Shown here piece by piece: positions 1 through 64,000 of a stretch of 64,000 nucleotides of DNA. The position numbers were made by a program, and so were the translations under genes. The stretch lies in NCBI RefSeq assembly GCF_001619985.1, contig NW_017264204.1, positions 713,090 through 777,089 of the forward strand, read 5' to 3'. The notes under the pieces were generated by a model that saw nothing but the letters and a program-made list of their open reading frames with translations, had not been told where the DNA came from and searched no databases. Origin of the DNA: Xylona heveae TC161. Its lineage: Eukaryota; Ascomycota; Xylonomycetes; Xylonales; Xylonaceae. Within the stretch, counting starts at the first letter, position 1. Every line of letters starts with the position of its first letter.

Positions 1-260
1 CCTCAGTCAATGCGGGTTAAACGTTGCGATACAATGGTAGATCCACAGTGCCATGACAGAAGAGTTTGAAGTAGCGTGCAGCCATGGAAACATATAAGTT
101 TTAGAGAGTCCGAGATCCTTCTTGAATTGCTCTTCATATTCATTAAATGCAATAACTTTTCTCCCGCGCTCCACCTTGGGCAGTAGAGTTTAGATTTCGC
201 GCGGCGTACTCAGGGTATGTAGTCCACGTGAAAAGCCAACTCTTCCCAAGACCGAGAGTC

Positions 261-725
261 TTATGCCTCAGCGGCCTTTGCTTCCTGGCTTCCGGCTGCA
301 ACCAGCTTTCCAACCACCAGATATTTGCCTTCAAACATGCCCTCCCAGCCCTCGAGAGCTTCTTTCTGCTCGTCATTCAGGTCATTTAGAGGGTCCAGTG
401 GTCCGTCAAGGTTCTTGGTCAACATATCCTCTTCGAAACTTCCACAGGCCAGACCACGACTGGCGTCTCGACCGGCAAAATTTGCGTAAGGCCCGCTCGG
501 ACCGTAGAAATTCTTGCCCGGTGTCACATCAAAGACGCGGCCGCGGACAGCTAGATATACAGGTTGTTCGTTCTCGCCGTTAAACGGAAGTAGTGTACGG
601 GGAGTGAATGTTCGGAAAACGGTTGGAGGCGGTCCTTTGGGGAGCGTTGGGGGAGGAGTCGGCCGCAACCTCAAGTAGACCAGAAAGACGAATACGGCGA
701 GAAGTACCATATTAATGGGGGCCAT
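261..725 (-). CDS. dap1: Dap1/MAPR-family haem-binding membrane protein
   Basis: Single-exon gene of 154 aa, close to the usual Dap1 length. Residues about 5-20 form an N-terminal membrane anchor, followed by a Pro-rich linker. A cytochrome b5-like haem/steroid-binding domain runs from about residue 40 to 145. It shows the family pattern PVYLAVRGRVFDV, then YGPSGPYANFAGRDASRGLA with the Tyr positions used for haem in this family, and a C-terminal GKYLVVGKL strand. In yeasts Dap1 binds haem and supports Erg11 (CYP51) in ergosterol synthesis at the ER. That role is carried over by family and not shown here. The start is the first Met before the hydrophobic anchor. No splice sites are needed. 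Confidence 0.9.
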   Translation of the reverse strand: MAPINMVLLAVFVFLVYLRLRPTPPPTLPKGPPPTVFRTFTPRTLLPFNGENEQPVYLAVRGRVFDVTPGKNFYGPSGPYANFAGRDASRGLACGSFEEDMLTKNLDGPLDPLNDLNDEQKEALEGWEGMFEGKYLVVGKLVAAGSQEAKAAEA

Positions 726-2665
726 GATTGGAGCACTGGACCTCGATCAAGTGTTAGGTCGGATCGTTTACAAAGGGCTGGATTTCCTTACGCTTCAGCC
801 GCTACAGGCGGCACATCGGCCGAATAGTCTTGAGCACCTTGGGCTGGTTAACATCACGGTGAATGAAGCGGGGTCTTGACAAGCTTCGACCTACCTTCAG
901 CCATAGCAGAGTGCTCTCACAGCAGAGCGATATGTTGGAGGATAAAAGCGGCAAGGTCAGAAAGGGCAAGAGGATGAAACACAGAATGTAAATGTTTGAT
1001 TATTAATTATCTGATGGAGCTTCAAGCTCAAGGTTAACTACCAACTGGTTCGTAGGCTCTCCAGGGTCCTAAGGTATCGCTAGGGGTTATAGCTAGGGAA
1101 CGCCGAGGGATAGATCACTAAATGTTGCAGAATAGTGTATGGGTGTTGACCGATTTTTCCTTGCAACACCTTTTGTCTCTGGCGCCCAAGCAGCTGGCGC
1201 CTAATGTTGGAGGCCCCACCTAAAAGAGCGGCAGATCAGACGAGAAGTTGTGCATAGCTCGTATGTCATCATCTAGGTAACTTACCACTTTCACCTCGCA
1301 CCTTGCTCACCAGTATTTCGGTTAAAGTCAACGACCTAGAGTTAAACGGTCCTCCGCCACAGTGATCAGCGCCAGAGTAAACTCTAGCATGAGACTTTTC
1401 CCGCCCAAGGTTCCCGCCGACCGTCGATCTTGAGACCCTGTGGCAAACGAAACAGCCACGCGATAAATTTAGACACTTTTGTTTGTGTTCAAACCAACGC
1501 TACAGCATTCCTCGAGGGAGAGATGATTACACTCCAAATTCTTTCCATTTCATTTTTGCCATCCATTTCGCTAAATTTATATCAGGACACCCTTGGAATT
1601 GAGTTATCTAGAGTTGATTTTGTGGCTTAACCCCATCATGATCGACAGTGGTCAGCATCAGCATCCCACACTACATCCGGGTCTGTCACAGAATCCGGTT
1701 TTCTGCCGCTGCAGAGCCAGAACTGTACGGACTCGGAGCCTAGGGCACAACGCTCAGAAAAGCTGCATATATCTCTTTCTCGTTTCGTCTGCTTTATCTA
1801 ATAAATTTTGTCCGTGAAAACAAAACATTCTGTTCTTTATTCTGTATGAGCTAGTAGCTGCTTGCATCGTTGAAATCTTTCCATAACATTGTCACTGCTA
1901 TTGCAACGTTAATTTTTCTATTTTCGGTGTCACAACCAATGTGGCCTCGCGTGGCGAATTTGTGGCTGTACGAGTTCTCGATTTGCTTTGACGTGGCACT
2001 GTCCAGCGCAGTGCTGGATATGTTCAAATACTAAATTCTTAAAGGGTCACGGTCTCGGTCGAGTCTCTGACATGCAGCTTTGACGCAAAACAAACTGCCC
2101 TCCACCAATCTGAAACATCTCCAGATTCATACATAACATGCTGACAACAAATACGAAACACCACTACCCCCTGAACAGCCTTTTTTTGGATGCTGTGTCC
2201 AATATTACTCGCAGTCGTCTTTAAGGCACAAATAATTGGCTGTCAATTGAAAACGTCGGCTTTAAATAACACTTAAAATAAGGCACATTATCACCGATCA
2301 ACTGATAACTATTTTTCGTTCACGACAAATTTAATACAGCCACCATTAGGGATTTCCATTGCAGCTACCCCCGGTTTTTGGGTCCTAAAAGTTAAAGCAT
2401 TCATATTCTTTACATCTCGTCACTGTTTTCTGCTTCTTCAAGGTAAGTGTTTAATGAGCAAAATTTTGTGTGTCAATATTCCTGCAATCCGTTACCCTTA
2501 TCCCCTTTGCCCAGCAAATGCTCTCTCATGACCTATGTGGTTGCAGTCCTCAAATGCCTTCCTCAAATGCCCATGTTCAGTCAGTTTCAGAGTTTAGCCT
2601 GATAGGAATGTTTGAACGAGATCTCTAATCCTGTTCGTCGCTAAAGTATTATAAAAACCTTCACG
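726..2665. other. Intergenic region between dap1 and the next gene
   Basis: About 1.9 kb between divergent genes. I see no frame with recognisable protein content, no tRNA and no clear repeat. The right part (about 1810-2650) is AT-rich with T/C-rich runs, as expected of a promoter and 5' UTR for the gene starting at 2666. The left part is the upstream region of dap1. Short frames at 1430-1630 and 1593-1817 look random. Confidence 0.6.
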
Positions 2666-4595
2666 ATGTGGAAGCGATTGCAGCTCGCACATCGACCCAA
2701 GGAACAGATCATTGGCGACCCAGTGCTAGTCACCTCCACATTTGACGAGAAGTCGTTGCAGCAATTGCCAAATGTGGCACACATTCACCATGGACGTTGC
2801 GTCAGCGCCAAACCAACTTTTGTGACTAGTGATAATAGTGATGCTTTGCTGAGAGAGCTTCCCCCTCTTCCCTCGTGAGTTCTGTCCCCCCGACAACCCT
2901 GACTTAACTCTTGTTAGAGCAGAGAGTCATGAAATGTTAATTCAATGGCCTAGCAACGTGGAGTCCACCGCAACAGCATCCCCACTGACGCCCGTTTCTG
3001 AACGCATTGGCAACTCACCTCAATTTGCGTTGCCCTATTTAGGACAAAATAGTAGAGAGGAGCCAGGAAGTACTTCTTCTTTCTCACTGTCTTCCCCCTC
3101 TCAAATCTCTCCTCCTCAAACGCCAGTTCGAAATTTCAGCCGCCGCTCGCCATACTTAGGAGATGAAAGCAGTATCTCCCCTGGAAGTCCATCCAATTGG
3201 AGCTCGCCCTCAAGTTCTCCGGCCATCGATCGATCTTCTCGGCGATCAACATTTCCTTCAGGATCGAATAGGTTTGACCAAGAGCTGTTCACCGGCAACG
3301 AATCCGCGCCCCTGGACATCTCACAAGAAATTATCGAGCCTAGACCAAGATACTCATTAGATCAAGTGGAAATGAAAGAACCGGGAAGCTCCTCCCGTGC
3401 ACCTTCCTCGCAGGCAATTGAGGCCGTGCAAAAGTGGATGAGAGCACGTTCTAAGTTGAAGGACGTAACTGAGCCCTCCAAATACACCATAGAGAGACCG
3501 AATGCTGTTACCAGTCGAGGTGGGCCTGCTGTACGTGACGGACATCCTGCGGCTAGAAGGGCAGCATCTGCCAGTGCAGCCTTGCAAAACTCACTTCCAG
3601 CGACGAAGCCATTGACAATCTCGCCGCGAAACATGAGGCGGCCAAGTCCCCCATTGAGCGCCATATCTGAGACCAGCACGATCACCCTGTCAGCGAACAA
3701 AGCCAAGTCTGAGCCCTCATTTGAGCTTCCGGACGAAGTGGAAGATCAGATCAAGCCTACCGTTCCGCTCAAGGTTGGCAGGAATAGTCCACCAAGAATA
3801 TATACTTCCATAAATCGCCACGGACCGCGAGTCACTTCTCCGAGTAGTCCAGAGGAAGATTTCTCAACTACCTCCAGTCCTCTTTCCAACAACATATCCT
3901 GGGACAAACCACTCCCTAACTTGATAAATGAGCGTCCGGGAGAGCTCTCCTTGAAGAGTCCCGTGCCGACTGACCAACATAACTTCAAATCAGCGATGCA
4001 GGAAATAAACTTCCAGCCTCATCTTGTCAGTCGTTTCAGCGCTACAACCTATGCTTCTACCGCGGCTTCTCAGAGTCTCCCTAGTAGTCCAATTCTGCCT
4101 TCGTTCACGGGGCAGTGGAACCCTCAGACTCAGTCATCTATAATGGATCGAAGTCGGCCATTGCCAAGCTCTGCTATCACCAATGCGCGTGCGACCACTC
4201 GCAAACCTGCACCTTCTCGGGTACCCGGGGCTTTGGGGGAGACGATAAACGTTAATAAACAACGTCGAAATTCAAAGTCCCTTCCGCAGTCGCCTCCCGA
4301 GAAGGAATCAGTAGATCGAATCACCAGACTACAAGCTCAACTTGATACTCTCCGTTATCGGCGTGAGAACATTCAGAAGATCGTCCGCGATTGGACAATT
4401 TCAGTCCCTGCAGGCACTATTGCAGCATCTAGAGACGAGATGAGGGTCATGGTCGATCGTCTCAAAGCAGAGATGGCGGAGATCGGCCTGGAAGAGCACG
4501 AACTTGGTATCAAACTGCACCGAGCCTGGAAACGGAAGGATGAATCAGAGCCGGCAGAACCCACAAGCTTGTGGATAAGGCGGGTCACTAGCTAG
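2666..4595 (+). CDS. Unrecognised Ser/Pro-rich protein with C-terminal coiled coil
   Basis: Two exons, 2666..2874 and 2918..4595. The 43-nt intron has a GTGAGT donor, an internal CTTAAC-like branch site and a TTAG acceptor. The joined frame (codon TC|A) gives 628 aa. Residues about 75-500 are low-complexity, rich in Ser, Pro and Thr with many SP/TP dipeptides, as in disordered kinase substrates. Near the C-terminus, from RITRLQAQLDTLRYRRENIQ onward (about residue 535), lies a charged helical stretch likely to form a coiled coil. I do not recognise a domain and assign no function. It is convergent with tma7. The small first exon carries WKRLQLAHRPKEQIIGDP and looks structured. The splice model is well supported by phase; the role is unknown. 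Confidence 0.75.
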
Positions 4596-5054
4596 AGTTA
4601 GTTTCGACTCGCTGCGGACAAATACGCCTGTATGGTCTTCGATGATAAATTTTCGACTTTGCTTTTACCGCTGCATTCTGCATGATATTCAATGTACTGC
4701 AATAGCTCGGCTCATAATAGTTTAACTAGGGGATCCATGATGATTCCACAAGATCACCTTCGGTGGTGACGGTTTGGGAATTAGTCTTGGTCGGCTCACC
4801 GATGGCTTTCTTCTTTGATTGGCAATGAGTCGATGTGGGTTATGGAGAACAAATATCAATTGGGCGCATCGGGAGCACTTGATAATTTCATAATTCAAGT
4901 CTGGCAATTTATTTTTCAAATTTCATGACCTCGTAATCTCCCCTCTGTGTAGCTATGAAGTTCTGTGCTCCCAAAGCCGTATGATGTAGATCCGCGCTTG
5001 AAGTTTGTGACCGTGAGTGGATATGGCTTTGATGCAAGAACCAAAGCGATACGC
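4596..5054. other. Convergent 3' spacer
   Basis: About 460 bases between the 3' end of the Ser-rich protein gene (+) and the 3' end of tma7 (-). It presumably holds both 3' UTRs. I see nothing else in it. Confidence 0.5.
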
Positions 5055-5360
5055 TTATTTCTTCTTGCCCTTCTTCAGAGCGTCGGCCATGTCCTTTCTC
5101 GCCTTGGCATCTACACAAGAAAACGTTTAGGCACAGATATCTTTGTCAAGAAATAGGGTGAAAGGGGTTCATACCAGCACGCAGCTTCTCCTGGTGCGCG
5201 CGGTCTTCATCGTCGACATCCTTCTTGTCCTTCTTGGGCTGCTTAAGGGGCTTGACTTTGCCGCCTGTAGCACAAAGGTGCTGATTAGCGGTGATTATAC
5301 AGGCAACAAACATCTGTGTTAAAAAAAGAGTATCGCACCTTCACGACTCGAGCCACCCAT
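5055..5360 (-). CDS. tma7: Translation machinery-associated protein 7 (TMA7)
   Basis: A tiny three-exon gene: exon 1 5339..5360 (22 nt), exon 2 5175..5264, exon 3 5055..5110. All introns have GT-AG ends, and the 168-nt CDS gives 55 aa. The protein starts MGGSSREGGKVKPLKQPKKD and ends ADALKKGKKK. It shows the TMA7/CCDC72 signature: the GGKxKPLKQ motif, a DxEDRAHQEKLRADAKARKD helix and a Lys-rich tail. TMA7 is a small ribosome-associated protein of eukaryotes whose deletion in yeast alters protein synthesis rate; its precise role is unclear. The gene is too fragmented for a simple reading-frame scan. It is divergent from prp4, with about 620 bp of shared upstream DNA. Confidence 0.93.
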
Positions 5361-5976
5361 TGTGTCTGTAAAATATATCGAGTGTAGAAACGGTGAGGAG
5401 AGGTTTGTCGAGAGCTGAGAAGAAAGGGAAAAGTTGGGCCAATGTAGTGGGGTTTTATCGTTTATCTGATCCCTCTGTGGCTGTTCTGCAATGAGAAAGT
5501 GGCTCAGTCGAGGGTCAACTTCGTGGACAGCACAACACACAAGGGAAACCAAGCAGGGGTTGCAAACAGTAATTAAAGTTATATGATTGTATCTATAAAA
5601 TCGAAATTCAGTGAGGAATTCAGAAAAATAATTCTTTGCAATTTAAAGCATATTCTCTTCGTTTTACTACAACCCGGCACCTCTGTAGACGCCACGTGAT
5701 CGACTCCTTTTAGCTTTCCTCTGATTGGCCCTTAGCGTGCGTAATGTTTCCGGCGGTTTATCATCGAGCCAGCGTCACTACCAGCTTCAATCTCCAAATA
5801 ATTCAGAGCAGATATTGCCAGTAGCTGATCTATCATCATTTTATCTGGGTGCGGACAATAAAGTACCGGTTGGACTTCTATCCGGGTTCTGATCTTTCAA
5901 ACGAATCACACTGCTGACACGACTTGCTTTCTGCATATCAAGGCTAGATTTGGCTCTTTCAAGTAAGAGAACAAAG
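5361..5976. promoter_or_regulatory. Shared upstream region of tma7 and prp4
   Basis: About 620 bases between divergently transcribed genes, so both promoters must lie here. The middle is AT-rich (5575-5660). A CCAAT-related ATTGG is present near 5733. I cannot place a transcription start. A TTG codon at 5950 is in frame with prp4, but the first ATG is at 5977. Confidence 0.5.
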
Positions 5977-8783
<2,807 letters not shown>

Positions 8784-9253
8784 TTGCTGCGTCTTCTTCG
8801 TGACATGTTTGCGGACGATCGTTTTTCTCATATTACTTATTTTTTTTTCTTTTCCTTTTTCTCCTCGCTTTTTCCTGGTAGACTTACATTGCAAACGTGG
8901 CTGGGAAAGGATTTGTCTATATATAGTCATTTAGCACTCTGATACCTATCTAGGATTCTCATAGCTGGGTTTATCCTTGAGCAAACCAAGAACGCTTATT
9001 TTCAAATACAGAAGATTTTCTCTATTTGTCAACTAAATCCTGCCACTTACGACTACTCTATCACTCTACCTGAACTATTGACTGGCTTCGATTCGCTTAC
9101 ACTTGATCCGCTTAGAATTATATCCTTTTCTATTTTCGTCAACAAAACTAGTATTGTAGTACCTTACACAGACTCACGTAATTAATGTTTGACGCCAACA
9201 CGCCTTGACACGACACATCCCGCCCCCGGTTTCGTTCGTTCCCTTTAGCTTGG

Positions 9254-9293
9254 TTTTTTTTTTTTTTTTTTTTTTTTTTTCATTTTTTTTTTT
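9254..9293. repeat. Poly-T tracts
   Basis: A run of 27 T (9254-9280), CA, then 11 T (9283-9293). It lies in the spacer downstream of prp4. Length is likely variable between isolates and may be imprecise in the assembly. Confidence 0.9.
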
Positions 9294-10699
9294 GATTTGA
9301 TTCTATCCATAGTACACTTTTTTTCTATTATGATTCTACACCGTATCCATCGTATACATCTTTTTCCTTGATATGTGATTCTATACATAGCACACACGTC
9401 ATCTCCACCTCGTGGGAAGTTCCTCCGAGCTTTTGCCGTAGCTTTCTCACCCTCCATGAGTGAACCTAGGTTATAAGCTACCCTTGAGTTATACCCGGGA
9501 TCCCATCTACAGAGTTATAACCCTCTATAGTACGGAGCCGCTCGTATTCTCAAACCAAGCCCGTCCCCTTCTGAAATATTATCATCTTCATTGATCATCG
9601 ACGACTCGGGTACTTGACACGGTAGGAGTACGGGTAGTAGCGCGGACACGTTGACATTAAATCGGGGGGGGAAATTATGCCTTGTTCATAACCCATTTTA
9701 TGCCGTTTTATCCCGTTATGCATAATATGTTGTATTCACCAGTTGCGCATATTTGTGATTACCCGCTGCACAAAGGCACATATTTATCCTTTTTATTCAT
9801 GCCCCTTGTGCTGTGCTATGCTATGCCATACAGAGTACGCTGTACACAATACAGATACCTTACATGGCAAAAATCTGTAACTTGATTTCTATTATTCGTA
9901 TTTGTTTTATTTTGTTTTATTTTGTTTCTTTAAGTGTTTTATAATTCGTCAAGGGACTTGCTCGTTGTTTTTATTTTGTTTACCTCAATCCATTTTATTT
10001 GGCGGGTAGATTTTCTTTTTCCTTTATGAATAACTTTTATTGTATTGTATTTTATTCTATTTCATTTCATTTCCTCCCGCCTCCCCTCCATGCTCCCGGT
10101 CAAATGAATCTGTCGAATGCATGTGAAGTGTCACAGGTCCCCACTTCTGATGCCCAAAAAGCCAAGTTCGCTCCGTTACTCTACAAGTACTCGTACTCGT
10201 ACGAGTAGTGATTGCTTTTGAGAATCCGCTGATCACTGCCACATTGCGTTCTCCACTTTTTTTGCACTTACATTTGGAGTATTTGTACCCTCGTAGGAGG
10301 TGTCCTATATGATGTATATCATATGAAGTACTTCGTACTCCGCTACCTTTGAACTGGTCGGTTGGTCGAAATACTACCTCGTCGTACTCTACCCTGTACA
10401 GTTCCTAAGGTAACCTACCTATTGTACTGTATAATGATGTTGTTTTTCTCTGTGATCGACAAAAAGCCCCCTGTCCCCCTTGTGAATTATGTGGCAAACC
10501 CGTGCCCCCCCGCCCGGTAAAACATTTTTGCCCCCTCCTCTTCCTCAACTCCTCCTCCCTTGCATCCCACGCCACACACCTGCCACCAGGCCCACCCTTT
10601 TTTTGGCACGCCATGGGGCTGCCGCCCAATCGGCAGGGCTAGTCGGCCCAATGATAAGGGAAGGAAGGAGGGTCAATATAAAAATAAAAACCCAATGAA

Positions 10700-10729
10700 A
10701 AAATAAATAAATAAATAAATAAATAAATA
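10700..10729. repeat. AAAT microsatellite
   Basis: About seven tandem AAAT units, followed by irregular GATGGC/GATGAC repeats to about 10765. Intergenic. Confidence 0.85.
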
Positions 10730-12477
10730 TAATGACGATGGCGATGGCGATGATGATGACGAGGGCGATTTTGACCCTTGCGAGTAGGTGAACTCTAGAG
10801 TACTTCGTACTCGTAGAACAGATGACGCAGCCGAGGGGTGAATGAGGGGCAACGAGGGAAGGTGAAACATCTAATCTACCCTTCTTCACCTATTACGAAA
10901 CAACTACAAAGTAAGGTACCTTAGGTGCGGTGATAGGAAAAGTTACAAGAGATAATCACATGCTTCGATGAAACCCTTTTTCTTTTTCTTTTTCTTTTTT
11001 GTTTTTTTTTATTTAACTTCCGTGAAAAATGCTATGTTGGATGCGTGCCTCAGATACTGGACTTTTGCAGAAAAAACACGGCTGGGAAAGTCAACCGTTG
11101 AAAAGAAAAGAAAAGAAATAAAATAAGAACAAAAAAGAATAAAAGACAAAGGGGAAAAAAAAAGCAATATAGAGCCATAACACACAGTACCCCGGTAATG
11201 AACAGAGAAATGTTTCGAACGAGAAGAAGATAAGAGTGTACAGGGTTGCTCATGTTTCTAATTATATATATACACGGTGGAGTACAAACGTACAAATTAA
11301 CACACGTAGAAAACCTAAGCAACACACTAAAGGTCACTGATGATTATATATATGTACGTGTGATATTGCTTAGATGAAGCTGAAAGTCAAGATTGTATTG
11401 GTGCAAAATGGGTATATGTTTGTTCTCATGTAAAAAAAAACCACAATAGTGATATGAGTTGCATCGACGGAAAGAGAACAAAAAGAGAGTACAAGAAAGC
11501 CAGTGGAGGTTGGGTAAGATGATGTGATGTATGTGTATATAAACCGAAACAACGAGGAAGTCTGTTGAAGGAACAAAAAGTGGGAAGAGATGAGAATATA
11601 TGTACAAAGGTCTCTTTCCGGTTGCCCCTCCCCTTCTCATTGCGCGGAGGCGTATGGGCAAGAAGAAAAATAAGATAAAATAATGTTCAAGAAAATTTGC
11701 CTGCCAAACCCGCTTTGACATGCGGAAAGGCGATAATGTAGAAGTGGAAAGGCAAAACAAAAGAGATTGACCATCCTCGTCATTTGCGCTTATAGCGCGT
11801 CATACAATGCTCGTCGAAATCCATGCTCTTCCAATATGCTTTCTTTCGGCCGTTAGGTAAAATTATTCATCCCTCTCCAAAAATTGATAAAAATAAATAA
11901 ATAACACCTCATCATACTCCGTACCATGTATTCCCGACTCCTAAGAAAAAAAAAGATATTCAGACAGCCATCCCATAAATAAAAATAGGTATGAATTGTT
12001 TGCCGAATCAATCTGGATGTCGCCCTTCGAATTGGTTGTATATCAATAAAGTTGTCGGAGCGCACAAACTCGATACGAATCGAACGAGCACCGAGGTTGT
12101 GAGCTCTGGAAAAAGAGGCCATGCGTCGATCGGTCGAAACTTGTGATGATATGCGTGAGGCATAAGAGTCAATAGAGAATGTCTAAGATGCCGAAACAAA
12201 AGAAATTTTTCGATGTTTTCCTCCCGCTGTTACGCCGCGTTGAATTGCTGTAAAAAGTAATAAAAGTCGGACCCCCATTGAGAAATTGAAGTCATCTCAA
12301 TCATGGTTCAAAGACGACAGATCGTGTCCGTTTTTCTTTTTTTTTTCTTTGCCGTCGTAGTCGTGTACACATTATTTTATGTAGTTCGTTGCAAGTCGGC
12401 CGTGTGCAAAATTAAATAGAGTTGATCGTCCAAACACAAAATTAGTAGCCGTCTTGGCAGAATAAACCTGAAGAGCT

Positions 12478-13929
12478 CTAGTAGACTTGAACACCAGGCA
12501 TAAATGTCTGAGCAGCCATCTGCTTGTCCATCAAGTCCAAAGCTGGGATCAAGTTGCCATAGTAGTTCGCCGGAGGCGCGACCATGACGTAGTTGTGATC
12601 CATGGACGGGTGCGTCTGCATGGCTGAAACAAATTGATCAAAATACGAGCAAGTAGAAGAACCAGAGGCCACAGAGTTCGCAGAGAACAGAGATGCACCA
12701 TCAGACACGGAGGAGCCTGATCCTGAGGTGCAAGGAGAATAGTGGTTTGCGGCAAACTCCGCGGTTGGGGTGTAGGGAGGAGTAAGCATGTCAATCACCG
12801 GCGGCTGCCACTCCTGCTTTGGCCCAAATGCTGCAGCATCAAAACCTTGCTGCTGGAAGACATCCAAGAAGTCCGCGATAGGATACTCAACATTCTGGAT
12901 AGCCTCATGGTCAACATAGTCGTCGAGGGGCTGGCATGCCGGTGTGGTGACTGGTGTAATTGGAGCAACCGGTCCATTGGGACGTGTGGTGAGCTTCGGA
13001 CAGCGTACAATGAGCTCCCGGAGTTCAGGAATCGTGATCCGCTTTTGTGGGTCACACTCAAAAATTCTCCTCAGGATATTGTCCAATTCAGCGGATAAGG
13101 GAAGAATGGAGCGAAGAAATTTGGAATCCTTGAGGAATGCCCGAAAGGTAGAATCTTCGGTTGAAGCCCGTTTCCACGGATTCCGGCCACAAGTCAGGTT
13201 AACGAGAATAACACCCAAGGACCAGACATCGTTAGCAGCCGAAGCGTAAAACGAATTTGGCCGAGGCGATGACTGTTGACATTCTGTATCATCAGGTCAG
13301 CATCTAGATCCGGAGGTGCAGACAAGGGGAGAAATAATACCTGGAGACATATAGAATGTTGATCCGCATCCAAAATCAGAAGAGAAGGGATCAGTCGTTG
13401 CGAGACCAAAATCAGCAAGCTTGACGGTCATGCCGCCATCGGTGACCAGGATGTTCTCCGGCTTCAGGTCCCGGTGGTATATTCCCAGAGAATGGCAAAA
13501 CTCCACGGCGTCCAGAATTTGCAGGAAAGCCCGTTTGGCCAGAAAATCATTACCGACGTAGTGTCCACGTTCCGTAATATTTGAAAAGAGATCTCCCTCG
13601 GGGCAAAATTCAATCACAACAAAAGTGCAATCCACAGAATCCAGAATTTTGACCAAGGAAACCACATTCGGATGACGGCTGGCCTGATGATGAAGTTGAA
13701 TTTCTCTTTGCTGGAACTTGCGTTGCCTAGGGTCCAGGCCAATCTTGTTGAGAGCCTTGACAGCATAAAGAGCGTTGGTATGGATGTCGACAGCAGTGTA
13801 GACCACGCCGTAGGCACCCACGCCAAGAATGCTTGTCAACTCCAGGCGGTTGACTAAGATTTGTCCAAGGCGATCAGCAGGAGCGCATTGTCCGGGCAGC
13901 GGCGGAGTTGCTGGTGGGGTTGGTAACAT
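12478..13929 (-). CDS. Ran1/Sks1-type serine/threonine protein kinase
   Basis: Two exons, 13341..13929 and 12478..13283, separated by a 57-nt intron (GTATTA donor, ATACAG acceptor), give 464 aa. The kinase domain spans about residues 28-310: GVGAYGVVY glycine loop, YAVKALNK lysine, [10 protein letters not shown] catalytic loop, KLADFGLAT with [11 protein letters not shown] activation segment and [20 protein letters not shown]. The remaining C-terminal tail is low-complexity. The arrangement resembles fungal Ran1/Pat1, Vhs1 and Sks1 kinases, which act in nutrient response and, in fission yeast, in restraining meiosis. The family assignment is from motif style; I cannot tell which paralogue it is. 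The upstream region is unusually long and gene-poor, as is common for developmental regulators. Confidence 0.85.
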
Positions 13930-16900
13930 TGTGTTTCCGGTGTATTCAGATCGAGATTTCAGCTGTCAAGGGAACAGCTGAAATAAAGTTTCCGGACAGG
14001 GATTGTAATCCACGGGAGTAAATAAAAATCCAAGGTCCGATGGCCAGCAACGGAGCGTCCAAGGATATCGAAGGAAAATAAGAAGACAAAAAGAATTATC
14101 AAGGTGGAAGAGGGTTTCCCAAATCCGGATGACGGAGAGAAGCAAAGGTGTACACTTAGGATGATAAAAAGGGTGGGTGATTTGACAAGGTGAGTTTCGA
14201 GTAGAACACTAAGTCACCACGTGCGGAGAGTGGTTAAAGGAAGGGATGTGAATTGTATAAAGAGGTCGCAAGGAGGGAGAAGACGTGGTGAAATGTTGAC
14301 TGGATAAATTAGAGGTGAAACGGAGGATAAAAAGAGATCGTGACCGATTGATAGGCGGGAAAAGTTTAGATTGATAGATGAAAGGAAACGCAGCCAAGTT
14401 GATGAGTGCGGAAAGCCGATCTCACGATCGAGCGGCTTGACCGAGGTTGTAGGGCGGGAGAGCCAACTACTAATAGTGTTAGCGTTGAGCCATGCGCTCT
14501 GGGCTTCATTTACGGGGCTAAGGACGTGCTAGGGCGACACAGAATGACTAAAGTCAACTTTTCTCGAGCCCACTTTGCCTTTTCCCAGCCCGGCTCGGTG
14601 GTCGGAGCCATCAGCAGGAGTAGGCTGTAATAGCGGTGGCAGAAGGTTCGAGGTTGGTGTGCTTGGATGCGTGTGTGCGTGCGCGTGTGTGGGTAAATGA
14701 TGGTCAGGGTGGGTGGGGATAGCGCGGGCAGGAGGCGGCGTGGGAACCAAGGATCAAGGGCTGCTGCAGAGACCCAGTCATGGTGCGAGTTTCGCCGTGT
14801 TGCTTGATGCAGACGTCCTGACCAGTCCCACCATAATGCTAGACAAGCACCGGGCGACCCGTACGAGTACAATGGACGATTATAGTGCAGGATCTTCGGG
14901 CAACGTTGAGTGGAAAGGCGCACACGCCCGGGCGAGACTAGGGCCAAGAAGACCGTCCGTCAAAGGATTGCAGTTGACGAGGTATGACGGGGAGGATGGG
15001 TCTCCGTCACAGGCTTAGTACGAAAGTCAAGGCCAAGACAGGCAAGATGGACAAAAATTTTCTCCCCTGGTCAGCCCAAAGGAAAAAAAAAAAAAGAAAG
15101 AGGTCACCTTCCTGCTGCGTTGCGCGTCCTGCCGCCCAGCCGGACCAAAATTGGAACCGTGGCGTGGAAGTGACCCCAGTGACCTACGCTATTGAATAGG
15201 CAGAAGCATAACTGAAATTGCGTCGATATGGCGAGGCAGACGGAACTGGTTATTGAAACACATGCTTGCCTAGGCGATAGTAGTAGTGTCCCTGCTTGTT
15301 CTCATGCCGATCTTGGGGAGGTTTTTGAACGGACCCCTTGCTGAGGAGAGTTTGGTACCACCGTCGTCAGAGACGGATCACATCGCGCTGTACCTTCGGT
15401 ACTGCAATCAGTCTTACCTCCAATTCTGGTTGTACTCCGTACTGATAGCAGAAAACGGTCAAGGGATGCATGGTGGGCTATGAGATGAGCTTGACGGCGG
15501 TTGCGAGCAGCCTATCCGGCGCCGTAGATGCCTGCCATAACAATTCGTGTGAGACGAAGCTCCTTCCGTGAAAGCAGACGGCAAGGAGGGCACGACCGAC
15601 GTGCGACAAAGTGACGACGACTGATCTTCTCATACCAAGATCAACATCATCATCATCATCATCATCAACATTGAGTTCAATCCATTTTCGCCGCTTGGCG
15701 TTGTCCGTCCAGATGCCCCTTTTACCCTTCCGAATACTACCTCTGACTGGCTAACCACCATCCTCGATTTGAGCGAGAAAGAGGTGTGTGCATACACATG
15801 ATGTGAGTGTGCGAGGGTTGATTGTTTTGGGTTTGAGGTGGGCCGTGCTCAGCCTCCTCGAGGATCCGTCGACGCCTCCCGAAAATGGCCCAAGCAGTCA
15901 GGGTTAGGAGAGAAATGTAGACAGAAAATAGAGAGGCAAATTTTAGAGCGATGGGACTGGTCGAGCTGGACTTGTGGGAGGATTCTGACGCGGGCAGCGA
16001 TGACATGTAAAGAGTACGCAAAGGCTTTGCGCCAAGCCCATGCAGGTAAAGGCACAGTCCGATCCTTGATTGGCAACGCCAATCACTGGTTGTGGTTCTA
16101 ATTGGCGGGCGACGGCGGCACCAGCAACAATAACAGCAACAACATCAACAACAGAGCGCATTAGCTGGGAAAGAAGACCTGGTTAGCCCTGCCATGCCGT
16201 TCACGGGAGGCAAATAATTACGCCTCCCCTGGCTCGGTCGAACTGTAACGTGTCAGTATGCTGCGACAGAACAAGGATGGGTACTCAAGTTTGGGTCACT
16301 GTTTCTCACCCGAAGGAAGAAGAGCCGAAACCCACTCCGGATCATGAATCAGTGATGAACCCTGTCGGCCACGATCCAATCTCCGCTTGGCACGCTGACA
16401 GGCCCCCACTATGAACACTCTTATTATTGCCATCCCGTATATTATTACCCACACATAGCAATAATCACACGAATGGGTCGGCTCTTCTCCCCTCTCAACC
16501 CTGGCGTGCCACTATTGACCGTTCTCTTGCATTCGTAGCCTTCTTTTTGCCATGCTGCAGAAGCATGACTTTTTGACCCGGTTCCATTCTCTTTCGCCCC
16601 CTAGCGCCGCTGCGAGTACAGTTGGGTGCAACCATTGTCGCACTGCAACGAGTCCAAGCACCAACGGAGCGACAAAAGAAAGCGACCGGCAGACAACGAA
16701 TACGGATCCATGACCATGATGTCCAAGGGTAATGAAAAAAATTTCCACTGATTTGAGTCCGTCGCTTGAAGGTTGCCGCATGCGGGCTGACGACTGCCTA
16801 TCCCGCCGGGGCAAATTTGTCTAATAGAAGAAATAATCGGAACCACTGAACGTTTCTTGACTTGGAGAATTTTGCCTGTCGCTGAATGGTTAGGGCGTTG

Positions 16901-19900
16901 ATAGCATAACTTTCCTAAAGTGTGTCGGTTGATCTCATGACCCGAGCCCAGCTTTCTGTGTATCCTTTTGCCAGCCAATGAAAGCTAACCACCCGGATTA
17001 ATTGCCCCATTATCTTTGGGGGAAGGAACCTGCCCCTAGCTTGCAAAGGGGCGTGTCCTTCTTTGCCCAGCCAAGCACCACGCTTACCGCCCATCTCAGG
17101 GAGTCTCATCTGCACCCACCCAGTCCTTTTCCTCACGTCGCTCATTTTGCCATTTCAATTTCCATCTTTCCATTTTTGGTCTCTCTACCGATTTGTCCCA
17201 GAAACGCTAGAATGCTTCGTCGGCATTCCACTGGCTAATGGCAATCACAACGGACCGTTAGCCGTTTTTCTATTTCCCTCATATTGCTTCTGATGACACA
17301 GGTTTTGAGGGGAGCTGCAGACTTCGATGATTGGCTACGTACCAGATTAAGCCCCCCTTTCCATCTTTCGATGACGGATAGTAACTCTGCCTATCCGTTC
17401 GACAATCATCAGCCACAGGATCTGGACTTTTGCGTTGCTCACCGCCTCTCAACCCCCGGGAAAAACCCGAAACCAGAGCCCTTTGATCCCGTTGCCGTGG
17501 CGTAACAGACACCGTAGTCAAAACCCCGCGAAAGCCGGGGGTACAAGCAGATCAGTAGACGACTGCTGGTCACGGTGTTGTTTGGGGAACACATCATCAA
17601 CCATGCTTTTGTGAAGGTAAGCCAATCCGCATCTATCTTCAAATCGTTTCGCTGAGAGGGTCTCCAGTGGCCCTCGCGTTTCTTTTTGCTTTCGGGATAG
17701 ATTTTCGTCAATGTTTCATCCGTCAGGCAAGCCTTACTTGAGGGCTGAGCTGAACACGGCCCTGGATGATTGGATGTTGAAGTACTGAAAGAAGGGAAAA
17801 CCATGTCCGCCTCATTATTGCTATTTTCGCCCTACGCCAGTCAGGTCCGACCAATCAAATAGTCGCATTTCCTTTCGCTGAGGCCAGCTTAGTTATCCTA
17901 CTCTCAACGAGGAGACGGTTTTTCTCTTGGTCAAAGAGAAGCATACCATGTAAATCAGTACTTGTATTGAAGTGATTGAATAACAAAGAGTGAGACTTGG
18001 TAGATGCCGATGATCGAGGTGCGCATCTATCTTTGCACACGTCTGAGACATGACATGGTTCTCTCTGCCGCCTCCGACACTGCTTCGCTCTCGGTCTGGA
18101 GTTGCTATGCAGGGAATCTTCAGAAGCAGGTCTCAGATCGCTTTTCGAATGCGTCTGCATCCCTCTCGTAAGACCTCTAGTAACTCCATTATCGTTGCCC
18201 GTTTGTTTGTCAAACTCTCCTCGCCCCCAGGTGGCTATTGAATGTGGCGATCGCGATGAGTATGTGATTGACTTCTTATTGTAGTACGTGGATCTCATGC
18301 TCTGCTACAAGAGCTATCTAAAGTTTACTATAGGATCTTGTCAAACCATATCTATACATTCATATCGTAGTTCTCAAACCTTACTATTTGTTCGCTCAAG
18401 GAGATGTCCGAGCTGATTGATGACCAATCCTGTTGACGGTCTCTTTAATAATCGTAACAAGACTGGTCGCTCTCGACTACAAGGCTGACGGCATGGCGAA
18501 AAGCGATGCACTGCCACTCAGCAGAGAGGCTGATCAAGACCAGATCGCTTCCAGGGACGCCTTTCGAGGAAAGGTTCATGTGACAAGACTATCATGCAAT
18601 GAGCCTGAAATGTACATTATTCGCCGTGCATGATCTGAAGTGCAGGTATGAATCGACGATGAGTGCGTGAATCCATTCCCTGCAGGTGCATCAAGAGTTC
18701 CGGGGGAAGAAAGTAAGAGATATTTAGGCCAGGTCTGAGCGCCACTGATGCGAAGCTGATTGTTTCCGTCTCATCACGAAAGCCAGCTGTTGGAAAGCGC
18801 AGAAGCAACCATGCAGCTGTCATTCATTGCCAATAAAATGACAGCATTTATTGACGGCGATGGGGCGAGGGGTTGGAAGAACAACATCCTGGATACGGCT
18901 CGCTTTTTCGTTGCAGACATGGCTTCCACATGGCTTCTTGGTTGGTACATTGTTTTTAACCCCTTTTCCTTTCTGATATATCAACGGCATATCACTTTCT
19001 GTCCAACTTGCCTGGATCTCACAAAGTTGGGGCGGTTGATTGTCTGTAAGCATTAGCTTACTGCATGTCTTGTCATGACAGAATCCTGTCGCAAATTCAC
19101 CCTCGCTCGTAGACAGTGGAAAGTTCAATCAGTGTCAACTATAAAATGGATTTTATGTATATTATATAGAAACGCTAGCTATCAAGAAGCAAAGAGTCCA
19201 AAATGCGCATAACCGTTTTGATCACGGGGTTCGCAAGAGGAAAGATTACATAATCTTTCAAGTACCTAAAATCCGTCACGTGGTAGATAAGTAACTACTC
19301 CGTAATGGTACAAGTCGTGAATGGACGTAAATATGTGCACGCACAATATTTGTGAAATAATAATGCCGGGTCTTCACATGCCCTAATGCACGTTACCTTC
19401 CTGCCTTAGGTGTAGCACCAGCCACACAAGGTACCTTATGCACAGCCATTCTCAACCCGTCTGACATCATGTTATTTTAGAAAGCTCATTACGGAGTACC
19501 ACCTTAATCATAATAGCATTACATGCCCCGAGGTTTCCTTCTTCACGATTTCCTCTCTTATGCGCACTGGACAAAGCCAAATTTGGAATTCGCTGAATAT
19601 TGATTTGAGATTCGATAGATGACAGTCCTATGGCACTTTGCATAGAACCATCTATTGCCCGTTGGCTCACAAGCTAAACCTACGACTTAGATTTATCAAA
19701 TTTCGCCGAGACTTTTCATTATCTGGACAATTTGATAATTTGAACGGTTCTGCCTTTTTCTAGACTTCCATAGAAGCAACTGCTTTTGGTGCTCACGACA
19801 ATTGGCAGTCTCTGATTATGCTGCAGCTATGCCTTACCTCCATCTACGAATTATGATTCTCTCATTGACACGGTGACGATACGGCCTGAATGCCGAAGAT

Positions 19901-20035
19901 TTCAGAATATATATCGAGAACAAGACTATAGAATCGAAAAGTTACGCATCAAATAAAGACTATCAAGGATATAAATAAATCCGCAAAACTGTCCCGAACA
20001 GAACAACTCCCAAGAAGGCCCCCCAGTCAGCCATT
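13930..20035. other. 6.1 kb gene-poor region upstream of the Ran1-type kinase gene
   Basis: No coding sequence could be supported. Open frames up to about 147 codons exist (14510-14947 and 17855-18298, both minus), but none has recognisable domains or a consistent splice pattern. Features seen: an ATC microsatellite (15645-15667), CAA/CAT repeats near 16120-16155, and TACTCCGTA/TACGGAGTA words at 15433, 19306 and 19490. The first kilobase probably holds the leader and promoter of the kinase gene. A long leader transcript or a non-coding RNA is possible but not shown. Confidence 0.5.
15645..15667. repeat. ATC microsatellite
   Basis: About seven tandem ATC units in the spacer upstream of the Ran1-type kinase gene. 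Confidence 0.85.
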
Positions 20036-21846
20036 TCATGCTCCCACCTTCTCCTTTATGATGACTGGAATGTTTTCCTGGCGGACGAACCAAGAATTTA
20101 TGATTTTCCATTCGGTATCCGGGCTTTCAAGCTCAATCTATCATTTCACATTTGGTCAGACTTAGACTCGGGAAAGAAGAGGTGCAAGAGTGATAGAGGG
20201 TAGTTGGGCGGAGACACTCACGTCATACTGCGCAAACATGGTGGCAATCAATTTGTAGCTTTCCAGCTGGCTGAGATATCTGCCCAAGCACATTCTGGGT
20301 CCAGCACCAAACACAAAGTCGGCAACTTTCATCTTGTTGCGACGGGCCTCAAAGTCCTCGTCAGTCTCACCCGCCTGCTGCAGCCACCTCTCCGGAATGA
20401 ACATGTCCGTATCGGAGCCAAAAACATCCTCATCGCGGGTGATTACCCACGGGTTCATGCCGATGGCAGCGCCTCCAGGCACAAAACGTCCGTCGGGCAA
20501 CTGTAGACCTTCTTCAGGGACAATTCGCTCCATCATCACTCCAACACCGGGATGAATACGCATGGCCTCCCTCATGATGGCGTCTAGGTATGGAATCTCT
20601 TGGGTAGCCTTCCAGCTGACAGGAACCGTTACATTGGCCTTCTTGAGTTCCTCATTTAATCTTTGATGGACCTTGGGGTTCTTCAGGATGTTATACATAG
20701 CAGAGCACATGGTGATCGCCGTCGTATCGCTACCAGCTAACACGTTGGATAGGAGATAGGTAACCACCATGTTATCATCGACAATGTCCGGATGCTTCTT
20801 CTTAGTCTCGATAAATTTCTCAAGGAAATCGGTCGTGGCGGGTGGCCCTTCTGCCATGCGCTTGGTATAGGCGTCAACACTGAAGCCTATAGCCCACCCA
20901 AAGGTAGGGGGACCGAGTCGCTTGACTGGGTTCTTGTCCAGGACACGATCCAACTCTGGCATTTGGCTGACCTACACCATGTTAGCTGGGATTCATTTAT
21001 GAATATTCCAGCTTCGATGAGCACGTACAGATGCAAAATAATCGAGACTGCGACTAGAAGTATGCAGGAATTTACGGTCATCATTACCGGCTTCTAAGAT
21101 ACCCAAATTCTTTCCAAAGGTGATTTGACTCATAGCGTCCCATGCGACTTCAAAACACGGTCAGTTATGAAAACACAAGCGCATTTTGTGGAGTAACGTC
21201 TCACAATATAGAAGATAATCAGCCATATCACATGGCTTTCCCGTGTTGATGAAGCGTTCTTCCAGCTTCTGCATCAAAAAATTGAGGGTCGTGTCTACAT
21301 GATGCTCAAAGTCCTGCACCTTTGTCATGGAGTATAGCGACTTGATAGGTCGAATCGACGTCGAATGCCATTCTTCGCTCCTTGTTGAGAAGAGATTGGA
21401 AACGCGCACGCCGTTGACCATCACATCGTTGATCATATACATGTTACTCTATTGGACACACTTAAATTAGCAAGTGGACTTGTACTCAAGGCGAATCTCT
21501 CCATGGCTGCAATTCTCCGGCCCTCTCGAACTAAGGGACAGGACCGTACCTTCTTCCAAGGGTTTCTCGTGGTAAAGACTTTACCAACCATACTTGGATC
21601 AGACAGACTTAGAACATTGGGACCCATCCGCACGGCGGGGCCGAGCTTCTTGTGAAGATCATTTTGCGTAATATCGCAACGGCCCTTGAACACGTCAACA
21701 AGCCGCCAAATATTGGTGAAGCTTGCTGGCGCAGGTCCAGGGAAAGATTTCAAGGGAGACCTTAGGTAATTCCAAAGGAACGTTGACAACACTAGGACCA
21801 CAGCACTCAACGCAAGGTTGAGAACTGTGTCGACGAGGTACGACAT
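20036..21846 (-). CDS. Cytochrome P450 monooxygenase, pisatin-demethylase-like
   Basis: Five exons: 21550..21846, 21205..21448, 21029..21147, 20222..20971 and 20036..20137. The CDS is 1512 nt (503 aa), normal for microsomal P450s. It has an N-terminal membrane anchor (residues about 5-25), the Pro-rich hinge SFPGPAPASF, the I-helix AGSDTTA, the K-helix EAMR (ExxR), PERW, and the haem loop FVFGAGPRMCLGR with its Cys ligand. The last exon encodes ESPDTEWKIINSWFVRQ, a typical C-terminal strand. Without that splice (GAC|GTGAGT to GATAG) the frame would run into an atypical tail ending at 20162. The style around WHSTSIRPIKSLYSMTK recalls CYP57/pisatin demethylase relatives. The substrate is unknown and no biosynthetic partner lies next to it. 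An alternative upstream Met at 21915 adds 23 residues ahead of the anchor and is less likely. Confidence 0.9.
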
Positions 21847-24496
21847 GACGATACCTCCTGACGATCGAGATCGCAGACGCTTTCTTTCAATTTCAAGAAG
21901 GACTTTCGCAATCACAGGAGCACAAAAAATGGAATCAAGAAAAGAGTGCTCAGAGGAGAAAGCAACCTGCTACGAGCGATCAAGGCTTGGGTCATTAGTT
22001 ATTAAGCCCATGTCGAGCATTATTGGGATTGGACCGTCCATCTTTCAGGGGCACGCTGGAGGTGGTGGAGAATTGCAAGGTCCCGCTGTTTGCAGCCGAA
22101 CTATCCAAAACGTTTAATTGCAATTAAGTGGCAAAAATAATCAGGGTATCGCCGTGATGTGCTGTGGAGGAGAACCCTGAGCGTGGGTCATCGACATCCT
22201 GCCCACGGTTCGTTCCCCTGAATGGTGCCCACGAAACTGCTGCAAGGACTCTATTATTGTTATCTTAGTTGCTTCACAACTTGCAGCGAACATGGCAATG
22301 AAAGAGTAAAGCCACTGCGGCCCAAAGGCCGGCATTTGTCGAAGATATCAGGTCCGAGCACGATGATTATCCCTTCTCGCAGAACTCGAAACTTTGGGCG
22401 AGGGGAAAGAAAAATGATCATTATTGTCCTGTCTACTTTGGCCAACACGGGCCCAATTTTCTTCTAGGTCCAAATAGAGACCAAAGGAAAGGATTTGCCA
22501 TTGGCGTCAGCCCCTGTTTCAAAATCCTCACGTACCATCACGGACCACAAAGAATCTCGATGTCTTTGATAAGGAGGGAAAATGGAAAAGTGATCCAGTC
22601 CATTGGCCCACTGGAAAGTCGCATTCTGCAGGATTTTCTTGAGGAGCGTCAAGTAGTAACAGAGGTGGAGAATTGTCCAAATGCCGAGCAGTGGAGTTTT
22701 GGCTCACGGCCCGAGCCAACGTTTGCGTCGACCGCTGATCCCTGTGGAAAAGCACCGCAACGTCAAGCACAGCAATCCGAGCTGTTTGATTAGCTACCAT
22801 CGACGATGATACGTGCTGGCGAAGAAGCTTTGGTGGGACCTGAATGCGCTTGAAACGCTTGGGCTTCTTGAAATTTGTGACTAAAGTGCAGATCACTTGC
22901 AATGTGCAGCATCTCCGAACTCGGTTCGAGCAGAGAATCAGGGACAGGTGGGGATCAGTGATTGTGATTTGCTCTCCCACTGGTAGAACTTGCTACTTGA
23001 TGAGGTTAAGGTAAAAGCCAATTTCATGGGGATTGTCCAATGTTTTCAAAGGACCCACACGAGCTGTCATCGGTAGGTACCGTGGCGGAATTAGCCACCG
23101 CCCCGCTGGAACCACCAGACTGACCTTAGGTAAGGATTAACCCAAACCACCCACTAAAGCCCCGGCGACGCTCGGTTAAGGAAATGCCGTTATGCAACCT
23201 ACGGAGCCTTAACGGTCCTCTGTTATTATCGCGCTTGTCACCTACCACTTCTTTCCCCCTCGAGCAGGGAATTCCACCACCGGGGAAGCAGGCATCAAAC
23301 GTCCCCGAACAAGCGCCACTACGCCACAACGCCCCATATGCGGTTCAAAAAAGAAAAACAAAATTACTGAAATGTGACGAGAAATTGAAACAAAAGGAAT
23401 GATAGAAAGACAGGGCTTGGAAATATGACGAGCGAGGTTCTCGACTTTCGGCGCTCAAAGAAGGAACAATAACCCTTGCGAGTGGACCCTTGGAAGACGT
23501 TGCCACGAACCGAAGTCGGGGTGCTTTACTATACGGTCGTCGTTAGTGATCTGCGTTCTCACCAAAACCTCAAATGACACCTAAGACGCCGTTGCGTGGG
23601 TCCTGCCGAGGACCTGGGTCGGCACCAGAAACAGACCTCTGGCATTTGTTACTCGTCCCTTGGTCATTGTTTCCAGCGCTCTAAGTTAGTACCTCCAGAA
23701 AGCCGTTGAACTTTTCCCCCTCGTGCTGGAACCCACGTCGCCCTTGGGACCGGCAGAACGGTTACCTAGACAGACGGTTGTTACGGCCAAAGACTCTGAA
23801 AAGAAACTACTGTGATCAACGTCAGGGGGAATGGGCGTTCAGGAGTTGGCTTTGCTCACATCCAAAGGAGAAATCTGCTCGTCCATAGCTTACGATGCAA
23901 CTCGATAGGGACGTTCAGGATTTCCAACTTGAAATTTGGACTCCTAATTTGAATACTGCCCCGTGTGACGGGGTAGGTGATGTGCCCACACACTTGCTCT
24001 AGCAACTATAATAATGCACATTATCAAATTTACTCTCAGCGTCGGACAACGGATCAAGCATTGTCCAATGCCCCATCACAATGAGGCTGTCCGTGCTGCA
24101 CCGGAACCTGCAGCCGCCCCTGTGGGCCGTCAAGCTGCCTTGTTCCATGAAACTTCTAACCCTTTGGCAAGCTGCCATTTGTTCGAATACGGCAAGTATC
24201 GTCAGCATTTCCAACCACCAAATAGTCCCGTAGTGGCCCTCCTTGACACTATGGGGTTGATGCATCGAGCTATTCTCATCCAGGGAACGAACAGCGTTCG
24301 GCCCGTCTTGCGGCACGAACAGGTCGTCAACGACCCTCTGGCGGTCTGATAGCTGATCACGATGAATCCAAAAGTATTTAGGAGGCCGAGCGTCTCTCCA
24401 CATCCTTATTCTGATGCTTGAGAGCTTTGATTTCCGTCGCCTGCATCCTGTGCATCGTCGAACTTGTGTCAATACCGTGGTTTCACGCTCACCATC
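21847..24496. other. Intergenic region between P450 and rhodopsin-domain genes
   Basis: About 2.65 kb between divergent genes. I found no supportable coding sequence. A 227-codon minus frame (23999-24682) and a 111-codon plus frame (24014-24349) overlap each other and lack recognisable content. Promoters of both flanking genes should lie at the two ends. Confidence 0.5.
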
Positions 24497-25854
24497 ATGG
24501 AGGCTGGCGACAATGGCCCGAAAATTGCAGTGGTGATGTGGGTAGTTACCATAGTACCACTCATCTTTCTTGCTCTTCGAGTCTATTGCAAGTGGAAGCT
24601 TAGCAAAGGTATCGGCTGGGACGACCATGTTGCTATATTCTCTTGGGTATGTTGGAGCAATCTGTAAAACAACAAAGTCCACGAGTCTCCTCTCTGACGG
24701 GGTGCAATAGGTCCTCTTCTTGGTCTATACGTGTTTGATCACGGCGGCGGTCACGAAAGGAGTTGGAAAGCATTTGCAATATGTCAAGTTGGATAACTTG
24801 GTCACGGCTCTCAAATTGACGTACATTGGAGAGTTCGTGGCCATTATAGCATGCGTGCTCAGCAAAACTTCGTTTGCCGTCACGCTCCTTCGAATCGTCA
24901 CTCGGCAATGGCAGGTTATGTTCCTGTGGTTTGTTATTATCTCGATGAACCTCGTCATGTGGCTTACCGCCATCTTCTACTTTGCGCAATGCAAGCCAAC
25001 TGCGGCTCTCTGGGACTTTTCGATCCAAGGAAAATGCTGGCCGGCATATGTATTGACAGACATTGCCATCTTCGCAGGAGGTAAGCACACAGTTCTTGTC
25101 TTCATCAAATTCCTTTCAGGCTAACACGGGTTCCAGCTTACTCTGGTCTGATGGATTTCTTGCTTGCCCTTCTTCCGTGGACAGTCATCTGGAAGTTGCA
25201 AATGCGGAAGCGCGAGAAAGTTGGTGTAGCGATTGCAATGAGTCTAGGAATCTTGTATGTCAACATCTGTCTACTCTTTGCAAGCTTTCTTTTTTCTCTG
25301 GTATAGACAAACTGACCTATTCGACAGCGCTTCTGTGACATCTTTTATTAAGACCTCCTATTTGACCAATCTGGGAGAACAAAAGGATTTCACCTGTGAG
25401 TTACACCCGTTTTGACGAACTCTTACAAATATCCAAAAGGCATTGATGCTAATGTGGAAACCCTCGTATAGATTATGCGGGTAACATCCTTATCTGGGCT
25501 GCTGCCGAAACTGGAGCAACTCTCGTCGCCGCCTCTATTCCCTCGCTCCGTATTCTCTTCATCCGAATCCGATCCACCCGAGGCGGCAGTGGCGGTCAAG
25601 GCTACTCTGATAGTTACAAGCTCTCGGAGAACACCAAGTCCACCAACAGCAAACGCAATCCCTTCTCTCACGGTTATCGAACCAGTCATTCTGCCGCTGC
25701 TGAGCGCACCAAGCGAGATGACCAGAGCGACAAGAGCATCCTCGGCGCCGCGGCTGATGATCCTCAGATCAAGCAGACCCACGAAGTCACCATTAGCTAC
25801 CAGAAGGACCCCAACGACTGGGAGGACACTGAATTGGGCTTCCAACGTCGATAG
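24497..25854 (+). CDS. Rhodopsin-domain (Pth11-like) integral membrane protein
   Basis: Five exons: 24497..24646, 24711..25080, 25137..25254, 25328..25395 and 25472..25854. Phases agree, giving 362 aa. There are about seven hydrophobic segments over residues 10-275. The start is MEAGDNGPKIAVVMWVVTIV, with GIGWDDHVAIFSW after TM1. FAQCKPTAALWD and KCWPAYVL form the conserved Cys-containing loop, then LMDFLLALLPWTVIWKLQM and the KTSYLTNL segment. This pattern is the fungal rhodopsin domain of Pth11-like and SAT4-like proteins, which sit in the plasma membrane and in some species take part in surface sensing. The polar cytoplasmic tail (about 85 residues) is rich in Ser, Lys and Asp. The ligand is unknown. 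The start was chosen because it places the first TM directly after a short acidic N-terminus. Confidence 0.88.
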
Positions 25855-27829
25855 AAAAATTGGTCTTATTTACGATGCCCTCGCCGTCTCAGCAAACTTC
25901 TTGTCAATCATTCTATGGAGCAGCAACTGGGACCGAAACATATCCAGTCGCTGCAGGGCTCCGTCCTGCTGAGCCGCATCTCGCACTACATCCACCACTT
26001 ACCTTTTCCTTTCCCCTGATATCACTTCACAATCCTATCTGACAAACTTTCTCTTTTCTTTTCTTTACCACGCAAATTCGGCGATTTTTCTTGGTGGGCT
26101 TGGGCTTATTTTTATATCCTTTTCTGGGCTGGTTGGACTTTTTGATTTCTTTCGGAGATATTTTTTGACATTCTCTACCACTACCTCTTTTCCTTTCTTT
26201 GTCTTTTTAAATCCTTCTACTTTTCTCCTCTTTGCCCTTTTCACTACAGGTCAAAATCATCTTTTTTTTAACCCCCCTTCCTTTTTGTCATATAGCGCAA
26301 GATACCCAAAGGGTATTGCAGGGATCCCTTTTGTCAATGTAAAAAGGAAGCAATGATACCATAGTACGTCAGATTGAGTACCGAGTAAACAAGGGCATCC
26401 TCACCGCCGGCGCCTTTGCGTATTGTGTGAGCTATACGAGGCCCATGTTCCCAATGTTCCTTTCGAGAAAATAATTACGAAATGAAAGGTGACTAATTTT
26501 CCGGTTTGCTGGTGGAAATTACGAAAGTACGGAGTATATTGACAGGCTGATCCCTCGATCGACCGGTCTTTTCTCGGGATGCTTATTGAGCAGCGAGCAG
26601 GGGGAGCGACTACGGGGTTTGCCGTTTACTGTACTCCGTACGGGTATGCAGGGTTAAGGGGGCCTTGGGAAAAATCGGTAAAGTTATAATTAAGTTATAG
26701 TTGCGTTAGGTGGTTGTCCCTATTCTACGGCTACCGGGGTATTAATGGTACTGGGTAAGAGTTGTTTCGCCATTGAGTTGGTTTAGTGGAGCCTCGGAGG
26801 GATTTAATTAGTTAAACCTACTCCGCTAGAAGTTAAAAAACGAAACTAGGAGCTTTTATGCCCAAGCGCTGCTGCATTGGGCATTTGAGTAAATAATACT
26901 ACGAAGTACCTAGTTAATTGCATAATTCATTCCCAGCTCTTCCGGAGAGTGCCTATGCGTAGCGGAGTACTTCGTACAGCCCACCTCAGGATCGATAGCA
27001 CTGAGGCGCGCATTTCCTCTGAAGCTTCGGGCGAAGTCCTGGAGTAATAGAAACGTGTGATAAGAGATTATTCTTCAAACCCCGATTCGAGAAGAATATT
27101 CCAAATTGCAAGTAAGTATTGAAATGAGATGGAAATGAAACGAACCGAACCGAACCGAACCGACATGGAACGTGATGGCACGAAGCAAATCTTGTCATGC
27201 ATTATACAGCGACATAATTGCCATTTGTTCAAGATTAGAATTTTGGGTTGGAGAAAATCAAAGCACCATCGTTCTGTCCAAATCGTAATGATTGAGTGGT
27301 TGACTTTTATTCCCTTTTGATCCATTCGTCGAAGGTTTGTCCCTCTTGAGTTTTATTGGAGATGGGAGTTGGATCATTCGGTCCCAGATACACCAGAGTA
27401 TTTATCACTGGGTGTGGGATCATGTTTGCCCATAAAAAAGTTCAATCGGCGAAACAGCAGTTGTATGACTGGAGAATGACGGGAGAATGACGGGACACAG
27501 TCTCTCAAATATTCTTCTGGTGCCTGGCGATTGTTCTTTCCGAGTTTGTTCTTGCAGAGGTCGTCCAGTTGCATCGAACAACACTTGAAGGTCTCTACCC
27601 AGTACTCGTAGTTCTCTGGGTCCTAATCGGGATCGTGCTCTTTGCTGGGATAGTTTTCGACGAGGAGTTCAAGGAGAATGGACTAACTGAAGTAACGGGC
27701 AGTGGCGCCTTGAGAAGGTTCTTAGGGCCCTTCCCTTTCTGGCGAATTCTTGTTTTTAACTTGTTCGACAAAGTTCTTTTCCCATAACGATGTGAATATG
27801 ACGCTGGTTTTATGAAAATAGAAGATGAA
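25855..27829. other. Intergenic AT/TC-rich region
   Basis: About 2 kb between the convergent 3' ends of the rhodopsin-domain gene and the HNH gene. It is strongly T/C-rich at 26040-26290 and AT-rich after 26460. TACGGAGTA (26528), TACTCCGTA (26632) and GTACTTCGTAC (26967) occur. A CGAAC tandem repeat lies at 27141-27162. The frame at 27569-27787 (+) has a hydrophobic stretch but no family signature, and I do not call it. Confidence 0.5.
27141..27162. repeat. CGAAC tandem repeat
   Basis: About four units of a 5-base repeat in an AT-rich intergenic region. Confidence 0.8.
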
Positions 27830-28909
27830 TCACGACGCTGGAGATGGCAACCTCATTGCCAATTCAACTTCCATACGGTTTTCTGGCATTGGGCCCTCCC
27901 TAATCTTGGCTACCATGTCGCTGCCTTCAGGGAAGTCGTTTTCAAATATGGGAGCCCCTGCTCCCTTCATGTTTGCAAGTACAGCTTGCCGGAAATGCCA
28001 GTCAAAGAGTTCTGGTCGTACACTGTCTTCGCTGTTTGGGTCCCAGCAAGTTTTGCTGATTACTTTACCACCAACGTCGTGGAAATCATAGGAGAAGCAA
28101 ACGACACGGTGCTCCTAAACGTATGTCAATAGTCATCTCAAAGGTTCTGGATTCGGAAGGAATAAATTATCAACAGCTGACAGCGGAAGGACCAGGAATA
28201 CTTACGCGAGGATGTATCGAGATATGATATGCATCGAAAAGAAAATGGCAAGTGGGAGAGAGAAAAAGCCCATTTTGAATCGAGTTTATGCCGGAGTCAC
28301 TCTCTGAAGACTTGTTCGTGATGCATGCTGATAGTCCACTCGATATAAATTCCCGGACATGGGCCACAGGAAAAACATGAACAGCATGACTTCCATCCCA
28401 GCCAGGATCGGTTCTTGACGATCTACCTGGTGCTGACGGCTGCATTATGACGCATCGGTCATCCCTTTGAAGGGCCTCATCTTTGAAAGTGCCAAGGACG
28501 GAGCTGGATGAGGGTGAGTATCCGCGAAGGCGCCACTCGTCGGTCGTCAGCTCTATCGGTTCTAGCATATGGTTATGTTGGTCAGCATTCTTCTCTGCTT
28601 CCTTGACAGCATCCCACAGACTTGAGGAGGAATGCCAGAACCGCCAGAGACCTTACTGTCAGAATTGATGAGCATCACGTCGTACCATCCTGGCTCTAAC
28701 TTCGCCGAGTCATCCTGTTGCAGAACAAGGCCGGATTCTCGATGCATAATTTCATATGCAGGTGTGTCAGGAGCCAAAAGAATCGCAATTATGTGTAGAA
28801 AAAGACCTCTGGATATTGTTTGATTTGACTCAAGCCCGCCCAGGACAACGTCCGGTTTACGGCCATCAGCCAAGAAAACATCACGGTGCAGGCTCCTGCT
28901 CATGTTCAA
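27830..28909 (-). CDS. HNH_2-type nuclease-domain protein
   Basis: Three exons: 28657..28909, 28206..28594 and 27830..28114. The CDS is 927 nt (308 aa). The middle contains VLGTFKDEALQRDDRCVI, then HAVHVFPVAHVREF and NGLFLSPTCHFLFDAYHISI. This is the arrangement of fungal HNH_2 domain proteins: a conserved H before the first strand, an N-G-L-x-L motif, and a C-H-x-x-F-D block. These proteins are common in filamentous ascomycetes, and most have no known role. The N-terminal part (DVFLADGRKPDVVLGGL) matches the usual lead-in. The first intron (62 nt) uses a GCAG acceptor; an acceptor 3 nt upstream gives the same frame, so one residue is uncertain. The last exon was confirmed by phase. Confidence 0.78.
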
Positions 28910-29681
28910 GCACAGGATCGCAAAGAGGATTTAAAAAAATGATAATACAGTTTCTGAGGCATCATCGACAACGCTTAGTGCAAGATGGCTCAGGCCTTTT
29001 GGAAATGATGAGGGTGGGACAATGTGGCTTTATTAATGCTTCAAAGCGTATTTCAGCGGCAATTGAATCTCTTTTCGAAAAATAATGGAGAGAAATGAAT
29101 GCCCAAATTACTTCTGGTCGATTATTTACTATATCTATCAATTCAATATCATTATAACTCGTGTTTGATGATATATCATTACCAAGGTGATGGTTTATAT
29201 CGTCATCAATTCACATGGTTGGCCGTTAGTGGTAATTCCCTGTATATTCATGCCTCGCCTAGTTAATGCAGACATTAAAGCATAACTAAAGTTATGCTTT
29301 AACCTAGAGTGGAAGAACCCCAACGCCCCTTTCAACGCTAACCGCCGGCTTTAATTGCGGCAGATGACGTTCGGGATCCTGCCAAGAAACTGGGAACAAG
29401 GGCAACCCTACGACTAGAACTCACAACGCTTACAATCTTTGCGGTTTCACGTCAGGATAACATAGAGATCTCGTTGCCACGTGCGCAATTAAGCTTTTTG
29501 ATAGGATTACCTATCTCACACTGCGAACGACCTCCTGTCGCTGGTATCAAACCGTGTCAATGAATCTTCTGGAAGTGATTAATTAAACGATCCGTCTTCG
29601 ACTTCGTTTACATTGGAATATATTTCAGAAAGAAGAGAATCCAAGATATCTTAAGAGCTACTGCACTTCTACTTCAGCGCA
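28910..29681. other. Divergent spacer with palindromes
   Basis: About 770 bases between the HNH gene (-) and the six-TM protein gene (+). The centre is AT-rich and holds a perfect 13-bp-arm palindrome (29275-29302) and a looser inverted repeat around TGATGATATA (29167) and TATCGTCATCA (29198). No coding content seen. Confidence 0.55.
29275..29302. repeat. Perfect palindrome, 13-bp arms, 2-nt centre
   Basis: The left arm TTAAAGCATAACT and right arm AGTTATGCTTTAA are exact reverse complements separated by AA. It is intergenic, could extrude as a cruciform, and could be a dimeric protein-binding site or a transposon-end relic. Confidence 0.85.
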
Positions 29682-31554
29682 ATGCCTCGAAACGCAGGGT
29701 TCGATCCCAAATATGAGCCCCTTCGACAGATCGATTCGCTGCAGCTCCGTACTGACGAGCCGAATCCAAAACACGGAACCACCGGACCATTTTCCTTTTT
29801 AAACCCAACAAGAGCGCACTATCGACATCGCGCACCTAAGCGCGCCTTCAAGCCTGAAGAGGAGAAGGTAGATGAAGATAGAAACCTCGAGTCTCTTCCT
29901 GTACGGGATGCTGACGATGATGGGCACAAGGACAAGGACCATGATCAATTGATTGACGACTTCGACTTCAAATGGCGGTCTCGCGACAACCGTAAAGGTC
30001 GTCACGCGCTCGTCGTCGACCCTGTCAAACGTGACACTCAGCAGGCCAAATATCTTGCTCCGCCGCCTTCAGCCAGCTTTCGTGGAATCTGCCAGGGTCT
30101 CGGCCGCATGTGCACAGTGTTTCCATATTGGGACATTTCATATCTAGTTGCTGTGATATTTACGTTGGGGTCGGTCATCTGGGTTATTAATGGATTCTTT
30201 GTGTTTCTGCCGCTGGTTCGGCCCAAATCCGAATTCAAAGATGAGGTGTACACTGGAGGAGGAGTGACTGCATTTGTTGGCGCCACGGTTTTCGAAGTCG
30301 GCAGTGTCCTGCTCATGTTCGAGGCTGTAAACGAGAATCGCAGCGGATGTTTCGGGTGGGCGCTGGAAAAAGTTGTGGAGGATTACCATCAACGCCACCA
30401 CTCTCATGATGACCGGGATGCGAGCATTGCGGAGAAAGGAGATGCGGATCTAATGCGACTCCGCCCGGCCCTGGATACATGTCGGCATCATCATAGAAAC
30501 AAGAAAAATTTGGCAGGGCGAAGTACTAGTGAGTTATTTACTTTTCGTCCGATCACTTTTCCCCTTGCTCGAACCTTCAAAACTTTCATTTTTCACCACC
30601 TCGCAGCTTCCCTGCCTTTTCCATCGAAGCCTGGACACCGTTTTGGGGACTTACATTGGATACTTCTACAGTCAAATCGATCGAAAAGAAATACATTTCA
30701 TCAGATTCATCATCCCTGGCAAACGGCAGCCCACCAAGCCAAGGAAATGGACACACTTCCAACGATCCGAGCAGCAGCCCAGACCAAGGTCCCGAGAAAG
30801 ACGTGGATGCCGGTCCCGATCGCGGCCGCAGCTGGGTCTGGTTTCCCTCCTGGCACGAGCTGACAACTCACTACTTTCGCGAAATCGGCTTTCTCGCATG
30901 TTTGTCGCAGTTTCTTGGCGCGACTATCTTCTGGATCTCAGGCTTCACCGCTCTGCCGAATGTGATTAACACCGCGAACATTGGTCTAGCCGACGGCATA
31001 TACTGGACGCCACAGGTCGTCGGTGGTACCGGCTTCATTATTTCAGGGTAAGATTTAATTTCTCTCAACATCGCCAGTTTTGCTTGTCCTTGTTCTTAAC
31101 CCTGAGACCTTGACCCGCCTGATTATTCGAATAATCTTGATATCTCAAACATTAACGCCTTTTTGTATTAAACACAGAACACTCTTCATGCTCGAGACTC
31201 AGCCGAAATGGTATATTCCCGCCCCTCGTGTGCTGGGCTGGCATATCGGATTCTGGAACTTGATCGGTGCAATTGGCTTTACGGTAAGTTGAGTCAAACC
31301 ATAAAACCCATCTCTACTCCCTGCTCACAATATGCATCTACTCTGTTTATGCGATAATTTGACCCGAAATAACTGACTCCATGCGATGACAGCTTTGTGG
31401 CGCGTTTGGATATTCTTCCAATTCTGGAATCCAGTACCAAGCGTCGTGCTCGACATTCTGGGGCGGTTGGGCCTTCCTGATCGGAAGTGCAATCCAGTGG
31501 TATGAGTCTCTAGATAAGAATCCCGTCGAAGAAAAGGGAGAGTGGGGTACATAA
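29682..31554 (+). CDS. Six-TM integral membrane protein of unknown function
   Basis: Four exons: 29682..30528, 30630..31047, 31178..31283 and 31393..31554. The CDS is 1533 nt (510 aa). The N-terminal 150 residues are polar and charged. Hydrophobic segments follow at about 155-180 (ISYLVAVIFTLGSVIWVING) and 195-220, then a long His/Asp-rich cytoplasmic loop. Four more follow at about 375-400 (IGFLACLSQFLGATIFWISG), 410-430, 440-465 and 475-490. GWHIGFWNLIGAIGFTLCGA and STFWGGWAFLIGSAIQWYES are typical of a conserved, uncharacterised fungal family. Introns 2 and 3 are firm. Intron 1 is the weak point: the donor GTGAGT at 30529 is good, but the only in-phase acceptor I find (30629) is a plain AAG. 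The loop sequence near residue 283 may therefore be wrong. Confidence 0.75.
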
Positions 31555-32964
31555 ATACATAGAACTCTTGTCTTACCTTTCCTTTTCCCTTTTTTTTTTT
31601 TTTTTTTACTTCGTTTTCTGTTTTTCATTTCTTGTTTTCTCCAACTCGCAATCACTACTTGAGTTGTTGTTATTGTCCGAGTTGGATATAGATACCACAT
31701 TTTGCAAATCTCTTTCGAGCGAGCCAGAGGTATATACCATGCGAAACATGGAGGGATTAAAAGTCTTCTTCTTTTTTTCTTTCTTTCTTTTCCTTTTCTT
31801 TTAAATGTGCTGCATGAAAACAAGCACGGCTTACGATCAGGTCTATGACGGCTTGTGCGAAGTATTCTGTCTCAATTTTTCGATATAAATTACCTTATAC
31901 ATTAGCAAAAAAAGACTATTTTACACTATGCAAGAAAATGCGTATATAAGGATCTGTCAGCTACACCAAAAAAAAAAGATCGTATTTCCAACAATGAGAT
32001 TTTGTGAGAGTGTGAAGAAAAGAGAAAAGATGAAATAAAGAGAAAAAAGGAAAGGGAAAAAAAAAAAAAAAAAAAAAAAACATGCAACAGCGGGGATTCG
32101 CTGGTCGTCACCGACCCAACTACTAGTCCGCCGATCTGAGGCTTATGTATGGCAGAGCGGACGGGATGCCCAGTTCTCCTCAGTCTATGGTCGCATGTAC
32201 TATAAACGTATTCAGCTCGGTATATAACGTTCCCACCTACTCCCTACCTTCGTTTGCTACTTGTTGTCTTTCAGTGCCGCCTTGCCGTCAGCCGCGCTTC
32301 GTGTTGCCGAGACATAACCACTATTGACTGACATAAATAAACTAGTTTGCTTAAAGCAGAATACATTATAGGAATAGTATATCGCGTTTCTAATTATAAG
32401 TTATCCTAATAGGAGAAATTTGAAGCAAAAAAGAGGGGAAATATATATCTGCTCTATAAGCAAGAACAAGGCACCAATAATTGATAGTAATTCCTTGCCA
32501 TGGTAGTAATGCATTATAACTAAATGCATTTTTGGCAGGATACGGTGCCGTTGGCTGTTGTTTTTGCAGTTCCCTGATTTCCTCTGGTAGCAGAGTTATA
32601 TAGATATATTCTTTTTTGCATGCATTTCCCTGAGAGAAGTAATGGGGGTGAGTGGGATGCTCAAACAGACACCCGGAAGCCTCCTTTGTATAAGAATAGA
32701 ACAACGTGCGCAATTGCGCGCTTGGTAATGGCCGTCTGAGTGATGCAATGGCGCGAATATGGTGTGACCGAAACCCCTTTCTAAAGGGATAATATATGCC
32801 TGGAGGTGCCCGAGGATTCTAGGGCTTGAAGGTATATATGCTTGTTTAAGGGCCATTCAAGGCATCCTACCACGTCGATTGACGAGGAATAGTGGTCTCG
32901 TCCGAAGACGATCATATCAGCGTATAAATAGATCAAGTGCTGTGGCAAACGAACTTGCTCAGCA
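31555..32964. other. Convergent AT-rich spacer with homopolymers
   Basis: About 1.4 kb between 3' ends. Contains T runs near 31590-31607, a 24-A run at 32057-32080 and T/C-rich 3' UTR-like sequence. No coding content supported. Confidence 0.55.
32057..32080. repeat. Poly-A tract (24 A)
   Basis: Uninterrupted A run in an intergenic region. Confidence 0.9.
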
Positions 32965-34164
32965 TCACCTCGCCTTTGGCCTCCTGATAACGACTTTATC
33001 GCCCTCAAGGACCCACCCTACTTGTAATCCACCCCGAGTAAGCTCTTCCCAGCTCATGTCTGTCGAACGTTCAAGGTAGGGCTTCTCAACCGTAAAATAT
33101 GTACGGCCGAGACACTTGAGCGCGTGCAATCTGAGCTCCTGCTCAGCCGGCTGAAGCAAGCGGGTCTGATAGCCATTGACTGCCTGACGAAGGCGCCAAA
33201 ACGCGTACCAGTTCTCATGCGCCAGTGCTTTGAGAATCAGCTCGACCCGGCGATCGGAATATTTATACTGTATCTTTGCTGCATACGCTGCGCCGATATT
33301 TTGCTGTCGACAAGCCAAATCAAGGACCAAGTAACCAACACACTCGTGCAGATCTGGAGGCGGTAGTGGGTGCAATAGGTGGATTCGATGCAGTAGATGC
33401 AGTAACGCGGGTTGGTAGGACTCGTAGTGTTGTACGAGAATGCTTGCGCGGATGCTGAAGAGATATGCGTGTTGAGCAAACGCGTCAATGCGAGAAGTAG
33501 CTACGAGGGCCTCGCGGAGCTTGCGCAGAGCCATGAGGATAACGGAGAGCTCTTTGTTGAGCACCTCGGGATCATTGTTATTATTATTGTTGTTTTTCTT
33601 TTTCGGCGGAGAAGGGGTAGTATTTGTGCCGCTTCTAGCAGAAGTAGGGCTGACGTTTTTGTCTGCTGGACTTGCATTGCTAGGGGTTGTCGTGCCGGAC
33701 CCTGCTCCTGGACCCGATCCTTTGGGCGCAGATTCGTTCAGGCTTAGCAGTGCAAAAGCTTTGTCGAGATTCTCGCTAGTTCCGGCTCTGCCGCAGAATT
33801 TGGTATACCGAGCTACTATATTGGTAAAGTACATCTCTTGTGCTTTGGGGTCTAGGAGTCTGTCGAGATCAATGTTAGCTTGAGTGAGCTTAGGGAGGTA
33901 GAGTATTGAAAAATAGGCGTACTTGGTGTCCCCCTTCGATGGTAAGCCTACGGCATCTAGTGGATCCGTAGAAATACTTTTCAATCGGCCCCACGCGCCA
34001 GATGGTCGCTTGAAATTGCGCGTTGGGCTCGCCATGGCAGGTCGTGATGTATACGTCCGTTGTACGGCGTTTGGCACACGGCCATGTGGTGGAGATTGTT
34101 GTTGTTCGTCATCTTCAGCGTGGGGTGAGGATCTTATCTGATTTTTTAAAGAGATCATTATCAA
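32965..34164 (-). CDS. CSN8/PSMD8/eIF3K-like (PCI-related) protein
   Basis: Single-exon frame of 399 aa. The N-terminus is disordered. A structured region starts near DAVGLPSKGDTKYAYFSILY. A low-complexity insert with a run of seven Asn (residues about 155-205) separates two helical parts. The C-terminal half (HLLHRIHLL, ALAHENWYAFWRLRQAV, LHALKCLGRTYFTVEKPYLE, GWVLEGDKVVIRRPK) looks like the helical-plus-winged-helix layout of the CSN8/PSMD8/eIF3K group: repeated helices, a strip where the chain is tested for load in one residue block, then a short beta wing. That group contains subunits of the COP9 signalosome, proteasome lid and eIF3. I infer the family from pattern only and cannot say whether this protein joins any of those complexes. 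Start uncertain: an internal ATG at 34035 (MASPTRNFKRP) has a better context (GCCATGG) and would give 356 aa. Confidence 0.7.
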   Translation of the reverse strand: MIMISLKNQIRSSPHAEDDEQQQSPPHGRVPNAVQRTYTSRPAMASPTRNFKRPSGAWGRLKSISTDPLDAVGLPSKGDTKYAYFSILYLPKLTQANIDLDRLLDPKAQEMYFTNIVARYTKFCGRAGTSENLDKAFALLSLNESAPKGSGPGAGSGTTTPSNASPADKNVSPTSARSGTNTTPSPPKKKNNNNNNNDPEVLNKELSVILMALRKLREALVATSRIDAFAQHAYLFSIRASILVQHYESYQPALLHLLHRIHLLHPLPPPDLHECVGYLVLDLACRQQNIGAAYAAKIQYKYSDRRVELILKALAHENWYAFWRLRQAVNGYQTRLLQPAEQELRLHALKCLGRTYFTVEKPYLERSTDMSWEELTRGGLQVGWVLEGDKVVIRRPKAR

Positions 34165-34481
34165 AAGATTATCTCAATCTAATCTAAGACAAATATTTGA
34201 GCTAAGCCCTAAGAGGAAAAGACTGATCTAATCTGACGTGACTTTCAACGTCCCGCTTGTCCGTCAAGGCGGTGGATAACGCCCGATTCTCCGATTCATT
34301 ATCTCAACATATGATTTCTAAGTTATTTGTCCCCAACGGTTTGACCCTTGATCTTTATAAACATTCTGTTCCAGTCTTCCATTTTATCCCTTGTTTTTAC
34401 ATGTCAAGGGAAAATTCTATTTTTACGCTCCTTAATGCAATGCGTTTAACTTGAATTGACGCCTTCCTCACCTCCGAGCCC
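34165..34481. promoter_or_regulatory. Shared upstream region of the PCI-like and Izh genes
   Basis: 317 bases between divergent start codons, so both promoters are compact. The left end is AT-rich (34150-34200). I cannot assign a specific site. Confidence 0.5.
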
Positions 34482-35847
34482 ATGTCTACTCGTCAAAGGA
34501 CACCCGCAGCTTCACCGAGCGTCAATGGCAGCACAAAGCCATCCACGACCACAGCCACTGGCATTGAGGGCCCGAAAAACCCTTCGAACTCGACCAATTC
34601 AGCTTCAATAAGAGATAAATCCTTCTCCTCTCACGACGACCAAAACGACAATGATTCCTCAATCGTCGACCCCCTACTTAATACCGCCAAAGCCGTGGAG
34701 CACCAAGCAGAAAAGGTCTTTCACCTGCTACGCTGGGACGATCTCCCACACTGGCTTCGTGACAATCACTACATTGTGAGCGGCTACCGACCGCCCTCAA
34801 ACTCGTTCCGCAAATCTTTTGCCAGCATTGCTGCCATTCATAATGAAACATACAACATCTGGTCACATCTTGTTGGTGCGGCGTTATCAATCATAGCAGC
34901 TGCGGCGCTATATCATGTTATAGCACCGCGGTATACCGCGTCTGCAACTTCAGCAGACATAATAGTTTTTGGTTGCTTCTTTGGCGGCGCTGCCCTATGC
35001 CTTGGCATGTCGGCAACATACCATACCATTTCGAACCACTCGCACGAGACGGCGAGCTTTGGCAATAAGCTTGACTACCTCGGCATTGTGTTTCTGATTG
35101 CAGGCAGCTTCGTTCCTTGTATATACTATGGCTTCTACTGTGCGCCAACGCTACAGAAGACATACTGGACTATGGTATGTTCTCCCCACGGATAGAAGCA
35201 AGAATCGCCCCATTTAGATGAGCCTCACTGTTATCGCTCTTCCATCTCATTATCTCCCTTGGCAAACTCACAATGAGACGAAGACACTGACGCCATTTTC
35301 CTGAACAACAGATCTCCAGCATCGGCTTCGGTTGCGCAGTTGTCTCAGTAATTCCCAAGTTCCGAACGCCCGCGTGGCGCCCCTTCCGCGCAAGCATGTT
35401 TGTCGCAATGGGTCTTTCGGCAGTCTTTCCCGTTCTGCATGGCCTCCAGCTATACGGTTTCGAGCAGATAAATCGACAGATGGGCTTGTCATGGACTGTT
35501 CTGCAGGGCTTCTTGTATATTCTTGGAGCTGGCATTTACGCAGTATGTCCGCCTTTACCACCCTCCCCTCCCTCATCTGTTTTTCAACCTTCTCTTTCCC
35601 TTGTTCTTCAGACCACTTTTCGTCTTCAGAAACAGAGACGCCTTACTCACCAGAGGTTTTAAATCAGGCTCGCGTTCCCGAACGATTTTCGCCAGGCACG
35701 TTTGATATCTGGGGAAGCTCGCACCAGATTTTCCATACGCTGGTCGTGCTTGCTGCTGTCGCTCACCTCATTGGCTTACTCAAGGCGTTTGATTATAATC
35801 ACAGCTCTGGTATAAACGGCGGTAGAGTGGTTTGCTCGTCTCTGTGA
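34482..35847 (+). CDS. Izh/PAQR-family (adiponectin receptor/haemolysin III) membrane protein
   Basis: Three exons, 34482..35174, 35312..35542 and 35668..35847, all joined in phase 0, give 367 aa. About 90 polar residues precede the membrane domain. Family motifs are complete: HYIVSGYRPP and IHNETYNIWSHLVGA before and in TM1, SATYHTISNHS with the metal-site His, KLDYLGI with the conserved Asp, and WGSSHQIFHTLVVLAAVAH with the two further His. The three His and the Ser/Asp form the zinc site of PAQR proteins, probable ceramidases. In budding yeast Izh2 acts in zinc and lipid homeostasis. Seven TM segments are expected. The tail after TM7 (NHSSGINGGRVVCSSL) is short. Confidence 0.92.
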
Positions 35848-36772
35848 GCAGCGCTTAGTCGTGGAAACGATCGGATTGACATATTTGAATTGGTGCGCAT
35901 TACGAAAGAGAAAGGCCTTGACCTTGTACATATTTAATCTCATGACAGCAAGCGAAACTTGTACAATAGCCTGTTTGGCAAAGGACTTAGGCGCAAGTGG
36001 GTAGTTTCTTTTTTGGGTAGCATTAGATTTACAAAGTCAAAGAGGAATGACTTGGTGTATATAGATTAACTGTCATAGAAGTGGAGCAGACTTGAAACAT
36101 TTTGCACATCAATTTGGGCAAATAAGATAGCTGACACTTATTTTCGTGGCCGCAATTTGTAAGATGTATGCTTTTCATTTTGCACCAAACTGATATTGTT
36201 ATGTTTCAATTGAGTCAGCACAGACGAAAGGTACAAACATCGCTCGGGAAAAACCGCAAAGAAAACAGCTGAAGGGAAACAGGGCGTAGAAATTGCACCG
36301 TCTCGGTCGAGCTGGAATAGAATAAATATATAACAATCAAACGGAAACTTCCTCCGAACGTCATCCAGAGATAAAACAGAATCGAATACAGGATATGTTC
36401 CAATGACTAGAAGACCTCACCCCTCAATTCTGCATTCCTTCGTCCGTAGAAGAACGGAAGTAAAAGAGGGGGAGCGCAGAGCATATACATCATATACATT
36501 GATGGATGCTGGCAGCATGCGTAGTACCAAACCCCACCGGAGAAATAAACAACAATAAGAAAAAAGGGCAAACAGCCGCGAAAGTAACCGCAACACTTTT
36601 GTTTCCCAGAAACGATATCGAAGAAAAACCGTTGGACGCCGAATGGATGCTCCAAAATTAAATCAGTGACGATGATGTTCAAATCGAGGGGGTTGACGGA
36701 TGCAGCGAAACCTCGCTACCTTAAGGGACGGATATCAAGGGACAAAGCGCCAACAAGTGTTGGGCTTTGCAT
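35848..36772. other. Convergent 3' spacer
   Basis: About 925 bases between the 3' ends of the Izh gene and ilv2. AT-rich 3' UTR-like sequence. No other feature seen. Confidence 0.5.
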
Positions 36773-39183
36773 TTAAAAGCCGGATCGCTTTTTCATCAGG
36801 GCTTTCCGCTCCTTATCCTTGGCTGTTTCAGGAGTTCTAGTTAGCTTTTGTTCAAAATGAAAATTGACCAATCGGTGAAGTAAAAAAAAAAAAAAAAAAA
36901 ATAGAAAACTTACCCTCATCGTAGACCATGAACTCGTGCAGACCCTTACCAGCCGGAACCATGGGGAGCACAGGCACCTTCTTGTCGGTGACCACTTCCA
37001 GAAGAGCAGGGCCGTCGCTGTTGATGAGCCAGTCGAGCTTAGCGGGCACATCCTCAGGGGCGAGGACACGCTGGGCCTGGACGTCCATAGCCTCCGCCAG
37101 CTTCACAAAGTCTGGGTTCTTTTGGTGAGTGTGGGCATAGCGGTCCTCGTAGAAGAGATTCTGCCACTGAGTGACCATTCCCTGTTCCTCATTGTTTAGG
37201 ACAATGACCTTAACACCAATGTTGAACTGCGCCGCGGTTGAAAGCTCGGTCAGGGTCATGTTGAACGAGGCGTCACCATCAATGTCGATAACCAGGGCAT
37301 CGGGCCGAGCGACCTTGGCGCCAATGGCGGCCGGTAGACCATAACCCATGGTGCCGAGACCACCAGAGGTCACGATAGTGCGGGGGTGTCGCCAGCGGAA
37401 ATGCTGCGCGGCCCACATCTGATGCTGGCCGACACCGGTAGCGATAATGGTGCGGTCCTTCATGTGCTCGGTCTGTCGGCTAAGCTCCTCAATGACGGAT
37501 TGCGGCTTGATGAGCCCATCGGGGGTGGCCTTTTCGTAGTTCATAGGGAATCGCTTCTTCCAGTCGTTGATCTGCGCGAACCACTCTGGGCGCGTCGGTT
37601 TTTCCTTGACTTGAGGCAAAAGGAGAGCCAAATTGGCAGCCACATCACCCTCAACGGCCTCGGTCGCCTGGACGACCTTGTTGATGTTCTTGGGCATGAT
37701 CTCGAAGTGAACAATGCCACCGCGCTTCTCCGCGGCAGCCAGCTTCGCCTGAGGAGCGAACTTGGTCACGTTAAGGGTAACACGGTCGTCGAATCGAGCG
37801 CCAAGCGCAATGATGAGATCGGCCTCTTGAATTGCCATGTTGGCGAAGGGCGAACCGTGCATACCCAACATGTACAAGGACTTCTCGTCCAGCTCGTCGA
37901 AGCCACCAAGACCCTGCAAGGTGGTGGTGACAGGGATGCAAGCCTTGTCGGCAAGCTCCTTGAGCAGCTTGGGGCCCTCGGGCAGAGCAATGACACCCTG
38001 TCCAGCATAGATGACAGGTTTCTTGGCAATGTTGATGAGTTCGGCTACGCGCTTGACGGCACCGTCCCGCTGCACCTTGCTCAGCTCACGAGCTGCCAGG
38101 GTGGCCGCACTAGGGTAAGAGGGCAGGGTGCTCGTCAAGGGAATTGCCTTGCGCAAGATACCGCCGGTAACGTCCTTGGGCAAGTCCACGAGGACGGGAC
38201 CGGGGCGACCAGTGGTAGCAATCTCGAATGCCTCTTTGATGCGTCGAGGCAACTCGGCTACGTCCTTGACCATGACGTTCCATTTGGTGCAGGCCCGCGA
38301 GATACCGACAACATCAGCTTCCTGGAAAGCATCGGTGCCAATGGCGCTCGTTGGCACCTGGCCGCAAAAGACAACCAAGGGGGTTCCGTCCGAGAGGGCG
38401 TCCTGCATCGGCGTGATGACGTTAGTAGCACCTGGACCGGAGGTCACAAGCACGACACCAGGGAGACCCGAAGCTCGTGCGTAACCCTCAGCCATATGTC
38501 CAGCACCCTGCTCATGCCGGGGAAGAACGAATTCGAAATGCTTGGAGTTGTAGATGGCATCGAACACGGGGAGAATGGCACCACCGGGATAACCAACTGT
38601 ACAAGAGCATCAGTAATCCTGCTGAATAGCCCAAAGGAAGCAGAATGAACGTACAAACATGCTTAACACCCTGTCGAAGCATCATTTCGTGGAAGATCTC
38701 TCCGCCGCTCAGGCCGACGAAGCTGTACAAAATCGCTCCAAGTCAGTATCGAGGATATGCTTCTGGTTGGAGACTATTCGAGCTCAAGGAGGAGCAGAAA
38801 CGTACGAGTCATCCATAGCTGGGAGCTTTGAACCATGGAGCGGTTGCACATCATCCAGACTGCTTGCCTGGTTGAACGCAGGACTAGGAATTGGCCTCGT
38901 CTCACTGTATATTTGAAGTGACAGGTCAGCTACATTGCCTCTTCTTTCCTGATGCCATTGGTCCGAGCTCAATTAAGACTTACGGCGTGGCAGCAGCCGC
39001 AGTACTCTGACCACGGCGGGCAGCATCTCCGGTGTTCTTCTTTGAAGGCAGATTATTCGTCTGGAGAGCAGGAGAAATGGACGCAGCAATTGGCGAAGTC
39101 GAAAAGCGTCGTGATGAGGTCGGGCAGAAGGAATTTCGCCTCAGGGTGCGCAAAGCGCTCCGGGCCGGCATTGCTCGAATCAT
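36773..39183 (-). CDS. ilv2: Acetolactate synthase catalytic subunit (mitochondrial)
   Basis: Five exons: 38984..39183, 38806..38904, 38655..38722, 36914..38596 and 36773..36822. The CDS is 2100 nt (699 aa), as expected for fungal Ilv2. It catalyses the first common step of Val/Leu/Ile synthesis in mitochondria, with ThDP, FAD and Mg2+. The N-terminal 60 residues are Arg/Ser-rich (MIRAMPARSALRTLRRNSF), a mitochondrial presequence. Motifs: DDSFVGLSGGEIFHEM at the start of the catalytic core, FGYPGGAILPVFDAIY, RHEQGAGHMAEGYARASG with the catalytic Glu (about 151), and IDGDASFNMTLTEL with the ThDP/Mg motif. The last 16 residues (AKDKERKALMKKRSGF) come from a 50-nt final exon behind an intron holding a 20-nt T tract in the sense direction. 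Branch site GCTAAC and acceptor AACAG support that join. The 420-codon frame on the opposite strand is a shadow. Confidence 0.97.
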
Positions 39184-40625
39184 GGTGAAAGGAATATTCC
39201 CGGCGAGGGAGTAAATTTTCCTACCGATGCGGAGCCCTCGAGGCTACGAGACGAATGAGCAGCAACGTCTGCAGTGGTGAGTTGTCGTCGGATCGTCAAA
39301 GACGGGTTACTCTGGGGTCAAGATGGATATATTTCTCCTCGCTTGAGAGCTGGTGGTAGTGGATGATTCACACACACCAAAAGACTCACACTTTTTGACT
39401 CTTTCACTCTCTTTGACCTTTTTGTTGTGCCGGACCGAAGGACAGCCTCTCCTTGAAGCGGCAACGACAAAATTCTCGCTTTTCGCGAGCTCTGGACCAA
39501 TCGATAGCGCCGCGATACCCAATTGAGAAAAGATCTTCAATGCCGCTCTGACAAGAGGCTGCTCCTTCCCCGCCAAAGTGCCACCGACATCGGCCAGAAC
39601 ACTAAATTCATTCTGTGATTGGCCGGATAAATGTAGTAGCTGTACTTTTTGACTCGTTTAGTTACTGCCTCGACCAAAGTACTTTTACTTCTTTCATCTC
39701 AACTGGATCCCGAGCTTTATTAGGTAAAGCGTCTTTTTTCCTGTCATCAAGGTAACGCGGAGAAAAGGGGACATATCAGTCTGAACAATACTATTCATCG
39801 CCGGTTATGCAGCGTACATATAAGCACTGGCAGGCAAGAAAAGAGTATAGAATCTAAACTCAAAAGAGGCATTTTTTTCAGGAGCTACATCTGGTCCTTG
39901 CACACGAAATGCAAATTTGGAGAGACAAACCATGATTCGATGATATTGAGTGCCAATAAAATACCCTGGGTAATTGTCCTTCAACCATTGGCGATTTCTG
40001 TATCAGTGTCAACGTGCTTTTCCCCGAACGAGGCTTACCCTAACAAGGGCAATACTTGGGGCCCCGTTTATGGCGCTTGTTTGGCGGGGTAATTGGCGTG
40101 ATGACGCGGGGGAAATGTACTCCGTAGGAGGAGCGAGCGAGGATGTCGTTCGCATTCGGAAGGTCGGGACAGTTAATATCTGCAGACTTTCGCAACAATT
40201 CCACTCAATGTCCCTTTTCCGTCCCCGCTACATCCCTTGCGTGCCCCGGGATTGAATATCTCTAGCCATATTACCCCAGAATTATGTGGTTGCGCTCGTG
40301 CTCTCCTAGCCCGAAGAAACCTCCTTGAGCCCTTAGTAGGGTCCACAACCCGCAAAAGATACGTCAGAGCGTCTAGCTCCCGGGGTAGGATCTGCTCCCT
40401 ACGGAATAACTGTTTGCGAAAAGTCATGTTATCAACGCATCGTCGTTCAACCCCTCCTGCTTTTCGCATATTTATAAATTCCCGCTTTTCTTTTCTGCTG
40501 CGGTCGTCGTGGCCAAGTCGATAAATTCAGCTCGTGTGCTGTATTTTAGCTCGCCGAAATTCTCCTTGACAAAGTCGTGTTTCTATACTATTGTGTAGTT
40601 TTGCTTTGTACTGCATTGAAGCAAG
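39184..40625. promoter_or_regulatory. Shared upstream region of ilv2 and galactokinase genes
   Basis: About 1.44 kb between divergent starts. Near ilv2 there are several CpcA/Gcn4-like words: TGATTCA (39364-39370) and TGACTC at 39396 and about 39649, each near but not equal to TGA(C/G)TCA. General amino-acid control of ilv2 would fit but is inferred. TACTCCGTA lies at 40118. A TATA-like stretch (CATATTTATAAATT, about 40467) lies 150 bp before the galactokinase start. Frames of 93-98 codons at 39974-40524 show no family signature. Confidence 0.5.
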
Positions 40626-42309
40626 ATGGATGTGCCATGGGCAACATCACTCAAAGATATTTATCCAGAAAGTGTCTGGGGTATCCAAAAACAGCGTTGG
40701 GAACATCTCTTGGCCAAATTCGAAGAACATTATGGGAGACCAGCGGAATTTGTCTCGCGAAGTCCTGGAAGGGTTAATATTATCGGTGAGGTGTGTCATC
40801 GATCAAGAGATTAGACATTATAATTGCACCCCGTAATCAACTGTGGGAAACTAACATCATGCTAGCATATTGATTACTCTTTGTACGAGGTTCTGCCCAT
40901 GGCAGTCACGGCAGACTTGTTGCTGGCCGTTGCTCTCAAGCGTGGCTCACCGCAGCCGCGCTTCCGCATAGCCAACGTTCGTTCTGAAAAGTTTCCTGAG
41001 CGCGACTTTGGCCTAAACAATGAAGGCGACGTAGAGATCGATCCCTCGTCTCTGGAATGGTCCAACTATTTCAAGTCAGGCCTCCGCGGGGCGCTCCAGT
41101 TGCTTCGGAAAAATCACCCCAAGTTTGCACTTCAAGGAATGGACATCCTTGTGGACGGAACCGTTCCTAGTGGCGGTGGTCTCTCGAGCAGTGCAGCGTT
41201 TGTCTGCGCCAGCTCCCTCGCCGTAATGGTGGCTAGTGGTGAAGAGAAGGTGGACAAGCGCGAATTGGTTGAGCTCGCCATTGTTTCTGAGCGCGCGGTG
41301 GGAGTCAATTCTGGAGGGTCAGTTTTCTTTTGTCATTTTTTGGTTGTGCTTTGCTAATAAGGTCCGCAGGATGGATCAGTCTGCGTCCGTGTTTTCGATA
41401 AGAGGCAATGCTCTCTACGTATCCTTCAAACCAGAGCTGCGAGCGGAACCCATAAAGTTCCCTAACGTCAACCCTGAATTGACCTTTCTGATTGCGCAGA
41501 GTTTCGTAGCTGCGGACAAGCATGTGACTGCACCAGTGTGTTATAATCTCCGTGTCGTTGAGTGTAGCTTGGCCGCGGAATTTCTTGCCAAGAAACTAGG
41601 TCTCAAGCGTGCACTGCCAAAGGACACGAGCCCTTTGCAAGTCAGCCTTCGAGGTTTCCAGGATACTTACTTTGAAGAGATTGGCGGTATACAGGACAAC
41701 AACCAAACCGTCGTGTCTGACTTTTCCAAGCAGTTGGAGGAGCTTGTTGAGCTCACCAAGCGGACGCTTACGCAAGAGGATGGCTACACGCGAGAAGAGA
41801 TCTCCGCAATTGTGGGAATCCCGGTAGAGGAAATAAACCAGCGGTTTATGTCTCGTTTTCCAGTCCGTGCCGAGCGCTTCTTGCTTCGACAACGTGCGCT
41901 CCACGTCTTCACCGAGGCTCAACGCGTGCTGAGGTTTAGGTCTCTGTTGTCTAATCCGCCAAGTTTGGATGAATCGCTGCTGCGCAGCCTTGGCGCTCTT
42001 ATGCAAGAAACACAAACTTCATGCCGTGAGCTTTATGACTGCAGCTGCCCGGAGCTCGACGAAATGTGTAAGCTTGCGCGCGAGGCAGGAGCGTACGGTG
42101 GTCGATTAACCGGGGCTGGGTGGGGTGGATGTTCCGTCCATCTTGTACCTTATGACAAAGTGGACGAGGTGAAGAAGATGTGGGAGACAAGGTACTACCG
42201 CCGGAAGTTTCCCAACATGGCAGAAGACAAGTTGGCTGAAGCTGTGGTAGTCAGCAAGCCGGGAAGTGGCAGTACAGTTTTCAAGGTCACGGGAAGAAAC
42301 GTCCTATGA
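40626..42309 (+). CDS. gal1: Galactokinase (GHMP kinase)
   Basis: Three exons, 40626..40790, 40866..41317 and 41370..42309, give 518 aa. The enzyme phosphorylates galactose at C1 with ATP, the entry step of the Leloir pathway, in the cytosol. Motif 1 SPGRVNIIGEHIDY is split by intron 1 between Glu and His. Motif 2, the ATP loop, is VPSGGGLSSSAAFVCASS. Motif 3 is GGRLTGAGWGGCSVHLV near residue 435. The galactose-binding acid follows the GVNSGGMDQSAS segment, which intron 2 splits. Intron 1 uses a GTGTGT donor, weaker than its neighbours, but the phase and the motif leave no alternative. Length and motif spacing are normal for fungal Gal1/GalE-type galactokinases. The next gene lies 450 bp downstream on the same strand and is unrelated. 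Confidence 0.96.
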
Positions 42310-42758
42310 GTTATAAAGTCATCTCTTCCATACTCAGATTCCCTTTTCCAGTATTCATGATCCAGATACCATTATGGCACTAGATATCTACCGCATTTCC
42401 TGTTTTGTTTTTTGCTGCCTCAAGAATTGTCTATGGTCGTCGATTCGATTCTTCTGCTTGGGTTGTGCTCCTTCTCTTCCGAGATATTTCCCAGCATTTC
42501 CACTCTAGTCAAGACCGTTCTTTCCTGTTTAACATCGTCTTTGCTTCCGATCCCAAGCTCACCTGCCCAGTGCTTTTCTTCGATAAGCCCCTTACTCCCC
42601 TCCATCTCGATCCGTCCTGTCTGCTTCCCACCCTTTTTGTCGCGATCAGCTCTTTTGTCGAATTAATCAAAACTTCATTTCAAGAAAGAATCAACATCAC
42701 AATCCTCTCACTTTCAAATCATCCATCTTCTTGTGCCTATTGCTCTTTACCAGTTCAA
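42310..42758 (+). other. Spacer and probable leader of the hairpin-array gene
   Basis: About 450 bases, strongly C/T-rich from 42400, as in many fungal promoters and leaders. The frame upstream of the ATG at 42759 stays open back to a TTG at 42405, but no ATG occurs in it in frame, so I treat it as leader. Confidence 0.5.
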
Positions 42759-45700
42759 ATGGAGGAAAATTATATTCGTCCACCTGCCCCGGCAGCTCAA
42801 AGCATGCTTAAGAGGCGAAGAATTCCTGTCTGGGCCATTTTTCCAGAGATTCCCGATACTGTCAACTTTTCCCCTCAGACAAATTCTGCTTCCCGTGAAA
42901 CAACCTGTACCGTTATTCATACTGGTTCAGGAACTCAAAGTCAGTGGTATGGATACCGTGGCCAAGATTCACACTCAAAAGATGCACATATCAACTCCTC
43001 GGAGTCGATTCCTTGCTCAATAGCAAGCTACCCTACTTCGCGTTCCAGCTCGTCTAAGACTGCCCAGGTCTCTAAAGAACATAACCCAAGTCGAGGTTCA
43101 GATCCTTACAGCAGCCCAGGTGCAGGCAGCTTAACACGGGGTAAAAGTCCCTATATTGACTCACATACAGTCAGAGGCCACACTAACTCCTCCAAACAAT
43201 GCCCTTCGCGGAAAACCCGAAGTTGGACATCTTGGGTCCTTCAAAGCAATAGCAGTTGGGCTCCAAATGCGCAAAGCGCCTCCTCCAAATCTCCCTCCAC
43301 AACGTCATCGACTTTCGCCGAAAATTTCAAGCTTGAGCGTGCATTAGGGTGGCTTTCCAACCTCCCGTCGCCAGAGCCAAGCCCTTCGGCTGTGAACAAG
43401 ACACAACCCACCTTTACTCGCCGTCATCAACCTCCTCCATCTTTCGATACCGTTAGGCTTCCTTCGCCTGTCTACCTGGGTGGACGTGCATCTTCAGCAG
43501 CAGCCAGCACACGTACCTTGTATCTCCCGACGCGTTCCGCTGATCCCTCAAGTTCAGCTTCAATCGACCTTGGCGCAGCACAACGGCATGTCCTTTTCAG
43601 CCAACCTCCCACAAGCCGTAGATGGCATTTCGGCTCCATACCAAGATTGGCAAAAGAATATCTCGACTGCCACATTCGACTCCAAACTCCGAGCTATATA
43701 TCTGAGGAGCTCGGGCCGGAGTTGTCATCATCGTCCTCTTCCTCCACCTCGATCCTCGTTGTGGGAACTAAAGAAAGTGTCCCACTTGAAAATGCCTCCG
43801 TATCCAAGCCAGGGCTCCCAGGTAAGTCAATCATCTTCCGTCGTTGTCAACCCTTTCTCAAGTTTTGCAGATTCCACAGCGAAGGGAGTACGACCACGAA
43901 GTCTCTTGTCAAAGAATTCAGCGCGGCCGGATAGTACCTCTGTGGTAGAGGCAGAGGCAAAAAACGCCCCCGGTGACGAATGTTTGTATCCACCCCACCA
44001 GAATTAAGTCATGTAAATTCTAATGGAAGTGCAGTCTCTCTAGCTCAAAGATCGCCCGGCGAAATTCACTCGCAATCGGATGTGGCGATATCAGACCGTT
44101 TTAGAAAATGCTCAACAGACGAGTACAAGATGGAAAAAGCCCCAGGTAAAGGAAAACTTCATTTCCAAGTCATCACTGCTAATTTCATACAGATTATGCA
44201 GCTCCGTATGTAGGGCGATCGCCTCGCAGCGCAGCAATATCCGAATCCTCATGCAGGCGGACGGAAGAAAAAGACGGCATAACGGAGGGGCATTATATGA
44301 TTTTGCAGCAACAAGACGCCAAAGGTATGACCCCGAAAGTATTCACTTTACCCAAGTGCTAATGTTGAAGAAGTTTCTGAGAAAGAATGTTCAGGCACTA
44401 GATCCAATTCAGACGAAAGCAAATCGAACGGTTCTCTCAATGTGGAAGAGCATGATGATTTCACAACGAAACCAGGTACGTGGTAATCTCCTCATTCACT
44501 AGGTTTTCTATGCTAACCCAACGGTAGGGTCCATTTCTCCCACACTAGACGCATCCAAGCACTCATCACCAAATTCCTCGAGAACGGATCGCACTCATCC
44601 TTACGGGCCGATCCTGCGGCCATGCCTGAGAGGTAAGTACTCTAGTCTATCATTCTTCGGAACAACGCTAACGAGATTCCAGAATTCAGCGCTTACGGGC
44701 CATACATAAGCAGTGGCCCGACTGAGCCACACCGCACAGGTAAAGTCGGCTTCTTTCTCACTTAGACCTACATTAATTGACGCTTAGCAGGTGGTGTGGC
44801 TCAGAGTGTTCACAACGAGGGGGCCGGCAAGCTGGCCTTACGGCCCCCTCATGGGCGTTACGGTAAGTCAGGAGACTATTTCACTGGCTGGCTATCTCAA
44901 GCTGATAAGATAACAGTCACTCCTATGAGGGACTCGCCCGTTGGCACCGCACAATGCGGCAGCCAACATGGCTCAGAAGGAAGCGGCCCTTCTGGTCCAC
45001 CCCCGGGGGAGATTTCATCCTCTGACTCCCCCGGGGAACCGCACCAAGGGCCACGGTCCCTTGGTGTGGATTCAGACCCGAGAGCTCGAAATAGCTTGTT
45101 TCGAGCTCTCGGGTCTCCCTCTCATGCGTCAACCATGAGAGGGGAGCTCGAGCCTGACTGCGCTTCTAGCCGGTCAGGCTCGAGTAGTAGGATCCTAGGA
45201 TCGAATTTGATCCTAGGATCCTCTGAAGCCAGGACATTGGACTGGCTTCTGCATTGGGAGGGGTCTTTGCACCCCTCCCAGTGTGCTTTGGCGTCACCGC
45301 CTTTGGGTGACGCCGAAGCGATCCCCGGGGAAAACTTCCCCGGCGGTCACAGCGGGTCCTCCACGGAGGCCGCCGCCGTTCTCGCAACTCCCCTGAGGGC
45401 ACTGATCCCTCGGGTGCGGAGAACGGCTGCGTGGAGTGACCCGCTCCCTGACCCACCCCGGCCCTTGTGGCCGGAGGTGAGGGGTAGAGGGGGCCTCTTT
45501 GAGAGGCCCTCCTCTCGTGCTGCATCTGTCCCACCGACGATGCCGTCCGACTTGTTCGGACGTTCCTCACCTGTGCCTGGGCCAGTTCCAAAGCCTTTGG
45601 CATTGGCGTATTCGCCACTCCCCGGACCAGTGTGTCCGGTCAACCCCGACATTGCGTACGGGGTATGGGAGCGGCTGGAGGAAGGCGGCTTGCGAGAGCC

Positions 45701-46340
45701 GCCTTTCGAGGCCGCTGGGAGTGGGGAGGACCCCAACCCCCGGTTCCGGGTCTCCCCACCACGGAGCTCCGACGTCTCATTTAAGACGATTGGATCAAAC
45801 CTCCGGCGGTGGTGGAGAAACGGATCCTGGGCCATTGCGTCTCTGGGGTCGCGGCTAACGGTCAGTACGCCGTCGTGGCGCTGGCCTGGCCCTTCCCCAG
45901 AGCACACACCACCAGAGTCAGTGTCTTCACTGGCATTTTCTAGCTCTGGTGGTGGGCCCAGCTCGTCAGGCGCGGCTGCCGGTGGTGCTGTGCATCAGCA
46001 TCACCACTATCCGCGCCTGACTCGCGGCCGCGTCCGGCTTCATAATGCCATGGACGCGGCGGCCAGCCTTCCGGGCCGGCTCCAACCCAGCGTCATTGCG
46101 CTGCTCCGCGCGCTAGAAGCCGTGGCCCGTTTTGTGGCCCGGCTTCTGGCGTACGTTGCCAGAGCACTTGGGGATGACATCCCCAATGCCTGGCGACGTC
46201 GGTGGCGCTGGGCGAGCTTCCTGCAGTTTTGGCAGGACCAGATGGAGCACGGGTACATTGAAGGAGCGATTCAAACGTTCCTTTGGTCGTGCCCGGCGCT
46301 CCTCTGTGGGTCGCCCTTTTGCTGCTGCGACCCAGAGTAG
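42759..46340 (+). CDS. Unrecognised nine-exon gene; last exon is a hairpin array
   Basis: Exons: 42759..43821, 43871..43972, 44035..44145, 44193..44324, 44371..44475, 44528..44632, 44683..44739, 44791..44862 and 44917..46340. All eight introns (46-62 nt) are GT-AG, mostly with CTAA(C/T) branch sites, and all are phase 1, so each internal exon is a multiple of three. CDS 3171 nt, 1056 aa. Residues 1-354 are Ser/Pro/Thr-rich and look disordered; exons 2-8 add 19-44 residues each. Exon 9 (about 475 residues) is Pro/Ser/Gly-rich, then helical near the end (VIALLRALEAVARFVARLLA), and closes with Cys-rich CPALLCGSPFCCCDPE. I recognise no domain or signal peptide. Exon 9 is visibly GC-richer than the other exons and built almost wholly of tandem inverted repeats (see the array entry). 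Intron 2 (62 nt) was chosen over shorter alternatives for its CTAAT branch site. Whether it is translated or serves as a structured RNA is open. Confidence 0.6.
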
Positions 46341-46366
46341 ACTTTTTCGTAAAGTCTACTCTGGGT
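44690..46366 (+). repeat. Tandem array of about 30 distinct short inverted repeats (hairpins)
   Basis: Arms (left/right) that are perfect or carry one G-T pair: 44722-44733/44793-44804; 44817-44826/44841-44850; 44974-44980/44988-44994; 45001-45011/45026-45036; 45042-45050/45058-45066; 45074-45091/45099-45116 (18 bp); 45117-45126/45134-45143; 45147-45158/45173-45184; 45189-45202/45209-45222; 45225-45232/45242-45249; 45252-45263/45272-45283; 45285-45298/45306-45319; 45325-45332/45336-45343; nested set 45351-45364/45431-45445 with 45375-45383/45419-45427 and 45395-45399/45407-45411; 45491-45498/45502-45509; 45544-45550/45556-45562; 45682-45690/45697-45705; 45721-45727/45753-45759; 45841-45848/45895-45902; 45907-45917/45944-45954; 45965-45975/46011-46021 with 45981-45989/45997-46005; 46027-46035/46052-46060; 46115-46122/46140-46147; 46168-46175/46179-46186; 46219-46224/46232-46237; 46307-46313/46328-46334; 46331-46344/46352-46365. 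Sequences differ from hairpin to hairpin. In the first half spacers are 0-7 nt. Many loops are exactly 7 or 14 nt. Confidence 0.9.
46331..46365 (+). terminator. Terminal 14-bp hairpin spanning the stop codon
   Basis: CCCAGAGTAGACTT and AAGTCTACTCTGGG are exact reverse complements with a 7-nt loop (TTTCGTA; its ends can also pair). The TAG stop (46338-46340) lies within the left arm. It ends the hairpin array. Calling it a 3'-end signal is only a guess; the structure itself is plain. Confidence 0.6.
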
Positions 46367-46971
46367 GGTCAGCCTGGTCACTGGCCCACTAAGCCCCTTT
46401 TTGCCATGTCTGTAGAAGGGACGAGAGGCGGTGGCAAGTGCAGTTAGCAGCCAAGGGCGAAGTCCCGGGTGGTGAGCTCGGTTTATGGTATTGCCAATGG
46501 TAACTGGCCCGTGTTGACAGGCACAGGTGAGGAAAGCACACCAATTTCAACCCCTCCGCGGGTTCGGCATGGTAGTTTACGGAACTTTAAGGATTCGGGC
46601 TGTTGTTGTTTCTTTTATGTGTTTATGGTTTTTTGGTGAGGGGAGAGAGGGGAAAGCGGAGCGGGAAGGGGACAGGTGGGGCAAGGGGAGCCGGGGATTA
46701 TGGCGGATACGGGCCGAGAGTTAAAGCGTGTATCACTGTACCTCTAATCACAAGCCGCAATCGAAGACTAGTAGACTAGTAGAACGCATGGCGCGCCGTT
46801 GCCAGTTATTATTTACTTATTTTGGTTTGGAATTTCATGCCAACTTTTAACTTGATCTTGGAACGAAGTCCCGAGGCTCGCTGGATTGAGGTACCTGTTA
46901 GTTATCTCATCTCCAAGTGACGAAGCTACATTACCTGCTTTGGCAGCCGAAATCAGCGGCGTTTCACCATT
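46366..46971. other. Spacer between the hairpin gene and tRNA-Pro
   Basis: About 600 bases, the first 100 probably 3' UTR of the hairpin gene and still GC-rich. A weak TTGCCA/TGGCAA pair (46400-46436) is the last trace of the array style. The upstream control region of the tRNA is at the right. No coding content supported. Confidence 0.5.
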
Positions 46972-47106
46972 GGCTCAATGGTCTAGTGGTATGATTGTCG
47001 CTTTGGGTTTTGCAATTGTTTGTTGACGCCGCTTTGGCCTCATCTTACTGCTTGTAACTTGAAATTTGGATGTGACAGGTCCCGAGTTCGATCCTCGGTT
47101 GAGCCC
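46972..47106 (+). tRNA. tRNA-Pro (UGG), with a 63-nt intron
   Basis: Exon 1 is 46972..47007 and exon 2 47071..47106. The acceptor stem GGCTCAA pairs with TTGAGCC, and the discriminator base is C. The D-arm A-box region is GTCTAGTGGTATGATT. The anticodon stem GTCGC pairs with GTGAC (one G-U). The anticodon loop is TT-TGG-G|T, with anticodon TGG at 47004-47006 and the intron after base 37, the canonical position. The T arm is CCGAG-TTCGATC-CTCGG (B box). CCA is not encoded, as usual for nuclear tRNAs. The intron is long for a fungal tRNA. Confidence 0.93.
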
Positions 47107-47109
47107 TCA

Positions 47110-47116
47110 TTTTTTT
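47110..47116 (+). terminator. RNA polymerase III terminator of tRNA-Pro
   Basis: Run of seven T beginning four bases after the tRNA 3' end, the normal pol III stop signal. Confidence 0.85.
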
Positions 47117-47707
47117 GACCTTTGTGTGTTTTTTGTTTTTCTTTTTCTCTTTTGTTTCGTTTTTCCCTTTATTATTTGAGAAAAATAATAAATCCTCATT
47201 TCTCTCGTATGTTATTATGGGGGGGTGATTATTGTTTTTTTATCTCCTTGGGCTTTTTGGTCAATATACTGCTATAGCCTATTATAATGCTTTTCGGACT
47301 GACGTAGGCTGTAGCTTTCAATAGGAAGTTAGGAACCCTCCAATGATCGATCAATAAGATTATAGGAGTATATCGAATGCCCAAGCACCGTGGTCCGTGC
47401 CAGTCTTAACTGGTTTGGATGTCCTACTGAGAATGGATATATTTATCACTTACTAGATGTTGCTTGACAGTTGATACATGCCTGAGGCAGGATGTTTCAT
47501 CCTTCAAAGTGCGAGTTGTTTCCTAAAACTAACCTGCATGCCTTAACAACTAACAACCACCACCATATTTACTAGGAGAATTTTCACATTTGTACATTTT
47601 GTATATTACTAGAACATGAATATAGTAGACATTGACATTGACATTGTTAGAAAAAAAATTCAAAAAAAATAAAATAAAATAAAAACAAAAGGGAACTGGA
47701 GCTAATA
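47117..47707. other. AT-rich spacer
   Basis: About 590 bases, T-rich then A-rich (47645-47690). It presumably includes the 3' UTR of the SDR gene. Nothing else seen. Confidence 0.5.
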
Positions 47708-48867
47708 TCAGGCCTTTAGCTCCCGTTCCGCAAGTGGATTGACGTTATCTGGGACAGTTTGCTCCAGTGTCCTCCAACCAGCCTGGTCTCCCCATTTTTT
47801 CAGCAAGGACAAAGGCAGCGTGAAATCGGTGGTGATGCTAAGTTTTGTCGCGTCTGGGAAATCTTCGACAAAGTGATGCTGGGGGTACAACCTGCGCATG
47901 ATTGCAAGTATGTCGTTCCAGTTGCAGTTTTCTGCCCAAGCCTGGAGGCGCTCGTTTTTGACTGTTGGATCTAAAATGGCAGCAACATGCAGCAAGGCAA
48001 CGTCCTTGACATCGATATGAAAGGCTATTTCCAGGATCCCGTTAGTTTCAATCATAGAACAGCGAACACTTTCCACACCACTTCTCAAAATGGGAGTACA
48101 TAGCAGAGGGACCAAAAGATATACTTACTAGCCGGGAAACGTGCAATGTTTGATACATTTCCATCCCATAGATACCTGAGCCAGGCCCCCACCGACTCAA
48201 GATGGGTGTTGTTGAGTGGTTCACCCATAATCATAGAAGGGCAGACAGAGTTGACCCTAAAGTGTGGGGCCTTTTCCTCGACAAACTTCCATACAGCCTT
48301 CTCCGCCGCGACTTTGCTTGCCATGTAGACCATGCTGCCTTGTGTGTTCTGATCATGAGGAGGCGGTGGAGGAGACCAAGCAAGCTGGGTGGCTTTGTCA
48401 TTCCACGTGTTCCGGTCGACATGTGTTGTGTTCCCAGGCACGGACATGGTGACGGCTGCGATTGAGCTGGTATAAACGAAAGCCTTCACTGATGGCTCCT
48501 TGAGGGCTGCCTCCATAATTCGGACGGTGGCCGCTACGGTCTGAGGAATGACAGTTTCCGGGTCCGGTGCGAAGGTGACAACGGATGCCACATGGGCAAT
48601 CGCCGACACTCCCTTCACGGCATTGTCGTAAACGCCATCGGCGGTGAAGTCTTGAATTTCGACAACCTCAAAGTCACCGCGTTCTGCGTAAGTCTTGAAA
48701 GTATCGTTGATGACCCAGGATGTCCTCTCCAGGTCCCTGACGGTACCTCGTACCTTGAAGCCGCGCGCCAACAGCTGGCTGGCTACATGGGAGGCCACGA
48801 AGCCATTGACGCCAGTGACAAGGACACGAGATCCCTCGGGGATAGCTATCTTGGTTGATCCAGGCAT
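47708..48867 (-). CDS. Extended short-chain dehydrogenase/reductase (aldehyde/ketone reductase-like)
   Basis: Two exons, 48129..48867 and 47708..48024, with a 104-nt intron (GTAAGT donor, ACTAAC branch site), give 351 aa. The N-terminus SRVLVTGVNGFVASHVASQL is the Rossmann glycine motif of extended SDRs (TGxxGFxxxH), which bind NADP(H). Central FVYTSSIAAVTM supplies the catalytic Ser, and VYMASKVAAEKAVW supplies the YxxxK pair. FRVNSVCPSMIMGE is the family's substrate-side strand. Relatives include dihydroflavonol-4-reductase-like enzymes and fungal Gre2/aldehyde reductase II. The protein is cytosolic; the substrate is unknown. A TATA box lies about 125 bp upstream, suggesting induced expression. 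It lies next to a regulator-like gene (-), with a tautomerase gene beyond it. Confidence 0.92.
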
Positions 48868-48990
48868 GGTTGAAAATGTAAGAAATGAAAATATTTTGAA
48901 AGATATCTGAGGCTCGGGCTGTTTATGTTCCTGAATACTGATGAAGTTGCTAATGAATGCTCAAACTCATTGCCCGGAAATGAGCCAAGA

Positions 48991-48996
48991 TTTATA
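48991..48996 (-). promoter_or_regulatory. TATA box of the SDR gene
   Basis: TATAAA on the minus strand, about 125 bp upstream of the SDR start codon, within a stretch free of coding. Position and sequence fit a core promoter element. Confidence 0.5.
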
Positions 48997-49052
48997 GATC
49001 CCCAGATTGAAGACATTGTGTGATTTATAATCCATCTCGGTCAATACAACCG

Positions 49053-49244
49053 TCAACCTGTTTCCTCTGCATCTGACAAATCAAGCTTGTGCTCCAATCT
49101 GGTGGTGGATGATTCTTCCAAAAAAGGAAGGATCACTTCTTGGCGAAAAGTGAGACTAAATGCAGGGGTGTCAATACCGAAGATCATACATGCAACAATA
49201 TCTAGAGAATATTCGCTGGTGACAAGTCCCCAGGTTTGACGCAT
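49053..49244 (-). pseudogene. Possible gene fragment of unknown origin
   Basis: Open frame of 63 codons containing TSEYSLDIVACMIFGI, which loosely recalls the helix before the first conserved Phe-Gly in some P450s, followed by a polar tail. There is no start context, no partner exons that I could join, and no heme motif. It may be an exon relic or noise. It sits between the SDR promoter and the end of the regulator-like gene. Confidence 0.2.
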
Positions 49245-49360
49245 GGCGTTTTGCTTTTCGTTTTCATGCCGGATATAATAGACAGAAATATATTATTTTA
49301 TGAAGAGCTTAGCCACTCAAATCGCCCAAAAGTGACAGAAAATTAAGCATATAACGAAGT

Positions 49361-50405
49361 TTAGAGACCATGAAATGCACCGCCGCATGGAGCGGATGGA
49401 GCTTGATCCGGCAAACCAGGCAGCATTCCTAATTCACTGACGAAGTCGTGGAAGACAAGCTCAAGAAAACCATCAAGCCCAAGGGTCGCAGGCCCGCCAT
49501 TGAGCTCTACCATCCTGATTGCGCCGCGCATATGGTTTCTAGCCATGAGTAGATCACCCAGAGCTATCTATAGCATTTGTCAGCTATGGGAAAGGATTCA
49601 ATATATATATATACAGATGAGTCCCACCTCATCCAATGTTAATACTATAACCTGGGCGATTGTTGAGTCGCTGAATTTTGACGAATGATTTGCAGTGATG
49701 GACAGGTTCAAGCTCCCTACACAGGTCACCTTATACTGGAGTGCGAGCTGGGTGAGCTCACGGCTCTTAATTTGGTTGTAATGATAGATCATAGAAAGAT
49801 GACGACTTGCAACAAGCAGGATACCGCTGAGAAAGCCTTCATTCATAAGGGCGAGGCGGACCCATTCCGTACACATTCTTTCTGCGTAACTTCTTTGCTT
49901 ACTGAGTTTTTTGCAGTGGGTAATCGAGGCGGGAATGACCATTTTCACATCTCAAGCAAGTGAGCATTAGAACACCCCGGTGTCACAATAATCCCAATGT
50001 TGAAAACTTACAATGGTGAAACAAAGGGTATTCAAAAGGCTTGACAGGGGCCGGAAAAGTCTCGTGTGCGTCAAGTCGATTCACCAAAAGCGGGCTTGTG
50101 GAGCTCGACAGAACGCCTAAGAGTTCTGCATCTGAGATCGCGGCATCAGGTTCCATAGAGGAGGTCGAGGTTACGTCCTCCCCACCCTGGTCATTCTCTG
50201 TAGCACCCTCCTTTTGAACCGGTAGCCTCAGCTGACGGGCCTTGGCCGCGTGATAATCTCGAGTCCGACGGAGCCTCGCTCTGGCATGTGCTGTGCGCGC
50301 TCTATGGGAAGAGATGATATGCTGCTGCAGCTTCCCAGTCGCGGCAGAACCACCCGGTTGAAATCCGTTGACAAACTGTATTTTATTGAAATTAATCGAC
50401 GACAT
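49361..50405 (-). CDS. Fungal transcription-factor-like protein without a visible DNA-binding domain
   Basis: Three exons, 50012..50405, 49628..49950 and 49361..49567; CDS 924 nt, 307 aa. The N-terminal region has GFQPGGSAATGKLQQHIISS and a basic stretch (RARTAHARARLRRTRDYHAA), then an acidic Ser-rich linker. The second half carries helices FEYPLFHHYVKMVIPASITH, GFLSGILLVASRHLSMIYH, LGDLLMARNHMRGAIRMVEL and NGGPATLGLDGFLELVFHDF. The GAxRMVxLxGGxxxLGLdG pattern is typical of the Fungal_trans_2 (DUF3468) group of transcription regulators. These usually follow a Zn2Cys6 cluster, but no cysteine cluster is present here. The frame ends soon after this motif, so the C-terminal half of a full-length regulator is missing: either a short relative or a truncated copy. 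It may regulate the neighbouring SDR and tautomerase genes (inference). Confidence 0.75.
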
Positions 50406-51290
50406 CGTTCGTCCTCAGCATGGTAGTGTCTCGAGTGGGCTTCAGGGATGTTTAACATCATGCGAAAAAAGCCTCGGCCCAAGATCCCAGACCATCGGGA
50501 TGGTGGGTTAATCTTCCAATGCTTTGAACTCTGGATTTCTAATTTTTGATCTAGCGAAGAAGAACCAAGGCAACGGCGATCTCTTCTGGTGATGACCAAC
50601 ATTCTTCCTAGCAACGAAGCTAAAAATATAAAGTTAAGCTATGCATTTGCCAAGACTTGATCCTTCCATTTCAGGAAAGGTTCCCTGTTGGATCGGTCTG
50701 GGTTAGTAATCCATGGCAAAACGTTTGACCGAGGTTGTGTATAGTGACGGTAATCAACCCGTTTCAACATCGTCGAACCAGTAATCGTGATAGATTCTCT
50801 CCGCAAAGAGCTTAGATGATTTAAAGTAAAATCATAGTACTAATACTAGAACGCAGGTTGAATTTGCCAAGCGAAGAATCAATGGCTGTTTCATCTTCAT
50901 TAAAAGAAAGGATTGTTGGGATTATTTTCAACAGCACAGGAAGTTTGTCCTTGCACCGAACAGACGTGCACTCGGGATGTTGAATAATATGAAATCCAAT
51001 GGTCGATGAGAAGGACCGGAAGAGCCATCTCACCAATCACATTCAAGGTTTAATACCTGTGACGGTCAGCCGGTTGTCCAAATGATGCGTTTGTGATCCC
51101 CAGCATTTGCAAAGACGGAAATTGTTGAGTGTTTTGAGTCACAGGGCATTATAAAAGGGTCGGCTTTTTGTATGGGGTTTGAGACATCTCAAGAGATTTT
51201 CAATTCGGAATCAATTTTCATTTTCTATTCAGAACCCGTCCTCAGTTTATAAACATCTCTTGTCCTCTTCACTCGCTTTACCGCAACGAT
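50406..51290. promoter_or_regulatory. Shared upstream region of the regulator-like and tautomerase genes
   Basis: About 885 bases between divergent starts, AT-rich in 50815-50900. A clear TATA box for the tautomerase gene is at 51150. No coding content supported. Confidence 0.55.
51150..51156 (+). promoter_or_regulatory. TATA box of the tautomerase gene
   Basis: TATAAAA, 141 bp upstream of the ATG. The intervening leader is T/C-rich and ATG-free close to the start. Strong core-promoter match. Confidence 0.6.
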
Positions 51291-51722
51291 ATGCCTCTTT
51301 GGCGCATTTACCATGCCACTGGAGCCATTGCTCCTCCTGACCAGGCCAAATTAGCCCAGCTCATTACCGACCTCTACTCGAAGCCACCTGCGACCCTTCC
51401 TGACTTCTACGTAGACGTTATCTACGTTGAAGTGCCGACAGACAAATTTTTTGTGGCCGGAAAACCTCGAAACGATTTTGTCAGATTCAGCATTGAGCAT
51501 CTTGCCGTCCAGCTGGATAAAGATCCCGTTCGTATGGTTCGTTTCCACGAGGCAATCGACCGTGTTCTCATTCCATTCCTAAACGAGCGAGGCCTTGAAT
51601 GGGAGTATAGCGTTGTCAATGGAATCAGAGAAGAGTGGAGAATCAATGGATTGGCCCCTCCGCCCTTCTTGAGCGATGCAGAGCGTTTGTGGGCAAAGGA
51701 GGGACGTGCGGTGCCATATTGA
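51291..51722 (+). CDS. cis-CaaD-like tautomerase-superfamily protein
   Basis: Intronless gene of 143 aa, the normal length for the Tautomerase_3 / cis-3-chloroacrylic acid dehalogenase-like group. The sequence begins MPLWRIYHATGAIAPPDQ. Once Met is removed, Pro1 would be the catalytic base, and His at residue 7 of the mature chain fits the group. FYVDVIYVEVPTDKFFVAGK and NDFVRFSIEHLAVQ supply the central strands and the conserved Arg. The C-terminus ERGLEWEYSVVNGIREEWRI carries the Glu used as general acid in cis-CaaD. Such fungal proteins are cytosolic, and most have no known natural substrate. Dehalogenase activity should not be assumed. It has its own TATA promoter. Confidence 0.9.
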   Translation: MPLWRIYHATGAIAPPDQAKLAQLITDLYSKPPATLPDFYVDVIYVEVPTDKFFVAGKPRNDFVRFSIEHLAVQLDKDPVRMVRFHEAIDRVLIPFLNERGLEWEYSVVNGIREEWRINGLAPPPFLSDAERLWAKEGRAVPY

Positions 51723-53099
51723 GTCTCTTAGCAGCATTTTCAAATTTTCGCATTGCGGCTTGACTCGGATCAAAGCAGTTGAAAGGGCAGCGGGCTCACT
51801 CATCTCTGCAATAGTTACATTTTTGCAAATGTATTTAGATTGTCCACGGTTCTACCTCCTTTAAAATCTATGTATCCGCATTGCGCAATGGAAATGTTTC
51901 CTTGCAGTCTTTCACTAGAACTCGAATCACCTTCAATATTCATTCAAAATGACTGCTTGACTCCCAGCGACAAATTATATCAGTGCTTTTACTTTGCAAC
52001 CAGGTAAAGAAAAACTTCCCGTCGAGCCTAACTTCCACTACGATGCCAAGAGGCATGCTGTACTTATATTTGATTTTTGTTTTTCCTCCCAAAATGATAT
52101 AGTTAATTCAAATTTGATTAAGGGTTCAGTATGACAGAAGAAGCCTAGAAGGCAACGACGAAGGAAACAAAGAGGCTCCAGACCACATGATCAGCACCAT
52201 GGATAAGGTATAGCGCCAGATGGCAGGTGAGACATGCACCTCTAGCGCAGTTTAATAATTCACCATCGTTATCGAGTCAGGGTACCCTGGAGGTTTTGCT
52301 TTCCGCCAACCAAGCAAAGCACGAGGACTATCAGGCCACGTATGGTAGTCTCATTCTTCAGAAGCAATGGTAAAGAAAGTAAGATATCATGACAATGGCA
52401 TAATAAGTCGTCATTGTTTATCGGTTAACGTTGATAATGGGTAATAGTAGTAGAAACAGTAATCGCTATGGTGGTGGTACTAAGATTTGTTGACAAAAAG
52501 AAAAGTGAAAACATGGAAAAAGGTAGGGAAAAAAAAGCCAGATTCAATCAGTTCGCCGACGTGGGTTCCGAAACGAGATAGAGCAAAGGAGAAATCATGG
52601 TCGAGAACTAAACTAGAATTTACCCGCGCGTTTCGCGCAAATACACACCACCAGCGTACTGTAGCAGAAAAAAACATGGTTGCGCGATAAGCGCAACAGA
52701 CGCAGTAGAGCGTGTGACGAACAAACATGCCGTGAGAGATCCTGCCTTGATATAAATCGACAAGGGCGAAATGAAAACGAAAATTGGAAAAAAATAAGGG
52801 CAACAGGAAGAGATAACACAAGGGAAAGGACCTCTTAAAAGAGATCAAAGCCCTTTTGGGAATTCGGAACAAGAGACAAGTTCGAAGAAATTCATCGAGG
52901 ACAGGTTTCAAATCAGAGACTCCTGTTGAAAACGTCATAGAAATCCTGACAAAACTTGAGCTTGCGAGACCAGAGTAAGAGCCCATTATGCACGTCTCAT
53001 GGATAGCCAGCAAGCAAAAAAAAAATTCAAACCTGAAGCAAATCCCAGAGACCCATTTGAAGAACCCAGAAAAGAAAACGCGGGTGCCAGAATTTTTTT
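51723..53099. other. Convergent 3' spacer
   Basis: About 1.4 kb between the tautomerase and nst1 3' ends. A 177-codon minus frame (52480-53013) is hydrophobic but looks like complement of A/G-rich 3' UTR sequence, and I do not call it. Nothing else seen. Confidence 0.5.
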
Positions 53100-56000
53100 T
53101 TAAAAAGCTCTCGAAGACGCCCCAAATGCAGGAATGCTATTGCCCGGAATTGGACTGCCTATTTCGCCAGGAGCTATGCTTCTCCGTTGACGGGCACCAA
53201 AGGGCAAGTCTGTATCGGCCTCGTATCGAACGCGTGGCCGAGCACCACTACCAGCCTCTCCTGGTCCTTCATCTTTGAGGATGAAGGAGCCGCCTCCATT
53301 TTGCAAGTCACCTTCGGTCTCACATATGTCGAGCATGTCTTTCATCAGGATGGGAGGTTCATGGCCAGGTCGGCTCCGGTTAACCTGTTCAAGGACGTCC
53401 TGGACATCATGAAACCCGTCTCCACCTTTGGTATTGGCCGTAAGTTGCTTGCAGGCTTGGCACGTCATTAGACGAATAGTTACGGGCCGTGAATTGCTGG
53501 ACCGGTGCTGTGCGCCCATCAAGCCAAATGCCGAGGGATTCGACCATCCTGACCCTTAATTCAGACATGTCAGCTGGTGCTTTAGGGAAAAAAAAAATTA
53601 TCATGAGCGAGAAGGCAAATCTTACCAGGCAGACTAGATGACAGGCCGGCGCCAGGCAAGTCAGTGGTGCCAAATGAAGAGGTCGGAGCTCCCCATCCCC
53701 ACTGGGGCCGGGCGCCCATCTGGCTGCCAAAACCGAAACCTCCAAGTTTGCCTGCTACAAAAGCAATTGAACTGTTAGCTCTAGATATCTCAAGAAGGTA
53801 AATGCTCAGAAAACCTACGTTCGGCAAATAACGGCGAGGAGCCAAAATTGAGACTAGCCGCCCGCGGAGGAGCAGGGGGCGCGGCACTTCCTCGCCGATT
53901 GTCGGCCGGTTCTGCTGGGAATGGCTCGTCACTGTCGTCCAAGAGTGCGCTGCTGCCCAAAGCGCTGCTGAGGTCGTCAATATCGGATTTGATAGGCTTG
54001 TCTTCTTCACCTCGCTGGTTCGGTGCCACACTTGAGGGTCGCTGGATAGGAGCCGGTCGACCAATTGGAAGACCTGTCAAGGCAGGATGGGGATTTTCGA
54101 AGCTGGAACGATCGAATGACGCAGATGGCCCTCGTGAATGGGAATGGGTCGGCATAGCGTCTCTCGCCATTCCGTATCCTGGTGATGCATTTGAACCGCC
54201 AATGATATTTGATAGCTGGTGAGGTAAACCATGAGCAGCATCCATCGGACCACGTCCTTGAGGCATCCTCATCATTCCGTTAACGCCAGGCGGAATTCCT
54301 GCCCCAGTTGGAGGCATGTACGGTCTGTATTGCGGACCAATTGGAGATGGTTGATGGGGGTACAAAGGTACATCATGACCAAGAGGTCCTCGACTAAGAC
54401 CGGGCATTAGGGGTGCTTGGCTCGCTGGGAAGCCGGCGAGGCCGAGCGGTGAAATATTGGGGAAACCTGGAGCTTGCTGGGGATGAATGCCTGGCGGAGC
54501 ACCTAGCACAGGCATGGGAGATGACGGTTGGGAGTGCTGCAAAGGTGGAGGTTGGGTTGTTGCCTTTCCAGGAGGTCCAATAGGTCCAAGACCAGTTTGA
54601 TGTTGGAGAACAGGATTGCTAGACGGAGTGCCAGGAGTGGGAACTGCATTTCCCTGAGTAGACTTCGGAGATGAGGCGTGTGATCCTTGTTGAGACATTT
54701 GGCGTGGTCGCACTGGAGTTGAGGCTTTAGGGACAACGGGAGTGGCAACTTGAGGATGCGGTGATTGCAGGCCGGCAGGCTGATGGGGATGATGCAATCC
54801 GGGGGGTAGGGGAATGTTGCCCGGTTGAGAAGCTCTTTTTTGCGCCTGTTGAGGAGGTGCTGATGATATCGCATGCGCTGATTGACGGGCATGCTCCTCT
54901 TCCTCCCTCCTAAGTCTCTCCCGAGCTTCCTGCTCGGCCTTAGCCTTCGCTTCTCTCTCCTTGCGCTCCCGTTCCTCTTGGTCCTTCTTTGCGCGCGCTT
55001 CCTTTTCTTTAGCCTCGCGTTCCGCTCGCTCCTTCTTGGCCTCTTCGCGTTTTTTCTTTTCTCGCTCTTTTTGTTCTCGCGCTTTTCGCTCAGCTTCCAC
55101 CTGGCGTTCACGCTCTTCCCGCAAACGTCTTTGCTTTTCCGCCTCCCTGCGTTGCTTTTCTTCCTCCTGTGATTTTCGTTCCGCCTCACGCTTCTTCCGT
55201 TGCTCCTCCTTCTTTTGGCGCTGCTCCTCAAGGCGTTTCTCCTCGAGTGCTTTTGCAGCTGCCTCCTCGGCCGCCTTTTCGGCTTCTTTTCGAGTACGCT
55301 CTTCTTCTTTTGCCAGCTTCTGCTGTCGTTTTTTATCCTTTTTCTTTTGAGCCTCACGCGCTTTCTTAGCTTCTCGTTGAACATCAAGGCGCGATTCCTC
55401 TTCTAATTCTTCGAGGAGCTTCTGTTGTCGCTCTCGGGCCACTTTCTCCCGATATGCCGTGAGGACTCTCTGCTCGAACATGCGAGCCGCGAAGATCTGA
55501 AACATTCGCCGACCTTCTTCCATTCTCTGTTCTTCTGTCATCGTATCCTATTTCAGGCCACATTAGCAAAGTCCAAGCAGACGATATGATCTTGCCGTAA
55601 AAAATGTCTTTTTCCGTACCATTTCGTCGTCATCATAGTCCTCTTCCTCTTCTTGGCTGTCATATTCCTCTTCATCCTCATCGTCATATTCATCCTCTTC
55701 AGGGAGAGGTCCGTGGTTATGCCCTGCGTGAGAATGCTGCATGCCAATGGAAGAGTGAGACAATGCCGAAGCTGCATACTGTGCTTCCTCTTCCCGTTGC
55801 ATCCGGCGCTCAGCGAGCTGTTCCATCATCTCGATGAATTTTTTCCCGTCGTTTTTCAGCAGATCATCTGCCACAGTTAAGATTCCACCTGCATGCCGTT
55901 AGTTTATTGGTTGGCGGGTCGATACTTCGCGGGGAATTGTTTCTCAGTCCTGACCTTGAACTGTTAGGCTGTTGCCAAAGTTGAAAAAGTCGGCGGCGGG

Positions 56001-57119
56001 TCCTCGAGGCTCCTCCTCTGGTTCCTCGTCACTGTACTCTTCGTCGTCTTCGTCACTGTATTCATCTTCTTCGGCTTCCTCGTCGTCTTCCTCATCGCCT
56101 AGTTCACGTATTCGACCGTGAGAAGAATGCGGCGGGTGGACCAATGGGGGCAATCGGTCAGGTGGTAAGCGCCCAATCGGGTGGCCATACCGTCTCGGGG
56201 GTGGCATCATTGGGCCGCCGTCCTCGATGCGGGTCTGCTGATGATTGGCGTACTGCTCAAGTTCCTCGTAGTAGGCGTCGTAAAGAACTTCCAGTTCCTC
56301 CTCAATAGCGGTCCTCTTACGGCCACAGACAGTGCAGCTACATGAATGCTTCTGTTGCTCTTTCATCTTCCGTAAAACGGCTTCCTTCTCTACTTTGACA
56401 AGTGATCGGCGTTCATCCTCGCCCAAGGAGAGCCAAAAATCCTTGATCCGTTCCCGTTCCTCCTGTGTCGATGTATTCCAAATGCGATCCTTGTGAGCAG
56501 ACCGGAGGGCGGATGCTGCAAGCGGCAACGGCGGTGGCGGTGGTGGGAAATGCGCTTGAGAGCCGGATGGAGTTGATATGGAAGTAGCGCTGCCTGGAGC
56601 AGCAGCGGAGTGCGATCTCCGCTTATTCTTCTTCTTCTTTTTGGAGCGCTTGCCAGCGCTCGCCAGCATATGGCTTGTCTGGAAGCCACCGCCGTTTACC
56701 CCCGCGGCGTCATGATAGATGGGTTCGTCATCATCGGAGTCGTCAATGTCTTCCGCGTGGGTGGCCTCCAGGTCTTCGTCGCCTTGGCTGCCGCCATCGT
56801 CAAGTTCGGATTGAAGGGGCTGAATCTGAGAGGCTGGGTGCTGCTGCCGGCTCGTCTGGCTTGACGGAACACGTCCAACTTCAACGAAACTGGCCTTGAG
56901 CGCATCGCCATTGCTCAAGGTCTGCTCGGCGGCAAGGCGAGCCGCTTGCTTCTGACGTCTCTTTTGCTTCTTCCGGTTCACAGAGACAGTAGCTGAATCG
57001 CGGGTTGAAGCAGCAATGTTTCCACTGGCTTCAGCTCCTGTTGTCCTAGGATTCGTCATGTTGATTTTTGGTTGGGTACCGTTGATGACCGGGGCACCTC
57101 TCGCGTTTTGCACCATCAC
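53100..57119 (-). CDS. nst1: Stress response protein Nst1
   Basis: Six exons: 55955..57119, 55620..55888, 53820..55548, 53626..53754, 53554..53579 (26 nt) and 53100..53507; CDS 3726 nt, 1241 aa. Nst1 is a conserved fungal protein linked in yeast to salt tolerance and splicing-factor interaction; its molecular role is unclear. It starts with [14 protein letters not shown] and [20 protein letters not shown], then Lys-rich [32 protein letters not shown], the Cys pair in [20 protein letters not shown], long acidic runs and [21 protein letters not shown] charged coiled coil follows (about residues 515-720), then a Pro/Gln-rich region. The last exon holds [11 protein letters not shown] and LLDICETEG-like [18 protein letters not shown], diagnostic of the C-terminus. 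Exons 4-6 were placed by phase. The true start may lie upstream: the frame stays open to an acceptor at about 57146, and a GTGAGT donor lies at about 57235, but I found no clear initiating ATG there. Confidence 0.92.
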
Positions 57120-59207
57120 GGTTGGCGATCGATGTTCGGCAACCTAGAGAGACGGCGTTTCTGGATCAGCCTCGGCGGGAGGTAAAAGCATGCGCAAGGA
57201 CACACTCGATAACGCTCGTGGTATCCTACTCACGGCGACGGGTGGGGACAAAAGGCTTGAGCAACAATGGTCAAATGCCCCTCCAAATGGGCAGCTCGCT
57301 TCTTCAAGGGTTCTCGTCAGTTCGGTCCACCACCAAGGCTCCCTAGGCGGCCAAAGGTGACGGAATAGGGTAAGATAACCACGAAAGTGTGGCGGAGATA
57401 CTACTTATTACGCCTATAGACCAAAGATATCGATCCTCGAGGGTCAGAAGACGGTAAAAGCGGCGGACATGAGCAGAAGAAGGAGGTTGATGGTGAACGT
57501 GAAGGCGGTCGAGCAACAGAGACATTGGCCGGGATGAGAGGCATGCCTGCTCCTTTGGGAAATGTTAGCGAGCCAATCATTTTCAGCAGAGCGTCTTCCG
57601 TGGCGACGAGATCACTTGTCCTCTAAATGTTTGGTTGCATCTTCCAATATAAATCTCCTGCAGAAAAGCAAACTGCCAATTACTTTGAATCAGTGTGCTT
57701 GCTAAGTACCGTTTCCCAGACTGCATGGCAACCTCACGGATTATTGCAAACGCGATTGTTTGTGGCGGAATATACTCCGTAAGATCACCGCGTATCCAAT
57801 ACGCCACCGTCATGCGGCTTCATTATATATTCAACTACTTGATGTATACATGAGATTCCCCTGTCTGTCAGGAATAGTATTCATCTAATGTAAATATTCG
57901 TGATGATTTTCAACCAATCTAACTTTGTTCAATGTAAACATCGCTTCGCTGTTGTGGATTGAGCATTGCAATTTTCCTGACTTTGACCTAAATAACGTAC
58001 CGGAGTAGTTATGAAATAATACCGCGATACAGGAACCACTCACTCGTTAGCGATAGATATACAGAATCACAGTTATAAATTGCAGTTATAATTAGCGACT
58101 TTATAGATCGGATTGGCGCGATAGACGCCCTATACTCCCACTCCGTCTTGTAGCAGGAAGGCAATAAGTTGATGTTGGTCGATGTTCTACGCTCTTACTC
58201 TCAGACCCCAAACCACACACATATCATTATCCGTCGCCAGCCAACTTGTTCTCTTCTCGACCACCTTCGTTTCCATCATTCCATTCCATTTCCATTTCTA
58301 TCTCGCCCAATTCCTCATCCTCCTAGCGCCTCCAATTTGCTCTTCCCCGCTTTCTAGATATTATTAATCTTGATTATTCCTTTTATCCTCACTACTTACG
58401 AATTCTCACACAAAGTCAGATAGGTGGTAATATTTCGACCACGGTTAGAAACCGTTAGCAATAAACAACATTTCGAGAGGTCCACTAACTATCAAAGCTC
58501 AGAGCGAACAGAGGCCGGCAGCCGATCATTTCCTCGATCCGCCTGGCGGTTAACTCACGCTCTGGCTCGAACGGCGACAGCTAGTACCTGCTTCGCTTTG
58601 CCGACGCACCATTTTCGTACTTCCTGCGAAGGTTCGGACACGAGAGCGAGGGGAGCTTAGCACAGCCCACACCCCGGTCACTTTCGCGGCGTCGATACGA
58701 CTCAGCCCAAAACCCGCCGGCGGAGAAAGGGACCACGGAGTCCCAGGAGGGCCCTTTCTCAGTAAATTGAGTAAACGGTCAACCCACTGAACAACCATCG
58801 TCCCTACCGGCCAACCTGCCGACCCTCAGCTACGGTTTCAAAACACTCTCAGGTCTAAGAGATTCTGCATTTTACCATAGACTTGGTTGCGAAAGCCTTT
58901 ACTCGCAACTTCAATACAAAGCACGCACGTCTCTCTGGGCCTCAATTGTCGAATTCCTCTACAATACTTTCCTCCAAATCTCGACTTACGTACCTTGTCT
59001 CTCGGCGGTCGCTTTCCACTTGTCTCCCCCGACATTCGCCCTTTTGACGCTGTTATCTGACGCCAAATTACGATAATTCCCTTCGACAAGCTTGTTTAAA
59101 TTTACACAGCTGTCTCCTCAACGCAATCGGCCGGTAGCCGTAGGCAGCCGTCGTAGACCACGACTGAGGACGTGGTCAATTGAAAACCCAATAGGCGGGA
59201 AACCAAA
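57120..59207. promoter_or_regulatory. Shared upstream region of nst1 and rho2
   Basis: About 2.1 kb between divergent genes. It may contain a 5' exon of nst1 (57146-57235 region), the nst1 promoter, TACTCCGTA at 57773, an AT-rich stretch 57830-58120, a T/C-rich stretch 58200-58330 and the long leader of rho2. No coding sequence was supported. Confidence 0.5.
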
Positions 59208-60343
59208 ATGTCGCAGGCGGGACAAAATGTTATGCGAAGGTATGTAAGATTGGGCTTTTCATAGCGGTTACGCCGCATATTTACTTTACCTTACTGTTTT
59301 TCTGGCGTGAACTCGAATAAATCCATGGATACCACGAACTGCGATGCTTCGAATTACGCTATCGCAAGCAGTACTACATATAAGATGCCCTTCTTTCGTT
59401 CAAGAGCGTACAATGACATCTTGAATCCTCGCGGCTTGGATGATTATCTGGCAAACATACATAGTTTTCAGTTGTTCTCACGTGGCGGATTTAAATATAG
59501 TCATTCTAATCTGGGGTTTATTTGCAGGAAACTGGTTATCATTGGAGATGGTGCCTGCGGAAAAACGAGTTTACTCAGCGTATTTACTCTTGGATATTTC
59601 CCAACAGTAAGTGTCCCCCTTGTCGCAGCAAAGACGGCATTTAATAAAGCTAACGGGCTCTTTGCAGCATTATGTACGTCATCCGTTGTCCTTTTCGAGA
59701 CGCGCCTTTCGCAGGCTGAGTTCCGATCACTGCTCTATCCCCACCGTCGTACTAATGCACCTGCCTAGGTTCCGACAGTGTTTGAGAATTACGTGACGGA
59801 CTGTAGAGTGGACGGCAAGTCTGTCCAACTTGCATTATGGGATACGGCTGGCCAAGAAGATTACGAGCGTTTACGACCTCTTGCATATTCAAAGGCACAT
59901 GTCATTCTTGTTGGATTCTCCATTGACACACCGGATTCTCTTGACAATGTCAAACACAAGGTAGGCAATCACCGAGCGTTACTCGCCGACATGCTCTCAT
60001 GGCATGCTTGGAATAGATACGTGAAACTGACACCGTTCGAAAAAAAAATTAGTGGGTGGAAGAGGCCACGGAGCGATGCCCAAATGTCCCGATTATTTTG
60101 GTTGGCTTGAAGAAAGATCTTCGCGAAGATCCGCTCGCCGTTGAAGAGATGCGTAAAAAGTCACTGAGCTTTGTTTCGAATAAGGATGCCCACGATGTTG
60201 CACATGAGATCGGCGCCCGACGATATCTTGAGTGCTCCTCCTTGACTGGAGAAGGCGTGGACGATGTTTTCGAAGCGGCCACTCGAGCAGCGCTATTGAC
60301 CTTTGAGAAGGGAGAGAGTACTGGATGCTGCGTCATCTTATGA
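59208..60343 (+). CDS. rho2: Rho-family GTPase, Rho2 type
   Basis: Five exons: 59208..59239, 59528..59606, 59668..59673 (6 nt), 59769..59960 and 60053..60343; CDS 600 nt, 199 aa. It begins [20 protein letters not shown]. The P-loop is [11 protein letters not shown], and the effector loop [13 protein letters not shown] is completed only if the 6-nt exon (His-Tyr) is included. Switch II is [24 protein letters not shown] is the guanine-specificity motif in the T/NKxD position (KKD), and [14 protein letters not shown] is the SAK-like motif. The C-terminus GCCVIL supplies the CAAX prenylation Cys with a neighbouring Cys for palmitoylation, as in Rho2. Rho2 acts at the plasma membrane in cell-wall alpha-glucan synthesis and the wall-integrity pathway (known from fission yeast and aspergilli). 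Assignment to Rho2 rather than Rho1 rests on the tail. Confidence 0.93.
59668..59673 (+). other. rho2: 6-nt micro-exon of rho2
   Basis: CATTAT flanked by TTTGCAG and GTACGT. It supplies the His-Tyr of the effector loop. Skipping it would keep the frame but delete two effector-loop residues. Confidence 0.85.
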
Positions 60344-61687
60344 GCCGAGCTCATCAATACCTTTCGCAGCTTGGTCTCAAAAGCTTTACTTTGTAACCTT
60401 TTCTCCCGCCACAATTGCCTTTGGCGGAGGGAGCCGCGGTAATGGATCATCTACTTGCATGTAATGCACAGATCAGCGTCTGTGGGAAACGATCTAGCCG
60501 AATATGTTGGAACAGCAAAACAATCTCGAACATACGACATATACACCTTCGTTCTCGTTATTATATGAGGAAGAGCGCGAAGAGATGGAGTGGAGGAAAA
60601 GTCCGTCAACTTTTATTTTTATCACGTTACACATGCGGCAGAGATACACCCTTTTATTGTTATATGCATTCCTTTTTTGAACTGATGGATAAATGTCTGC
60701 TTTGTTCTGCAAAAATGATTCTTTGCATATTTGTTCTCTGACAATTTCAAGACATTCGCGTCGTCTTTCCTTTATATTTTGAACTTCTATTTTTCTTCAC
60801 ACGTCACATACATCTCCTTTCCTTAATTGCAGCTGCACTCTTAGCTTTATATTTTCCTTGGATCTACTCTTTCATTGTGGCGGAAATGTGTGGTTTTTTC
60901 CTCTCCTTTTTATTTCATCTGTCTTTCAATTATCTTCATTTTTCGTATTCGCCGTCATTTCCCATGTGAGCGGCGTGTTTTGATCTTTTCCTTTTTCTCT
61001 GAACTCGTGGCATGGCATGGCTTCTAATGCATCTATCGGTTCCACATCTCGTATATTGCATTGCTTGGCATGACATGACTATGTCTTTTTCTCCTTTCCT
61101 TTACATTTCAACACGGTCAATCTGTCTTACTAGTAACACTTTCTAGGTTATTAATTCATTTTACATTTTTGTTCTCGACCTAGACTATTTCTTCAGACTA
61201 TTTCTTTCCTAATACAGCTTTCCTTCTACCAATAAACATGAATTTCGAACCATTTCTTTCTCGCTCTGAATTTGACTCGACTTGACTTGCTTATGTGAAT
61301 TTAGCAGAGATATTTCCCTTTAAATGCAATTGTCCAGCTATATATAGATCATAAAGGTAAATCTACATGCAATGCTTATAAACGTTAAGACGAAAAAGGT
61401 AAAAGAAAAGAAGATAATAATATACACATCCAGAAAAAGAAAGGGAAAAGCCCTGCAGTCCAATTGGGTCCTTTTGCAGCTTGCTCCATGATTTTCTCCC
61501 CAGCTAAATCGCCTTTATTTTTTTTCCCCGCCCCTCAGCTCACTATTCTTTTCGCTTCCATCTTCTTTCCATATAGAAAAGACCCCCCTTCACAGCCCTG
61601 CGCGTGCATCGCGGCTCCCGCAAATTAGGATATAGATAGAAACCAGAACCTAAAATTCCAGCAATAAACAACTCGTCCCTTAGTATC
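60344..61687. other. Convergent 3' spacer
   Basis: About 1.3 kb, T/C-rich then A-rich. It probably contains long 3' UTRs of rho2 and mrpl28. No coding or RNA gene recognised. Confidence 0.5.
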
Positions 61688-62333
61688 TTATCTGGTCCAT
61701 CCCTCATTGAATCCATCCCGCGGCGGTCCGTCCGTCTGCAGACGGGCATACTCGACAGGCACGCCCTGCCAGATGCCCTTCTTGGACTGGGACGCGCGGA
61801 AAAGGCGAGCACCCTCGGGCCCCGAATGGGCGCGCAGTTCCTCGCATGCGTCGCGCATGGAGTTGTATTGTCGCTCCAGGGACCGCTCTTTGGCCTGCAG
61901 CTGCTGGCGCCGGTACAGGAGCCAGGCACGGTGAATCGTCCAGTGGCGCAGCGAGCGTAGGCGAGAGAAGCGCAATGGGCGCGGAGTCATAGGGTGCATG
62001 AGGTGGTATCGGATCAGCGCTGGATTGGAGAAAAGAGAGAAAATTGTCAGTTATAACTTGTCTTTTTCCTAGGATTGGCTATTTAGGAGCAGCAGGAGGA
62101 GGGGATATAGAGAATAGTTGCGTACTTATCCGTTTGTCTGTCCTAGGACGGCCCTTGTCTCGGGCCATGGCGCGAGGAGTGCTTGAAAAGGGCGCCGCGG
62201 CGTGTCGGGTCAGAATTGAGGAAGAAGGAGAGGAAGGTTTCCATAATGATGAGAAGATTGTTGACGAGGAAGAGGAGGAGGTAATTGAGGGAGATGGTCG
62301 GAAAAGTGACCGGAAACTCGAAAGGACGTTCAT
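61688..62333 (-). CDS. MRPL28: Mitochondrial large-subunit ribosomal protein mL40 (MRPL28)
   Basis: Two exons, 62126..62333 and 61688..62019, separated by a 106-nt intron (GTACGC donor, AATCCAG acceptor; codon A|CG), give 179 aa. The first 45 residues are Ser/Arg-rich (MNVLSSFRSLFRPSPSITSS), a mitochondrial presequence. The mature part shows the fungal mL40 pattern: RTDKRITLIRYHLMHPMTPR, PLRFSRLRSLRHWTIHRAWL, RRQQLQAKERSLERQYNSMR, a DACEELR helix, and the C-terminal KGIWQGVPVEYARLQT. mL40 is a structural protein of the mitochondrial 54S subunit near the central protuberance. The raw frame starting at the Met of HLMHPM covers only part of exon 2. A 16-unit CA repeat lies seven bases before the start codon in the leader. 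Confidence 0.93.
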
Positions 62334-62336
62334 TGT

Positions 62337-62340
<4 letters not shown>

Positions 62341-62372
<32 letters not shown>
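62341..62372. repeat. TG/CA microsatellite, 16 units
   Basis: Pure dinucleotide repeat directly upstream of the MRPL28 start codon, so it is CA on the sense strand of the leader or core promoter. Likely length-polymorphic. Confidence 0.9.
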
Positions 62373-62378
<6 letters not shown>

Positions 62379-63659
62379 GTTTATAGAGCCTTGATGGAAC
62401 TTTTGCGGAGGGCGCTTTGCTGTGTTTCTGTCGTCGAAGAGATTTTCTTTTCGAAAACGATCCTACGGAACAAAGCCTTTTGTATTTTGCGTCGGTGATG
62501 AGGTGCAATTGCTCAAGGATATGCGTCTCGTATCCCGGATGTCGGTTTGTTCGTAAACGCCCAAGACTCGATCGACTTCGGCTTCTTCGGTGTTGCTTGC
62601 GGAGAGTGGAAATCCTCCTCCTTGGTACAGAATCTAGGTAATAGTGAAGACTCTGCTGCGCTTGCGAATCCGTTCGTCTTCACGGGAGTAAAGTCCACGG
62701 AGGCGCGGGCGCTTTTCGTTCGTTCCCTTTACTGGACTGCGGAGCTGCGAGGTCGAGTCACGCTGCACTGTGCATCCGAGTTGGTGATATAGAACGGTTC
62801 TCGCCAGCAGTTGAATGTGCTGGATCAAGAGCTACAATCAGACTGAGCTCAATTGAGTGTCGTGTGATGGATTCTGGTCTTGCGTTGATCGATTCCAGGC
62901 CCAGCAGAAATCAATTCGGGATCGAATTGATCGAGAAGTTCAAACGCCGGGTAAGTTAATGAGACGGAAGAGATTCTGCTTGGGCTCCGGCGGTGTGTTT
63001 TTGACGAAAGCGGAATGGTTTACAGTAAGTTAGAGGGACTCGCGCCCTAGGAAACAGCACAGTTGGGCTATTCGGGCTAGCCGTAGCTGGGGTCCCTGCT
63101 GAGTCCCTCGGTCCCCAGGGGCTAACGGCTCAGTGACAAAACTACGGAGCATGTTGGTCAACATCATATGAAGGTTTCATTAGTAAATGAAAACTTGGTT
63201 CATGTAGAACCAATGACAGATGACGCTTCTCATGTTATAAGAAATGGTAATCCCTTGAGATTTCGGGCGAGGTGCTAAAGCTGGCGCATCCACTTCCTAC
63301 ATTCTGTACTACCTCATCCAAGCACGACTCCACCGACCCTCGGTCTTTCTTTAGAATAATCAACGGTTTTTTTCATGAATTACCAGGAAATTTCGAGTTG
63401 TTTATTTAACACAGGGTATTTCTAAATCGGAAAACTCGGCTGAAATGGGATTGAATTGGAAATAAAACTTTAACTTGCCCATGATGACCAAAAAAGAAAC
63501 TGAAAATGCAATGTGCGCCAGTGATGTGGAAAAGGATATCGTGCAACATACAAGACATAGATCTTTGTTCGAAATGATACCCACCCATACCGACAATGAC
63601 CAGATACAACGAGAAATGCAGACAAAATATGCACGCAATGACAAAGCCAAAACCGAGAC
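62373..63659. other. Intergenic region
   Basis: About 1.3 kb: the MRPL28 promoter at the left, then sequence without supportable genes, and the 3' flank of the DUF6594 gene at the right. Frames of 60-120 codons on both strands carry no recognisable content. Confidence 0.5.
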
Positions 63660-63922
63660 CTATGTGGTAATGTAGTTGTTGCTAATGAATACCACCTGCA
63701 CGGATGCGAGAGCCACTGCCGCGGTGAAAACCTCGATTCGACGAGCCGTAGTGAAATAGGTCAGGCTGGCAGAGAACAAAATGGAGAAGAAAAGGATGAA
63801 TAAAAGGCGCCACAGGGTACGAGGGATATAATATAAGGCGAAAATCGAAATAGTCGGCATGAGTGAAGATATGACAACACTGATCCAGATGACGATATTT
63901 TCAAGTAGGCTGCGCCCAAACC
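63660..63922 (-). CDS. C-terminal exon of a DUF6594 membrane protein (partial)
   Basis: The frame from about 63922 down to the TAG stop at 63660 encodes GFGRSLLENIVIWISVVISS, then a hydrophobic pair ISIFALYYIPRTLWRLLFIL and FSILFSASLTYF, and the closing motif TARRIEVFTAAVALASVQVV. This end pattern (a loop of T-x-x-R-R, then F-x-A-x-A-x-x-A-V-x-V-V-F) is that of DUF6594 proteins, abundant in filamentous ascomycetes and of unknown role, with two or three TM helices at the C-terminus. An in-frame TAA lies just upstream, so an acceptor (CTTTTAAG at 63923-63930) is assumed. The rest of the gene lies beyond the window, or this is a relic. An ATG at 63860 could start a short product. Confidence 0.6.
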
Positions 63923-64000
63923 CTTAAAAGCCCAACCCTACCCTGTACCCTACCCACTTTTCCTACAGGTTTAGGGTCGATATTTCTTCTCCAAAACCCA

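Follow-up and report, generated by a model that had tools for sequence, protein, structure and literature searches.

Nearly continuous predicted hairpins in the open coding end of a Xylona heveae gene

The host gene and its hairpin array

The window, which is the whole 64,000-nt stretch of Xylona heveae TC161 DNA analysed here, contains a predicted gene whose last three exons, by the gene model, are covered by a dense array of hairpins that ends 26 nt beyond the stop codon (Table 1). The initial annotation had assigned the array to the last exon, where most of it does lie, and had given the accompanying open frame as about 475 codons; the long frame is real and within the last exon runs for 473 codons without a stop. 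All eight introns, as inferred from the exon joins, are in phase 1, and the one at 43982-44034, which has GTTTGT as its donor, was chosen among 17 options of 20-129 nt that keep the frame. Were intron 44740-44790 left unspliced, an in-frame TAG at 44763-44765 would be read upstream of the array.

Table 1. Features of the predicted gene and of the hairpin array (positions within the window)
Feature	Position	Strand	Description
Host gene, predicted	42759..46340	+	1051 codons, nine exons; exon joins give one open frame
Exons 1-3 of gene model	42759-43821, 43871-43981, 44035-44145	+	
Exons 4-6 of gene model	44193-44324, 44395-44475, 44528-44632	+	
Exons 7-9 of gene model	44683-44739, 44791-44862, 44917-46340	+	
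Hairpin array	44696..46366	+	32 stem blocks in spliced RNA, gaps 0-13 nt
Splice-spanning hairpin	44722..44804	+	arms 44722-44733 and 44793-44804, 12 bp, perfect
Predicted intron, unstructured	44740..44790	+	folding z +1.9
5' half, after splice-spanning stem	44817..45343	+	small, mostly perfect hairpins, arms up to 18 bp
3' half	45345..46316	+	15 blocks; 7 are domains, nested or branched, of 94-110 nt
C-terminal coding part	46050..46337	+	GC at codon positions 0.68/0.53/0.73
Last hairpin	46330..46366	+	16-bp perfect arms; stop codon TAG 46338-46340 inside

The blocks of the array were defined from the 524 pairs common to wobble-free folds of both strands. In the predicted fold of the spliced RNA 74% of 1583 nt are paired, and the longest unpaired run is 10 nt. 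Some thirty different perfect hairpins had been described, which suits the first half, made up of 16 small and mostly perfect hairpins (block size 19-43 nt and spacing 0-5 nt after the splice-spanning stem), but not the second, where the larger domains carry mismatches and bulges. In the genomic sequence at 44817-46366 there are nine perfect arms of at least 10 bp with loops of at most 30 nt (10, 11, 18, 10, 12, 14, 10, 11 and 16 bp), and the 12-bp stem across intron 44740-44790 brings the total to ten; the hairpins are thus present where they had been placed, with arms of up to 18 bp as reported, though the exact list of lengths is a different one. The 18-bp arm is the longest perfect Watson-Crick helix in the array, and ungapped arms (minimum 6) span 6-18 positions, with a single exception of 26 that contains five mismatches. 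The arm sequences are mutually unrelated and no single unit is repeated, so that the array is neither a tandem repeat, as the annotation had already held, nor CRISPR-like. Compared with the genome, the array DNA matches only itself and, on the opposite strand, three of its own hairpins, and is therefore single-copy. The stems have no clear preference for a codon register (13/13/9 among 35 helices, a set that includes one helix past the array end, at 46401-46437).

Folding relative to controls

Coding sequences are usually only moderately structured. Each part of the gene was folded against 200 dinucleotide shuffles and 200 codon shuffles, the latter preserving both protein and codon use, and the respective z-scores are -17.2 and -13.5 for the first half of the last exon, -12.2 and -11.9 for its second half, and -6.6 and -4.8 for exons 7-8; in each of these three array parts none of the 200 codon shuffles matched the observed energy. 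By the same scores comparable structure is absent from the upstream exons (0.0 and 0.3 for exon 1, +1.9 and +1.2 for exons 2-6) and, with dinucleotide shuffles only, from the introns (+1.9 and -1.0) and the 3' flank (+1.4 and +2.2). Comparison of the folding energy with shuffled copies had been proposed at the outset as a test that could refute the structure, and over 44920-45919 the minimum free energy lies far below the shuffles, with z of -21.1 on the plus and -20.2 on the minus strand (20 shuffles each). When 2335 segments of 300 nt were ranked by structure, the top 14 all fell within the array; one segment well inside it, at 45401, has a z of -3.05, which is within the background range.

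Perfect inverted repeats with arms of at least 8 bp and loops of 3-15 nt number 16 in the 1684 nt of the array, 4 of them with arms of at least 12 bp, against 17, one with such an arm, in all the rest of the window and 37, none with such an arm, in 18 control stretches, which total 173,364 nt or about 0.7% of the same genome. The densest control cluster (stretch L026, 4 per kb) proved on inspection to consist of T-runs, and there is no second array within the sampled 173 kb.

Single synonymous changes mostly weaken the fold: 76% destabilise and 9% stabilise it in the 5' half (350 sampled), 69% and 15% in the middle of the array (350 sampled), and 72% and 15% in the C-terminal part (208 changes), as compared with 37% and 43% in exon 1 (350 sampled). 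A stop-free frame arose in none of 20,000 structure-preserving shuffles. Since the frame is open beyond chance in so structured a stretch, the stretch is dual-coding, and the proposal that a structured RNA here still bears an open frame is upheld by the codon shuffles, the synonymous changes and the frame test alike. The hairpin-packed coding end is a real and extreme observation.

Splicing and strand

The 12-bp stem at 44722-44804 forms only across a splice junction. It reaches 14 bp if one G·U pair is allowed, and its loop is 8 nt (4 nt with the G·U) once intron 44740-44790 has been removed; only 5 of 200,000 shuffles of the flanks reached a 12-bp stem across that intron. The junction of intron 44863-44916 has no bridging stem of more than 2 bp in a simple scan, and only a weak fold block; of the array's two introns, just the first therefore has a strong stem across it.

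Without wobble pairs the energies of the two strands are nearly identical (-867.3 and -869.9). With G·U allowed, the sense strand gains an advantage of 52.9 kcal/mol over the 32 blocks (p=0.0076, one-sided sign-flip), which stems from the magnitude of the differences and not from their number, the blocks being split 18 sense to 14 antisense; the blocks 45618-45721, 46108-46208 and 46210-46316, all three in the 3' half, together contribute 30.9 of the 52.9 kcal/mol. Counted directly, G·U outnumbers A·C mismatches 8:1, and across twelve settings the ratio ranges from 6:4 to 4:0 with G·U always ahead (p=0.27 at 7:4, the one setting tested), a weak sense-strand bias. With one stem that closes only across the splice junction and a sense strand that seems to fold better through G·U, selection would most likely act on the sense mRNA after splicing, a view that these results support without proving.

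Searches for relatives

Residues 820-1051 of the 1051-aa model were scored against 7996 candidates (E <= 0.001), and both the whole model, by words taken from its first 500 residues, and the 473-aa product of the last exon against 8000 candidates each (E <= 10); no protein relative emerged, an absence that says little, as the database's share of fungal proteins is uncertain. A Pfam scan of the first and last exons gave no match to the last-exon product and two matches below the cut-off to the 354-aa first exon. At the gathering score of Rfam 15 the array has no match, and the only match in the window is a 5S rRNA at 32079-32198. The idea of a narnavirus was dropped in view of the missing Rfam and Pfam matches of the array, the inferred introns, and the folding profile of the virus described in the part of PMC8316113 considered here, which had no large hairpins inside it. 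Pattern matches in prokaryote-only genome contigs (56) and in viral contigs (6) yielded no relatives by tblastn.

Comparison with known systems

Clustered pri-miRNAs and roX-type RNAs also carry consecutive stem-loops in one transcript, but these tandem stem-loop RNAs are non-coding, whereas the stems of the array sit in an open frame. There is a close likeness to the genome-wide structure (GORS) of RNA viruses and to ssRNA phages such as MS2, which, as far as the portions of the literature drawn on describe them, also have local stems throughout the coding sequence and energies far under those of shuffled copies. With the same script the mean z is -6.36 for MS2 (7 windows, span 150) and -14.13 for the array (3 windows), and the energy per nt is -0.39 and -0.59 kcal/mol, respectively; the array is thus about twice as extreme, and it lies in a host gene with inferred introns, on a host contig and not in a viral genome, no viral relative having been found with Pfam for the last-exon product, with Rfam for the array or in the viral contigs. 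Template-switch hairpins share with the array their perfect inverted repeats of unrelated sequence, but in the parts of PMC8794818 and PMC8604942 considered they are separate events, while the array has tens of adjoining stems in one gene and is probably sense-biased and splice-aware. Fungal milRNA precursors, in the part of PMC9757828 considered, are likewise hairpins in or near protein-coding genes; the stems of the array are mostly short and are continuous over 1.6 kb.

Interpretation

Four points are established by computation: a structure is predicted, it is restricted to these exons, it surpasses the controls that preserve the protein, and the frame is open more than chance would allow. 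They are best explained by a dual-coding mRNA domain, in which the sense RNA of exons 7-9, once spliced, would form near-continuous local stems while also encoding the C-terminal part of the protein, and we give this reading a probability of roughly 0.5. It suggests that evolution has shaped the messenger RNA itself besides its protein; judged from the searches above, the encoded C-terminal part appears to belong to a single-copy protein whose relatives were not found. Most probably, we infer, the array acts in cis as a structural domain of the mRNA, setting the pace of translation and protecting the message: its stems would pace elongating ribosomes across the C-terminal part, and an array free of ribosomes would offer no long single-stranded stretch to antisense, Argonaute or decay factors, perfect duplexes being held to at most 18 bp. 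Several points weigh against this reading: the strand advantage rests on a few large differences, one of the two junctions in the array lacks a strong stem, the segment at 45401 scores within background, and the 5' half has long perfect helices of a regularity that most RNA stems under selection do not show.

More tentatively, and with the odds rather against it, there may be a class of 'armoured' cellular mRNAs, whose coding region has been selected after splicing against long single-stranded stretches. Only ribosome traffic would open such a coding region, and a single set of letters would specify both a protein and an RNA architecture on the kilobase scale, like that of ssRNA phages. A host gene predicted to be structured beyond an ssRNA phage genome, with a 473-codon frame intact, would be a natural system for studying the passage of ribosomes through stable stems; it would inform the trade-off between protein and RNA constraints, show how sets of perfect stems originate and persist, and allow template switching and selection to be tested directly against each other between strains and sister species.

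The main rival, which we consider unlikely as a full account, is that template switching during replication repeatedly made reverse-complement copies in a tolerant coding region, without any function. In the 5' half most arms are perfect, and their sequences are unrelated, as this would predict, and the parts considered of PMC8794818, for RNA genes, and PMC8604942, for yeast coding genes, document the process, a single step of which can yield a perfect stem. Template switching alone predicts neither confinement to spliced exons nor a stem crossing an intron, neither tiling past the stop codon nor the sense-strand G·U gain, and it also counts against it that the 173 kb of control sequence contained no other array. 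The same part of PMC8794818 discusses a bias towards G-C and U-A and away from C-G and A-U pairs, which may but need not mark the process; in the array A-U pairs exceed U-A pairs (91 vs. 65, p=0.045), the opposite direction, and G-C and C-G pairs (206 vs. 185) do not differ significantly. The initial annotation had named template switching among its explanations, and it is likely to have been the origin of the stems even if selection retained them; exon confinement, the splice-spanning stem and the G·U gain of the sense strand favour selection acting on the mRNA.

Less probable again is a scaffold, whose stems would recruit a structure-specific dsRNA-binding protein for localisation of the mRNA, granule formation or storage. 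A shape kept while the stem sequences are unrelated would agree with this, and the genome has two matches to the dsRNA-binding domain (dsrm), but neither is connected to the host gene, and the binding partner is hypothetical.

We regard it as very improbable that the array is a small-RNA source, diced to miRNA-like species. The part of PMC9757828 considered places fungal mi/milRNA loci in coding regions and is itself suspicious of such loci. Two gene places in the genome match Piwi and two match Dicer_dimer, and the nested domains of about 100 nt look like precursors; a Dicer-type enzyme could therefore act here, in line with the enzyme substrate suggested at the outset, but the 18-bp limit on perfect helices is against it. 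Most of the ungapped arms, at 6-18 positions, are short for Dicer.

An assembly artefact or a DNA-level inverted-repeat element is hardly credible: the array is known here from the assembly alone, and chimeric amplification can generate inverted repeats, but an artefact poorly fits the stop-free frame, the exon confinement and the single-copy DNA, and a DNA element poorly fits the sense-strand G·U gain.

A further observation concerns the predicted intron 44863-44916, which is 54 nt long, in frame and free of stops, the ORF 44796-46340 reading through it, so that it could be retained in the mRNA.

Density and strength of the predicted structure

The initial annotation had described a chain of about 30 perfect hairpins in the last exon of a gene; reading of the sequence, together with tool and script scans for inverted repeats, confirmed such an array at 44690-46366. 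The script scan of the window (arms of at least 8 bp, loops of up to 30 nt) gave 14 perfect inverted repeats in 45001-46000 and five in 46001-47000, all five within the array, and 0-3 in each of the remaining 62 kb. With arms of at least 8 and loops of 3-15, the array holds 16 perfect repeats in 1684 nt, of which four have arms of 12 or longer; the window outside the array holds 17, one of which has such arms, and a control set of 18 further stretches of this genome (173,364 nt in total, less than 1% of the genome) holds 37, or 0.21 per kb, with none of the 37 reaching 12.

Folding energy, which the same annotation proposed comparing with dinucleotide shuffles, is far lower in the array. The stretch 44920-45919 has a minimum free energy of -622.7 kcal/mol on the sense strand vs. 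a shuffle mean of -434.8 (z -21.1); the opposite strand gives -605.6 vs. -436.0 (z -20.2; 20 dinucleotide shuffles for each strand). A survey of 2335 300-nt windows, drawn from the window and the 18 genome stretches and corrected for composition by regression, has its 14 lowest values all within the array, where z falls to -15.4; the minimum over the 2316 non-array windows is -3.58. Nineteen windows, those of the flanks included, carried the label "array"; among the five of them outside that lowest group, the one at 44701 has z -3.45 and three fall outside the lowest 40. The window at 45401, deep in the array, reaches only z -3.05.

Structure throughout the array is a prediction of the folding model: the spliced array (1583 nt) has a predicted folding energy of -961 kcal/mol; 74% of its bases are paired, and its unpaired runs do not exceed 10 nt. 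Under one script (span 150, 60 shuffles each), phage MS2 gave a mean z of -6.36 over seven windows vs. -14.13 for the array over three. The closest likeness in kind among the matches listed is the ordered RNA structure of RNA viruses and of ssRNA phages; those matches, from open-licence literature, include no cellular gene with such a layout, which is no proof of its absence in print.

Extent and layout

Exons were compared with dinucleotide shuffles and with codon shuffles that keep the protein, introns and 3' flank with dinucleotide shuffles. The z values (dinucleotide, then codon) are 0.0 and 0.3 for exon 1, +1.9 and +1.2 for exons 2-6 (43871-44632), -6.6 and -4.8 for exons 7-8 spliced, and -17.2 and -13.5, then -12.2 and -11.9, for the first and second halves of the last exon. 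Values for the two introns within the array are +1.9 and -1.0; the 3' flank (46341-46700), taken in two stretches, gives +1.4 and +2.2. The structure thus begins in exon 7, leaves out the introns and stops 26 nt past the stop codon, which lies within the final hairpin; its edges are sharp, exons 2-6 and the 3' flank being somewhat less structured than their dinucleotide shuffles.

The 524 pairs common to wobble-free folds of both strands form 32 blocks, 0-13 nt apart, which tile 44696-46366: 16 small hairpins to 45343, then 15 blocks, seven of which span 94-110 nt, and one final hairpin.

Features of the locus (window coordinates)
Feature	Position	Strand	Remark
5S rRNA gene	32079-32198	-	RF00001, sole Rfam match in the window
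Perfect inverted repeat, 13 bp, loop 2	29275-29302		longest outside the array in the window (scan, arms at least 10)
Galactokinase-like gene, C-terminal part	41227-42306	+	directly upstream of the host gene
Host gene (gene model)	42759-46340	+	nine exons
First intron in the array	44740-44790	+
Second intron in the array	44863-44916	+
tRNA-Pro (TGG anticodon)	46972-47106	+	63-nt intron; missed by the default ARAGORN run

The molecule that probably folds

If pairing were needed in the DNA, the two strands would be expected to reach similar energies, as is the case when G·U pairs are left out (-867.3 and -869.9). Once these pairs are allowed, the sense strand is ahead by 52.9 kcal/mol summed over all 32 blocks (p 0.0076, one-sided sign-flip test), with 18 blocks favouring sense and 14 against, and with three blocks of the 3' half giving 30.9 of the 52.9 kcal/mol. 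Direct mismatch counts lean in the same direction as the energy, though weakly: G·U to A·C is 8:1 in one count and runs from 6:4 to 4:0 over twelve settings, of which the one put to a test (7:4) gave p 0.27.

At the junction 44739|44791 the exon ends are predicted to pair as a perfect 12-bp stem with an 8-nt loop, or 14 bp and a 4-nt loop with one wobble; in genomic DNA, 59 nt separate the 12-bp arms. Shuffled flanks reached 12 bp there in 5 of 200,000 trials. None of the other seven junctions exceeds 5 bp; that of the second intron in the array carries only a weak fold block. Together, the junction stem, the sense gain in G·U energy and the mismatch counts point, with moderate strength, to the spliced sense mRNA.

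Coding within the array

Over 473 codons the last exon has no stop in its own frame, vs. 11 and 17 in the two alternative frames, and none of 20,000 shuffles preserving both the structure and the pair set produced a stop-free frame. Of the synonymous single changes sampled, those that destabilise the predicted fold make up 76% in the 5' half (n = 350), 69% in the middle (n = 350) and 72% in the C-terminal part (n = 208), vs. 37% in exon 1 (n = 350). In the C-terminal part a synonymous change is destabilising more often than a non-synonymous one (61%, n = 350), while in the 5' half the two do not differ (76% vs. 75%). First, second and third codon positions have a GC content of 0.68, 0.53 and 0.73 in 46050-46337, and the profile is flat (0.62/0.66/0.61) in the first half. 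This fits a constrained protein in the C-terminal part, with the stems left to synonymous sites, and a freer 5' half.

Proposed role and origin

On the most likely reading, the array would act in cis, as a structural domain of its own mRNA. Such a domain would pace ribosomes and, where ribosomes are absent, would fold so that no long single-stranded stretch is exposed. The array may interact with RNAi or editing, since the genome has matches to Piwi, Dicer-dimer, dsRNA-binding and adenosine-deaminase domains; the longest perfect Watson-Crick helix is 18 bp, or 20 bp with a wobble in the predicted fold, and helices of 18-20 bp are short for Dicer.

As to origin, passages of PMC8794818 and PMC8604942 describe perfect stems as creatable in one template-switching event, and the stems of the array may have arisen in this way. 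The pair asymmetry that a passage of PMC8794818 ties to template switching is not seen here (A-U 91, U-A 65; G-C 206, C-G 185). Such an origin is compatible with retention by selection.

The host gene and its neighbours

The nine joined exons are predicted to give a single 1051-codon frame with eight introns, all in phase 1; the intron 43982-44034, outside the array, was picked among 17 frame-keeping options and is uncertain. Searches of the 24.3-Mb genome (17 contigs) found only the self-match of the gene; no Pfam family was found in the scanned parts of the product (first and last exons), and protein searches found no relative. All seven internal exons of the model (57-132 nt) are multiples of 3, which with phase 1 throughout would make each skippable without loss of frame; two 111-nt exons hinge on one uncertain intron.

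The gene lies between the galactokinase-like gene and the intron-bearing tRNA-Pro. The end of the window is the end of the contig (777,089), and its last 80 bases (63920-64000) carry CCCTA- and TTTAGGG-like sequence, which may place the locus close to the end of a chromosome.
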